Source: Gordius sp. MW1 (Eukaryota; Nematomorpha; Gordioida; Gordea; Gordiidae). From it: DNA of 64,000 nt. Location: the NCBI GenBank assembly GCA_964036665.1, contig OZ038531.1, positions 5,146,168-5,210,167 on the forward strand, read 5' to 3'. A program made the translations under genes and the position numbers. Below the pieces are notes generated by a model. That model did not search any database and had not been told where the DNA came from. It saw only the letters and a program-made list of their open reading frames with translations. Below, piece after piece: positions 1 to 64,000 of this stretch; positions within the stretch are counted from its first letter, which is position 1; the number at the start of each line of letters is the position of its first letter.

Positions 1-3000
1 ATTTCCTTCTATGGCAAATTCTTGGAGAATTTAACTTTGTCTGAGATAAGCTCGCGATAAGATAGTATAGCACTTTAATCATCTCATTTGTACTCCTAAA
101 AAACACAGAAAGTTTAGTATGACCTTTCAGAGCCTTGCCTTAAGGTAACCTCATCAATAACATAAAGTTGTAGTTAGCTACCAAATGTATAGTCGCTTGG
201 TTCACGAGAGAGCACCAGCCACAACGATGAGTTATTTTTAGTTGGGTTACAATTAGTTGTTAATTATCGCGTTTTAATTGACGTGGGTTGTTGAAGGAGT
301 AAACAGACTTAGTACCACACCATCAAAAGAGTCTATAGTGAGAAGCGCGTCCATAATGTAAGGTCCCATTTTTTAATAATCCCATCCACTATGGCCCAAA
401 ATAATTTTAAATAAAAATACTATTAGACGAGCGTTGTTGATTTTATTGCACCATCACATGTGCCGTATTTTCTAGCTACACTAATGCTAACCATCCTCAG
501 CATTCTATATTAATGTAAGCTCACGGTTGTTAATACATGTTAACAATAACAACTAGCTAACTTCCCTTAAACATATATCTAACAAGCATTCAAATAAGAC
601 GCAAAGTAATGTTTTTAAATTAGTCTCTACAAATATTCCCCCTGTTCATAACGGAGTGTTATACATAATTAAGAGAATCTAGTAAACTTGGCGACTAGAC
701 TTGGTGATTGGCGGCATGGATTCGGTTATGGTTGACTTATAGTAGAAACGATTGTAGATTTTGTTGGAGAAAAGATTGCAGGTTTAGTTGGAGGATATTT
801 GCAATTCATTGGCAGAGAGGTGTGAGTGAAATAGGATCGTTCTACTAGGCCATTAGTTTGTTATTCGCATGCCGTGGCTGCCAGTGATGGTGGCCAAGTG
901 GATGCTATTGGGTGTATGATGTGCTTTTCAATTCATTAGTAAGATACATGTCGAGATCTGACACATCTTTATTGGAATTGCAATTGGCCACCAGTTAAAA
1001 CTGTCAGCGGTAGTGAAAATGTTGGTTGTTGTAGAGATCCTCTGCTTTAGGAACAGTTCCGTTAATATGACGTGTTATGTAATAATATGCATTGTCTTTC
1101 CGAACACGAAGACTTCGCTTGTAACAAGAAGCCACGTAAATGTTGTAAATTGCTTTTGCGACAACGGCCATGCGGAGATTTTACAATTTGAGGGGCCGCA
1201 GTCGTTGCAAACGTTGATTATGGTCATCGTATAGCAACCAGGTAGGTGGCAACTTGCTTCGCCCATCAGCGTTTAGACACGTGTTGCTCAAACTTAGTTT
1301 TGAGAGGTTAGTTGCGTATCAATTGTATCTTTTTTAGTGTCGAAGCTGGTTTAAAGTTGTGCCAAAAAAGTTGGTCGCATTGTTTTTTTTAAAATTAGCA
1401 CTTTATCTATAAATGGAAATGTTTAAGCAAGATTAAAATAAATAGCATAAGAATATACACAAAAATATGTACATTCATCTGAAAGGTTTATAAACAGTTT
1501 AGTATAAACATATAAATTAGCGAAGGCATCACTGGTATTATCCTCGTAAAACGGTCAGGCAGGGATTTGAAATTGTATTTGTCAATTAAGATGCTATATT
1601 TTTGTTTATTTAAAAAGTTAGGAAGATATTTTAAATTTGGGCATCGTCGGCCGATTTATTTAAAAAGTTAATCGCGTGTGGTCATTTCCTGAGCAGAGGC
1701 GACAATGAGGGTGAAAATGTTGACTGGGAGGAGGGCCTGGTATTTGACCGTTGCGGTCCTCTGCAAGAGTTAAAGCATTCTAATTTTAGTTGCTGGGGGC
1801 GAAAATGTCTATACCAATGAAACACATTAAAGGGGTAGACCATTTTGCCAGAAGATGATAGTTGAGCCGTCAGGCCGCTTTCTTCCTTCCAGGGTGAAGT
1901 TAGAAGGCTTTGAGATTGATGGGACGATAGCCTTTTTAAAGGTAGCCTAAATATGAGAATTGATTTTGGTGTGCCTTATATATTTACATATGTTATATAG
2001 GCAATGTAGTGGTGCCATATGTCCATAAGTTGTGAGCAATTGCGGTAGGGGAAGAGTTTGTAATAATTTCCTGTATAAGGGCAATTGAGGCTATGAGCTC
2101 CGGATCTTCCAACATCAATCCAGAAAGTAAACTAGGATAAACCTCTAACACTCTTGACCCGATCCATAAAAAACTAAAAACTTTAGGCTGGAGTGCTGAG
2201 TTGCACTGTTTTAATTAAGAGAACCAGGACGCTATTACTAAAGGAAGTATTCTGAGAGTGGTATAAAAAAGGGGGCTCCCCGAAAAACAGGGTCACCATT
2301 TTAATGGATGAGATAAGTTTATAAAATAAAAGGAAGAAAGGAAAAAGAGAAAAAGAGAATGTTAAGCGTTATATATATAGTAGAAAAAGAGTGAATTTAG
2401 ATAGATCGCGTAAATTACATTTTAAATAGATCGATAATAAATATAATTTAAAAATGTATGGGATCAATATATTAAAATAAAAGGTATTAAAATTCAAAAT
2501 AAAACGTAAAATGGTGCATACAAATTAATCTCTACAGTTTCACCATATAATTTTGTATTTCTATTTAACGATTTCATCTCCTTTGAAGCCCAATTCAAAG
2601 GCAAATTTTTTAATGAAATCCTTTATATTTGGAATAAGAGATTGGCTATTTTAATCTTTAGTTAATTAAAAAATTTTATTTTATAAAATGGAATAAAGCG
2701 TTGCTAATATGGGTAAGACGTCGTCGATTTTAATTTTGTAAGATATATTGTTGGCTAACTTGTTAAATCATAATAGTTGAGTAATTTTAAGAAGTTGGTA
2801 TAAGCTATTCATTTTAAATTATAAAAATGCTAATAAATAATCATATCAATGATTTCTTAACTACATTTTTTAAATTCGTTTTTTCATGAAATCATATGAT
2901 ACTAATAATCCAAATATAGAGCAAGCCGAAACTTTTAAATTCGGTTGTTTCTTTGTTATTGCATTTATTGTTTGTTTTTTATATGCAAATCTGTTGTTAT

Positions 3001-4150
3001 TTGGTCTGGCCTCCAACAGCTTCTAATTATATTTGGAAATTGATCGGATATATCATGAATATAATATAAAGTATGCCAATTTTTATTTCATACAAATTAA
3101 AATATTAAGGCATTATAATATATTTTTTAACATATATCTATAAAATTATGCAATTTTTTAATATATATTATTTTTACTTGCAAAATGGTTTTCCTTAATT
3201 ATCAATAAAACAATTGTTTTAAGGTTAATAAAATTAGAATTTTTTTTAATTTATACATATATATCTTTAATTGAGCCCATTCATCTATTATTACTAATAC
3301 TTTTAATGTTTATTTTGATTTAAGTGCAATTTAAATTTGATAAAATATATTTATAAATATGGTTGCCAACTTTTAATAATAAACACTGCTTTTTGATTTA
3401 TCTGTTCATAATGTCATTATGAACACAAATTCTCTTTTCCCTTTACTGATATTTTTAAGAAAGTCCCTCCATTGTTAAAAAAAACTATTAATTATGTCAC
3501 CATTGTACTGTTCAATTTTAAGTTTTTTTTGAATGCGTGAAACTAATTGCTAAAGTGTTTTTTAAGATAATACCTGATCTCCTGATTACAAATCTTTAAT
3601 ATGACAAAGACAAAATTAAATAAGTTGTGTAAACTTCTAATACAAATATCTTTACAATTATTTTAACTAACAAAAGTTCTGTTACATTAGATATTAGATG
3701 AGTAATAGAAATGTATTTTAAAATATCTAAATGGCTTAATGGGTAGTATAACTAAATAATATTTTTCTTTACATACTGCTATGGGTTTATTTAAGAAAGT
3801 TAATTTTTTAGTCTAATTTTATTTCCTTCTCTTTTCATTATTTTATACATTTTACAAATCTTAGGTTTTGGGCTATGTTTACATGTTGAACACAAATCAT
3901 ATTTCTATATCTAATAAATTTAGATTAATCTCAACATGTTTAAAAGAAGACATATATTCAAACCATGCTCAAATTTATAATATAATTCTCAAAATTATGA
4001 GTCAACCCACGACTAATATGTCAAACCAACAATTTGATCTAAACTTTATTTTGGTTTTCTCTCTTTGTATAAATTTTTAAAGAATTAAAATTATTAGTTG
4101 CTATGCAATTTATGTTTTGTAAAAGAATTAATATACTGCCCCCCCCCCCC
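1..4150. other. No recognisable gene; AT-rich intergenic DNA
   Basis: No exon, domain or repeat family that I recognise. The first 2.1 kb has a more balanced base composition; from about 2300 on it is very AT-rich with short A and T runs. The short open frames here (around 1013-1266 and 3868-4080) have no recognisable motif. The stretch ends in a C run at 4140-4150. Confidence 0.5.
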
Positions 4151-4153
4151 ACG

Positions 4154-4190
4154 CATGGGCGTAGCCAGGGGGGGGGGGCGGGGTTGAGAG
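4154..4190 (+). repeat. Solo terminus of the CATGGGCGTAGCCAGG MITE family
   Basis: A left end (CATGGGCGTAGCCAGG followed by a G run) lies next to a C run, with no matching right end downstream. It is probably a truncated copy of the hAT-type MITE described at 10332-10501. Confidence 0.6.
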
Positions 4191-4263
4191 TCAATTTGTT
4201 TTAAGCCCACCCTAACCCATCCGACCCAATTTATTTAGTTTGGTGTGGGGTTCCATTTCGGTG

Positions 4264-5945
4264 TTGTAAAAACGGCTCGGTTTTGTTTGGTCGACCTTTG
4301 ATTCAACTAAGAAACTAACGGTCGACTTTTTTAAATTTCGACTAGGCCTATAGGTCGATTAAAAAAACAGACCAAATGTTTAGTCGGGGCCATTCCATGT
4401 CCAATCGTAAAAAAAAAGACGATTTTCCACCGAACATCTGAGATATGGATAATTTTTGGTGAGGATGTAGGCCTCATGTATTAGAGTAATTTCGGAAATT
4501 TTTTAGCCATTTTGGGCCAACACTTTTTAAGTTATGGACGTTTAAAGGGCCAAAATCACGCTCGGAACCGTTTTATAGATTTTACTATTTTTGCCATATT
4601 TTTGAAAGTAAGGGCGCTATTCAATCAAATTTTGGTGCATTTTGTTCCTAAAAAATTCTCTATCGAAATAATTTAACAAGAAAACCCCAAACTTTCGCGG
4701 TTAATTTTATGTGGTCAAATTAGTGAAAAATCATAAAAACCTATTTGTCGATTTTATGAAATCACCAATTTCACAATGCGTACTCCTTTATGACCCATTA
4801 TCATATTTCAAACGTAAAAAGTTTGGGACCGGCTATGAGATAGTCAAGAATTCGAAAAATTACATTTTCACCAAAAATATTTATAGATGGCGGTATAATC
4901 AATTATCACAAGAACATATAATGATGTTTGTTTTTCATCAAATGTGAAATTTATTAAAATACGTGGTAAATAAATAATATTGGAATAAAAATAAACTTAA
5001 ATGAACTTTTATCTGTGCGATGGGCAAGTAACCGAGCCTGAAAATTAATTTAATTTTAATTAAATTAAAAAATGGTCACAACTAGCAAGCAATAATTTTT
5101 TGAATACCTTTCATCCCACAAATTTTTTATAAATTTAGTATGGATTATCAAAACAAAAATAATAATATTTGAGTAATTTTGCCATCATGTTAGTATTTAT
5201 TTTTTTTCCAACCTCACATTATTTTAGCCTACCCCTATATCATTTAAGTTAAAATTCAAGATTAATTTTCAAACTCGGATAATTGCCCATTCCGCAAATA
5301 AAAGTTCAAAATTTAGGTTTATTTTATTCTAATATTATTTATTTACCATGTGTTTTAATAAATTTTACATTTGATGAAAAACAAACATAATTGATTATAC
5401 CGCCATCTGTAAATATTTTTGGTGAAAATGTATTTTTTCGAAATCTTGTCCATCTCGTAGCCATCCCAAACTTTTTATGATTGAAATATGATAATGGATC
5501 ATAAAGGAGTGCACATGTGAAATTGGTGATTTCATACAATCGACAAATAGGTTTTTATGATTTTTCACTAATTTGACCACAAAAAATTAACCGCAAAATT
5601 TTGGGATTTTCTTGTTAAATTATTTCGATAGAGAATTTTTTTAGGATCAAAATGCCCCAAAATTTGATTGAATAGCGCATTACTTTCAAAAATATGACAA
5701 AAATAGTAAAATCTATAAAACGGTCCCGAGCGTGATTTTGGCCCTTTAAACGTCCATAACTTAAAAAGTGTTGGCCCAAAATGGCTAAATTTTCCGAAAT
5801 TACTCTAATACATGAGGCCTACATCCTCACCAAAAATTATCCATATCTCAGATGGTCGGTCGAAAACGTTTTGATTTGTCATGGAATGGCCCGTCGACTA
5901 AAATCAAATGTTGACCAAACAAAACCCATCCGTTTTTGCAAAACT
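4264..5945. repeat. Foldback (long inverted-repeat) element, about 1.7 kb
   Basis: The left arm, 4264-5050, is repeated in inverse complement as the right arm, 5258-5945, around a loop of about 200 bp. Matching landmarks: 'gcctcatgtattagagtaat' near 4472 against its complement near 5800; the 'gaccacataaa..taaccgcgaaa' stretch near 4700 against 5575; 'tgggcaagtaaccgagcctg' near 5022 against 5270-5290. The tips (gtgttgtaaaaacggctcgg, and ..ccgtttttgcaaaacta) are the tips of the TAGTGTTGTAAAAACGG family seen at 58831-59035, so this may be a large member of it. No clear target duplication is visible. The open frames inside the two arms are the same sequence read on opposite strands and are not genes. 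Confidence 0.8.
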
Positions 5946-5948
5946 AGT

Positions 5949-6499
5949 ATGTTGAATATTAAGTCATGGTTATGGATACAAATTTAGGCATTAAATAATG
6001 AAATTTTAAAGAAAGAGTTCAGTTTTTTTCCTTTCTATCTATTTAACAACATGAGTTCGTCCCCTCAATCTTTCTATCTATGAATAACACGCGCCTAAAA
6101 AATAAATGTATTATTTATCTCTCTCTACGTGTGGCTCATAAATCGGCCGGCCGAACATGAAAGGACTTATGAATATTTTATGCATTTGGGTTTTTCGTTA
6201 GATGGAGAGTTCGTGCCCGATCGAGATCGTAAAATTTTACTGCTTTAAAGGGCGCCCGCCCGCCGCGCTTACTCACAGTTTTACTGTGGGTAGTGTTCAC
6301 AAATTGCATCGATAGTATGCATAGCTGGTGTTTTTGTGAAGTCTATCACAGCCAGCGCTAGTTTACCTGCTAGAAGGCCACCCGCCACATTACTCACAAA
6401 CACATCTGCCCGAGTTAATGCCCTCCTTTGAATCGCCCAACATAACACTATCCCAGCCCCCCCCCTTCCCCTTGGGTATGTCGTAAAAAGCTTTTTAAT
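5949..6499 (-). other. Coding-like remnant of unknown family (6285-6455)
   Basis: On the minus strand about 57 codons are open from near 6455 to a stop at 6281-6283, reading roughly ..ALTRADVFVSNVAGGLLAG.. with a balanced, protein-like composition and normal GC, unlike the AT-rich surroundings. I do not recognise the family. It lies just right-to-left of another coding-like piece (6868-7105, same strand); two MITEs (6500-6667, 6702-6866) sit between them. It may be an exon or exon remnant. The rest of the stretch (5949-6284) shows nothing. Confidence 0.25.
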
Positions 6500-6667
6500 C
6501 GTTGGGCTTAGCCAAGGGAGGCAGGGAGGGGCCACTGCCCCCCTCTAAATCCAAAAAATTTATAAAGTTTACTACACCTATGGCTAAAGGTTCGAGAAAT
6601 TATCATTTTGCCCCTCCCTAAATCATTATTACACCGCCCTCTGATTCAAATCCTGGCTACCCCTATG
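6500..6667 (-). mobile_element. hAT-type MITE, CATGGGCGTAGCCAGG family
   Basis: A degenerate left end (gttgggcttagccaagg) is followed by the family's interior (ggcagggaggggcc.., tccctaaatcattatt) and an end reading cctggctacccctatg. The orientation is opposite to the copy at 10332-10501. No target duplication is recognisable. Confidence 0.75.
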
Positions 6668-6701
6668 CCTAATCCTCTAAACGATATAATCATAATATTT
6701 G

Positions 6702-6866
6702 CATGGGCGTAGCCAAGGGGGGCAGGGAGGGGCGGCTACCCCCCTCTTTTTATTTAAAAGTTAAAATTTATTAAAATTATGGTTACAATTTTGGAAAATG
6801 TTCATTTGTCTCTCCCTAAATCATTTCTGCCCCTCCCCTCCTAATTCCAATGCTGGCTAGCCCATG
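6702..6866 (-). mobile_element. hAT-type MITE, CATGGGCGTAGCCAGG family
   Basis: Starts catgggcgtagccaagg and ends ggctagcccatg, with the diagnostic interior blocks ggcagggaggggcggc and tctccctaaatcattt. It abuts the minus-strand coding-like remnant at 6868-7105, whose apparent last residues and stop codon are supplied by this element. Confidence 0.85.
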
Positions 6867-6867
6867 T

Positions 6868-7105
6868 TTGTCTGTTTGAAATCCGAAAAATGGTGGTAGT
6901 CTTTGTAAATGTGCCGAAAGATTGCTTTTTCGTGTCGGTCGACCACTCCAGTGATATTTGAAACTAGACTCACCCCCCTGCTCGCTCTAATGATATCAAT
7001 TAACTTTTCCACCTTTTCATCCATCTTTCTGTACGTCTCGCGCGCGCAGTTCAATCGCATTTGTGTGACAACGTACTCTTTTGCCCGCTCTGGCTCATTA
7101 CAAAA
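6868..7105 (-). other. Coding-like remnant or exon of unknown family
   Basis: The minus strand is open for about 80 codons, reading ..NEPERAKEYVVTQMRLNC.. then ..RKMDEKVEKLIDIIRASRG.. then ..HEKAIFRHIYKDYHHF. The mix of charged and hydrophobic residues looks like a helical protein, not translated noise. I do not recognise the family. Its open frame ends inside the MITE at 6702-6866, so it is either an exon whose true 3' end was hit by the insertion or the remains of a gene. A CGAG|GGGGTGAGT-like donor inside it (after ..IIRASR) is also possible. Confidence 0.3.
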
Positions 7106-8030
7106 GAAGCAAGGACGGGGCGGGGAGGGGGAGAGGGGGGGGGGGGTGGTGGTCTATTTTTACTACGTGCTTTTTTACACTTTGCCCAGCGTGTAACTAG
7201 CTACCGAGCGCGAGCTACCTAGCTTAAGCCAAAAAATGGTGGATTGCTGTACGCGCGAGGTTCGTGACCCGTATAAACTAGCTCTGCCTGCCCCCCCCCC
7301 TATGTCTTTTTGTCGACCCCCCCCCCCCCCCCCCCCCTCCTTACATTAGGATAGTGCTTTCCTCCCCCCATTGTTACCCCTTCCATATGCTGCTGCTGCG
7401 ATATTCATTATTTGTTCAGAGAATGTACTACACTACACACCACCACCTGTCAGTTAAAATTAATTTTTATATCCCTCCCCCCTGCCTTGCCTAGTGTCCT
7501 CTCTCTTCTCCACATTAGAGAACTTCATTCAATGAACTGTGCCCGTTTAAGCATCACCCCCCCCCCCCCCCCCTTCAACTTAATGACGACTAACAGGTGG
7601 TTCTACTCTACATCGATGATCTACCAAATTATGGATATGCTCGCTCTGTCAGTCTCTCAGTTACTAATGGTAAATTATTTTAATCCCTTGCCCCCCCCCC
7701 CCCCCCCCCCCCCCCCCCATTTAGTCACGCATAGAATCGCCTTCACCTGCCGCGTCTCACTGCCTGTGTACGGTCCAACTCAAACTTTGAGGTGGTTTCG
7801 TGCGATTCAATCGTACGATGTGGTTCCCATAATTGCCTATCCTCTTTTAGTCATGGGATGTTCCCCTTTTTCGAGTAGGAACTGCCATTATAAATCTAGC
7901 TATGCAAAGTCTTTAGAAGTTCCTTAAGCGGGTGCGTTGTCCTATAAGAAGGATAAGTCTACTAGAATAATCTCCATTTAAAAATGGCGAAGATTATTTT
8001 GATTGGTCAGGAAAGGCATTACGTGTTTTA
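7106..8030. repeat. Cluster of long poly-C tracts, no gene
   Basis: At least four C runs of 10-35 bases occur (about 7290-7300, 7315-7337, 7557-7574, 7689-7719), plus a G run near 7135. A long plus-strand open frame crosses them only because the C runs read as proline. No domain is visible. Runs this long tend to be unstable and may be miscounted in the assembly. Confidence 0.7.
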
Positions 8031-8182
8031 AATAGACCTGGTTTTGGGTTGAGTTGACCTTTGATTCAGCTGAGATTGATGGTCGCCTTAAAACGGAAGA
8101 CCAAAATTCTTTGGTCTGTTTTTCAAATCTCGCCCAAGCCTAGAGGACGACTAAACAAAACCCACGTCTTTTTTCAACACTA
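8031..8182. repeat. TAGTGTTG-family MITE, degenerate copy
   Basis: Contains the family's marks: a ggttttgggttgagttgacctttgattc-like left part, an inner aaattctttggtctgttttt block, and a right end gactaaacaaaacccacg..caacactag. It matches the copy at 58831-59035 in order and orientation of blocks. The left tip is eroded. Confidence 0.6.
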
Positions 8183-8677
8183 GTTGGTTGTAAATCATCT
8201 GGGATGGACGCGCATTGCCTTTGACAAAATGAGGAATCTTTAAATCAGGAACATAGGACCTACGGACTGACGCTAAGATAAAAGCTCACTCAATGATGCT
8301 CATGTCTCATAAAAATCGATAATACTAAAAATATTTATGTATCGTCTAGCTTTACAAATCGGGGAAGGGGGGGGGGTATTTTATTCCATCACGCCCCTGC
8401 CTCCCCCCCTCCTTCTGTCCGGAGAGATTGATTAAAATTTGCATTTATAAGCTGCTTTGCCCCCCCCCCCCCCCCCCCGTTCCTTGACAACCATTAAAAA
8501 AGGACGCTCTTCCCTCCTCGTACGCTTTTAAATGAGTAGCCGAGCCCCATTAGGTCAGTAGCCTAAGCGTTAGCCCTAGTAATTAGTTGACGCTTTTTAG
8601 CTTCGCGTCAATGCATCATTATTCATTCGATGCGAAACCATCATAACGTTATGCGATTATCTGCTGTCATAATAAAT
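8183..8677. other. No gene; one long poly-C run
   Basis: Apart from a C run of about 18 at 8460-8478 and a G run near 8370, nothing recognisable is seen. Confidence 0.5.
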
Positions 8678-8803
8678 GGGTCGCCCCCTCTAAATCCAAA
8701 ATTTGTTGAAATTCATTGAAATTATGGCTAAATTTATAAAAAATAATAAATAATGACATTGCACTCCCCCCTTCCCCTAATTCCAATGCTGGCTACGCCC
8801 ATG
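8678..8803 (-). mobile_element. hAT-type MITE, truncated copy
   Basis: Keeps the interior (gccccctctaaatccaaa.., attatggctaaat) and the full end ccaatgctggctacgcccatg, but lacks the other terminus. Same orientation as the copy at 6702-6866. Confidence 0.75.
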
Positions 8804-10331
8804 GGCACGCTAAATTGTTGAAACCTCCCAGTTTCACCTATTAGTAATACCTAGCTAGATACTAGCTAACAAAAATATTTCTCACCCCCTCCCTCAGTCG
8901 TCCCTCTTAGTTGATGGCTAGTGTCCTAATTTGAGACTTCGTTTTTTGGCGTCCGTAACAATCAACACATTTTTTACAATCTATTCCATTCGGCTTGGCA
9001 TTGATTTCCTTTACTTCCACGCTAACATGAAGATGCTCCTATCATTCCTTCTGTTTTGGCCAGGTATCGCGCATAGCGAAAATTTTCCGTTTTTTACAAT
9101 ATCTTTATTCCCTTTTTTAAATAATAACACAAATAATTTTAAATTAATAGTATTTTTGGCAGCGATTAAATATAATATGAAAATATCTTCTTTCTCCATT
9201 TAAAATAAGTAAAGTAAAAGCAATTGAGTGCGAAAGTGTTTGATGTGGTGTGGGTGTTGAATAATTATTATTACTACCTACAAATTTAAAGTCATATTAA
9301 TTGCAATTTTTAAGTTATCGGACGAAAAATATGCGTTTTTTTACTTTTCGATTCGCATAATTGAGATTGATATAAAATGTGACATCGAAGCATGTATTAA
9401 CTGCATATATTCCGATTTTTATCGGCACCTTGAGATTGTTTTTTAGAGGCCTCATATTAAAATGATACATTTTATGTTTTTTATGTACTTAGCTTTTAAG
9501 ATAAATCCATTTTTTTTATAAAATCCTAATTTCTGAATCTAAACCTATGGTATTAGCGGTCCTAATAAAAAATTGTATCCCCTCGCGAATTGTTAATATC
9601 TTTCTTATTCAAGTTTTGGGAGCATAATTTCGTTCACTTGTAAAAGCTTTGTCGCACTATTTTTTCTAAAATGTAACTAAAAATGTGTTTTTTTTAGTCG
9701 ATTTATGGTCTATAAGATTTGAAACTAGATTATTTTTGATCGTGAAGTCAACAAATTGCGCGTCTGTATGATTTGGAATGCGAGAGCCCTACGCGCAGAT
9801 GTAAGCCTAAAATCGCGATTCTTAATGTTCCTTGGGGAAGGGTGCTTAACACTGGCTAGACGGCGCGTTTAAATATCCATTTTGACACTGATTCTGTTTA
9901 CTTATTACAAAACGGGACACTTTTTGGCTGCAATTAATTCATTATCTTATCTAGTAACAGCCTGTGTTGCTTTAGACTACGAGTTTTTATTAGGAAGATA
10001 GCTATGCAATATTCTCTTTTAACTTGATATTTCATGATGCAATTTGTCAGAGCCCTATCTTACTAGTACAATACCTGAAAGATATCTTTTATACATGGCG
10101 AAATTATATTTTTTCAAAATGAGGTTACCCTTCTTGCACCCTGTTTTCAACAGAAATAAAAAACTTTCTCAGAACGGAAACTTCTTCGGTGACATTATTT
10201 TAGTTTATGAAAGAAAATTATGTTTTAATTATAGCTATCATGATTTGAATGTGCGGCCTTTGCACATTAGCATATGAAATTGGTCACTCGAAACTGTACA
10301 ATTAAGATTAGTAAAACAGAAGGATTAGGGT
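8804..10331. other. No recognisable gene
   Basis: AT-rich. The short open frames at 8931-9203 and 10044-10277 are phenylalanine/leucine-rich, as expected of T-rich DNA, and show no motif or splice structure that I can support. Confidence 0.45.
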
Positions 10332-10501
10332 CATGGGCGTAGACAGCATTGGAATTATAGAGGGGCAACAATGATTTAGGCAGGGGCAAAATGATAATTT
10401 TTGAACGTTTAGCCATAATTTCAATATATATCAAAGAATTTTTTGGATTTAGAGGGGGGGGGGCAGCCGCCCCTCCCTGCCTCCCCCTGGCTACGCCCAT
10501 G
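10332..10501 (+). mobile_element. hAT-type MITE with perfect 8-bp target duplication
   Basis: A 170-bp copy that serves as reference for the family. It begins catgggcgtag and ends ctggctacgcccatg, an inverted-repeat pair. It is flanked on both sides by the identical 8-mer attagggt (10324-10331 and 10502-10509). Eight-bp duplications are the hAT hallmark. The interior has no coding capacity. The termini resemble those of the transposase-bearing element at 49234-55130. Confidence 0.93.
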
Positions 10502-10509
10502 ATTAGGGT

Positions 10510-11109
10510 TATAATGTAGGGTCGGTCAGTATTAGAGATTATCCGACGGACCAAAAACCGCTTTAAATAATTCCAAAGTAATCCTTAAAGATAATTTTTA
10601 CGAAATATGACGATTCATTAATATAACAATTTGTATTGATATTTGATTCCCAAATTCCCGACTTTTCATGCTTTTGTATTATATAACATAAAATTTAGTG
10701 GAAAAAAGGAGATTAAATAGAAATTGAAAATCCAACACGGTGCGTGCTGGTATAGTAAGGAGAGGAGGCCAATGATCTTTTCTCCATGCATTGGATGATG
10801 ATAACTGGCAAAAAAAACTTATCTGAGACCGTTTTGCGAATTATTGATTTTTTTTCTCCTAAGGAGCATAGCCCCCTTTCTCTCTTTTTCTTCCTCCTCG
10901 CTTAGTTTTCATCTCATACCAGCCAGCATTACTTTTGTTATGGTGGTGGCTATAAATTTTTAGCCTGGATTGGTTATTAGATTGGTTATTAATCGAAGAT
11001 TATCGTATATTTTTAGGTATTGTTCTCTGATAATTTGCTAATTTGTTCGCCTATTTTGAGATATTGAATTTAAGAAGGCGTAAAAGTTTTCGGGTTGCGA
11101 AGGCAGACT
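10510..11109. other. No recognisable gene
   Basis: AT-rich sequence with no domain, repeat or splice pattern that I can support. Confidence 0.45.
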
Positions 11110-11117
11110 TTGGCAGG

Positions 11118-11259
11118 CATGGGGATAGCCAGGATTCGGATTAGAGGGGGCAATAATGATTTAGGGAAGGGCAAAAGAATAATTTTTTTGAAATTTCAGC
11201 CATAATTTGTTAAATTCATAGGTTTTTTTTGAATTTGAAGACCCTTGGCTACGCTCATG
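11118..11259 (+). mobile_element. hAT-type MITE with near-perfect 8-bp target duplication
   Basis: Begins catggggatagccagg and ends ttggctacgctcatg. Flanks are ttggcagg on the left and ttggtagg on the right (7 of 8 identical). The interior matches the family, but the G-rich part near the right end is shortened. Confidence 0.88.
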
Positions 11260-11514
11260 TTGGTAGGTCAGATTGGGGGATTTTATGCAAAATTGATGTT
11301 TTGAAAGGCGCTGGACATATCTTGAGTTTGTAAAGAGTGAGAGGCTTTAAATTGTTACATTTTTAGACCTGAAATAAGGGTAGACTCGCAGCAAAAAATC
11401 TAGATTAGATAACTTTTTTACCCTTTAAAACGTGTGCTACCAATTGGATACAACAAATATATCCCTTATACCGCCCGGGTTTCTATTGATTGACGGGAAA
11501 ACGCATAGTTAAGT

Positions 11515-12060
11515 TGTAAAAAGGGCCGGGTTCTGTTTGTTTGGTCGACCGTTGGTTTTAGTCGACTAAACGTAAACAGACCAATGATTTGTCCAAAACA
11601 CTTTTGGTCTGTTTAGGGCGACTAAGAGACTAACAGATTAAAAAACCTTTAATTTTGAAATCGGGTTGTTCGGGTTTAAGGAATTGATTTCGGGTTCCGG
11701 TTCAAGAAATTATATTATATCATTTATATATATAATACTTACAAATAATTCTTGATGTAATTAATATCGATTAATGAATGAAAAATGCCGGAAACATAAA
11801 AATTTCGAAATTACAATCGTATGGTTTTCGTTACATTGTCATGATAGAGAAAACTGAGATATTCAATTCACAATATATTTTTGAATTAAAAACCCCAACC
11901 CGAACCCTTATTTGTATTCATCGGGTTCGGGTTTTAAGGGTATTTTTAAAAATGGGTTCGGGTTTTGTAAAACATCGGGTTTTACCCGGTTCGGGTTCGG
12001 GACAAACCCCTGACTAAAACCAACGGTCAACCAAACAAAACTCAGCCGTTTTTACAACAC
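11515..12060. mobile_element. TAGTGTTG-family MITE carrying a nested CAGGGGTTTG element
   Basis: The outer ends are agttgtaaaaagggccggg (11514 on) and cagccgtttttacaacact (to about 12060), the paired tips of the TAGTGTTGTAAAAACGG family. Between about 11650 and 12012 lies a second repeat rich in cgggttcggg motifs that ends gacaaacccctg, the terminus of the element seen complete at 59487-59965 in the opposite orientation. The outer family sequence (actaaaaccaacggtc) resumes straight after that end, so the second element inserted into the first. Confidence 0.75.
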
Positions 12061-12682
12061 TCACTATCTCATAGGCAGAACTTGGCTTAGTAGGCCGTAT
12101 AATTGCGGAACAACTTTGAACCAATACGTTGATGTATGTATATATATATGTTATGTTATACACTACTATACTAGGTCAAGGTGTGTTTTTGCCCCCCCCC
12201 CCCTTATTTTCATTCCGTCTAGTAAATTTTATTTACCCTCTAAAAATTATGTTTGAATACATTTTTTATTTTTTCCATATCGGTTGCTTAGGGTTGTCTA
12301 TGTGACCCCATATTAGTTGAAGGCTAAATTTATATGGTCGCAACGGCAGGGATATATATATATAATGTAAACCATCACCCTAAGGGGGTTAATTGTTTTG
12401 GTAAGTTTATACTTAAACATTGAGAAATAGTTGTTGACGTTTTTAGGGGAGGGGGGGAATCGGCCCCTGCCTTACCCTGACTTACGACCGTGGGTGTTAG
12501 CTTTGAATTAAAATTTGCTTTTAACATAAATATTGAACCGGACTCCTGCTCCTAATATATAATTGTATTATATGAGTTTTACGGGGACTATTGGCCCTTG
12601 TAAAAGAAGGAATGAATAGCTTTTAAATAATTGTGCTAATTTGATACTTTTTAAGCACGTTTTCTTTAAAACTACCTTATAT
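12061..12682. other. No recognisable gene
   Basis: AT-rich sequence with a C run near 12193 and a G run near 12450. Nothing else can be supported. Confidence 0.45.
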
Positions 12683-12839
12683 ATAGGCGTAGCCAGCATT
12701 GAAATTAGGGGGGGGGGCAATAATGATTTAGGGAGGGACAAGATGATCATATTTAGAAATTTTGGCATTAATTTCAACAAATTTTTAGATTTAGAGGGGG
12801 ACAGCCGCCCTTCCCTGCCCCCCCTTGGCTACGCTCATG
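12683..12839 (+). mobile_element. hAT-type MITE
   Basis: Begins ataggcgtagccagcattg and ends ttggctacgctcatg, with the family interior (gcaataatgatttaggg.., gacagccgcccttccctgcc). Same orientation as 10332-10501. The flanks do not match clearly. Confidence 0.85.
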
Positions 12840-13879
12840 ACCCCATCTATTTTTTTTACAATTAAGTTTGTTTACCGGAGCAATCATGATAGGAGGAGGG
12901 CCCCAAAAATGTTTTTTTAAAAATGTTTTACCATAGCGATTTGAAATTTTAGTGGGTTAGGGGGAGGGGGGGGGGCGGTAGCTTGGTCTCGCCAAGCAAC
13001 GATTTATAATAGAGACGTTTGGGATTTGTGCTAGTTAGATCCCCGTGTGCTTTGTCCGAGTGCTTTGGAGTTAAAACAGTTAATCCAACCAAGCTTTGAT
13101 GTGATTTTTGCTAAATATTAAGAAATTTCTGAGGTAAAAAGCCTACATAATAAATTTGACAAATGACCTCTTTAGCCTTCACCTTTTGGTATGTATCAGC
13201 TAAATCTTCTATATGTTTGTTGTGTGGCAATGTAATATGAAACAGAGTAAAGGCTTGGGAATTATTAAGGGAGTGTTAATATTATTATGATTTCTTCATG
13301 TTTAATCAATAGAGTTAGTGCGATATTTCTATAAGTATTGCCTTGTTTGTAATGAAGTGGCAGCGTTTATTAAATTTGTAAAAAATTTTTCTTAACCTCG
13401 GATTTATAAAAGAATATACAACAATTTGGTATATTATAGTTTTTTTTACACATTACTTTTAAATTTGGTTTAACCAGATCCCCCCCCCTCACTTTAAAAT
13501 ACATAATTTTTTAGTATACTTTTAATTGATTTCCATTTATTTGTTTATTAGTAATACTTCGCATGCACGTGCTACAATTGAGAGTCAGCTAAATTTTTAA
13601 CATTCATTTACTTTTCACATTTTCAATCTAACGAAGCCTCTATATATACATTTTTTAATTGCGTTTAGTTTATTGATGTATTACAATCATATGAAATAAT
13701 TAATAAAAAACATTATACGAGTAATATGTCTTCATATATTTCTCTTAAGAGGCCACTTTTTATATTTTGAAATTAATAAAGCGACCATCTATATATTTTA
13801 CAATTCCTTATACGTTTATAAAATTTGTTTGTCAACAAAAGGGACATCATTTTAATATACTAACATTTATTTACCATTC
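12840..13879. other. No recognisable gene
   Basis: AT-rich sequence with a G run at 12965-12976. No coding or repeat signal that I can support. Confidence 0.45.
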
Positions 13880-14226
13880 ATTTTGCTCGCGCATACAACA
13901 AAACCTCGTAGAAAACGGTTTGAAACTTTGCGGTCGATTGAGTTTGAGGCGCGCGCATATGGACATTGGATTGACCAATAGAAACGTATGAATGAGTGAA
14001 TGTCCAGCTTAGATATTTTGCGCTCCTCCCTCCCCCCTTTGTTAATTTATCTCCCGCGCGCGCCAAACTCTAACTCCCTCTTTCCTCTATCATTTCCATT
14101 GTTTTCCTTCTCTACTCTCTTTTCGTAACAAAAAACTTAATTTTTGATATCGCCTAATTTTACTAATATCATTGCGTGGCCGCCTCGCATTCTCGGATTT
14201 TATTTTATTCCTTATTCTAGGTGAGT
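13880..14226 (+). promoter_or_regulatory. Candidate brat promoter and non-coding first exon
   Basis: This GC-richer island upstream of brat has a CCAAT box in gaccaatagaaac (CCAAT at 13975-13979), CG-containing gcgcgc stretches, and a pyrimidine-rich run. It ends in a strong splice donor, ttctag|gtgagtc (GT at 14221). The brat start codon lies about 1.1 kb downstream, after AT-rich DNA and a MITE, with possible acceptors at 15259-15264. A 5' UTR exon spliced to the coding exon is therefore an inference from composition and splice signals. Confidence 0.35.
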
Positions 14227-14561
14227 CTATGTCTTTTTCAATGATATAAGCGGATTTTGTTATATTTCGCATTCAGTCGCACGAGTTCCCATGTTATCAA
14301 AAAGTCTTTAAATAATAGTAACTATTTACAACGTTCTTTACGGCAAGCATGGGTATATAAATTTTTCCAATTTTAGCTGGTGCTGCTTTTGAAATAATAG
14401 GGGGGGGGGGAGATTGTACTGCATGTACTTGTGGGTACATTCGAGTTGAATTGCAGAACGTTATAGAGGCTAGTGGACAGCAGGCGCTTAGGACTCCTTT
14501 TTGTTACATGGCGCACCAAAATCGATTTTTATTCCCTTGTATCTTTGTTAATTTTGGTTTA

Positions 14562-14704
14562 GGTATTAGAGGGGGGGGCAATAATGATTTAGGGAGGGGC
14601 AAAATGATCTTTTTATGAAATTTCAGCCATAATTTCAATAAATTTTTGGATTTAGAGGGCGTCAGCCGCCCCTCCCTGCCCCCCCCTCTCCGGCTACGCC
14701 CATG
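14562..14704 (+). mobile_element. hAT-type MITE, left end missing
   Basis: Starts inside the family (gtattagagggggggg caataatgattt) and ends ctccggctacgcccatg. It lies between the candidate brat first exon and the coding exon, so probably in a brat intron. The rest of 14227-15234 shows no other gene feature apart from a G run near 14401 and one near 14972. Confidence 0.85.
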
Positions 14705-15303
14705 TGTTTGAGGTAGACAACATTCCATGCAATAGGTAACTCTCTTTCTAGCATAGCATTCTACATACCCAATTACCTAGATATTTTCCCTCTCATCGGC
14801 AGCACGCTAAATATTTTGAATGTGGAGCGGGGCGGTTAAATGCGAAATGATGATTATTTTGTTATAAGTGAAAAGAGAGAAGGCAGTAACTATTTATTAC
14901 TATTTCTCCCCCATCCCATCATTTCCCTTTGGTATTCTCTCATCTATTAACTCGATATAATGAAGGCACGAGGGGGGGGGGTGGATTGCACGTTATACAA
15001 TTATAAATTGTTGTATATCTATGTTATGTGTAGTGTACCAAGGTTTGCATGGTATAGTGTCAATGCTCTTCCCCCTTACCTACTTACCTATACCTTAATA
15101 CTCTTATTAGATTGATTGATTTTCGAATCGGCGATTTTTAATCGCTCGACGCGTGTTTCATAGCTCAAGTTTATGTGGAATCTAAAAGGTTTTTTTTCTT
15201 ATCCATATCATTTCACCCAGATTGCACCTATTTTTAACCCGACCCAACAACGAACAACAGGCAGAGGCCCATCATCATCTATAAGCCTCGCATCATTAGG
15301 GAG

Positions 15304-18300
15304 ATGACTTCCATTCTCAACGATTGTCAAGCCGTCGCCGACACTGATAAATTTGTGGTCGGAGGGGACATTATGGACCCCGACTCGGCCATCTCCTCTA
15401 GCGGTTGTAGTAGCGACAACCGAAATCGACGCGATTCCGACTTGAGTGTCACCTTCGATGCGGCAGAACATTTCCTAACCTTCCCGCCCGACGAATTGAA
15501 TTACGACCTAGCCAACGACATAACTTTCGCATCCTCTAATAACAACCTCGTTACCACTACCACTACCAATCTCGAAGACCTAACCATAACCCCGACCGGA
15601 CCCCCTAACGCTCAGTCCGGACTCATAGGTGACTGTTTAAAAGCTGATAGCCCTGTACCACCACCCTTCAATGGTAACGGTCTAAACTCTCAAACCATTC
15701 GCGAATTAAGTTCGCGCCTAGGCTTGTTGAGTTGCGGTTTCAGCGCTGCTTCAACACCCAACTTTCAGGCCCCTCCCCCTCTGACCGACCATCCACAATC
15801 AGACCAGTCAAACGCTTGCTTACTCTGTAAGACGGGTACCGGAGGGGCCGCTTGCCTCAAAATACTTTCCTGTTTCCACCATTACTGCACTCGGTGCCTG
15901 GAAAAATTGGCGGGCGGGGGCGTTGGAGGCGGGGTCGGCGTTTCGTGCGCCATGATATCATGTCCGATGTGCCAACAAGTGACTTACCTCCCGGCCAAAG
16001 GCGGTGTAGCCGGTCTCATGTCTAAAGCCTCTTGGACCGACTTGGCTACCCAAACGACCTCGCAAAACAACGTAATAGTAGCCCCTTCGGCGCCCTCCGC
16101 TTCAAGCTGTTACAAACACAAGAGCGAGCCTCTGCGTTACTTTTGCAAGAGTTGCGCCGTGCCCGTTTGTCAAGATTGTACGCTCGTGGATCACGCTGGT
16201 CCGTTTCACGATTGCGTAGCGCTAGAGCGTCAACAGCCCGAACAAGCGTCCGTTTCGGCGGCCAAGTTTAATTCAAAACTGGCCGGTTTAATTGAAATGA
16301 TTCGGGCCAAGTTATTCGAACACGAGCTTCACCTCCGAACCTCTGACAAGAGTGCCCAGCGCCTACAAGCTCAATTCATTCAGGCCAAGCGAGACGTTAG
16401 CGATTTTTCCATCAGCCTGCACAACGCGGTAGACGCGCGGAAGTGCGAAGTGCTTCGCGATCTCGAAACCGCCTTCACCGGCAAACAGGTCAAGATATCG
16501 TACGCGAGTCAAAAGTTGAGGGATTTCCTGCAAAAATCCACACACAGCCTGCAAATCTTGGAGCAACTCACCAAATCCGAGCTGGACGTAGCTCTGATCA
16601 AGAACGTGATCGAATCTCGCATCGCTTGCATCTTCAATTTTAGCCCGCCCGACATAGCGGCTTGGTCGCGCGAAGATTTGGAATTTGCCTCGCCCCCCAA
16701 CAACGTTAATCAACTAGTGAGGAGCGTTTTTGGTCACATTAAGGGGGCAGGATCCGGCCTATTACCCGATTGTAACGACAAAGTCAAATGCGACGAACAG
16801 GGCAAAATTCTGACCCAGGGCGGTGGTGGTAGTAATATTTTCTCCACCGACGGATTAACCAAAGCCCCCGGCGATAGCTACGACACGTGGTCTAGCGCTA
16901 TGACGAACGCAGATGCTAATTTCAAGATGGCCGCCGCCTCATCCATTTCCAACCTGGGTAACTTTCTAACAAACGGTAACGGACTCGATTCCAACGGCTC
17001 GGCCGGTAAAGAAGATGAAAATTATAATAGCAACGTTGGTGTAAACCCTTTCGCCACTTGTCTCAACTCGAACCATCAATTCGGACTCTCGAAAATCAAC
17101 AATTTCATGAATTCTCTCGCCAACGCAACTGTCGACGATATGTATTGGCCGAACCCTAACGGCCACAACGCCTCTACGGTTGCCTTACCCGTTCCCCTTC
17201 ACTCCAAAGCCAACATCAAGCGTCGCAAGATGATATACCATTGCAAATTCGGAGAGTTCGGCCTTATAGAAGGCCAATTCACGGAACCCAGCGGCGTAGC
17301 CGTAAACGCTCAAGGCGACATAATAGTGGCGGACACGAATAACCATCGCATCCAAATATTCGATCGCGACGGGCGCTTCAAATTTCAATTCGGGGAATGC
17401 GGTAAACGGGACGGTCAACTCCTCTATCCCAATCGAGTGGCCGCGGTTCGGGCTTCGGGCGATATCGTCGTGACCGAACGAAGCCCCACCCACCAAATAC
17501 AGATTTTCAATCAGTACGGTCAATTCCTCCGCAAATTCGGGGCCGACGTTCTCCAGCATCCCCGTGGCGTAGCCGTGGATCCTGAAGGTCGCGTCATCAT
17601 TGTGGAATGCAAGGTTATGCGTGTGGTCATCTTCGATCACGTTACTGGCGAGGTTCTTTACAAATTTGGCTGTTCCAAGCATCTCGAATTCCCGAACGGC
17701 CTAGCCGTGAACGATCGGGCCGAGATTTTCATCAGCGACAACCGGGCCCATTGCGTCAAAGTGTTCGACTACAACGGCACTTACCTTCGACAAATCGGTG
17801 GGCCGGGCGTCACCAACTACCCCATCGGAGTTGGCATAGAACCTTCGACGGGGCGCCTGCTGGTGGCCGACAATCACAACAATTTTAACTTGACCGTATT
17901 CGACCAGCAAGGCACGCTGTTAGATTCATTGGAGAGCAAGGTAAAGCACGCCCAATGCTTCGACGTGGCCCTTTTGGATGACGATTCCGTAGTGTTGGCT
18001 AGCAAAGATTTTCGCATCTACGTTTACCGTTACAACAATAACACGACCGCCGCCACGGGTTCATCTTCGGGAACGGGTCTCAGTTTGGGCAGCGCTCGGA
18101 GTTCACTATCTGGAGGCTCGCCACCCTCCTTGCAAACGGGCATGTATCCTCCCCCTCCCAACAACAACGGTGGGGGTGGTAATGGTTTGCTCAGCAACTA
18201 CGCAAATCGCTACCCCAAACTAGGGGAATCTCCGTCTTCTTACTTACAGCAGCAGCAACAGCCCGAAGGTATTAGCAGCAACTGGAAGCAATCCCTGCTC

Positions 18301-18744
18301 CAAGTGCTCGAACCAGCATCCTCTTACGGTTCCGAGAGTATGAATTATAACAATCATCTCCACCAACAGCAACACCAGCCACCACCAGCTAACAATAATT
18401 TGTTCTCGGGTTATGCTTCCGACTTCCCCCGGCCCTTTAACGGACACGACGCGTCCAACCAACAACTCAAAGACCAACCTCTGGAAGGCGGCATGATGTT
18501 CAATAGTAGTAATGGTATTCACAACGGTAACTCCAATAATGCTGGTTTGGGCAGCGTCGGATCTTCCACCCTCTCTTACTACAACGGCACCACCGGTTCC
18601 TTTGCTAACGACGATTACAATCGTTTTTGGACTGCTGGCCCCACCTCTTACGCCTCCTTCGGTAAAGCGGACCAGGGCTCGGATTATTTCAACGGGTTCG
18701 GCGTCGATTGCGCCGACAAAAGCAAACAGCCCTACAAGGTTTAG
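15304..18744 (+). CDS. brat: Brat-type TRIM-NHL protein (brain tumor homologue)
   Basis: An intronless coding exon of 1146 codons. The NHL beta-propeller (about residues 640-912, ..MIYHCKFGEFG.. to ..ASKDFRIYVYRY) closely matches Drosophila Brat, a translational repressor that binds mRNA through this domain; RNA binding here is inferred from the family. N-terminal to it are a RING finger (C172, C175 ... C-x-H-x2-C-x2-C ... C220, C223), one B-box (C269, H272, C281, C284, C289, C292, H297, H302) and a probable coiled coil (about 310-430). Residues 913-1146 form a Gly/Ser/Asn/Gln-rich tail beyond the propeller. As I recall, Drosophila Brat lacks the RING and ends just after the propeller. ATG 15304 is the first Met after an in-frame TAA at 15235-15237. 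The last codons overlap a possible donor (see 18736-18744). Confidence 0.95.
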   Translation: MTSILNDCQAVADTDKFVVGGDIMDPDSAISSSGCSSDNRNRRDSDLSVTFDAAEHFLTFPPDELNYDLANDITFASSNNNLVTTTTTNLEDLTITPTGPPNAQSGLIGDCLKADSPVPPPFNGNGLNSQTIRELSSRLGLLSCGFSAASTPNFQAPPPLTDHPQSDQSNACLLCKTGTGGAACLKILSCFHHYCTRCLEKLAGGGVGGGVGVSCAMISCPMCQQVTYLPAKGGVAGLMSKASWTDLATQTTSQNNVIVAPSAPSASSCYKHKSEPLRYFCKSCAVPVCQDCTLVDHAGPFHDCVALERQQPEQASVSAAKFNSKLAGLIEMIRAKLFEHELHLRTSDKSAQRLQAQFIQAKRDVSDFSISLHNAVDARKCEVLRDLETAFTGKQVKISYASQKLRDFLQKSTHSLQILEQLTKSELDVALIKNVIESRIACIFNFSPPDIAAWSREDLEFASPPNNVNQLVRSVFGHIKGAGSGLLPDCNDKVKCDEQGKILTQGGGGSNIFSTDGLTKAPGDSYDTWSSAMTNADANFKMAAASSISNLGNFLTNGNGLDSNGSAGKEDENYNSNVGVNPFATCLNSNHQFGLSKINNFMNSLANATVDDMYWPNPNGHNASTVALPVPLHSKANIKRRKMIYHCKFGEFGLIEGQFTEPSGVAVNAQGDIIVADTNNHRIQIFDRDGRFKFQFGECGKRDGQLLYPNRVAAVRASGDIVVTERSPTHQIQIFNQYGQFLRKFGADVLQHPRGVAVDPEGRVIIVECKVMRVVIFDHVTGEVLYKFGCSKHLEFPNGLAVNDRAEIFISDNRAHCVKVFDYNGTYLRQIGGPGVTNYPIGVGIEPSTGRLLVADNHNNFNLTVFDQQGTLLDSLESKVKHAQCFDVALLDDDSVVLASKDFRIYVYRYNNNTTAATGSSSGTGLSLGSARSSLSGGSPPSLQTGMYPPPPNNNGGGGNGLLSNYANRYPKLGESPSSYLQQQQQPEGISSNWKQSLLQVLEPASSYGSESMNYNNHLHQQQHQPPPANNNLFSGYASDFPRPFNGHDASNQQLKDQPLEGGMMFNSSNGIHNGNSNNAGLGSVGSSTLSYYNGTTGSFANDDYNRFWTAGPTSYASFGKADQGSDYFNGFGVDCADKSKQPYKV
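18736..18744 (+). promoter_or_regulatory. Possible splice donor overlapping the brat stop codon
   Basis: The frame ends ..CCC TAC AAG GTT TAG. AAG|GTTTAG is a fair donor (GT at 18739-18740). If it is used, the stop belongs to an intron and the protein continues in an exon not identified here. The simpler reading is that translation ends at 18744. Confidence 0.25.
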
Positions 18745-18803
18745 TATTCTTACTTTTTTCAAAACATTTATTGTACAGTTTATTATTGCAAGTTGAAAGT
18801 AAT

Positions 18804-18994
18804 CAAGGGCGTAGCCAAGGTGGGTGGGAGGGGGGGGGGCAGGGAGGGGCGGCTACCCCCTTTAAATCCAAAAAAATGTTTAAATATTTTAAAATTATTG
18901 CTTAGAATTCATAAAAAGGTACATTTTGCTTCTCCCTAAATCATTATTGCTACCCCCCCCCCCCCCTTTAATTCTAATGCTGGCTACGCCCATG
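18804..18994 (-). mobile_element. hAT-type MITE just downstream of the brat stop
   Basis: Begins caagggcgtagccaagg and ends gctggctacgcccatg, with the family interior in minus orientation. Flanks aaagtaat and atagtaaa agree at 6 of 8 positions. It starts 60 bp after the brat stop codon, so it lies in the probable 3' UTR or in an intron. Confidence 0.88.
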
Positions 18995-21320
18995 ATAGTA
19001 AATTCTTACCCTGGTCCCTCATTTCTATATACCGTTTGTGCTTTTAGTGCTAAGCTTTAACATATCCATGACGTCTAAATTTTATCATATTTTTATTAGG
19101 CTCTTTATAATGGGAATTAGGTGAGAGGTCTCCTCTACAATCCCACCAGCAATTCAGTACCCCTGATCTCAAGAATGCCCAATCTATGTCCGAAACGAAT
19201 TACAATACAAACACCTAGCTGCTAACTTTACATTTTTTACACCTTCATTCTGTGCCCTTAGCAACGATTTGCCTGAGAACTATGGGGGAGGATTACCCTA
19301 ACAACCCCTTTTAATCTTTTGTTGTGATTTTACGCATTGGTCCACACATCCTTGTTTTTTTTAAACCATTCATTATATATTTGCATTTTTATATGAAAAA
19401 TTGATCGTTTGTTTTGTTACTAATATTACAATGGCACAACGAGAAAGAATGGGAATCAACGAAAGATAGGAGAAAGATTTTGGAAAAGTGTTGCAACATT
19501 AGCTATGAAAGACGTACACTCTCGTAGGAGTTTTGATAATCTCAATTTACACCCTCCCCCCCCCCCCCCCCATTCTTTTCCCACCAAAATTATCTTTATT
19601 TATTGACAACTTACCCCATCCCTTATTTATACTTATACTACTCCCGTAAAATTATCATTTAGCGTGTACATATTTAATTACATCGAAAGTGCAATGCTTC
19701 ATAACCAACAGCTCCCCTCCCACACCCAAAATCAGCCAGCCAAGGGGTGGGCAAGGTCCGAAAGCGTAGTAGAGTTTAGTTTTCTTTCCATAATTACAAA
19801 AATAATTATCCAGCTACCTCTTGCCGTTTCATTTGTTTATACCAACTACCCCTCATTATCATTTGGCTCCCCGATTCTTATAATTATTATTCCTACTTTT
19901 TTTAACATCATCAACAACAACAGTGTAATTTTTTACGTTTTCTGGATATATTAGTAGTATTTATAATATATTTTGTTTGCCGCTTGCGTGCGTGCTGCTC
20001 GTGTTAGTTATCCCACCAATACTCATCTCTCTTTCTCTCTCTCTCTACCCCCTCCCAAATTTTTATTCTTTACACACCACTATTATTAATGCCTTCCGTT
20101 CCATGTCATGATCGAGGCATGGCCTAAGCTCTGTCTCTCGTCTCAACTATGCCAAACCACCTGCATTTATGTCTTCGCCTTTACGCTCCCCCCCCCCCCC
20201 CCCCACCACCATCTAGCGTCCCCTAGTCAGTCCGATTAACTACTTACAACAACAAACCACCTTGCGAGGAGGACTTTCAACTTTTTAACGGGCATTTTCT
20301 AGGATAAGCCCCCCTCCCCCAACCCCCTAAATTTATTTTAATATTTATATAGTTCATATATAACATTATATACTGCTTGGTGTAATTGTGTTCGTATTTG
20401 GAATTTTGATACATTTGCAAACAATTCATTATTACATACATTTATATTACTTTTTCCACTTCCCAATATCGTTTCTAAGTGCGTGCGTGAAGCGGGTGCC
20501 AAGAGCTACATTCCCAAAGATGCTTCCCTCCCACACAATGGTTTGGTTCATTACGACCACTTTGCACACCGTTATTTTTTCCAACTCTCAGGCCAGTTAG
20601 TTAGTTAGGTTTTATCTACTTTTATTTCGTTCGCACCGAGAAGTCCCTTCTCCATCATTACGTCTTCTCTTCAATCAGGAGGGTCTCGTTTGGGGATCGA
20701 ACCCGAGGGGGGAGTCGATAATACAAATAATCATCACGATCACAGCACCAACACTTTCATCATTATCTCTTTTTTATCCGTGTTATTTGTTGCCTGTTAT
20801 TGGCTCGTACGAGACTCTGAATTGCACCGTCGTATTACTTACTACTACTACACCACCAAGAGAGTTGTTTTAACATTTACCCTTTTTTTTTGATTCATCC
20901 ATTTATTTTTACACGATCGATGCCATGTTTTATAACACCCATGCTCGTCCCTTCCCTCCCCCTAATTATATCTAGACTTTCATCACGTGGTTATAGCGCC
21001 ACCTTAGAGCTTGCCTACAACAACCTTAAAACCGACTCATTCATTACACACTATATACATTATTATATATTGGTTGCTTGAGTAACGTTTTTATAATTTT
21101 TTTATGGATTCCTTTAACCCCCAAATAGTTTTTATAACATAAATATATAATATATCATCCCTTTTACATTACATGATAACTATATAGTAATATTTGTTAG
21201 TTTTTGATATTAATAAGATATCATCATCCCCTCCCATAAATATATACATTGTTTATTTGTTTGTTTTTTGTAATCATTTAACCAGTTTTTAATGAAAAAT
21301 AAAATTGCATTTGTGATTTT
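18995..21320 (+). other. Pyrimidine-rich region, possible brat 3' UTR
   Basis: No coding exon is recognisable. From about 19,400 to 21,100 the plus strand is rich in C and T, with CA and TTA blocks and C runs (19556-19571, 20189-20203), and differs from the plain AT-rich DNA after 21,320. An AATAAA hexamer at 21298-21303 is a candidate polyadenylation signal. A long brat 3' UTR would fit, but this is an inference from composition and position. Confidence 0.3.
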
Positions 21321-23035
21321 TACCTTGTGTCGTCGTCCTGTTAGTTGTTACTCTCATCTATTACAAATTTATTTGATCCGTTCATTAGCTTTTAATAATG
21401 TTTACAATCTTAGTAAATGAGTTAATGTTTTGTATAAAATCAGGAAATTAAAAAACTTTTTATTAATATATTACTATAAAAAAAAATATATACTTTTATC
21501 TTTGTGGTTATTTTTAAAATTAATAATCATTAACATTAAAATTTAAATAAAGGGTTTTTAAGGGGAAATTTGTATTTTGCACATAATTTTTAGTGTGGAA
21601 GGTTGACGTGTGTGTTAATAATTTCGAATGTACTCGTTGAAAATTTCATTAATTATATTATCATTACTTTAAATAAATTTACTGTTATAAATCATTTGGA
21701 TTCAAATGCATAGCAAATAATGATAAGCAACGGTCATCCTTGATTCGCAAGGAATTATTTAGCCAGTTTCGCAATTATCCATTATAAATCAACAACCTAG
21801 AAAAGTTACCAAAAGAAATTCATAAAGCAGCTAAATAAATAGCAATTAACAAGGAGTTTGGCCTCTGGCCGGGTTAGACAAATTAGATGTAAACAACGGT
21901 CAGCTAGTTTTGTATTTATACGTTATAAAGCCACAATCTAGACTAATCGTTAAAAGAAATTTACGTAAACATAATCAGCGAGACCCATAACAATAATGGA
22001 AATCGGGCGAAGTCAAAAAAATGAATAAACGTCTTTTACAACACAAATCCACAGCCATTAAATACTCATAGGTTTCCACAGCATTTTTTAAAAAATTACA
22101 AGTTGGAGAGGACGGATGGACAACCAAAATAAACCCATAAATTGTGTAGAAATCAATTCAAATATTTAAAGTTTATTAAAGGGTATGGCATGAAAAGACA
22201 TAAGCTTCTTTAATAAAATTTTGGTAGGAGCGGAGACCGGTTTAAAACTGAATTAACCATTCTAAATTCCTTTTCAATAAATTTGGGGTCGTGAGTAGGA
22301 TTTGAAACCTAACTATCTTTATCTCCCTGTTGAGATATTTTTTTATAAATATAGTTCAAGTATTAAATTTTAATTTGCCAAATAATGTTAAATCTGTATA
22401 AAAAATAGTGGTATCATAATAGACCTAATATTTGAAAAACAGAAAGTTGGTTTTGTATCTGCAAGATAATAAACAGAGATATAAAAAAATAAAAAATTTT
22501 CTCGTTATAGAGGCTGTTTTATATGTAATATGAAAAGAAAAATAAAACCATATTATTATTCTCTACGGTTTTTTATATTTAAAAGTAGTGAAAACAAAGG
22601 CTATTCTATCTCTTATAATAGTAAATTATGACTTGCCCCTGGAACTTTTAAAATTTATAAAATAAAATTAAAAATTAATTCAGCTTTATATTTTTTTTAA
22701 AGACAAACCTCAAGAAAATAATTCTAGGCCAGGTCTCTCCTAATAAAAATTATTTTTAAAATTGGCTATATGAAATCTCCTAGGTGGCCGATATAAAACT
22801 AAATCCACAAAATAAAAAGATATTGCTCTAAATATCATACAATATAGTAAATGATATTTTAATTTAATCTCGCTCCTTTATAATATCTATGCGATAGTGG
22901 CAAGCAACAAACATATATAAAACCAAATTTGTATAAAATTAATATTTAGAGATTTAAGTATTTAGTAATGTAAAAAACAATGATATTGCGATCATAACTA
23001 AAACATATTTTCTCTTCGCTCTATATCTTCAATAT
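21321..23035. other. No recognisable gene
   Basis: Very AT-rich sequence between the brat region and the 3' end of BRCA2 (which is on the other strand). No signal that I can support. Confidence 0.5.
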
Positions 23036-23335
23036 TTATAATTTAATAATCTTTCTGGGTGGTTTGAATTCTCTGTGAATATTTCTTTTTTGACCAAAAC
23101 TATCGACTTGCTGCTTTGACCCCTTCAAATGCGCGAAGTCATCGCAAATTGATTTGTCGTATTTGAAAAAGGAATTATTGATGAACGAAAGCTTGTCGTT
23201 CGCGTTAGTTGTATCGTTAGTGGAAGATGTTTTTTCTTTTAAGGCAACTCTACCTTTAGTTCCTCGATTATCAAAAGGCGTAGAAGTTTGGGCAGGTTGG
23301 AATTTTTGTGGTCTTGTCGGGTTTCGCGTGATGTT
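23036..23335 (-). CDS. BRCA2: BRCA2 exon 17: C-terminal tail
   Basis: 99 codons and a stop, after acceptor tttacag. It starts NITRNPTRPQKFQPAQTSTP; RPQKFQP resembles the human PAAQKAFQPP segment (TR2), which binds RAD51 filaments and contains a CDK-regulated SP site. The tail is basic and ends FKPPRKIIKL, which could serve as a nuclear localisation signal. Confidence 0.78.
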   Translation of the reverse strand, partial: NITRNPTRPQKFQPAQTSTPFDNRGTKGRVALKEKTSSTNDTTNANDKLSFINNSFFKYDKSICDDFAHLKGSKQQVDSFGQKRNIHREFKPPRKIIKL

Positions 23336-26300
23336 CTGTAAAGGCAAAAACATAATTTAAAAAGCATAAATGAGGGGTTTTAATATTTTTTTAATTAAAA
23401 AGTTAAACAACAATAGAAATTTATAAGAAATGTGTATGCTACATGCTAAAAAAATTAAAAGGCATAAAACAAAAAAGACATATTAGTCAAAAAAAAGATC
23501 CATATAATTCTCGTCTTAAATAGGTCAAGAGTCGGTAAAAAGCATAGATGCCGGTTTTTCATTAAACCCTCGATTTTTTGACTAAAATATAAATGAAGTT
23601 AAAAAATGCATTTAATTGCGATTAAAAGGGTTGGCTGATTTTTAAATTAACTCTTAAAATCTTAAAATAATAGATCCTTATAATTTTTATTTTCATATTA
23701 CTTTAACGAATTATGATGTATAGTAAAGCTTAAATATTGATCAGTTCAGCCTAGATGATATAAAATAGGGTTGCGACGAGCATATAGGGATAAATTGTTA
23801 TATATTTATATCAAGAAAAATACATTTATTTATTGAAACAAGCATATAAAAGTAAGTTTTAACTATAATCTAATTTCAATTTAAATATTTTCTGCCCGAA
23901 CCCCACCGAATCCAATTTTATAACTGAGCTGCCCACCCGCGTCTGCCCGAACAGTTCTAAGTGCCCGCCCGGCCAAACCCAATTTTAAGAGCTGCCCAAA
24001 CAGACCGGCCCAAAATAAGGCTTTTTTAAATTTTTGTAGTAGTATCGCTATAAAAAATTTAAATTAGGATTAACAAATATTATACATTGAAACAAAAAAG
24101 TGGCAAAACAATCCACGAAAAAAATAAGACATTATTTAAAAATATCAATGAGTCCGAATCTTAATGTGGACCTCGACGGGCCGGGACTTAAATCTAAATT
24201 TACGACAGGGCCGGGCGGATAGCTTCGGACAATGGGTCGGGCTTTTCTGGTCTCTTTCAATTTAGAACTTGTATTGCTCATACAGTTAAATTTCTGGTGA
24301 TCTCAATGAATTTTAAAGCAAATTTTTAAATAAAATAGTTTTTACCAGTTGGACATCGGCCGTCGATTCACTATGATCCGACACATCAACCAAGCTATCT
24401 TTAAAATTTCTATTTTCGAAACTGAGATTGTGATTGGCCTTCATGTAAACTGACAACATTTTTTTCCCCTGCACCAAAAATGCCGCCGCGCTTTCATGAT
24501 TGTCCTTCGTAAAAACAACGCACCATTTATAAATTTCAAATCCATAATTTTAACATTTTATTAATGTAATTTCTGATCAAACTTTTAGCTAATTTTTTTA
24601 AAATAACCTATAGCTTTATCAATTATGATATTATAAGAATATTTGAAATAAAATTCGATGCTTTTTGCATTTTATACAATCATTATACATTCTAATAATG
24701 TAATTTATGATTAAACTTTTAGCTAAATATTTTTAAAATGACCTATTGCTTTATCAATTTAGATATCACAATATTATTTTGTATGTTAGAGCTAGAAGAT
24801 ATATCAATAACTCACCACTATCCATCTTTGAAAGGTGTTTATTTCGGCTTGAAGATAAATTGGTTTGGGAAGTTTAGAAAAGGTGCTGAGATTCGTGGCA
24901 TTGGCGAAAGTGATAAAAGATTGAGAATATCTCGAAATCTTTGTGCTGTGGCAGTAAAGTAAGTTGGAGCAAGCTGCTAGGCAATCCATTCTCAACATGT
25001 TCTTGTACCCGAATTCCTAAATGTATTTTAAAAAGTTAGGATTTTACACTATATGTCTGACGAAACTAGCTAAATTAGTGTAAAAAAATATTTAAAGGGG
25101 GGGGGGGGGTTGAATGTGGTCGCTGTGGAAAAAATTGAAGAAAGGGATTTTAAAATTGATGATACCCTAAAATGAACGTGTACCATCGTGTAAAACTGAG
25201 CGACAAAAAAAGTCCAAAAATCGTCGTTTTAATCATTATGCATTTAAAAAAATTTACATGACGCGTGCGATTAAAAACAGCCAATACAATTTAACATACA
25301 TAAAATGGAAGAGTAAGTGACACGCTGCCATGCTGAAGGCCAGAAAGTCAAGAATTTGCAACACGAACCCAATCCAAGAGAAACTCTTTCGAATCTTATT
25401 TGAAAACCAATAAAGTTTACCATAAAAAATTACACCCATATCAGATAAATAATTGCATTAAAATCTTTATAATAAAAATGTATCTTGCATAGTATATCAT
25501 ATCCATAGATGAGCATCTTGTACCCTAAATCAACTAAAAAAGATCTCATTCTGAACTTAAATTCCACTTTAAAGATATTAATCTTTATAAATTACCTCAA
25601 ATTGGTCCCGGTTAAACTTGAGTGAGAGGATGTGATCCCCTGGGCATAGCAAGTAAACGTAAGTTGCATACATTTGGTCGCCTTGGTTTGGGGCAGAAAA
25701 AGACTTTGAGAATCTGAATTCGTTGGGGATGTTTGAGATGTGAATAACGTAGCCTATTACGTCTATTTCTCGCCATATGGAATCTATGTTAGATGACGAT
25801 TTGGTCTTCAACAACGAATCGTATTGAATGGGGTCGTATATCTATGGGCAAATGATAAGTGCTAAATTATCAAATTTTAAGTTAAGAATCCGCAAAAATT
25901 ACATTTTTATATAAAATTTATTTAGCATTAAATACATTTAAGCAAGTTACACTATAATGTAATATATAATTTTGAGCTTAATGTTATCGAAACAAACTAA
26001 ACGCAACAATGTAATTTTCCGTTCTCTTAAATTGAGAGTTCTCGATGCTTGCAAACGGAGTATTTTTGTAAGGTTTTGAGTTTGGGTCAAGGCAAAAATT
26101 AGATCTCGCCTATTTCTCGATTTAGCATAAATTTGAGTTTTTAGAGCTCATAGAAACTTATAATGTCCAGCCGGGTCAGTAAACGTTAGCAAAAATATTT
26201 ATTAATTTTCAACAAGTGATGAAATTTTTTAATATTTTTTATCTGTACATAAATAATTAATTATATAAATGTTGTCGTACACTTGTAAAAAAATTAAAAC

Positions 26301-29300
26301 CCAGGTGCCTACCCGGGCCCGCCCGAAAATCTAATTTGACAAATCTAAGTTTTGGATGGCATAGAATAGAATTTACATATTAAAATGCAAGCCATAAAAT
26401 TAAGTAAGATTGGGGCTATTTAATAAGTGCTTTTTTGGATTAATGCAACTATTACCAAACTTCCATCCCCTTTCAAATAATTTAAATCATGGGCACACCC
26501 ATAAAACAACCCACAACGATATAGCAAATATAATACACCAGTTTGGACAATTTCGGCAAATTCTTTGCATTTGGAGTCAGATCCGTAATGTGGATGCTTT
26601 TCGAATACGGATTTCGAGCACGTTTTCAATTGAATAGGGACGCGGTGTGATTTATCATGCGAATTATTAGGTTGTTGAAAATTATTCGCGGCGCTAACCC
26701 CGAGATTAAAAGCTACGACTACGGAACCGAATTTGAAGTTAGCACAAGGCCCGGTCATATCTTCACTCGGTTTGTAGATGGTTACTTGATAGGTCCGATT
26801 CATTGCATGGCTCTCTGTCAAATCTTTCAGGTCTGCTACGCGTACCTTTGTGATTTGAATGGAATTTAATGAATTATATAAAGTGTAACTACATGGACAA
26901 GACAGGACAGACAGACCGAATTTTCCTAGCGAAGGTCGACGTAGAAATCACAAAGCTATGGTGTATTCAATTAATAATACAAAACGTATTAAACTCTTAT
27001 TGAAAATTAGCGCGATTTTTAAAGATGATAATTGTAGATTAAATAAATGAAATAAAAACATTTAGATAAATTTAATTTTATAACTGTGTTAAGCTATCAA
27101 GAAACATAATGTAAGAATTTATCAATGCAATAAAATTGTATCAAATTTAAACAGTAATAGTGGAAAAATTTTAAAAAATTTAGTCATTCGTATGTATTAT
27201 GATTATTATTATCATATTTAACACAAGTTTAAAAAAATATTGCGAATCTATTATACAAATAACCTCCTATATATCAAAAAAGTTATATATTTTAAAGTAA
27301 TGGTGTACCAAGGTAGAAAATGAGAACTGGGAGCTGGTATAATAATTAAAGCAATTTAACTGAAAAAACAAAATATAACGAGGCCATTTCAAACACTATA
27401 TTTTTAAAATTCACTTTGAAGACTGGGGTAATTGAAGAAATCTGATTTTTCCTCACAATTTTATTAGCGTATTCTGTAATATTTTTCTTCGGAGAAATCT
27501 CGCCACCTAATAAATAAATAAATGTATATTGTTAGTTTTAACGTACAATCCATAGGTAAAGAGTGAATATATATTGTATTTTTGAAAATTTAAAGTTCTA
27601 ACCGTGATCTTTCAATAACTCGGGCGAGGCGGTTAAGGCATCTTCCAGCGATTGAGTTTGCTTGGATTCGTAAGCTTTTTCGGTTAGCATTGTGATTGAT
27701 CCATTATCATATTTTACCATATACTTCAATAACAAAAACAAAAATCTTACTAAGCAAAATTATTACAGACGTTTTGAAATAAATGTATTGCTGATGGCAA
27801 AAACTCTTAGTTTACGTATAATAACCAACCGGAAACTTAAATATCACGCTTTTGAATAAACAAAATATAAAAATGAAATCAACAGATTTGCAGATTAAAT
27901 TTCAAAAGTTCTAATAACAAAGATGGAGTTAATGACAAAAGAACAATCATTGTAATGGCAAAAGAATTCACACATTTAAAATAAAACTGATGAGACATCT
28001 TGAAAAGAAAAAATCCATAAAAAAATTTAAAATAAGTTTTAAAAGTTAATTAAAGCATTAATTAATTAATCAAGAGAGACGATTGAGACAGTATATTTAA
28101 ACATATCCTGAGATAGTAGAAACAAAGCATATTGGACAAACTGTAAAATGCAAACAAAATAAATGATTGCTAAGTATAACATGGAGGAGCCGCTATTTGT
28201 AAGCTAAGGGATGAGCTAAATAAAAACTATCTCCTCACTAACATAATGAATGCTGACTAATATAAAATCATAGACTAGATAGACTGCCAACTATAACTAA
28301 GTGTACCATTTTCCGCCATTTTCAAATGTGCACAATTAAGGGAAGGACATTAAATTATAATAATTTTGGTTAATTAAAGTGTTTTCATAACGTAATAAAA
28401 AAATCTCGAACTAGTTAAACTTTAAAAACAGCATTTTAAAATATATAACATTTACATAATTCAAAAAAATACTGTGATGATGTGAAGTTATAGCAATTTA
28501 GTGCCATCTGCACTTTATTAAATAATAATCATTGATTAACATCATTTTATTATTTATTAACTAATGAGGAGGCTAAATTCCCTTTTTCTGCCTGAAAGAC
28601 ACTGCAGAAAGACATATGGGAAATAGTTAAATTCAAAATGGTGGACTTAATGGCTTTACCATTTATGAAACATATGACATGAGCAGTCTACGTAGTCTAG
28701 GTTCATAAAATGACGACGATAAGGATAATAAAAATTTACTAGTAAGGGATACGTTTTGACGACCACCAAATCCAATCTAGGTGCATTTCCACCGTGGGGG
28801 AGTAGGGAATCTAGAGTAACTGATATGGGCCGAGGATGGCCTATTAAATAGCCCAGCTTGGTGTCCCATTTTGCTCGACGTGTTGAGTTGGCATTTATGC
28901 TTAGAGCCACGTGCTCGTACGCCTGGATAATGGGTAATAGTATATTATTTATTTATGAAACAATGTAAAGGTATATGGTACAATTTATTCGCAAGATTTA
29001 AAAACAACTAAAATTGAAAATCAATCTTTCGTCGGAGGGAAAAAAATAATTTTCTGATTCTGATAAATTTTAACTTTGTTTCAAAATTTTTATAAAAACT
29101 TTGTTGCATAGTTTTTTTACCATTTGTATTATTTTTAAATTTTAAAAATTTTTAAAAATTGCCCGGTGTTAATAATAGACTTTGTTAAAAGAGGCACAAT
29201 AAAAAAAGCGATTTTTGTTTGAAAAGCGCCGATGTTCGGTGCCTAGAAAACTATGAGACTCACCATCATTGTAAAGACAACCCCTTTCATAGTCTCATTT

Positions 29301-32300
29301 AATTTAAAGAAATTGTAATTTTTATGTAGATTCCTTTTGGCATAAATTGATTAGATTACTTAAAGTGACAACATATAGATAAAAACTCTTAACTTAAAGC
29401 AAAAAATATAATATATTTAATTTTGTCATCACAATAAATGTTAATGAGTAGTAACAAATTCAATCAAAAATAAATTTCAATTAGACAGAATAATAAATGT
29501 CAATAAAAAAAGTTCATTATATTTTATCTAATACACATCCATCAAGCATGATAGTGGCAAACGTAATATCTTCTAGAATAATACTTGTGCTATTGATTAA
29601 AAGCTTACAGGGAAAATGGAAAAGTTGCACAAACATAAATCAAGTGATACTAGTTTAATCGCGTAAATTTAAATCGAAAAATTGAAAAAACATGAGATAG
29701 ACTAGGATTGCCTTGCTGGAAAAAAAACAAACAAATTGCTATATAAACATAAACAGACCAAAGGGGTCGACCAAGCGAAACCCAGCCGTTTTACAACACT
29801 ATACACACTACAATTGATTGCTACGAGCAACTAAAGCCCGTAAAATTCGCAAAACAACTATGATTTCCACTTCTATTACTTTAAGGAACGTTAATAAATA
29901 TCTCACTTCCAAAGGGGTGTAGGCCTCCATGGAACCGATTAATTTGGCTTGGGAAACGCACAATTTATCCCCGATCATAATTTTAGCGTGACGCACTAAA
30001 TTGCACAGGGCTTCGTCTATGTGACATCTCAGACTGTACCAACCGTCGCTCAATTCCAGCACGTGTGAGTTGTTCTGGGGGCCGACGATATTTTCAGGCT
30101 TAGAATCCTACAAAATTATAAATGATATTAATATTTTTATGCCAAATTGTTTTGTGTTTCTTATTTCTTAAAGATTTTCTTAATAGAAAAATATAATTAA
30201 ATTCGAATTAGAATAACTTAATAGTCGAAATAAACCCAATGACACAATAATATCTTGATAAACAGCTACCATGAGAAGGAAATCTTATAATAGATGCTGT
30301 CTTAGGCGTAGTTAGGGGGTGGCAGGGAGGGGCGGCTGCCCCCCCCCTTTAATTTCAAAAATTCAATAAAATAACTAAAAATTATAATTTTGCCCTTCCC
30401 TAGATCACTATTGCCCCCCTCTAAACCCAATCCTGGCTACGCCCCTGCATCCACACCTTTGATTTAACATAACACTCACCAATCGCTACATTTTGTAGCC
30501 GTTCAACAAAAAACATGTGTAAAGCAGATCTATCAACTCCAAGTACAATGTGATGGACTAATCTATTAGAAAGTAAAATAGTGATTATATTTTAATTGCT
30601 ATGCAATTTATGGGCTCGTTTTTGGTTGTCCGTCCGTCCTGTCCAAGTTGTAATTTTTGCATAATTGCCGTGGAAACTTATGCGGGTTTTTAATGGCTCT
30701 GGACTTATGATTTCGTAAAAGACTTTTAATTTGCTTTCGCAAATAGACTAGCTAACGACTGCTCGTTTATATATAATATATATGTATATGTGTACGTTTA
30801 TTGCATTTGGTTTTGTTTGTTCCAGGATATCCGATACCAAAAGAATCATAGTTTTGCCCGGGGTGTCATCTCGTTCCGTTATTTTTTGCATGCAAGATCT
30901 TTCACATTTTTCCATCTCCCGATCGTATCTGTCATTCAGAGTAGAAATTAATAGGATTTTTTAAAAGGAGAGGGTGAAGTGACCTTAGTCCAAATTAAAT
31001 CATAAAATTCTTATGGTTACTCGACCCCCCCCCCTCCTTCCAGCCCTAAAACTTTTGAAATAATTATACTATTCGAATTTTGTGGATAGATTAAATATCA
31101 TTAAATTGTTTCAACAACACATGCTAAAAAACTTGAAAATTTTTTAATTTACTGAATTATGGGTAATAATTTTAGTTGTACCTAATAAGATTTTCACCAG
31201 ATTTATAAGAAGTGACAGGTGTTTATGATCTTTTATGTAACATGTCACGTCGAATTCGTGTTATAAAATTCAACGAATTGCAAATTTATTCGGAAAATAA
31301 CAAGAATTACACGGTTCAACATGAAAAATCAACCGGCAAACTATTTTATAAATCAAAATTATTAAACGATTTACCGATTAATTTGCAAGTTATCGACGTT
31401 TGAAAAACGCCAAAATCGCTGTTTTCAGCAACTATGACATCAAATATTTCAAAAATCTGACGTATAGGGGGAAAAAGTAAAATATATTCGTGCTGACCGG
31501 GAAAAACTCTACCAGAATTTGCAAACAATTTGCCTGTTGATTTTATACGTCCATTATTTGTTGACCAGTGTTATCACAGAAACAAAAACCCATCACATAT
31601 GGTAGGTGTAAGCTTATTTGCACTTAACACAATAAACCACTTGATGTAAGGCCTGGACACAAAAATTAGGGCATTTCGGTAGCCAAATGATTTTTGGTCA
31701 CGTTCTGCAGATGTTCTCGATGATCTGCAATTAGTTTAGTTGTTTGTTAGGTTTGAGGCATCACGTTTTAACAAATACATGTTTTTTTTTATTTTTGAGA
31801 AAAAAATTGCTAAGCAGCAATGCAATTTTTTTGAATGACTTATGACAACAAATTGGGTTTTATATGAAAAGCTAAAAAATACCGTAATTTGAGTTGTGAT
31901 AGAACGTTGTGGGGTGTGAGTAGCCTGCAACCCAATGATAGGGGAAAGCGATGTTCCATGGCAGCCAGCTTCCAAACTATCCACCTGTAATGATTGCAGA
32001 CCCAAGCCTGAGCCGGTTTAGGCATTAAATTCTCGTCCACACCCGGTGTTTTCAGAAATATTCTAATCAAAAAATGTGCTCAAAATTTCAAAGTTACAAA
32101 ATCAACCATAAATTAAAGTTTTAAATAAATTTTAACTTTATAAATTAAGGTTTTTAAATTTAAATAAATAGTAAATTTTGGATGTTGCGACATGATTATC
32201 AATTATAGGCGCAAATACATAAATTTAAAGGGTATTAGGATGGGGCATTATAAAATTAATAATGAGCTTGAGTCGAGCTAGATCGGATAAAACAAAAAAA

Positions 32301-35300
32301 GAAGTTAGGCTCTAAAATTTAAAGATCGTTTTACTGATTTCAATACATCATTGCTACATTCTCGATAAAACAAGTTTATTAAATAATAGAATAGTTATAA
32401 TCACTGGTGTTCTCACTCGCACACCCGTAGCCTTATTTATGGTGCTGTAAATTATTTTTCTAATATATTTAATAAAAAATAAGGTGAAAATGACTCTGGG
32501 TGTAATTGACATTTTGGGAATATATAAAGCTTTTAAAAATTCTGTAATTGTCTTCTTAAATTAGCTTAAAAAGGGTCCCAGCAGGGGGAGATAACTTTAT
32601 ATAAATCTACCAAAAATTAAAGTTCAAAACACAAAAACTCCACAAATAATCCTCAAATTATAATTAATGTTTTTGCCATCCCCTATTAGCCTCACATTAG
32701 GACTAAGACCATGCATGAGTTTAAACGAATATTTATTCCAAAATTTGATCTTATTTCCCTTAAAATGTTACCTATAAAACTCGCTTTTCATGTAAAGCTA
32801 GCAACTATTACCTGATTGATACCTTTAGCAAATCTCAAAACTATTGATTTGTCAAAAAGGAAATAAGAAGTATATAAATAAATTAATAAATCCCCCAATC
32901 TAAACTCTCTTAAAATCAAAATTTTCATTTATATTACTGGCATATTTTTTCTTTGTCCAAATACCAATCACGCCCAGCGACGTTAGGGGTAAGGGTGGAG
33001 GGTATAGGAATTTTGGAGCCATCTTTTGTCAGCCAAAATCTTTGTAACGCGTTCCCATTACCACTACTACTACATTCTTTCGGCATAAATTTGAGATACT
33101 GATGACGACGCAAATCGACCTTAAAATCTTGAGCATCTTTGCTTGTCATTACACCATAGGCATCCTGACAATAAATTTATTTTATTTCTATAATAATAAA
33201 TTAATAATTATTGATTAATCAAGTTTACAAATATTTACAGTGTTATTCTACACCGTAATCTGACAAATAAATATGACTCAAGAATTTTCTATTGAACAAT
33301 ATTACGTTTTTAGTTTTTACCAAAGTTTCAAAAGATCTAAATTTTTTAAAGCTAAATTTCCACTAATTTTTAATTTATTTTTATCAACAGATGTATCATC
33401 CTATAAAATATAGATCATTGATTAAACTACAGGACCATAATATTTTTTATGAATATCATGCGAAATTTAGATTGATCCGTATCCATTGTACCCTTGCCCT
33501 CATAGATCAGAAAACCAGACAGGGCCTACTGTCCAACCTTGCCCATGGGCAGGGCGGAGCAACTGACGTGAATTTAGATTTTCGGATGGGCCCGGGGGGT
33601 ACCATAAAAAGATTCGAGGTCAAGCAATTCGGGCTTATTAAGATTTTTTATACAAGGCATGGTTACTTTCGTATATTATTTTATCACTTTTTGATTTGAT
33701 TGTTTTACATTCATAAATCGTAGTTTTTCTCCAAAAAAAATCGAGAATTAAATTTGAATTTTTTGAATAATATGACTGAATCATCATTTCGGACCGGGGA
33801 GCTCTAATGATTCGGGCATGGCTAGACACCAAAAAAGGTTTGGGCGGGCATTATTAGCTATAAATTCGGACCGGGCCGGATTCAGGCAGAAAAATTTAAA
33901 CAAATCTGATCTTTGCTTTCCCTGATCAGAAATTTTGTCTCGTGTTAGACTTGTTTTATTGAGTTATATTATAGCAGGGTTCTCTAACGATATGTTTGAA
34001 TTTCTTTTCAATTAATAGAAAAATAATCAAATATGAACAAATGATAGGTTTAGGCTTATTTTTACATTGCTTTGGAGGCTGGGAGCTATTTTGAAAGCCT
34101 TCCGCCTTTTCAAATAATTTTCCAATTTATCGACCCTGGCTAAAGAAATACGCTTGAGGCCTGAACTGACATATTTCAAGTTGTATAAATGGCCCAACAT
34201 TTTACACGATTTATTCTCGATGCCTGTCGATTCCTTGGCTCTACAAAATAAAAAGGAAAAATTATAAGAATGACATTAAAAAAACTATAATAAATCTTAA
34301 AATATTAACTTATCATGTGGTCTGGGTAAACCATTTTTAGCTTGTTGATTTTGCTCAATATTTTTACCGCCATGACCAAATTTGGGTTTATATTTGGGAG
34401 CGGCTTTTAGCGAAGAACATGATTGAGTCTCAAACTCTTTTTTAAAGGTAACTTCATTTATTTTGTCATTTCGTACATTAGAAAGAGCTTGTTCTTCAAT
34501 TTTTCCAAGTTTTGTTTGGTTGCCGATATTTTGGCCTAACCCTTCGGTTAAGATCAGTTTTTGGGTATTATCTAAGTGGGAAGAACCCATCAACTCTTTA
34601 GCTTTAATCAGAGATTCTTCTGCAATAGTAACTTCCTTGCCCGCTGCAGACTGAAAACCACATGTCATTGGTTTGTTTTTATTACGATAACTATCATTCT
34701 TTATAAACTCATTATCATCGTGGATCATTGTTGATGCAGGCTCCTTAGCTAATACTTTAACGTTATCCTCCAACGCTGATAAATAGGCGTTTTTAATTTT
34801 CACCGGTTTATTTTCTTTAGTGACTAGCTTTTGACTAATATTTAACTGAGAACCCATAAACACTTTAGCCTTATTTAAAGATTCTTCCGATATAATGACT
34901 TGTTTACCCGCGGCAGACATAAAAGGACACACTAAAGGCACCTTATGGCGCGGGGATGGTTTTAATGCCATTTTATCACGTCCTTCATTGCTCTCCATCA
35001 TTTTTAATTCTAGCAGATCTAGGCTCTCTCCTTGGAATTCTAGAGGATCCAGCAACTTTTTAGCAGACAATAAATTCCTTTCTTTGACAACAATATCGTC
35101 ACCAGAAGCCGTTTTGAAGAAAGCAGAAGTCGCCGGTTGCTTTGAATTACTTAACGAATCTTTAGTCGTGGTAAAGCTTGTTCGATCAGCGTTAAAAGTT
35201 ACTACTGCATTGGTTTCGGGATAAAATTTACAATTACCCCCATCCCAATCGATTGGCTTTTCTTCGTACAGTGTAGCGATAGATTGGGAGAGGAGCAGTG

Positions 35301-37001
35301 TCCTGGCCTTTTTGACGCAATCGTCGGATATGGTTACGGCCTGGCCGGCCGCGGTTTTAAAACCGTTGAAAGCTTCTAATCGAGCTTTAAGCTTATCCGG
35401 AGAAAAAAGTGTTCTTTTACATGATATTTTAGCCGGGCTCTTCACAACTGTTTCAGGCTTAATTCCGTTTAAAGATTCTCCTTGCGTCTTATGAAATACA
35501 ATATTTTCTTGTGAGTTGAGCTGAATTTTAGGCCTGCTACTGGGGGAAAAAGCGTTTTGTGAAAAGGGAGACGTGGCAAACAATGATTCGAGTTCACAGT
35601 TTCCCAGTATATCCTCCATGTTGGACATTTGCTTTACTGCCTTGTCTTCCGATTGCCTCATGCTGCATGCGAAAGGGGATGAGAAGAGAGAAGATAAATC
35701 GCATAACGCTAAATCCCGTTCCAAAAATTGTTCCTCGTTCAAAATCTTATTAATTTTTGCCTTGCCTCGACTTTCGCTCTTAGCGTTTATGCTGAAAGTT
35801 TGATCGCAAAATGTGGGTGTCATTTTAGAGAGGGAAAATATGCCAGATGAATCTTCACGATCCCCACTAAATGATTCTAGCATTGCATTATGATCTTCTG
35901 GGAAAGGAGTGCTAGTTCTTGAGGATGGCAATTTACATAATTTTTGTCTTTTAGGAATAATTCCTAATTCCATATCTCCATTTGCACCAATTTTATCTAA
36001 ATGAATTAAACGTAAAATTATATTATCTGGGTGGATAAATTCAAAATCTTGATTACTTATATGCTCAAGAAGAGAAGTGTCCTCAATGTATATTGGATGT
36101 TTGTTATAAATGGCAATAACTTTGGATTTTGAATAATGTTTATTGATCTGTGCAAGAGTCAATACAAGTGAGTTGAGTGATATTGAACTTAAACCTAAAA
36201 TTTAATGTAAAGTGTATATTGACAACTTAAAATATTACATGGCATAAATTCAAGCTGCAAATTTTTAAATAAAAGCTAAAAGTTTGATTAATAATTCATA
36301 TATTGTCCATATATTTTAAATTATTTGAAAAATTTAAGTACAAAATTTATAAAAGCACATTGCAATACAATTAAGTGGACAATTAAAAAATGAATATTTT
36401 GATTTACTAATTTTGCATTCTAGGGCCTGGGATACCAGATAATGTGTCAAAATATTGATATACAAATTGGAACTGAATACAAATTCCATCAAATCAAATA
36501 CTATTTTTATCCCCATATCTAAACAGCATGTATAATGGCATAACTAAATAATTTATTTATCACCAGATGAGCTTGATTCATAAAATGATCTTATTTTTTT
36601 AATATCAGTTTGCATTGTATGATATTGACCTAAGTTTCGAACATCTAATGGTGTAGATAATGTTTTGGGTTTTATAGGCTGAGTGTTTTTTATTAGAGGA
36701 GTTGAATGTAACAATTTTGGAGATTTTTCTGGATTAAAAAATATTGGTGATAGGTTCCAGAGGTCTTCATCTATATTGCTCTAATAATAATAACTCAATA
36801 ACATGCTATAATAATGTTACTTGACTTTGAGATAAGTTTGTATCATGTATAAAATTAGATGGTGTTTTAAACTTAGAATCCCATTTAATGGATGAATTAC
36901 TAAAACTTTTTTAAACGTAAATTTTATGTTAAATAAACTTACTTGCATATATATTTTAAACGAATTGGAGTAATTTCAAAATGTGTTGTCCTAGAGGGCA
37001 T
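23036..37001 (-). CDS. BRCA2: BRCA2 homologue, complete spliced gene (17 exons)
   Basis: BRCA2 loads RAD51 onto single-stranded DNA in homologous recombination. Exons (minus strand, 5' to 3'): 37001-36943, 36899-36821, 36780-36564, 36194-34310, 34240-34066, 33164-32938, 32062-31883, 30928-30796, 30107-29907, 28922-28740, 27723-27603, 27506-27415, 26845-26537, 25841-25596, 25001-24816, 24504-24346, 23335-23036. All junctions are GT-AG in matching phase; the sum, 4752 nt, gives 1583 residues. Order: N-terminal PALB2-type region (1-118), four BRC repeats (F397, F478, F543, F632), DNA-binding domain with helical domain and three OB folds (806 to about 1470), and a C-terminal tail. Human BRCA2 is about twice as long with eight BRC repeats. 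The tower inserted in OB2 is greatly shortened. Exon edges are by eye; short exons could shift by a few bases. Confidence 0.93.
23880..24260. repeat. Degenerate GGGCCGGGC-rich repeat in a BRCA2 intron
   Basis: A stretch with tgcccgaacccc, gcccgcccggcc, gacgggccgggac and ggtcgggcttttctggtc, in otherwise AT-rich intron 16. Similar phrases recur at 26300-26335, 33580-33895 and 46295-46330 (cgggcttttctggt), so this is a dispersed old repeat. Its ends and class are unclear. Confidence 0.5.
24346..25841 (-). CDS. BRCA2: BRCA2 exons 14-16: OB3
   Basis: Exons 25841-25596 (IYDPIQYDSL ... EIDVIGYVIHI ... YVYLLCPGDHILSLKF), 25001-24816 (LAACSNLLYCHS ... SQSFITFANATN) and 24504-24346 (AAFLVQGKKMLSVYM). 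They follow the human OB3 in order (EVDLIGFVVSV, FVYLSDECYNLLAIKFW, LIAASNLQW, LTLFAGDFSVFSA). All junctions are phase 0. Intron 15 contains an imperfect direct repeat of about 95 bp (24552-24645 and 24687-24780). Confidence 0.9.
26537..26845 (-). CDS. BRCA2: BRCA2 exon 13: OB2
   Basis: 103 codons in phase on both sides. VRVADL ... YQVTIYKPSEDM ... FKFGSVVVAFNLG corresponds to the human KLRIVSY ... ILSIWRPSSDL ... KRYRIYHL stretch of OB2. The exon ends ..EIVQTG with donor GT at 26536; IYDP of exon 14 follows. Confidence 0.87.
27415..27723 (-). CDS. BRCA2: BRCA2 exons 11-12: shortened tower region
   Basis: Exons 27723-27603 and 27506-27415 encode residues 1114-1184. YMVKYDNG follows YPLL directly and matches the human WMEK.. 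entry into OB2; ..SSITPVFK joins VRVADL in exon 13 and matches the human segment that returns from the tower. Only about 71 residues lie in between, where I recall about 140 in human, so the long helical stalk and three-helix tip appear to be missing. Confidence 0.8.
28269..28700. repeat. Dispersed element with CATAGACT..GACTGC ends, copy A
   Basis: Begins catagactagatagactgcc and ends gagcagtctacgtagtctag, an imperfect inverted repeat. Near the left end is accattttccgccattttcaa. The related copy at 40944-41375 shares both ends, the accattttgatgtg.. motif and the catatg..catgagcagtct right end. A partial copy lies at 63012-63140. Probably a DNA-transposon MITE. This copy is in BRCA2 intron 10. 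Confidence 0.6.
28740..30928 (-). CDS. BRCA2: BRCA2 exons 8-10: end of helical domain and OB1
   Basis: Exons 30928-30796 (ITERDDTPGKTMILLVSDI), 30107-29907 (LELSDGWYSLRCHID ... GSMEAYTPLE) and 28922-28740 (INANSTRRAKWDTKLGY ... VVVKTYPLL). These follow the human OB1 motifs in order. The introns hold a MITE (30303-30447) and a TAGTGTTG-family tip (29743-29801). Confidence 0.93.
29743..29801. repeat. Tip of a TAGTGTTG-family MITE
   Basis: aaacagaccaaaggggtcgaccaagcgaaacccagccgttttacaacacta matches the right end of the copy at 58831-59035. The left part is not recognisable. It lies in BRCA2 intron 9, about 100 bp below exon 9. Confidence 0.6.
30303..30447 (-). mobile_element. hAT-type MITE in BRCA2 intron 8
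   Basis: Begins ttaggcgtagttagggg and ends cctggctacgcccctg, in minus orientation with the ggcagggaggggcggctgcc interior. The CCCCTG end is closer to a CAGGGG hAT terminus than the usual CCCATG. Confidence 0.85.
31190..31600. repeat. Imperfect foldback repeat in BRCA2 intron 7
   Basis: aaaatcaaccggcaaactatt (31326 on) pairs with the inverse complement of aatttgcctgttgatttta (31528 on), around a middle with accgattaatttgcaagtt and agcaactatgacatcaaata. The middle and right part recur at 60178-60355 in a fizzy-related intron, so this is a dispersed family. Confidence 0.55.
31883..33164 (-). CDS. BRCA2: BRCA2 exons 6-7: helical domain
   Basis: Exons 33164-32938 and 32062-31883 (residues 806-940). 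The first has DAYGV.TSKDAQDFKVD, matching the YGV..NSKNAESFQF region of the human helical domain. The second has TPGVDENLM and then NHYRWIVWKLAAME (904 on), which is nearly invariant in BRCA2 and is the best single proof of identity. In vertebrates this domain also binds DSS1. Confidence 0.93.
34066..34240 (-). CDS. BRCA2: BRCA2 exon 5: linker before the helical domain
   Basis: 58 codons after the exon-4 junction (AK..), including MLGHLYNLKYVSSGLKRISL. The RISL-type segment corresponds to the stretch that precedes the helical domain in human BRCA2. Acceptor ttttgtag, donor AAT|GTAAAA. Confidence 0.78.
34310..36194 (-). CDS. BRCA2: BRCA2 exon 4: BRC repeats
   Basis: A large 1885-bp exon (residues 119-746), comparable to the big BRC exon of vertebrates. 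Four BRC repeats are visible, each with the F-x-x-A RAD51-binding core followed by a basic/hydrophobic helix: FKTAAGQ (F397), FKTASGD (F478), FMSAAGK (F543) and FQSAAGK (F632), the last three ending in ..AKKLL, ..AKVFM and ..AKELM. The acceptor at 36196-36195 (ttttag) keeps phase with exon 3. The donor is a weaker AA|GTTAAT (GT at 34309). Confidence 0.92.
36564..37001 (-). CDS. BRCA2: BRCA2 exons 1-3: N-terminal region
   Basis: Exons 37001-36943, 36899-36821 and 36780-36564 encode residues 1-118. The start ATG (37001-36999) opens MPSRTTHFEI, close to the human N-terminus (MP..FFEI). W26 in SIKWDSKF fits the tryptophan of the human PALB2-binding segment. FKTP and the later HSTPLIK (residues 71-77) resemble two human motifs; in human BRCA2 the STP threonine (T77) is a CDK1 site that docks PLK1. 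Donors are GTAAGT (36942), GTAACA (36820) and GTGATA (36563). Confidence 0.85.
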
Positions 37002-39373
37002 ATTAAAAGATTCACAAAAATGGCTATTTGAATGCAAATATGATCCATCATATTCCATGAAAAAATTTAAATATTCGCACAAGCAGACGATTTTTGCGTG
37101 GGAAAATATATATCGAAATTATATATTAATTAAGGTGCCCTATCAACTCGCCAAAAACTATCCAGACGAATTCACCCTGAGATATTAACGAACTTCTCTC
37201 AATTATCATAAAGAAGGCCCTAAATTAACTATCTTTTATAATAATTATCAATTTTATCATAAAAAATATTTAAATTACAATTTTCATCCAAAAATGAATG
37301 ATTAATGTGATTGTTAGGGGATAATTTTTAAATGGGGGGACATCTTTTAACATTGGGACATTCAATTCGGCAAGATGATTTTCGGCAAGTTGACGGGACA
37401 CCATTATTTTTTACATATAGGACACTGGTTGCTCATTTGACGGCATTAACAAAATATATAACGTCTTCTCCAGCCCACAAAATTCTAATATAAACTTAAC
37501 CTGTATTTCAAAGATTATTTGAACTTAATTGTACATCCCCAATAACACAAAAAAAAGTAGGCAATAATAGGAGAAGTAAGTTCATCACACAACGTGTTGC
37601 TTCGGCTCCAAACATTTGTTACTACAATATTTGTATTATGCCTAGTGGCAAATATCTTTAAAGCATACAATTCAACTAGGATTAATATATTTTTTAGGAA
37701 ATTTTAGGATATTGAATAGATAAGTATTGTAAATTTGGGTAACATACTATTAAGTAAATATTCAAAACATAAAATTGTTCTCGTTTTTTTAAAGATCGCT
37801 TAGGGTTTTATAATTATAAGATGAGTTACTGACCAACAGTTGCCTTAGATCATATAACGCCACTTAATCTTCTAAAATAAGGAATAAATAATTCAAACAT
37901 TCCAGAAAATTGCTCTCCATTCACAATATAAGAAACTTAAGCAGGTGTATTTTAAATATTTATATTTTCCATCTCATTGGGAGTACTCGAAGACCTTAAG
38001 TGGCATCACATTTTACTATGAAAGCTAATAATACAAATACATTGGAATTGCATTAGATTATAACTACACACTAAAGGCTTGACTGAGAGATGCAAAGTAT
38101 GTTATAAATATGAAAAAAGACACAGTTTGTTAGCACTTGTTTTATAGATATTATGATATAAACTGAAGAAATGAACCATTTAAATTACAAATCTGAATTA
38201 AGGAATCACAGCATTTAAATATATAAAAACAATTTCTTATGGATTGTAGTGCGGGGCATAAAAAATTATCACACTAACGAATAAAAATGCCAATTTCAAA
38301 TCAGCATTTTAACATTAGTGCTTCCTAGTTTAAAATTTTTTGAAGAAGTAATATTACTAATTGACCCCCTTTAAAGTTTGATTCGACGTAAATGCGCGCA
38401 AATAACACAGGTCTACTAAAAAGACCATCCCAAAATCGGACTCATAATTCTGATAGGGAATTTTGCACTGAGCAATAATATGTTTTTAGTTTTTTTCGAA
38501 AACTACCAGTTTTTTAGATAAGCGCGGTTGAAGGTGCAAAAAATGCCCATTTTAACCTTTTTTGAGGCTATTGCTAAGGCATTTTTGATTTATACTAAAA
38601 AAATATAAATTTATTCCTGTTGATTCAAGTTTTACTTGTAGATCCATTATTTTGATCTTTTGTTTCACCACCATATTTAAATTTATTCGAGTTTAAGCGA
38701 ACCCTTTCCCCTTATCAAAATTCGTCCAACTATATCTGAAAAACGGAGTACATACTACGTACGCCCAATGCATCACTCTATCCCTTCATCTAATCTCCGT
38801 GCGTGGCTAGATATGAGAGGAGAAATAGAGAGTTAGTCGAACGTTTATGTTTGAGGTTAGCTAACGATGGCTAAAGAAAATATGGAGAAGTGCTAGGCTT
38901 TTCTTGGCCAAATTCATATTATCTTATGATATGGTAACTTATAAATTATCAATAATGTTAAGAATTATTTTGCCACAAATATTAGGCTATATCTTTTTTG
39001 TTTCTACCGAAGTAATAAATTTTATTGACTGCTAAAGGAAAAATTAAAAGCGAGCAAACAATAATTTATAAAAAAAACGATTTTTAATGAAGGATAAACC
39101 ACTAGGAAGCTTATTCAAAATACCCTAGCGAACTTTTATCATTTATAATGCTGTCCCAGAAATATCCTTATATTAATAATCTTCAAACAAATTTAAAAGT
39201 TTAAAAGTAGGTGTTATAATTATTGAATTTTAGATCCATCGTCAAATGCATTTTTAGATTAAAATTTTTTAAACTTAGTTAGGGATTACTAAAAAGTCCC
39301 GAGATAAGTTTTTATTCACGACTTCGATAAAAGAGATGTAAATATAATAAAAATGTGAGAGTATGTATGATCT
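37002..39373. other. No recognisable gene between BRCA2 and the transporter
   Basis: BRCA2 starts at 37001 and the transporter ends at 39374, both on the minus strand, so this holds the BRCA2 promoter and the transporter's 3' region. A plus-strand open frame of 81 codons at 36943-37188 overlaps BRCA2 exon 1 in antisense and has no motif. Nothing else is recognisable. Confidence 0.5.
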
Positions 39374-41914
39374 TCATTGCAAATCTTTTAGGGTTTGTGG
39401 TAACGCTTTATCTTTCGTATCTGGAAGAAAGGTGACAGAAATGCTTGATAGTAGACAAAACAGGATGAGTAAACATGGAAGATACACTTTGTTGTAATTT
39501 GCCTAAAACACAAATTTACGTAAATACAAAGAAATATAATTAAAGTCTAAATATTATAAAAAAAGATTAATTTACAACATTTCTAGATTTTTAAACTTAT
39601 AAAATAAACAAAAAGAAGAGAGTATAATTTTGCAGATAAAAAACTTTTCTTCTACCTACTGTACTGTTAGTAATATTTTTAACGTCCAAAAAATAGTATT
39701 TTAAAGCATAAAAAGTTACTAGATAAGCGAGAAATGGAGATATCATAAATCCAATGCGGTTGATTGCGTTGTTGAATCCGTAACCCGTGTTTCTAAACAT
39801 TAAAAGCTCTCGTTTAAAAATTTGTAAATATTAAGGATTTTTAATTTTATAATAATACGAAAAGAGGTGTGTTAGGTATAAATAAAATTATAAATTATTA
39901 TTTAAGAAAATTAAAGAAATAAATTTCAAAATATAATAAATGATATGAGGAAACCTTATGTAAGTGGGATATAATTCGGACACGTATAGTGATATCACGG
40001 CTAATATGGAACTTGATATACATCTTCCTATGAGGTACAAACCCACATCAAAATATTTTTTCGTGGCGATGTTATCTATTCAAATAGAGAAATATATTAA
40101 AATTACCAACTAAATTGAGTCTTTAATATATATGAAATTTTATAATCATTGAATATTATACAGATAAGTATCCGGTATTTATATCGAGAACAAATATACA
40201 AATATTGGAACCAATTTAATTATCAAAAATGTTGAAAATTGCGACCCATTTTTTTCAAATTTCTACCACAAGCCCAATTAGACTTTAGGTGGGATTCAGT
40301 CTAGGTGACCATGGGCGTGGCCACGAGATTTAGAGGGGACAATAATGATTTAGGGAGGGGCAAAATAATATTTTTTGAATTTTTAGTTATAACTATATTT
40401 AATTTTGAAAAAAATTTGGATCCAGAAGGGGGGGGCAGCCGCCCCTCCCTGCCACCCCCTGGCTACGCCCATGTAGGTGATCCTTATTTTTGGCCCGCTC
40501 AATCAAATAACTTGTTTAATCTTTTTATAGGCTTATTTTAGTAATACATGGCGTTATATAGGTTAGAACCTCGCAGTTTAGAATCGCATTTAAGCCTATG
40601 CCTCCTAGACCTTAAATATGTTCCACTATTTATAAGTGATGAGATGTTTAAGAATTTCGCGCAATGTTAACAAAAATATCTACCCTTTGAAAATTGAATA
40701 AAGCGATTTATTATAGTTGTGGGTAGATAATTATTTAGCAATCATCATTATAAAATATACGCAAAATTTGTAAATACTATTGTAAAAAGAGTTTAGGAAC
40801 ATACATAAAAAAAAGTTTATTACCAATTCCCACGTGCTCGACTGCAATTCTAATCAAGAGGGTCGAAATGCATATCACATTGAACATAATTATTGGTTTT
40901 CTTCTCCCTATCCTAAAGATAAAACAAAATACTTAAGTGTAAACATAGACTGCTCATCAACGCACAAAATGTGTACCCTTTTTTCCACCATTTTGATGTG
41001 AACATGGTAAAGTGGTGATCATATAGAAATTAGAAATTTTCGCAAATTGAATAATTTTAAAAAGGTAAATAAAAAAATATTGAATCGGTAAGGTATCAAA
41101 AACAGCATTTTAAAATTAATATCATTTACACAATACATAAAAATTAAAAACTGCGATTAAAGTTTGTTTAAAAATATGCGTTATCAATATTTTGTATAAT
41201 ATTATTATTGACCTTCGTTTTAATTTATAAATCAGTGCAGAAGGTAAATTGACTGTTGTTATAAGGCAAAATTACATGGTTAAAATACACCAGTTGCTCT
41301 CTTCAAAATGGAGGAAAATTTGACACACAATTAACCATATGCAACATATGGCATGAGCAGTCTGTATAGTCTATGAGTATAAATCATCAAAATAACATTT
41401 ATAAAAATCTCTCAAATGTCCATACAATTCCTTAAGTCATACAAAATGTTTTAAAAATTTCAATATATGGGGATTTTAAAAACACAATACTATGCTTTAA
41501 ACTATTATTCTCAATACACAATCAAAATTTATTTAATTTAATATCAAAGGAATGGCGTTAGAGGAAAGGCCTGTTTGAAGGTAAAGCTTAAAAAATGATC
41601 CAAGGGCGTAGGCAGGGGGAGGCAGGGAGCCCTCTAAATCTTTAAAATTTAATAATAGAATTATGGCAAAAATTCGAAAAAATAAATCAATATGTCCCTC
41701 CCTAAATCAATATTGCCCCCCCCCTCTAATTTAAATCCGGCTACGTTGACCATAATTTTAGATTAAAAGAATTGTTTTATACCTTATAGCCCACATGCCA
41801 AGCAAGCTGCCTGGTATTTCGGTTAATCCCATGAGAGCGTAATTAACGTACAAACTACCTGGTAGGATGTGTACGCTAAACGTCAAGGCCATGTGGAATT
41901 GGAACAGGAAAAAA
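39374..41914 (-). CDS. Transporter exons 5-9: TM7-TM12 and C-terminus
   Basis: Exons 41914-41783 (FFLFQFHMALTF ... GLTEIPGSLLGMWAI), 40912-40824 (IGRRKPIIMFNV), 40075-39955 (YLIGRCISSSIL ... LYVSELYPTYIR), 39792-39720 (NTGYGFNNAINRIGFMISPF) and 39502-39374 (VYLPCLLILFCLLSS ... LQ stop). Order and spacing match the second half of SLC22 proteins. Two MITEs lie in introns 5 and 6. Confidence 0.87.
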
Positions 41915-44900
41915 CTAAATTTGTGAACAAATACACCTATTTACAGCATACACAGAAAAAATCATTTTCCAAGCTATTATTCAATAAAATGCTTGCTAAA
42001 ATTTAATTTTTTTTTGTAAATCAAACTACAAATAGCAGTTTAAATCTTTTTTAAATAATTTTGATTAAAATAGAAGAGGTAAAATGTAGGAAATTTTTAG
42101 TTTCAATATATTTTAAATATCTGAGTTGTCCAACAGTATAAAAAAACGTCCATAAATAGAATAATTTTCCATTTCTTGTGCCATCTTATATTAATGTGGT
42201 AATGAATTTGACATTAGTAATTTGACACCAAAAAATAAGCTAATAATATAAACTCAAAAGAATATTATTTTGCCAAAATTCTTAGACAAATGCGTTGATT
42301 ATCAAATTACTATAAACTTTGAGCTTGGTTCCCAGTATTATATTATAAAAATTAAAGAGGTACTATTCATCCTTATAAATTAAAAATGTGCCAATAAAAT
42401 CTCCTAAATCAAGCGAAAGCAACATCATAAGATCTAAAAGGATTTTGAAAGGTTTTGTTTGAAGATTAAAGTCCTAGAAATTATTTATACCAAAAAAGTT
42501 AATGTAATAATATTTGAATGATCCTAAAATGTATTACCTGCAAAATGCAGCCACAAGTGTCCTGTTTAATAGCACAGGATGCCGAAATAAATCCAACATC
42601 GGAAGTTTCTGCTTAAACTTGGACTTTATAACGGCTCTCGAACCTTGATCCAACATTTCAGATTCTCTGCCATTTAAATGATTCGTCGGGGTGGAATTTT
42701 GTTTCATTAGGAGCGGTTCAATGTTATGGGGTTCGTTGAATGATTTCAATTTTTGTGAGATCAAGGCATCCGTAAATGCTTCGTCGCCGGAAAATTTATT
42801 TTCTTTAGCGGCTTTAAGTATAAGTTTGGTAGCTTCAACGATCTTACCCGTATCCATTAGCCAGTATATGGATTCGTCCAGAAATCTGTGCATCGTCATT
42901 TTGATATATTTTTATATTTATTTTCTAATAGCTTCAGATGGATTACATGGTCAGAGCTAGAGGGAGGCAAGAGAGGGCAGCTCACCACTCCTTAAATTCA
43001 AATTCTCTAAATAAAGTTATGGAAAATTTTCAAAAAATCATTATTTTTACCCTCTTAAAACTATTGTTGCCCCCCCCCTCCCCCCCCCCCCCCCCTATTA
43101 ATTCAAAACTTGTCTACGCCCATGATTTTGGCATTGGCAAATATTTAACTGTAAACCTCCTGAAGCCAAAATTAAAAGAACTTACTGCTATTCTAAATTA
43201 TTTAATTAAAATATTTTACCTAGCTTTAAACTGGATATTATACAATATGGTATATCAAGAGGTGCATATTTCAGTAAAATATATCCTCCATTTTAAGAAC
43301 TATATTAGTAAGTAGACCCTTAAATGATAGCTAGAAAATATTCAAAGATAATCAAATATTTGAAACAAATATAGGCAAATTCATAATCCGATATATAGAT
43401 TAAAAATAACTTAATAATTTTATTATAAAAACAATTATATTATAATTGTATTTTTGGCAAATTGTTATAACAAAAAATAATTAAAATTATTGAAATTTAC
43501 GGTATCACTATTAAGTAGGTGGCCATCAAGGCGCCCGTAACTAGTTGTAAGTTGCGCCATTTCACCAATACGTAAGCCAATATGGACAGAGTGACGTAGC
43601 CCAAACTAAACAAAATCGTCCCGAAAACCGTAGCCAAATAGCGTTTGCTCCGAGGCAATAATTCAGCCAGCATAACCATGTGAACGATCATATTACCCTT
43701 TAGATATTAAATTAAAAATTAATAAATCTTTTTATAGATTAATATGAAATTATAACAAGCGAGAAAAGTATTCACTTCCATAATGTAAAAGGAAGTAACT
43801 TTGATCTATGATAAGAAATAAAAAAATCTTTTTAAGTCAGGCGCCTAGCCAAGGGGGCGGCTAACGGAACTTTTCCGTCCCCTTGGCCAAAATTAAATTT
43901 TTTTTTAATTTATAATTAATTTAAATGGGTTTAATTGTTATTATAGTTTATTTGCATAAAAGATTTTTAGACACACATAAGGGGTACCTAAAAACATAAT
44001 CTATACATTTCATTTTTGTAATTCTCCCTATAAACACATGCACCAATGAGCGAAGTTTTTTGACGCTCAGAAGGTTGAAAACGTATTTAAGAAACAATGC
44101 TATGGCCACAAATCGATTAAATGCATGGGCGTACCCAGGTTTTGGATTCGGGGCGGGCAAAACGCTTAAAAGTTTAATTGGGGGAGGGGGGGCAAAACGT
44201 AATTTTTTTTTTAATTTTTAAGGGTTTTTGCATTGAATTTTTTTTCTCGCCATTTAGAAGGGGGGGTGGGCGCTCCCCCCCCCTGGCTACGCCCATGATT
44301 AAATGGATTAGCTTTGTTAACAACTCATCGAGAATTAGCTCCCACTTCTGATGAGATTTTTGATAAAATATCGCAGGGTAAAAGAAAAATAAACATCATT
44401 TAATAACAATTTTCTTCAAGACCCATAACATGGATACCGCGATGTACCCTTATTTCGAATTGATTCATTAGGGAATTCCCGTTTCTGTTTCAGGTAAAAT
44501 TGAATTTTGTGTAAAGAGTATTTGAAAATTAGCTAAAACTTGTTTTTTCTTATCTAAACACCGTTTATTTAGCTGTACTAAAAAATGTCAAGTAAACAGA
44601 TTGAGTGGTTGTATAATTTTGCTTATTAACAACTTGAGAATTTTTTCAACTCCAACTCACATAATTTTGATTTGGTTTCCGCCATTAAAAATTTGACGAA
44701 ACTTTTAGTCAACATGTCTTTAATCTCAACTAAATGACAATATTTTCTGCCAGTTCAATAACTTGCATAAGGTCCATGTCCTTTTTTAAGGTATAAAGCG
44801 ATAGTAAATGCTCTGATTGCTGAAAAGCTGGTTATATAGCGCCTTGAAGAATCGCATATATTGTACGCGAAGTTAATTTTTGTTGCATTATAAATAAAAG

Positions 44901-47091
44901 TGTGGAATTTTATATTGAATTTTGCTCCTCCTTAAAAAAATCCTGGCTACGCGCCTGTTATAAGTTCAATAAGAATCAAACTTGCAAATATTATTGGATT
45001 AAAAATCAACTTAATATAGAAATCAGTCTAAAATGTTCATGGGCGTACGCAGGTTTTGAATTAGGGGGGGGGGGGGGCAAATTAAAATTTTCCTGCGACC
45101 AAAAAAAAAATCCAAAAATTTTCCTGACAAAAAAAAGGGTCACGACTATCCAAAAAATTTTCTCAGAGCAAAAAAAAATACTATCCAAAAATTTTCCTGA
45201 GAGCAAAAAAAAAAAGGTCTCGACTAAAAATTAGGGAGCCCCCTGCCTTCCCTGACTAATTGGGGGGGGGGGACAGCCGCCCCCCACCCGCGTACGCCCG
45301 TAAAAATGTTGATAAAAAATTCCTATAATTTATTATCTGACATGCAATATTTTGATAGCTTAACGAACGTTAAAGATTTAATCATAAATTTTAAACTCAA
45401 GCGCTCAGGCTCATGCTTATAAAATCATGAACGTAGCCAGGATTCGAGGCAAAAGGGGACAATATAAAAGTTTTCCCCCAATTTTAAGCACAAATTTATC
45501 AAAAAATATAGATTTTTCGGATTAAGGAGGGACTCCACTCTTCTACGCCCATGATTAATATCTTTTTGGACTAAATTAACCATTAACAAATCATACTATC
45601 ATTATAACAAAAAATATTATTAAATTTTAAATTGCTAATATGTTCTCTTACAGAGTGACAAACTCCTTGGAAAAATCTAAAGGTCACGAAAACGAAGTAT
45701 TGGGGTGCCCAAACGCCAGGCAATATTGAGCTGGTACTAAATATGATGACGGAAAGTAAAAGCATCCGTTTTCGACCCCATTTATCCGATGCCATCGCAA
45801 AGAAAAAGGATCCTACTACGCTGCCTATCATGAAAATGGAAGAAGCGAGCGGGACTAGATATTGGCGAGATCCTCGTAAATCCCACTAAAAAATGCAATT
45901 TTAAAATATAGGATTTAAATTTATAATAATTAAGTATTCTCAAAACGTTGTAGAGCTTTAAAAATCATTGAGAAAACCGATAGAAAACAGAAATGCTGTA
46001 AAATGGAGTATAATATATAAAATTTTAAAATAGATCTAATTTATAGGATGAGTTAATAAAAGATAATATTTGGCAAATTGAAAATAATATTATTAAGCCA
46101 TTGGCGTGGCTAGAATTTGGATTAAAGAATCAATGGTAATTAAAAGATTGCAAAATTAAAAATTTTCGATTTTTTTTATTGTAATTGACTTATTTTTAAT
46201 TGAGTTTGGGAGGGGTTAAGTGAATTTCTCCTCATTTTATTAACTACATTTATATAATAAATATAATTTGGCTATGCAAAATCGTTTCGCCATAGGCAGT
46301 TTCGGGCAGCGGGCTTTTCTGGTATCTGAGATCAATAATTACAGAGCAATTTTGCCCTAAAAAATGGGCAAAAGGGCGAATTACAGCTAACATATTTTAA
46401 ATTAAAGTTAAGAAAACTTAATTTATTAATTTATACAATACCTCACTTCTGATATAATAGAATCTCGTTGGGGCGCATCCCAATCATTCCTAATTACACT
46501 GATCTCTTCACATTTCAAAACTAATTTTAGTCTCGCATATATTTCTCGCGGATAATGGGCTGATACATTTTTCGGCCCCATAATATCACGGTTAGATTCG
46601 TTGTTCGTATGAAAAGTTATTTGACAACGAGAATCTAAAAGGAAAGCCAAATTTGATAAATTTTGCCAGGCCTTGTGCCGACTTAGGAGGCATTGAAATT
46701 TTCGATCTTCCTTAAAGGAAAAAGTAGTCAAGGGTATTGCGTTTTCAGCATCGATAATGGTTTGATTTTTAGTACCCGGAATATCTATAGTAATAATTCC
46801 TGATTTACTAAGATTTCGCAAAGTTCCCAAAAATCCTAAGTAAACTATCTCCCCATTTTTAGTCGGCTTGAATGAGCTATCTGATCTGGTGGAAATGGAG
46901 CATTGCGATGGTTGAGAATTTGGAATAGTGCTTGAATGATCTAAATTTTGTCCGATAAATGGTATTAACAAAATTTGGAATGGATGAAAGAGCATGACGG
47001 CAGAAAGGATTATATAATTCCTTATTTGATAACGCCCGAATCCCAACTCCGTAATAATTTCATCCAGTGTACCCGCTGAATCTGATGGCAT
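39374..47091 (-). CDS. SLC22-type organic cation/carnitine transporter (9 exons)
   Basis: A 12-helix major facilitator of the plasma membrane; family members move organic cations, carnitine or anions, and the substrate cannot be told here. Exons: 47091-46447, 45885-45652, 43697-43501, 42885-42538, 41914-41783, 40912-40824, 40075-39955, 39792-39720, 39502-39374. All are GT-AG, phases agree, and the sum of 1968 nt gives 655 residues. Family marks: SDKWGRKRM (about 249-257, MFS motif A), AELLPRSKRY (exon 3), LDESIYWLMDTGK (exon 4, the ESPRWL position), IGRRKP (exon 6), SELYPTYIRNTG (exons 7-8) and LPDTKDKALPQTLKD near the C-terminus. The first extracellular loop is long, with five N-glycosylation sequons. 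At least six MITEs sit in its introns. Confidence 0.9.
40310..40473 (+). mobile_element. hAT-type MITE with 8-bp target duplication
   Basis: Begins catgggcgtgg and ends ctggctacgcccatg. Flanks are taggtgac (40302-40309) and taggtgat (40474-40481), 7 of 8 identical. In transporter intron 6. Confidence 0.92.
40944..41375. repeat. Dispersed element with CATAGACT..GACTGC ends, copy B
   Basis: Begins catagactgctcatc and ends gagcagtctgtatagtctatg. It is related to 28269-28700 in both ends and in the accattttgatgtg and gcatgagcagtct blocks, but the left tip has lost about eight bases. It overlaps the intron just above exon 6 of the transporter. Confidence 0.6.
41601..41750 (-). mobile_element. hAT-type MITE, degenerate
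   Basis: Begins caagggcgtaggcaggg and ends atccggctacgttg, with ccctccctaaatcaatattgcc inside. It ends about 30 bp from the exon-5 splice donor of the transporter. Confidence 0.8.
42538..43697 (-). CDS. Transporter exons 3-4: TM4-TM6 and central cytosolic loop
   Basis: Exon 43697-43501 has MVMLAELLPRSKRYLATVF and three hydrophobic stretches. Exon 42885-42538 has IPFLDESIYWLMDTGKIVEA, then a hydrophilic loop (about 380-440) and PMLDLFRHPVLLNRTLV before TM7. The join is phase 2 (CC|A, proline). The MITE at 42946-43124 ends 61 bp upstream of the exon-4 acceptor. Confidence 0.87.
42946..43124 (-). mobile_element. hAT-type MITE, degenerate left end
   Basis: Begins catggtcagagctagaggg and ends cttgtctacgcccatg, with a long C run inside (43070-43095). 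It is in transporter intron 3. Confidence 0.75.
43840..43890 (-). repeat. Solo MITE terminus
   Basis: caggcgcctagccaagggggcggc resembles the left terminus, with no matching right end. It is in transporter intron 2. Another lone end, atcctggctacgcgcctg, lies at 44939-44958. Confidence 0.5.
44124..44297 (+). mobile_element. hAT-type MITE with perfect 8-bp target duplication
   Basis: Begins catgggcgtacccagg and ends ctggctacgcccatg. Flanked by attaaatg on both sides (44116-44123 and 44298-44305). The interior differs from the 10332 type (ggcaaaacgt.., ctcgccatttag), so it is a second subfamily with the same ends. Confidence 0.93.
45038..45302 (+). mobile_element. hAT-type MITE with perfect 8-bp target duplication
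   Basis: Begins catgggcgtacgcagg and ends cgcgtacgcccgta. Flanked by aaaatgtt on both sides (45030-45037 and 45303-45310). The interior has three imperfect repeats of a ccaaaaattttcctgac phrase. The subfamily interior resembles the inner termini of the 49234-55130 element (ccaaaaatttt). Confidence 0.88.
45426..45553 (+). mobile_element. hAT-type MITE, short copy
   Basis: Begins catgaacgtagccaggattcg and ends cttctacgcccatg. No convincing target duplication. In transporter intron 2, about 100 bp below exon 2. Confidence 0.75.
45652..45885 (-). CDS. Transporter exon 2: TM2-TM4 region with MFS motif A
   Basis: 78 codons, phase 0 on both sides. It starts WDLRGSRQYLVPLASSIFMI and holds MASDKWGRKRMLLL, the conserved loop between TM2 and TM3, then two hydrophobic spans. 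It ends ..RFFQGVCHS at donor TCT|GTAAGA. Confidence 0.88.
46447..47091 (-). CDS. Transporter exon 1: TM1 and large extracellular loop
   Basis: 215 codons. ATG 47091-47089 is chosen because MPSDSAGTLDEIITELGFGRYQ has the usual short cytosolic start of this family before TM1 (about 24-47). The frame is open further upstream but without another ATG. The loop from about 50 to 215 is longer than the roughly 100 residues usual in human members. It holds sequons NLS, NQT, NLS, NES and NVS and several cysteines. The donor GAA|GTGAGG joins WDLRG.. of exon 2, the family's EWDLVC position. Confidence 0.85.
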
Positions 47092-48072
47092 ACCTAGTTT
47101 GGTTGTGTAGCTATTTTGCGTAGTTGACGATGGTTTTTGATTAACTTTAAAACAAACAAAATATATTAAGGTGTCATGTGGTTGCAATTAACATAGTGCT
47201 TAAGCTCCATGACGAATTTATACGTTTGAGAAGCTGCCAGAAGCCATGCATGGAAAAGAGAGGGAGTAGGGAAAAGGGGAACTTGAATTGAGATAACCGG
47301 TTTAAAGGGGAGTAGTTATTTGTGATAGTGTTGGTGAGGTGACAAAGAGTCAATATCACAACAACAACTGGGCATAACTTTGTAACTAACAACGTTACCG
47401 TTAGATACTTAGAAAATTGTCAAGGTTCGCTGCATCAGGGGCTATCTATGATTCTGTATATCACGTGGTATAAGCACTATGATAAAAATGGACGATATGA
47501 TATTACACTTTTACTATTACTATGTATTTTATAGGATTGGCATTTAATTGGTGAGTATTGATTTTTGTATGCCTTCGGGCAAAGCGAGCGCGTTTAGTTT
47601 TAGATGGGTAGGTAGAGTAGGATTCCATTTATCAGCTGTATTTAAAATACGACGCGCGGGGTTATAGATTTAACCTTGAACTTGTCGTCATCTAGTTCTA
47701 CCCATAAGGAAGTGTTGGTGAAACGTTACGGTTGTGTTGATTTGTTGTGTATTGAAAAGTAGGTTGAGTAAAGCCGTTCTTTGAATGAAATTGTTTATTA
47801 GAATTGCAAAAAGATATGTAGAAAACTGAGGTTCATAGAAAATTAGGGGTGCGAATCAAATTATAATAACCAAATATTAAAAATTTCAAAATTTTCAAAA
47901 ATGCATGAGGCGACTTAGGGCTTGGCTTAATATCGGATTCATATTAAAATCGCGCGAATTTATATTTGTCTAAATATCCGATTCAATTTCATTCGTCAAA
48001 ATCAGTTGTAATACTAATATTTGGTTTTTGGATAGTTAAAAACGTTTTTTTGTTTATTTCAACACTTGAGTT
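47092..48072. other. Upstream region of the transporter; no other gene
   Basis: Holds the transporter's 5' UTR and probably its promoter. Open frames upstream of its ATG carry no motif. No second gene is recognisable. Confidence 0.4.
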
Positions 48073-48236
48073 CATAGGCGTAGCCAGGATTGCCTCATGG
48101 GGGGGGGGCATGAGTGTAGCCAGGGGGCCCCCTAAATGGCGAAATTTTTTATTTCAATGCAAGCCTTAAAAATTTTATGTTTTGCCCCTTTTGAACGTTC
48201 CCCCCCCCCCTAATCCAAAACCTGGCTACGCCCATG
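48073..48236 (+). mobile_element. hAT-type MITE with a second terminus inside
   Basis: Begins cataggcgtagccagg and ends cctggctacgcccatg. Within it, catgagtgtagccaggggg (about 48109) is another left terminus, so one copy may have inserted into another or the tip was duplicated. Confidence 0.8.
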
Positions 48237-49138
48237 GGGCGGGGGTTTTCCAAAAAAAATTTTTTGTGAGACTATTAAACAAAAATCAATTAAGCTTATA
48301 TACAGTAGTGACGGAGGTAGGACTATCTTAAAGAAGGGGGGGGGGTAAATTTTGTGTCAAGGAATTTCGATTAAACAAAACTTATTAAAATTATATAAAT
48401 TCAATATCTACGGATGGGTTTTTGGTCAAAAATGCATTAAAAATATCTTCAGAGACGCAAATTGCAAGGAGCTCTTTCCAATCTCTTTGCGCTAATTAGG
48501 GCCATTGTTTAAACAAAACACTTGCATTGGCCTTTTAGGCTTAAATTTCCCACCAATAAATTGTCCCGCCCGGGATCGTTTAAATGAACTTATAACCCCA
48601 AGTTCGCCCCCCCCCCTAAGCTAAAATTTGGCTTGTATCAGCATCTTCCTCGTTTAATTAAGAGGTTTAGATTAGAGAAATAATTAAGAATTAAATTACT
48701 TCTTATTAGAAAACACGCACTCAAGACATAAATTGTATAAAGAATGTTATAAATAGTAGATTTCAACCAAAATTAAATATCAAATAAAATAAGATAATAT
48801 ATTACTTCTATATGCGGAACACACACAAAACTCCTATTAATAATTTTTCAGTATAATTTGACCCCCCCCCCACCCTTCCCTACTCCACTGCTTGAGATTA
48901 AATCCAAACATTGCCGATACCCAAAAATTTAAAAACATACAACGGCTTAGAAAAAAATTTGCATCTCACAAAATCGCTGTTATGTTTTGCGTCTGAAATG
49001 TAAATCTGCTGTGATTTTGAAGTTAAGACACGGCTATGTTAAAACCCGTACGACGATTTTTGATGCGCAGCAAAATCCGATATTAAGACAAGCCCTTAGA
49101 TATGTTAAAATTATGATATTATGCATATGTAGATTGGA
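48237..49138. other. No recognisable gene
   Basis: Contains G and C runs (48336, 48605, 48861) and AT-rich sequence, with no coding signal. Confidence 0.45.
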
Positions 49139-49629
49139 CTTAAGACTAGAGATGCACCGATACCACTATTTTATGCCGATACCGATACCAGCCGATACTT
49201 AAGATTTTTTTGCCGATACCGATACCATGCCGACAGGCGCGTAGCCAGGGTTTTCTCCGGGGGGGGGGGGAAAAATTTCCAAAAATTTTTTTTGGGGGGG
49301 GGGGGGAAAATTTCCAAAAATTTTTTATAACATTTTTATTTCAACATTAAAATTATAAAATTTGGTATAAAACATAAAGAAAGTCATGATAAATAATTTA
49401 ATATTTTCTTTTTCCCAGCGTCATCTGTGTTGAAGCTTAAATATATATTGTTGAAACTCCGATTACAAAAACACGAAAAGACTAAACTAAATAACTAAGA
49501 GCGATTTTGTGTATATAGGGTAAGATCGCGTGATGGTGGGGTGATACGCGTGATGTTGATTAGAATTTGAATACGACCGCGCAGTATGCAGTTTATAACA
49601 TCTCCTACCCCTTAAGTTATTCCATATCT

Positions 49630-50335
49630 TTCTATAGGTTTTCGGATTCGTGTAGATCGCCGGACCGTCCCAAAAATGCCCTCTACTTAAGTCCTCACTT
49701 TCAAAATGAGGTTATATCGATTTGTAATGACCTAATTGTTAAAAAAAAAATAGTCAATCAAATAAACAAATCTCCCTTCTTCACAATTCTTTGTGATGAA
49801 TCTGGGATTTAACAAATGTCCATGTGTGCTCGATATATTGACTCTTCTACATTAACAATAAAAGAAGATTTTTTACAGTTTGTGATACGACTGGAAGAGG
49901 GCTAGGCGACTTAATTATAAAGAGCATAAAAGGTCTTAATATAAATATAAATTTGTTAAGAGGTCAGGGATATGATGGAGCCAGAAATATGAGTTGAAAT
50001 GTTGTCAGAAATTTAAGATAAATCAAATAAAGAGAAATTGAAGCAAGCTGGTATGATCACGATGTTGCAACAGAAGCTGCAACTTCAAAGCACTTAGATC
50101 TTCAGCAAGTTAGACAATTAGCAGAAACTTTAGTATTAGTAGTCGAACCTAAGGCTAAGTTGTATGATTTTGAACTTAAGAAACAAGTTTTAGCAAATTT
50201 TTAAATAATATTACCTCTGAATCTTGCCAGAAACGCGAATGAAAATAAATTATAGAAGGATTTCGTCCAACTCTTCTTTACCTATTAGCTTTTATATAAG
50301 AAATACTATGTCAAAAAATAGATGAAATAGATTGG
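49630..50335 (+). pseudogene. Rearranged inverted fragment of the hAT transposase
   Basis: The plus strand repeats pieces of the minus-strand transposase below: ..KNALYLSPHFQNEVISICND.. (49672 on), a VNQINKSPFF..CDES block and a stretch ending gatatgatggagccagaaatatgag; then disjoint bits that match the middle and C-terminal parts (gatcacgatgttgcaacagaagc, cttagatcttcagcaagttag, gaaatactatgtcaaaaaatag). Large deletions and frameshifts break it. The A/T-rich flank at 49330-49425 also duplicates the transposase 3' end at 50340-50425. It looks like a damaged copy captured next to the main gene. Confidence 0.85.
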
Positions 50336-50386
50336 CCCTTTTTATAACATTTTCCTTTCAACATTAAAATTAAATAAAGAAAGTTA

Positions 50387-52626
50387 TTATAAAATAATTT
50401 TATATTTCCCTTTTCCCAGCGAAAATATCTCAAGAACTTCATCTGGAGTGGGAGCTAATTCCCGATGAATCGCTAAAAGGGCCAATCCATTTAATCTATT
50501 TTTCGACATAGTATTTCTTATATACGTTTTAAGCCTCCTCAATGTTGAGAAACTTCTTTCATTGGTGCATGTAGTGATAGGAAGACAAGCTAACAGGTAA
50601 AGAAGAGTTGTGATGTTGGGTAAAGATTCCAATATTTTATAACCTGATAGGGCGTCCAAGGAATTCTTTGGACGAAACTTTTCTGACGTCTGAGACAACG
50701 CCATATACCAGATGTTGAATTCTGCTATGAGATCTTCATTAGTCCCTTGGAGATCATTGGAATAAAACTCCCATAGAAAGTTTATTTTCATCCGCGTTTC
50801 TGGCGAAACAATCAAAGAATTTGAAGGAAATAATATTTGGAAATTTCCCAAAACTTGTTTCTTGTCCACGAACCGTTCATTGAGTTGTAGAATGAACATA
50901 TCGAGCAAAGGTATAAAAATAGTTATTTTGTAATAATCCTCAATGGATTCAGTTAAAATATTACTTCGACAAGTTTGCTTCTTTGCATATCGAGGTTTCT
51001 TAAGGTCAAAATCATACAACTTAGCCTTAGCTTCGGCTACTAAAAAAATTTCCCGAAACTCTTCATCAACGTTGTTTCTTATTAATTTCATTTGATTTAC
51101 TAAAGCTTCGGCTAACTGTGTGACTTGCTGTAGATCTAGGTCCTTTTTTTGCAATTGCTTGCATAATAAGGACGTATAGCCAAAGAGTTTATTTAGGCAT
51201 AGAAGGGAAATAATAAATTCACTTTGTCGTAATGCAGTGAGCAAAGTTGCAGCTTCTGTTGCAGCATCGTGATCATACCATGTAGATATCTTTTCCAATG
51301 CTGGATATATGGCATCTTGAAGCAAAATGTGTGTGGAAACAGCTTCGTGCCGTGATGCCCAACGGGTGACACACACTTGCTTTAATTTCTCTATATTGGG
51401 TTTATCTTCCATTTCTGACAACATTTCAATTAAAACTTGATGACGTTTAGAATATTTAAACAGATCATATACTTTGGAAACAATACCCATGCAATTCCGT
51501 ATAGTAGGAAGGGTACAGGCATCTGAAAGTGCCAAATTTAATGAATGTGAAGCACAATGTACATACAATGCCGTTGGGTATGTTTTCAAAATATAGGCCT
51601 GGACGCCGTTGAATTTTCCACTCATATTTCTGGCTCCATCATATCCCTGACCTCTTAACAAATTTATATTTATATTAAAATCTTTTATGCTCTTTATAAT
51701 TAAGTCGCCTAGCCCTCTTCCAGTCGTATCATAAACTGGCACAAACTGTAAAAAATCTTCTTTCATTGTTAATGTAGAAGAGTCAATATATCGAGCACAC
51801 AGGGACATTTGTTGAATCCCTGATATATCAGTAGATTCATCACAAAGAATTGTGAAGAAGGGAGATTTGTTTATTTGATTGACTATTTTTTTAACAATTA
51901 GGTCATTACAAATCGATATAACCTCATTTTGAAAGTGAGGACTTAAGTAAAGGGCATTTTTGGGGGGATTTTTCAAATAATCAAAAAGTAGTGGGTCACC
52001 ATTAGCACGGTACCTTAAAATAGCCCTAAAATTGCCATCATTATTATCATGCACATCTAAATCAAGCGCTCCAGAGTCTTTGTGGCCTCTTAATGCCAAT
52101 CCTTAAATTCCCAAGGCCAAAATCGCTTCAATGATTGGAGCTAACTTTCTACGATTTTCTTCAGCCTGAATTTTTCTTTGTGTATCCAACTGATTAATGA
52201 CGCAAAGATTTTTCCCGGTTCTAATTTGTGTTAAAGATAAAATTGTTTTCAATGAACCCACGTGATATAAATTCCTTTGGTGAATATTAAAACATTCACT
52301 AGCATCCTTCCATCTTCGAAATGGCTTGGCAACTAGAGCCTTTAGCTTTTGGTTTCCATTTATTCCACCAAATCTTGGACCAAAAAGTACACATGCTTTG
52401 CAAAATGCCCCGTTTTCCTTTGGGGAAAATGCGAGCCAGCTCCATCTCTGGAACCAGGAGTGTTGAAATTTAAGTTTTTTAGATAAAGCATCCCGAGGAA
52501 AATTGAACGAAATAGGAGGTTGGTAAATCTTATCATGTAACGATAGCTTATCATCTTCCTCCTCAATATTTTGATTATTTAAATATAAACATATGTCATA
52601 GGGATAGGGGAATGGGTCACTTGAAT
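50387..52626 (-). CDS. hAT transposase main exon with one in-frame stop
   Basis: After acceptor ttttag (52628-52627) the frame runs 173 codons through the TTF finger to TAA at 52105-52103, then continues 571 codons in the same frame to the stop at 50387. Sequence reads on without a frameshift (..ILALGI stop GLALRGHKD..), so a single base change is the likeliest cause. In the downstream part, counted from its first codon at 52099, the family's acidic residues are near D87, D154 and E514. Confidence 0.9.
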
Positions 52627-54867
52627 CTAAAATAATTAATTTTATTTAAAAAAATTAAATTAGAAAATCAACTCTACATTAATTTAAAGATAAAGAATAT
52701 GTATAATTAAAACTTATTATACCTTTGGTTAATGAAGGTATAGGTACAATTTCTTTATCTTTGTTTACACTTCTTCCTGCAATTAAAAATTTAACAAAAT
52801 TTAATTCAATACAAAATTTGAAATAACAGTTATATTTAAAATTCAAAATTAGATTAAAAACATTAATCTATTTTTTTTTACCTAAACTCGAATTATCACT
52901 TTCAGACTCAATATCTAATCGACCCACTTCACTATTTTTTTTTTTAAATGCTGCAATAAAAATTTTAAAATGAGTATTAAAACGTTTAACTTATTGACAA
53001 TATTTAAATATTTTATTTAGGCTTAAAATTTCACCTTCATAAGGTCCTATAACTGGTTCATCGTCTTCTTCAAAATCTCTTGTTTTTTTTCTTCGATTCC
53101 CTTCAATCAAAAAATTCAAATATAATTTAAAAACTTTGAAATAAATGTTATATTTAAAATTATAAACATTAATTTATTTTACCTAAACTTGAAACTTCGT
53201 CAACTTCTATCGATTCAAACTCCTCCACTGTTTCATTAGTAACAATCTTTTTATTATTTCTTTCATTTGCTAAATAGATTTTTAATAATAAATATGAACT
53301 AAATCTTGAATGTCATAAAAACATAAAACATGTTGAGCTAATACACTCCCTCCACAAAAACAAAAATAAAGTTAAGTAATATAAAAAATAAATTCAATAT
53401 TAATTTAATTTATTTTACCTAAACTTGAAACTTTGTCAACTTCTATCAATTTAAACTCCTCCACTGATTTATTAGTAACAATCTTTTTATTATTTCTTTC
53501 ATTTGCTAAATAAATTTTTAATAATAAATATGAAATAAATCTTGAATGTCATAAAAACATAAAACATGTTGAGCTAATACACTCCCTCCACAAAAACAAA
53601 AATAAACTTGAAATTTCGTCAACTTCTATCGAGTCAAACTCCTCCACTGATTCATTAGTAACAATCTTTTTATTATTTCTTTCATTTGCTAAATAAATTT
53701 TTAATAATAAATATGAAATAAATCTTGAATGTCATAAAAACATAAAACATGTTGAGCTAATACACTCCCTCCACAAAAACAAAAATAAAGTTAAGTAATA
53801 TAAAAAATAAATTCAACATTAATTTAATTTATTTTACCTAAACTTGAAACTTTGTCAACTTCTATCAATTTAAACTCCTCCACTGATTTATTAGTAACAA
53901 TCTTTTTATTATTTCTTTCATTTGCTAAATAAATTTTTAATAATAAATATGAAATAAATCTTGAATGTCATAAAAACATAAAACATGTTGAGCTAATACA
54001 CTCCCTCCACAAAAACAAAAATAAAGTTAAGTAATATAAAAAATAAATTCAACATTAATTTAATTTATTTTACCTAAACTTGAAACTTTGTCAACTTCTA
54101 TCAATTTAAACTCCTCCACTGATTTATTAGTAACAATCTTTTTATTATTTCTTTCATTTGCTAAATAAATTTTTAATAATAAATATGAAATAAATCTTGA
54201 ATGTCATAAAAACATAAAACATGTTGAGCTAATACACTCCCTCCACAAAAACAAAAATAAAGTTAAGTAATATAAAAAATAAATTCAACATTAATTTAAT
54301 TTATTTTACCTAAACTTGAAACTTTGTCAACTTCTATCAATTTAAACTCCTCCACTGATTTATTAGTAACAATCTTTTTATTATTTCTTTCATTTGCTAA
54401 ATAAATTTTTAATAATAAATATGAAATAAATCTTGAATGTCATAAAAACATAAAACATGTTGAGCTAATACACTCCCTCCACAAAAACAATAATAAAGTT
54501 AAGTAATATAAAAAATAAATTCAACATTAATTTAATTTATTTTACCTAAACTTGAAACTTTGTCAACTTCTATCAATTCAAACTCCTCCACTGATTTATT
54601 AGTAACAATCTTTTTATTATTTCTTTCATTTGCTAAATAAATTGTTAATATAAATATATATTATAAAATAAACCTCAACTTAAAAAATCCATGGTATATA
54701 TATGATATGATGTTGAACACAAATAAGAGAGACATTTAGATATTATATTAAGTTAAGAAAAAAAGGTCAGAAAAATAATAATTTTTTAATATTATTTTAT
54801 ATTAATAAAAAAAATTAAAAGATGAAGTTTACTTACTGAGTTTTGTAAAGAAATTACGAATATCCAT
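50387..54867 (-). CDS. hAT transposase gene (TTF zinc finger, hAT dimerisation type)
   Basis: Cut-and-paste DNA transposase of the kind often annotated as 'zinc finger MYM-type protein 1-like'. Spliced exons (minus): 54867-54837 (MDIRNFFTKL), up to seven 87-bp repeated exons (53183-54632), 53100-53035, 52950-52882, 52776-52723 and 52626-50387. All are GT-AG with the same 1/2 phase. The last exon has a TTF-type finger (..WFQRWSWL ... FCKACVLF), catalytic-type aspartates in TILCDESTD and GYDGARNMSG, HCASHSLNLAL, CVTRWASRHEAV, and the C-terminal dimerisation block with TNERSFSTLRRL. One in-frame TAA (52105-52103) splits the finger from the catalytic core, so this copy is probably inactive unless the stop is an assembly or allele error. 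Confidence 0.88.
53181..54650 (-). repeat. Tandem 236-bp repeat array carrying a repeated 87-bp exon
   Basis: Seven copies, starting at 53181, 53417, about 53600, 53836, 54072, 54308 and 54544. Spacing is exactly 236 bp except around the third copy, which lost about 53 bp including its splice donor. Each intact copy, on the minus strand, has an acceptor (tttatttag), an 87-bp exon (53183-53269, 53419-53505, 53838-53924, 54074-54160, 54310-54396, 54546-54632) and a donor (TTTAG|GTAAAA). The exon is symmetric (2 + 28 codons + 1), so copies can be joined or skipped in frame. The peptide is NERNNKKIVTN then SVEEF and IEVD, ending SSL. Copies 1 and 3 are more acidic, the others more lysine-rich. 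No copy has a stop or frameshift. Confidence 0.9.
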
Positions 54868-55768
54868 AATTTGAATTTTGAATTGGGTGGGAATGAAAAC
54901 GAATGTATGAAGGAAAGGAACTAACACAAACGCTACCACTTATCTCAATATTTAATTATTATATAATTTAAATTTGCGTCAAAAGGTCGTGAAATAAAAT
55001 TTTCAACCAACATAAAACTTAATTTCAATTAGGGGGGAGCGAAACACTAATTTTTTCCAATTTTTACAAAAAAAAATCCGGGGGGGGGGGAATTTCCCGT
55101 TTCCCCCCCCCCCCCCTGTCTACGCCACTGCATGCCGATACTTATAATAAAAAAAATTTTTATACTAAAAAATATATGCAAATTAAATATTATAAATTAA
55201 GTCACATCCAAATTTTGGTAGATCAAAATTTTGACGATAAAACAATTGTAATTATAATTTATAATATAATATTAATTTATAATAATAAATTTTGTTATTA
55301 ATTAATTCAAAAGTATTGTGATTAATAGATCAAAAAAGAATTTAAATTTTATTATGGTACACTTTATATTTTATTAATACATAAATTTATTTTATAACTG
55401 CTGACACAACAAAATAACTCCATAGTGTATCTAAAGAATCCATCTAAGGCTTAATATATAATAATTTTTAAAATAAAACAATATTTACTTAAAAGCGCAG
55501 TTATTCGGAACAGATGGTCAATGAGTTTATTATACTCCACATAGAAATATTTATAGCCAATCAAATGAAACAATTTTCAAAAAATTTAAAAAGTCCTCTA
55601 TTTTTTAATGGTACGAGATACTATAAATATTATTTTTTGAGTTTCATATTGAAAAAGGTATCGGCTTGGTAATTGCCGATACTAGCAAAGTATCGGGCCG
55701 ATTCTTTTGGCAAGGTATCGGCGCGATACCATGCCGATACTTGGTATCGGTGCATCTCTACTTAAGAC

Positions 55769-57787
55769 TAGAAGCTGTATTGATTTTTAAGAATGACTTA
55801 GTAAAACGTTTTAAATTTTAGACAGTATACTAAAAAAAAAGTTTGAATATAAACTGCGAGAAATAATTATTAGAAATAAATTATTTGTCATCTGAAATCA
55901 ATACGAATTTCCTAATCATCATTTAATAATTTATTAAGTCGAAGTGCTAAAATAATTACATTAAAATATGATATATCATAGTTGGTTGACTCAAAATGAT
56001 CGAGTCCGTCCTTGACAAAAATTAAAATTTGACATCACAAATTCGCTTTCAATATTTTTCTTTTTTAGAATAACCTTTTGGCCTACCGATCACAAGTTGT
56101 ATCAAAAATCAAAGCCAATAGAAATCGTATCTAATGTTTCCCCAATAAATAATTGCAAAAACCTAGAGATTAGTCAATAAAGGATATATTACCTAACTTT
56201 TGCAGACCGTAGATAAAAAATATCAAATGCTTTTTAAGTCGCGTTAAAAATTTAGTCATGACATAAAAATTAGTGTCTCAAAAATCGCTTACTTTTAGAC
56301 ATCGCACTTCTTAAATTTGAAATTAATCTCAGATGTTTAAACTTAATTGAAAGCAGTGAATGGCTGAATGAGCCAAATTTTAACATTGTATTATTATTAC
56401 AGTTATCGCTCTTTTATCCAATAAAAATAAAAAAAATATATTAAAATGCAGAGTAACAAAATATAGGAATTAAATAATGTGTTTCCTTATTATCAAATTT
56501 ACCTTGATAAATACTAAGTTACATACCAAGACAAAAATTGTGTTAAGATCCAAAGAATTGTAAATTATTAAATAATCAAAAAATCAATACCATCTATCAT
56601 ATTAATTGCTATGCAATTTTTTTAAAAAATATTTGATATCTGCAATCTAAGTTAACTCTTCAATAGTTGTATTAAATGAAATCAGCATTAATAACTAAAA
56701 ATACATATTTTAGGTTATTATAAAAGTTGCATTTTTAGATCCCCCTGAAAATAACTTAATGAATGTATTAGCAAAATAACCTCTCATTGAACATATGAAA
56801 GTAAGGCAAAACGATATTTCATAAAGTCTAAGTTTATTGCAATGGAGGATAGGAATTATGATCATTGAATGACATATTGCTTATCACGATAATACTATAA
56901 AACATTTTCTGCATCTAGGGCTATACGAATAAATTTGGTGCAAAGTTTATAGCCTTGGATGGGCTTTTGTAGAGGGTGTGCGAAATATAATATAAAGCGA
57001 GATGTTCAAAAAATCATTATGTACAGTCATATACATAAAAGCATTAACATAGGGAGTGCGGTGAGAAATAAGACATATAAGTGCAAGAATATTCTTTTAT
57101 AATAATTGCAAAAAACAACAACAATGATTTAGACATAGACCTATAGATAGACATAAGATATGGAAAGAAAAATATAGAATTATTTAGACTTGATTTACAA
57201 TTTAAAAATTTCAAAAGAACGATTTAGATTAAAAATTTCAAGATAATATTTCTTAATTCATGCGACGAAGGTTGTGAAAATCGTGATCCGAGGAAAAAAT
57301 ATAATTTAATATAGAGGTGCATTATCCAAGTTTATCATTAAAGACACGGTTCAAACCACTCATAGCGGGTGGTGAGGTGTTATCGAAGGTGGGTAAAAAG
57401 GTTCAATGAAGATGCGGGCACCTATATATAAATGAAATTAATAAATTATATCAAAAAATTAAATAGCCATTTGAAAATGAATACTAGAAATTTCAATATT
57501 CTTAGATATCACTCTTAAATAATTTACCAGCAAACGACTTATTCATTAAGCGTTAGCGAGTAAATAACTCCTAAAAATACGTGCATTATTCAATTTTCAT
57601 AAAAATTTACAAACTTTAGCGCAAGAAATGCCAAACAATTGAAGCAAAGCAATTTAAAAATTACTTTACTGAAATTAAATTTCTAACATAGCTTCCCTCG
57701 CAGGGTTTTGAAATTAGTCAAGGTAAAATCAAAATAAAAATTTAAATCAATTTGCAAACATTTGGGGCATTTAAGATAAAAATAACT
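55769..57787. other. No recognisable gene
   Basis: AT-rich sequence downstream of the fizzy-related gene. I looked here for a last coding exon of that gene (C-terminal tail) and found no convincing one. Confidence 0.4.
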
Positions 57788-57892
57788 TTAATTTCCTACT
57801 TTATGATCCATGGGTTTGCTGAAAACATTCCAAAAGCGTAGTGTTTCATCTCCGGCTCCCGTAACTATAGATTCCCCGTCAGGTGACAATGC
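57788..57892 (-). CDS. fzr: Last recognisable fizzy-related exon
   Basis: After acceptor tctacag (57894-57893), [20 protein letters not shown] and [10 protein letters not shown] complete the last WD repeat. Read through, four more codons lead to TAA (57790-57788). If the AAA|GTAGGA donor is used, the coding part of this exon ends at 57800. Confidence 0.8.
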   Translation of the reverse strand, partial: ALSPDGESIVTGAGDETLRFWNVFSKPMDHKVGN

Positions 57893-60800
57893 CTGTAGAA
57901 ACGACAAAAAACCCATAAATTGCATAGCAATTAATATTAAAGCCCCAAAAACGTGTAAAACTAAAGGGGGGGGGGAGGAGGTTGAAGAAATATAGAATTA
58001 TAATTCATAAAAATATTTGCCCACAAAATTACCAAATACAAGACACGGTAAGAGTGCCCCGTGAGGGTAGCCATTTGCGTCAATGCTGGATACTTCCAAA
58101 TAACGATTTGATTTTGCGAATAGCCGTGCGTGCTAACCTGCGGACATGATTATGGATGAATATTATTAAAAAAACGATACAGTTTAAACATTTAACGAAC
58201 GGGGATAATATTTTAAATAAAAGTCCGCAATGTAAAGTAAAGCTTAACATCGTATAGATTATAATCAGAACATAGTAATAACCCCTTTCAGAAGTGCCGC
58301 AATTAAATTAAAACTAACCTCTAATTAGCGCCATCTATAAACAATTTTAATTAGAGAATTTTGAATACGGCACTCCTGAAAGGGGTTATTACTATGTTAT
58401 GATTTCAAAAACCCGCATAATTTCTAATCGTATAGATTGTTGAATGATTAAATGTTGTAAATGATAAATTAATTATTTACAATATAGCGACGGTTAAAAC
58501 CAATTCCTAAACATTAGAATATTGTTGTCATATTGAAAAAGTTCAAAACTAAACTGACCAAAACTACATTCCCCGCTTCAAGTTTTGGCTTTTAAATTAA
58601 AAAGATACGATTACGCACAAGAAGTCCAATCACCATGTTAAGACGGTGGATCTAAAACTTTGTAAAGTGCACTTAAAATACAAGCTGAAAACAACTTCAT
58701 ATCATAACGTTTCCAAAACGAAAAGTACAAGGCTTAAATTTAAAAAACGATCATCTAAAAAACGTTGTTCAAAGGCCGCCTTGATGACAAGAAAAACACT
58801 ATCACCCAAAAAATGACATTACCCTAGTGTTGCAAAAAGGGCGGCTGGATTTTGTTTGATCGACATTTGGTTTTAGTCGACTAAGCATCAACAAACCAAA
58901 GATTTTTGGTCTGTTTTTTATAGTCGCATAAATACACCAAATGTTTTACCAAAAAAACTTTGGTCTATTTATGTTTAGTCGACTAAAACCAAAGATGGAC
59001 CAAACAAAACCTGCTCAGCCGTTTTTACAACACTAACATTACCAACCAAACTAAAAACAAACGGTCTCATTCTCATTGCAAAAAAGATATGATCACAAGT
59101 AAAACCGAAATATTGTCCAAACAAAAAAGTTTTGCACGATCATTTGAGGAAAAATTTTAAAGTGAAAGGTGGTGTAGATATGCTCACAAATTCGTTGGAA
59201 TTTTTGGACCAAGCCAAGTTGCAAACTTGCGACCCGGTGTCGATGGAATGCACGCTCTCGCTTTTACTAGTCGTGGTATTCCAAAACTTGATGCAACGAT
59301 CTACGGTGCCCCCTCCACTAACTAGAAGGCCCCTTTGTTGGGGACACCAGGTTATAGCTTTCACCGCGGCTGTGTGTTCTAACGCAATGTAAAGTTCCAC
59401 CAAAATGTAATCATAAATAATATATAGGATATAGAATGTTCCACTGCTTTTAAATGTATTTTCCCCCATTAAATGCATGGTAAATCCAGGGGTTTGTCCC
59501 GAACCCGAACCGGGTAAAACCTGATGTGACAGAACCCAAACCCGAACCCATTTCTACAAATACCCTGAAAACCCGAACCCGATGAATACAAAAAAGGGTT
59601 CGGGTTCGGATTTTTAATTCAAAAATATATTGTGAATTGAATATCTCAGTTGTCTCTATCATGAGCAATGTAACGAAAACCATACGATTGTAATTTCAAT
59701 ATTTTTATGTTTCCGGCATTTTTCATTCATTAATCGATACTAATTATCTCAAGAATTATTTGTAAGTATTATATATATAATTGATATATATATTAGTTAT
59801 GGTATGATTTTTAATTATATAACAGTTTTGTATTATTAGTATAATATAATATCTTGAACCCGAACCTGTCCCCGAACCCAATTCCTTAAACCCGAACACG
59901 AACCCGATTTCAAAATTTACGCCAAACCCGAACACGATTTTATTTTGGGCGGGTTCAAACCCCTGTAAATCTCATGATAGTCCTGCCCCCTAACTTTCTA
60001 AAGGTTATCAAAAACGTCTACTTAAAATTATATGGGTGCTTTGACGAAATGTAAGTATTTAAAATTTTAATGTATCAGCGGCGATAGTCGAGGTGGGTAA
60101 ATAAAAAGAGTTCATGTTTAAAGAAAAAATGCATTTATTTTAATGCTTACACAACACAGAGTGTAATTCAAAATTTTACCGATTAGTTTGCAAGTTACTG
60201 ACGTTTGAACAACGCTAAAAACCCGCTGTTTTTAGCAACATTGACAGCAAATATTTCAAAAACTTGACGAATAGGGAAAAAATTAAAAATATATCAGTGT
60301 TCACCGCGAAAAACTCTACAAAATCTGCAAACAATCTGCCGGTCAATTTTTATTGTTCAACCGTATTATCGTCAAAATTAGCAGGGTTAAGTTTCCAAAG
60401 GGAAATAATAAATGTAGAGAGTTTTTTCTAAACAGATAATATAAAGTTTGATATTCAATTAGAGCGGACCAACGAAGAAATCTTAGCACATTTTCTGTTA
60501 TAAAAAATAGCAGCAACTATTGTGTTTACTAGCAAAAAAACATAAATCTTCGTTCAACTTACCGAGATATTCTTGTATGGGGTGGTTGGTCGAACGAATA
60601 TCCCATAACAAAAGTTTGTTGTCATTACCGCCAGTGGCTAAATAATTTTTCTCGGGGGCCCACTTCATGCCACATACCTGCAGATATAAAAGCATACCAA
60701 GTCTCTAAAATTTAAACATAAAAAATTATGCAATTAAGTTTCAAAAGATTTCGAAATATTGTTTTATTTATTAAGAGGATGAATTAAAGTTTAAGTGCGA

Positions 60801-63800
60801 CAAGAAAATGCTAATATGGTTGAGGAGCAAAGCTTACAAATTCATCGTAAGACCGGTGTTACTCTATGGAAATAAAACAACGGAAGAAAAGCTATTAAAA
60901 GCCACACAGATGTGAATGATAGGGTGGAGCTGGGGTATACTAAGCTCGACCATATGACGAATGACTATGTCACGACAAAAATTGGTATTCAACATATGGT
61001 GGACTTGATTAACGAAAATCGGCTAAGGTGGGGTATGGGCATATACTAAGAAGGGAGACGATTGTGATGTTAATCGAAAAGCAGTGGACATGGAGGTACC
61101 GGGTAAGAGAGGAAGAGAACGACCTCGTGTCACGTGGAAAGGGCAAATAGACAAAGTTAAAAAAAATAAGAATATAAATCAGAATATGGCGCTTACCCGA
61201 TCACGATGGAAGAAACTTATTAAAACAAAGCCCACGATTGTGGGACCTAATACATGATAAAGAAGAAAAGAATTAAACTATAAACCTACAAAATCTTTGA
61301 GTGACTTTCTATACAAACACTTTGTTTGGAGCACAGGTTAAATTATAGTAAATAGTCGCACAAAAGGTATATTTTTTTGAAAATCATTAACCGTAAGCAC
61401 ATTTTAATTTTTTTATGTTAATGCTTGATTAAATCTTTCGAGCAAGATTTTGACTAAGATGGTAAGTCGACCGTCAGTAACTTTAGAGCTTTTTAGATGA
61501 GACTCAAAATTATTAGAAAGAGCATCAGTCTTGTAGTATTGTTCACCATTTTTTAACACAATATAATCTCAGCTACTGTTGGATTACTTAATATATAATC
61601 AACATCTTATCACACCCAAAAATTTTAGTGATATCAAAAGTGAGCACAACACTCAGAAACATCTACATATATACCACTTAGAATCACTTGAACTTATTTA
61701 ACGTATCCCGTCAAAACACCTTACACCTTTAAAACCCATTATGAAGAATTAGAAACTTCGAAAATAACCCCAGCCCCCAAAATTGGGATGTCTGCAGTAA
61801 GAAAAAGAGAGAAAGATTGAGGGAGCATTTAGATTATAACAAACTCAAAAATTTCGAGTACAACTAAAGCACACAAGATAAACCTATACATACTCGTTGA
61901 ATTTTAAAATAAATTTTAGTATGTTTCCTTATTCCTACCCTACTTCCAACTTGTTGACAACATATTGACTTACGCAGTAAAAAATACATTATTAAACGCG
62001 CTTTTGGTCTGCTTTTCATAGCCAACCTCTAAGCTTAGTAGAAATATGAAAAACAAACCAGACATGGACGTAGCTAGCATTGGAATTAGAGGAGGGGGCA
62101 TGATTTAGTTAGGGACAAAATGAACCTTTTTTTTGCAATTTTAACCATAATTTTAATATATTACAACAAATTTTTGGATTTAGAGGGGGACAGCCGCCCC
62201 TCTCTGCCCCCCCCCCGGCTACGCCCATGAGACGAGAGGATTTTGGTCGGTGTTTGTTAAATCAGCCGGCCCTTAGTCTTAGTAGAATCAAAGGTCGACC
62301 AAGCAAAACCCACGCCTGTTTACAACCCTACTACTGCCTACTTCTTGTCGATGCCCCGTCAGTTGGCGTTGATAGGTGGAGTAATGAGTGCGTAGATCAA
62401 ATTGTAGCACATTCCTATCCCGACTCCCCGAGCAAAGGAGGTCAGAATTCCAGGCCGAAACGCTAACCCTTCCCGTATGCCCCGTGAAATCTTGAATTTT
62501 TTTGTGGGCCCCGACGTCCCAAACTTGAATTCCACCCTTGTGAGTGCCCAGGGCTAAGTAATGGGCCCGTGAGGTATCGTCACACCAAGATAACGAAGTG
62601 ATTGTATCGTTGTCCAAACTGACGTCGCACAGCTTGGTAACCTAGCAGCCAAATAGTTGCGCATTTAAAGTAAACAATACGATAAATTAATCTTACATAC
62701 ACATTTATTTCTACAAATAGTCCATATGGCATAATTGTAAACATCATACTTAACAGTGCGTATAAAATAACATCGTATCAATGCTACGAAGATGTACGAA
62801 CGTCAACGAACGGATAAGACTACGCAATAAGGCTTTGAGGATTAAAAAAGGATGTTAATGAATGATTATTATTCAATAATATGAACATGGCTCACTAAAG
62901 TGCTTTAACATCACATCATCACGGTTTTCTTATTCTTATGAATTCTGTAAATGATATATATATTTTAAACTGCGGTTTTTAATGTTTAACTAGTTCAATG
63001 TTTTTTAATCACGTTAACTAACCAAAACTACTATAATCTATCCGTCTTCCCCCCCCCCTCTTATTTGTGCACGTTTCAAAATGGCGGAAAACGGTACATT
63101 TATTTAAAGTAGATAAGCAGTCTATCCAGTCTAGGATAGGACTGTAGCAATCTCTAACTAGCTCGCGTATGGCTTGCTCTGCTCTAGAATACCTGGCTAG
63201 TGTATGCACTCCAGAGATAAACACAGCTACCCAGACCCACGGCTAGGGTGTTGCGAGAAGACCAATCCACCAGGTTGAGGTAGAAATCATCTTGTAAGTC
63301 GGGTGCGTCTAAAACTTTGTAAGGGGCCTTGGGAATTTTACGAGGAATCTATATAAAACATGCATAGATCATGTTATAAATGGACTATTATACAGTTAAA
63401 TATTGTATGTACTAAAAACTAATAAGAAAAACAGCAAACATACAAATTGTTTTAAATATAATATATTAGATTTAAACATCATAAACCAATAGTAGTCCAA
63501 AACATCATATAAATTTATTGTGCTAAATGACGTTGAATTTATTAAAGAATGGTCAAGCATGAATTGAACAAATTACAACATCAAAATCTCAATTTATTGA
63601 TTTGTTTTAGGGATATTACCTTCGATTGAAACATTATCAAAACAACTAATCGTACAAAAATTACATAAATAATGTATATATCTCATAAAAAATATTTGAA
63701 ATAATAATTTAATATTCATCAATGTGGGCTAACTTTTCGGGGCGATTTCAACAAATTCTCGGTGTTGACGCTGAGCGAGGTTAAGGAGAAAGGCGAAACC

Positions 63801-63829
63801 TGGGCATTCGATTCATTCTTGACTGAAAA
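57788..63829 (-). CDS. fzr: Fizzy-related (Cdh1/FZR1), 3' seven exons, 5' end off the window
   Basis: WD40 co-activator of the anaphase-promoting complex; it brings substrates to the ligase in late mitosis and G1. Exons (minus): 63829-63734, 63348-63193, 62641-62342, 60677-60563, 59378-59188, 58137-58033, 57892-57788. Phases agree and give 355 residues. Identity: [127 protein letters not shown]. These follow Cdh1, not Cdc20. The propeller is complete; the C-box N-terminus lies beyond 64000. The visible frame ends ..DHKVGN stop, without the C-terminal Ile-Arg tail of Cdh1. A donor at AAA|GTAGGA (GT at 57799-57798) suggests one more exon not found here. Confidence 0.93.
58269..58398. repeat. 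Short perfect-stem inverted repeat (hairpin MITE)
   Basis: aacatagtaataacccctttc (58269 on) pairs with gaaaggggttattactatgtt (to 58398), about 30 bp of near-perfect inverted repeat around a 68-bp loop. It lies in a fizzy-related intron. A weaker related pair (ctatgagactcacc.., ..caacccctttcatagtctc) occurs near 29250-29305. Confidence 0.75.
58831..59035. mobile_element. TAGTGTTGTAAAAACGG-family MITE, most complete copy
   Basis: Begins tagtgttgcaaaaagggcgg and ends cagccgtttttacaacacta, an inverted repeat. Inside are ttttgtttgatcgacatttgg, two tttggtct blocks and gtcgactaaaacc, largely palindromic. The 8-mer acattacc lies on both sides, one base away on the left, which suggests an 8-bp target duplication. 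Related copies lie at 8031-8182, 11515-12060, 29743-29801 and 62265-62331, and its tips match the foldback at 4264-5945. Confidence 0.78.
59487..59965. mobile_element. CAGGGGTTTG element with GAACCCGAACCC interior
   Basis: Begins caggggtttgtcccgaaccc and ends gggttcaaacccctg; the first and last 10 bp form a perfect inverted repeat. taaatc lies directly on both sides (59481-59486 and 59966-59971), a candidate 6-bp target duplication. Both flanks of the interior are rich in cccgaacccg, with an AT-rich middle. A second copy in the opposite orientation lies at about 11650-12012. In a fizzy-related intron. Confidence 0.78.
60178..60355. repeat. Copy of the 31190-31600 dispersed repeat
   Basis: accgattagtttgcaagtta, then ctgtttttagcaaca and gaaaaactctacaaaatctg match 31373-31540 in order and orientation. 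In a fizzy-related intron. Confidence 0.65.
60800..61265 (+). pseudogene. Decayed non-LTR retrotransposon (RT C-terminal region)
   Basis: Across several frames the plus strand reads VRPVLLYGN, a later ENRLRWG-like phrase (taacgaaaatcggctaaggtggg), then [15 protein letters not shown] and [10 protein letters not shown]. These are in the order of the region after the reverse-transcriptase core in LINE-type elements (YG.E.W, NRLRW.GH, G.RGRPR.TW, A.DR..WR). Several stops and frameshifts break it. It is an intron fossil in fizzy-related, with no ends visible. Confidence 0.75.
62063..62229 (+). mobile_element. hAT-type MITE in a fizzy-related intron
   Basis: Begins catggacgtagctagcattgg and ends ccccggctacgcccatg, with the 10332-type interior. 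The flanks do not match clearly. It is followed directly by the TAGTGTTG-family tip at 62265-62331. Confidence 0.87.
62265..62331. repeat. TAGTGTTG-family tip beside a fizzy-related splice donor
   Basis: On the minus strand this reads agtagggttgtaaacaggcg, then gggttttgcttggtcgacc; the tip begins about 10 bases downstream of the donor that ends exon 62641-62342. It is a lone terminus. Confidence 0.65.
62700..63192. other. Fizzy-related intron with a partial dispersed repeat
   Basis: No exon. At 63012-63140, aaaatggcggaaaacgg and agcagtctatccagtctag resemble the ends of the 28269-28700 family, in inverted arrangement. A C run lies at 63050-63058. Confidence 0.45.
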
Positions 63830-64000
63830 CTAGATTGCAATTTTAAACATAAACTGTTGTAGCTAAAATATAGTGAATTACAATGTGTACATAATACATG
63901 TAACAATTCTGTATTTACATTTTATTGTTTAACTTGATAAATTTATAAATATTTGAATTAAAGTTACCTAAATAGCAATGTACCACAAGAATAAAATATA

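Follow-up and report, generated by a model that had tools for sequence, protein, structure and literature searches.

Introduction

Variation of repeat number within the transposase of a hAT transposon is already known from hobo, and exon duplication is already known from cellular genes, in which symmetric exons can be duplicated in tandem without loss of the reading frame. Schistosome micro-exon genes are strings of small symmetric exons that are freely skippable. The internal tandem repeats of transposons can seed satellites, an example being Tetris of Drosophila virilis. We analyzed a stretch of 64,000 nucleotides of Gordius sp. MW1 (contig OZ038531.1, positions 5,146,168 to 5,210,167; hereafter the window), in which a hAT element carries a tandem array of putative exons in its transposase gene. 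The window element and hobo presumably belong to different hAT branches. Compared with exon duplication in cellular genes, the array described here resides in a mobile element, and its 5 to 11 units change between near-identical copies. The micro-exon genes of schistosomes hold diverse tiny exons of secreted proteins, whereas here a single transposase exon is multiplied. As with Tetris-type repeats, the array grows inside a mobile element, and one locus (L016) resembles a mobile satellite; unlike those repeats, the unit contains an exon with predicted splice sites.

The number of TPE repeats of hobo was reported to vary between Drosophila populations, from three to nine, and a higher rate of transposition was reported for copies with three repeats than for copies with five (PMC4807377). 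The window element is like hobo in having a variable number of tandem repeats within the reading frame of a hAT transposase, but the hobo unit is 9 bp within one reading frame, whereas the window unit is an exon plus an intron, 236 bp in all. In one open-access library, with the terms used and at the level of titles and the openings of abstracts, we found no report of a whole phase-symmetric exon multiplied in a transposon or a transposase gene.

Results

The window element carries seven tandem exon-intron units

A hAT element was delimited on the minus strand of the window. It is flanked by an exact 8-bp target site duplication, and its terminal inverted repeats (CAGTGGCGTAGAC / GGCTACGCGCCTG) are short and imperfect. 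The downstream piece of its transposase matched the hAT C-terminal dimerisation region (PF05699, E 1.7e-9) and DUF4371 (E 3e-21) in Pfam. The earlier note had named a TTF finger, for which the 180-aa upstream piece gave no Pfam match; a Cys/His pattern was noticed by eye only. The window copy itself is probably non-functional, because its main transposase exon contains a stop codon. The features, in the order in which the minus strand is read, are as follows.

55131..55138, no strand: 8-bp target site duplication CATGCCGA, at the 5' side of the element
49234..55130, minus strand: hAT element of 5,897 bp with the ends CAGTGGCGTAGAC...GGCTACGCGCCTG, flanked on each side by the 8-bp duplication
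54837..54867, minus strand: exon 1, MDIRNFFTKL plus 1 base, donor GTAAGT
54546..54632, minus strand: X unit 1, first-unit type (FELIEVDKV)
54310..54396, minus strand: X unit 2, K type
54074..54160, minus strand: X unit 3, K type
53838..53924, minus strand: X unit 4, K type
53602..53688, minus strand: X unit 5, acidic D type, lacking its donor in a unit shortened by 53 bp
53419..53505, minus strand: X unit 6, K type
53183..53269, minus strand: X unit 7, acidic last-unit type
53035..53100, minus strand: mini exon Y, 66 bp, phase 1-1
52882..52950, minus strand: mini exon X2, 69 bp, phase 1-1
52723..52776, minus strand: mini exon Y2, 54 bp, phase 1-1, containing the junction between L026-like and L031-like sequence
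50387..52626, minus strand: main transposase exon (DUF4371, hAT dimerisation), broken in the window copy by a stop at 52103-52105
49226..49233, no strand: 8-bp target site duplication CATGCCGA (plus-strand letters), at the 3' side of the element

Each X unit is an 87-bp exon-like segment followed by a 149-bp intron. The seven units follow one another at steps of 236 bp, with one step of 183 bp, and the array was independently detected by TRF. An earlier note on this DNA had described six intact units and a damaged one, all of them free of stops and frameshifts, between exons of matching phase. Six of the seven units indeed have what characterizes tandem exon duplication, namely a complete exon with an AG acceptor, a GT donor and symmetric phase; none of the seven contains a stop or a frameshift; and the flanking exons (54867-54837 and 53100-53035) are both in the matching phase 1. 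The note had also distinguished two peptide variants, one acidic and one lysine-rich. Variants do exist, but there are more than two, the first transcribed unit being a third type (E19, net charge -1). The two acidic types have a net charge of -5, and the type called lysine-rich is nearly neutral, at +1.

A further repeat, and a possible second one, were observed in and around the element. About 350 bp of the transposase exon (51615-51964) recur near the 3' end of the element (49669-49999) with 91% identity, and GATACC/GGTATCGG motifs, possibly another repeat, adjoin the insertion site (49200-49233 and 55131-55200).

Unit number varies among near-identical copies of the element

The genome searched (212 Mb in 12 contigs) contained at least 31 matches to the array. 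Twenty loci were fetched, which hold 29 of the 31 array matches listed and 124 units, 116 of them of the window's family. Among these 116 units the acceptor AG is present in 115 and the donor GT in 113. The copies are young, so that the kept splice sites of the window family are no sign of constraint. The earlier note had proposed a comparison of the array with other copies of the element, and this revealed that unit number does vary: the ten full-length copies carry 5, 6, 6, 7, 7, 8, 8, 9, 9 and 11 units. Over 1.4-1.9 kb beside the array the nine other full-length copies are 98.8-99.8% identical to the window copy, yet they span this range, and therefore unit number changes fast relative to sequence. 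Exact 8-bp duplications flank the window copy and eight of the nine further full-length copies (9/10); in L013 the two flanks differ and the target duplication is inexact. Five shorter copies are also flanked by exact 8-bp duplications, L016, L020 (at its outer 5' end), L022, L025 and L027.

The two ends of the array are conserved in type. The first-unit type opens the array in nine of the ten full-length copies, the exception (L015) starting on a K unit; shuffling the unit order 20,000 times never gave nine first places. The acidic last-unit type closes the array in nine of ten, the exception being L018, in which a frameshift disrupts the last unit. L022 and L024 have truncated last units, and in L026, a locus of a second family described below, both the first and the last unit are frameshifted. 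We infer that growth happens inside the array, between the kept first and last types.

Locus L016 (C8:7060000-7069500, minus strand) holds an element of 4,575 bp with an exact 8-bp duplication, 88% of which is array; its 17 units display a recurring five-unit pattern and leave no room for a transposase. This element resembles a mobile satellite in the making. A free satellite was not recognised among the fetched loci, all of which, except L021, have exon 1 or the 5' end beside the array.

Locus L020 (C7:13881500-13889500) has two 5' ends and one 3' end, and the inner 5' end lies within array intron sequence. This arrangement suggests a nested insertion or recombination between arrays.

Variation in exon segments and introns among units

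Sequence variants were counted in 96 of the 116 window-family units, after exclusion of those at the array end, which no further unit follows, and of those with an unusual length. Six common variants (present in at least 10 units) fall in the exon, and all six change an amino acid, compared with two in the intron; the rare variants number 13 in the exon and 29 in the intron. The common and rare variants are distributed differently between exon and intron at a Fisher p of 0.041, the units not being independent, and a comparison per site gave p 0.054 for common and p 0.48 for rare variants. Among the 19 exon variants there are three stops and one synonymous change; the synonymous deficit, against an expected fraction of 0.19-0.20, has a p of 0.09. 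With the units not independent, the exon variants hint at a diversification in charge. Purifying selection in the form of lower exon diversity was not found within the family (exon 2.9%, intron 1.0%), nor between families (exon 6.2%, intron 2.9%). The 96 aligned units contain no exon indel, and their introns do carry indels.

When the predicted exons of 11 copies were joined, the frame of L010 (seven units) was open for 1,022 aa, that of L011 (nine units) stayed open over all 824 aa that the fetched sequence covers, and the remaining nine ran into a stop. The length of X2 is 69 bp in five of the copies, 68 bp in another five and 66 bp in L011; the 68-bp form has lost one base in an A-run, which shifts the frame if X2 is included and the run was called correctly. 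L010, L011, L014, L015 and L017 have an uninterrupted frame of 752 aa in the region of the main exon. In these five copies 39 of 39 units are intact, compared with 36 of 40 in the other six, a difference that is not significant (p 0.12).

Related elements carry mini exons, and the window element is composite

The region upstream of a related main exon was retrieved for twelve relatives. Three of them have several copies of a mini exon other than X, two in L029, two in L030 and three in L031; TRF found no repeat in L029. Read from the nearest acceptor, three of these seven copies are in frame (2/2 in L030, 1/3 in L031 and 0/2 in L029). A single mini exon was recognised by pattern in L032, L033, L048 (with a changed donor), L049, L051 and L054, and by eye in L052 and L053, giving eight relatives with one; none was recognised in L050. 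The single mini exons that were measured have a length divisible by 3, that of L051 with one of its two possible donors. Exon 1 ends in phase 1 in all ten relatives in which it was recognised by pattern (L029-L033, L048, L049, L051, L052 and L054).

A second family, represented by L021 and L026, has X units spaced 222-227 bp apart, followed by Y, X2 and Y2. Its main exon differs, with 35% identity to the window copy over 114 aa. Both loci are damaged, exon 1 of L026 included. A further X-like exon (X0) follows exon 1 in L026 and is also present in L034 and L035. An X0-like exon is partly repeated in tandem in L037 (319-452, period 63), and in L021 and L036 a separate minisatellite with the motif GGCCAATGG lies near second-family sequences (period 106-129 bp in L036).

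The introns that follow the array and X2 are homologous (their score was reached by 0 of 500 shuffles), and the intron-plus-Y of the window matches the intron-plus-Y2 of L026 with 75% identity over 145 bp (E 8e-22). These two matches mark the X-Y pair as an older duplicated module. Within the window sequence alone, exon X against X2 (298/500 shuffles reached the score), exon Y against Y2 (279/500) and the intron after Y against the intron after Y2 (363/500) gave no significant similarity.

Between the array's end and 52752 the window copy is 94-95% like L026 and L021, and from 52766 onward it is 86-88% like L029-L031. The change from one family to the other lies within mini exon Y2, at about 52752-52766. 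These similarities make the window element a chimera, in which the 5' part belongs to one hAT family (L026-like) and the 3' part to another (L031-like). Its 3' end resembles, by eye, one in L033.

Discussion

We consider it probable that phase-symmetric putative exons were multiplied by unequal exchange in the transposase gene of a hAT element. Small phase 1-1 exons, placed between a short exon 1 (MDIRNFF...) and a large exon for the catalytic body, would code for the N-terminal region. Since the N-terminal introns share one phase, such mini exons can be duplicated, lost or skipped in frame. The mini exon X (87 bp with its 149-bp intron) would have been multiplied in tandem, its number shifting by unequal exchange or slippage; near-identical units of 236 bp invite unequal exchange, which would produce arrays of changing length between kept ends. 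Spliced in, the units would place a tail of 29-aa repeats between the N-terminal motif and the body of the transposase. That exchange is the mechanism behind the change in unit number is what we infer, and the recent unequal crossing-over that the earlier note had offered as an alternative fits the data well. Counting against the exon reading are the nine of 11 joined frames that run into a stop, the five copies whose X2 is one base short, the three stops among the exon variants, exon substitutions that are no rarer than those of the intron, and the multiplied mini exons of L029-L031, of which three in seven are in frame. Growth of the array is most likely to be mainly tolerated, and an effect of tail length and charge on transposition possibly takes a minority share within this reading.

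The latter case, in which unit number and charge type would be selected because they tune the activity of the transposase, we regard as rather unlikely. The six common exon variants, all of them amino-acid changing, against two in the intron point in its direction (p 0.041; per site p 0.054), as do the single synonymous change among 19 exon variants and the kept first and last unit types. Against it, the tests are marginal (synonymous deficit p 0.09), with units that are not independent and last units excluded, and insertion with target duplications, inexact in the case of L013, is seen in copies across the whole range of 5 to 11 units. Tuning by tail length is made plausible by hobo, in which the number of coding repeats is reported to affect activity, three TPE repeats reportedly outmoving five (PMC4807377).

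The array could instead be an intronic minisatellite in which the first segment to be duplicated held the exon, most units now being skipped or silent and the protein unaffected by their number. This is unlikely, although several observations agree with it: the copies are young, with splice sites and frame kept about as age alone predicts, exon substitutions are not reduced relative to the intron, stops are present in some copies, and in the relatives only three of the seven multiplied mini exons are in frame. It accounts less well for the 96 aligned units in which indels occur in introns and never in the exon, for the phase 1-1 mini exons that surround the array, and for the joined frame of L010, whose 1,022 aa include all seven units.

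A role of the array in cis as DNA, for instance as subterminal repeats bound by the transposase or as a silencing signal, is very improbable. The array does start ~500 bp from the 5' end, it is partly retained in internally deleted copies, and it makes up 88% of L016. However, the two-unit copies L025 and L027 carry exact target duplications, so that a long array is not needed for movement, and no 12-mer of the unit occurs in the 3' kilobase, while the number of shorter words that the two share is close to that shared with a coding stretch. An assembly artefact has next to no chance of being the explanation and can be dismissed as far as the existence of the array goes. Mis-assembly of tandem repeats does happen, and exact unit counts could still be off, but ten full-length copies have arrays of different length at sites with duplications of their own, the second family has an array with another unit length, and the presence of the array in copies that sit elsewhere between exact 8-bp duplications speaks against a local error of assembly.

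Multiplication of putative exons by unequal exchange, the reading we prefer, can be extended into a more specific and rather doubtful proposal, that of an adjustable tether. Duplicable phase 1-1 mini exons would link an N-terminal FF motif to the transposase body; units would multiply in tandem (X in the window family, a different one in L029-L031), become diverse in charge and be swapped between families as modules, with the result that copies of a single element would keep producing transposases whose tails vary in length.

If the preferred reading is true, a DNA transposon could lengthen or shorten its transposase one step at a time without losing the frame. The window element demonstrates recombination of two hAT families inside a mini exon. 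The near-identical elements of this genome, which differ mainly in unit number, form a natural series that would serve as material for testing tail length against transposition.
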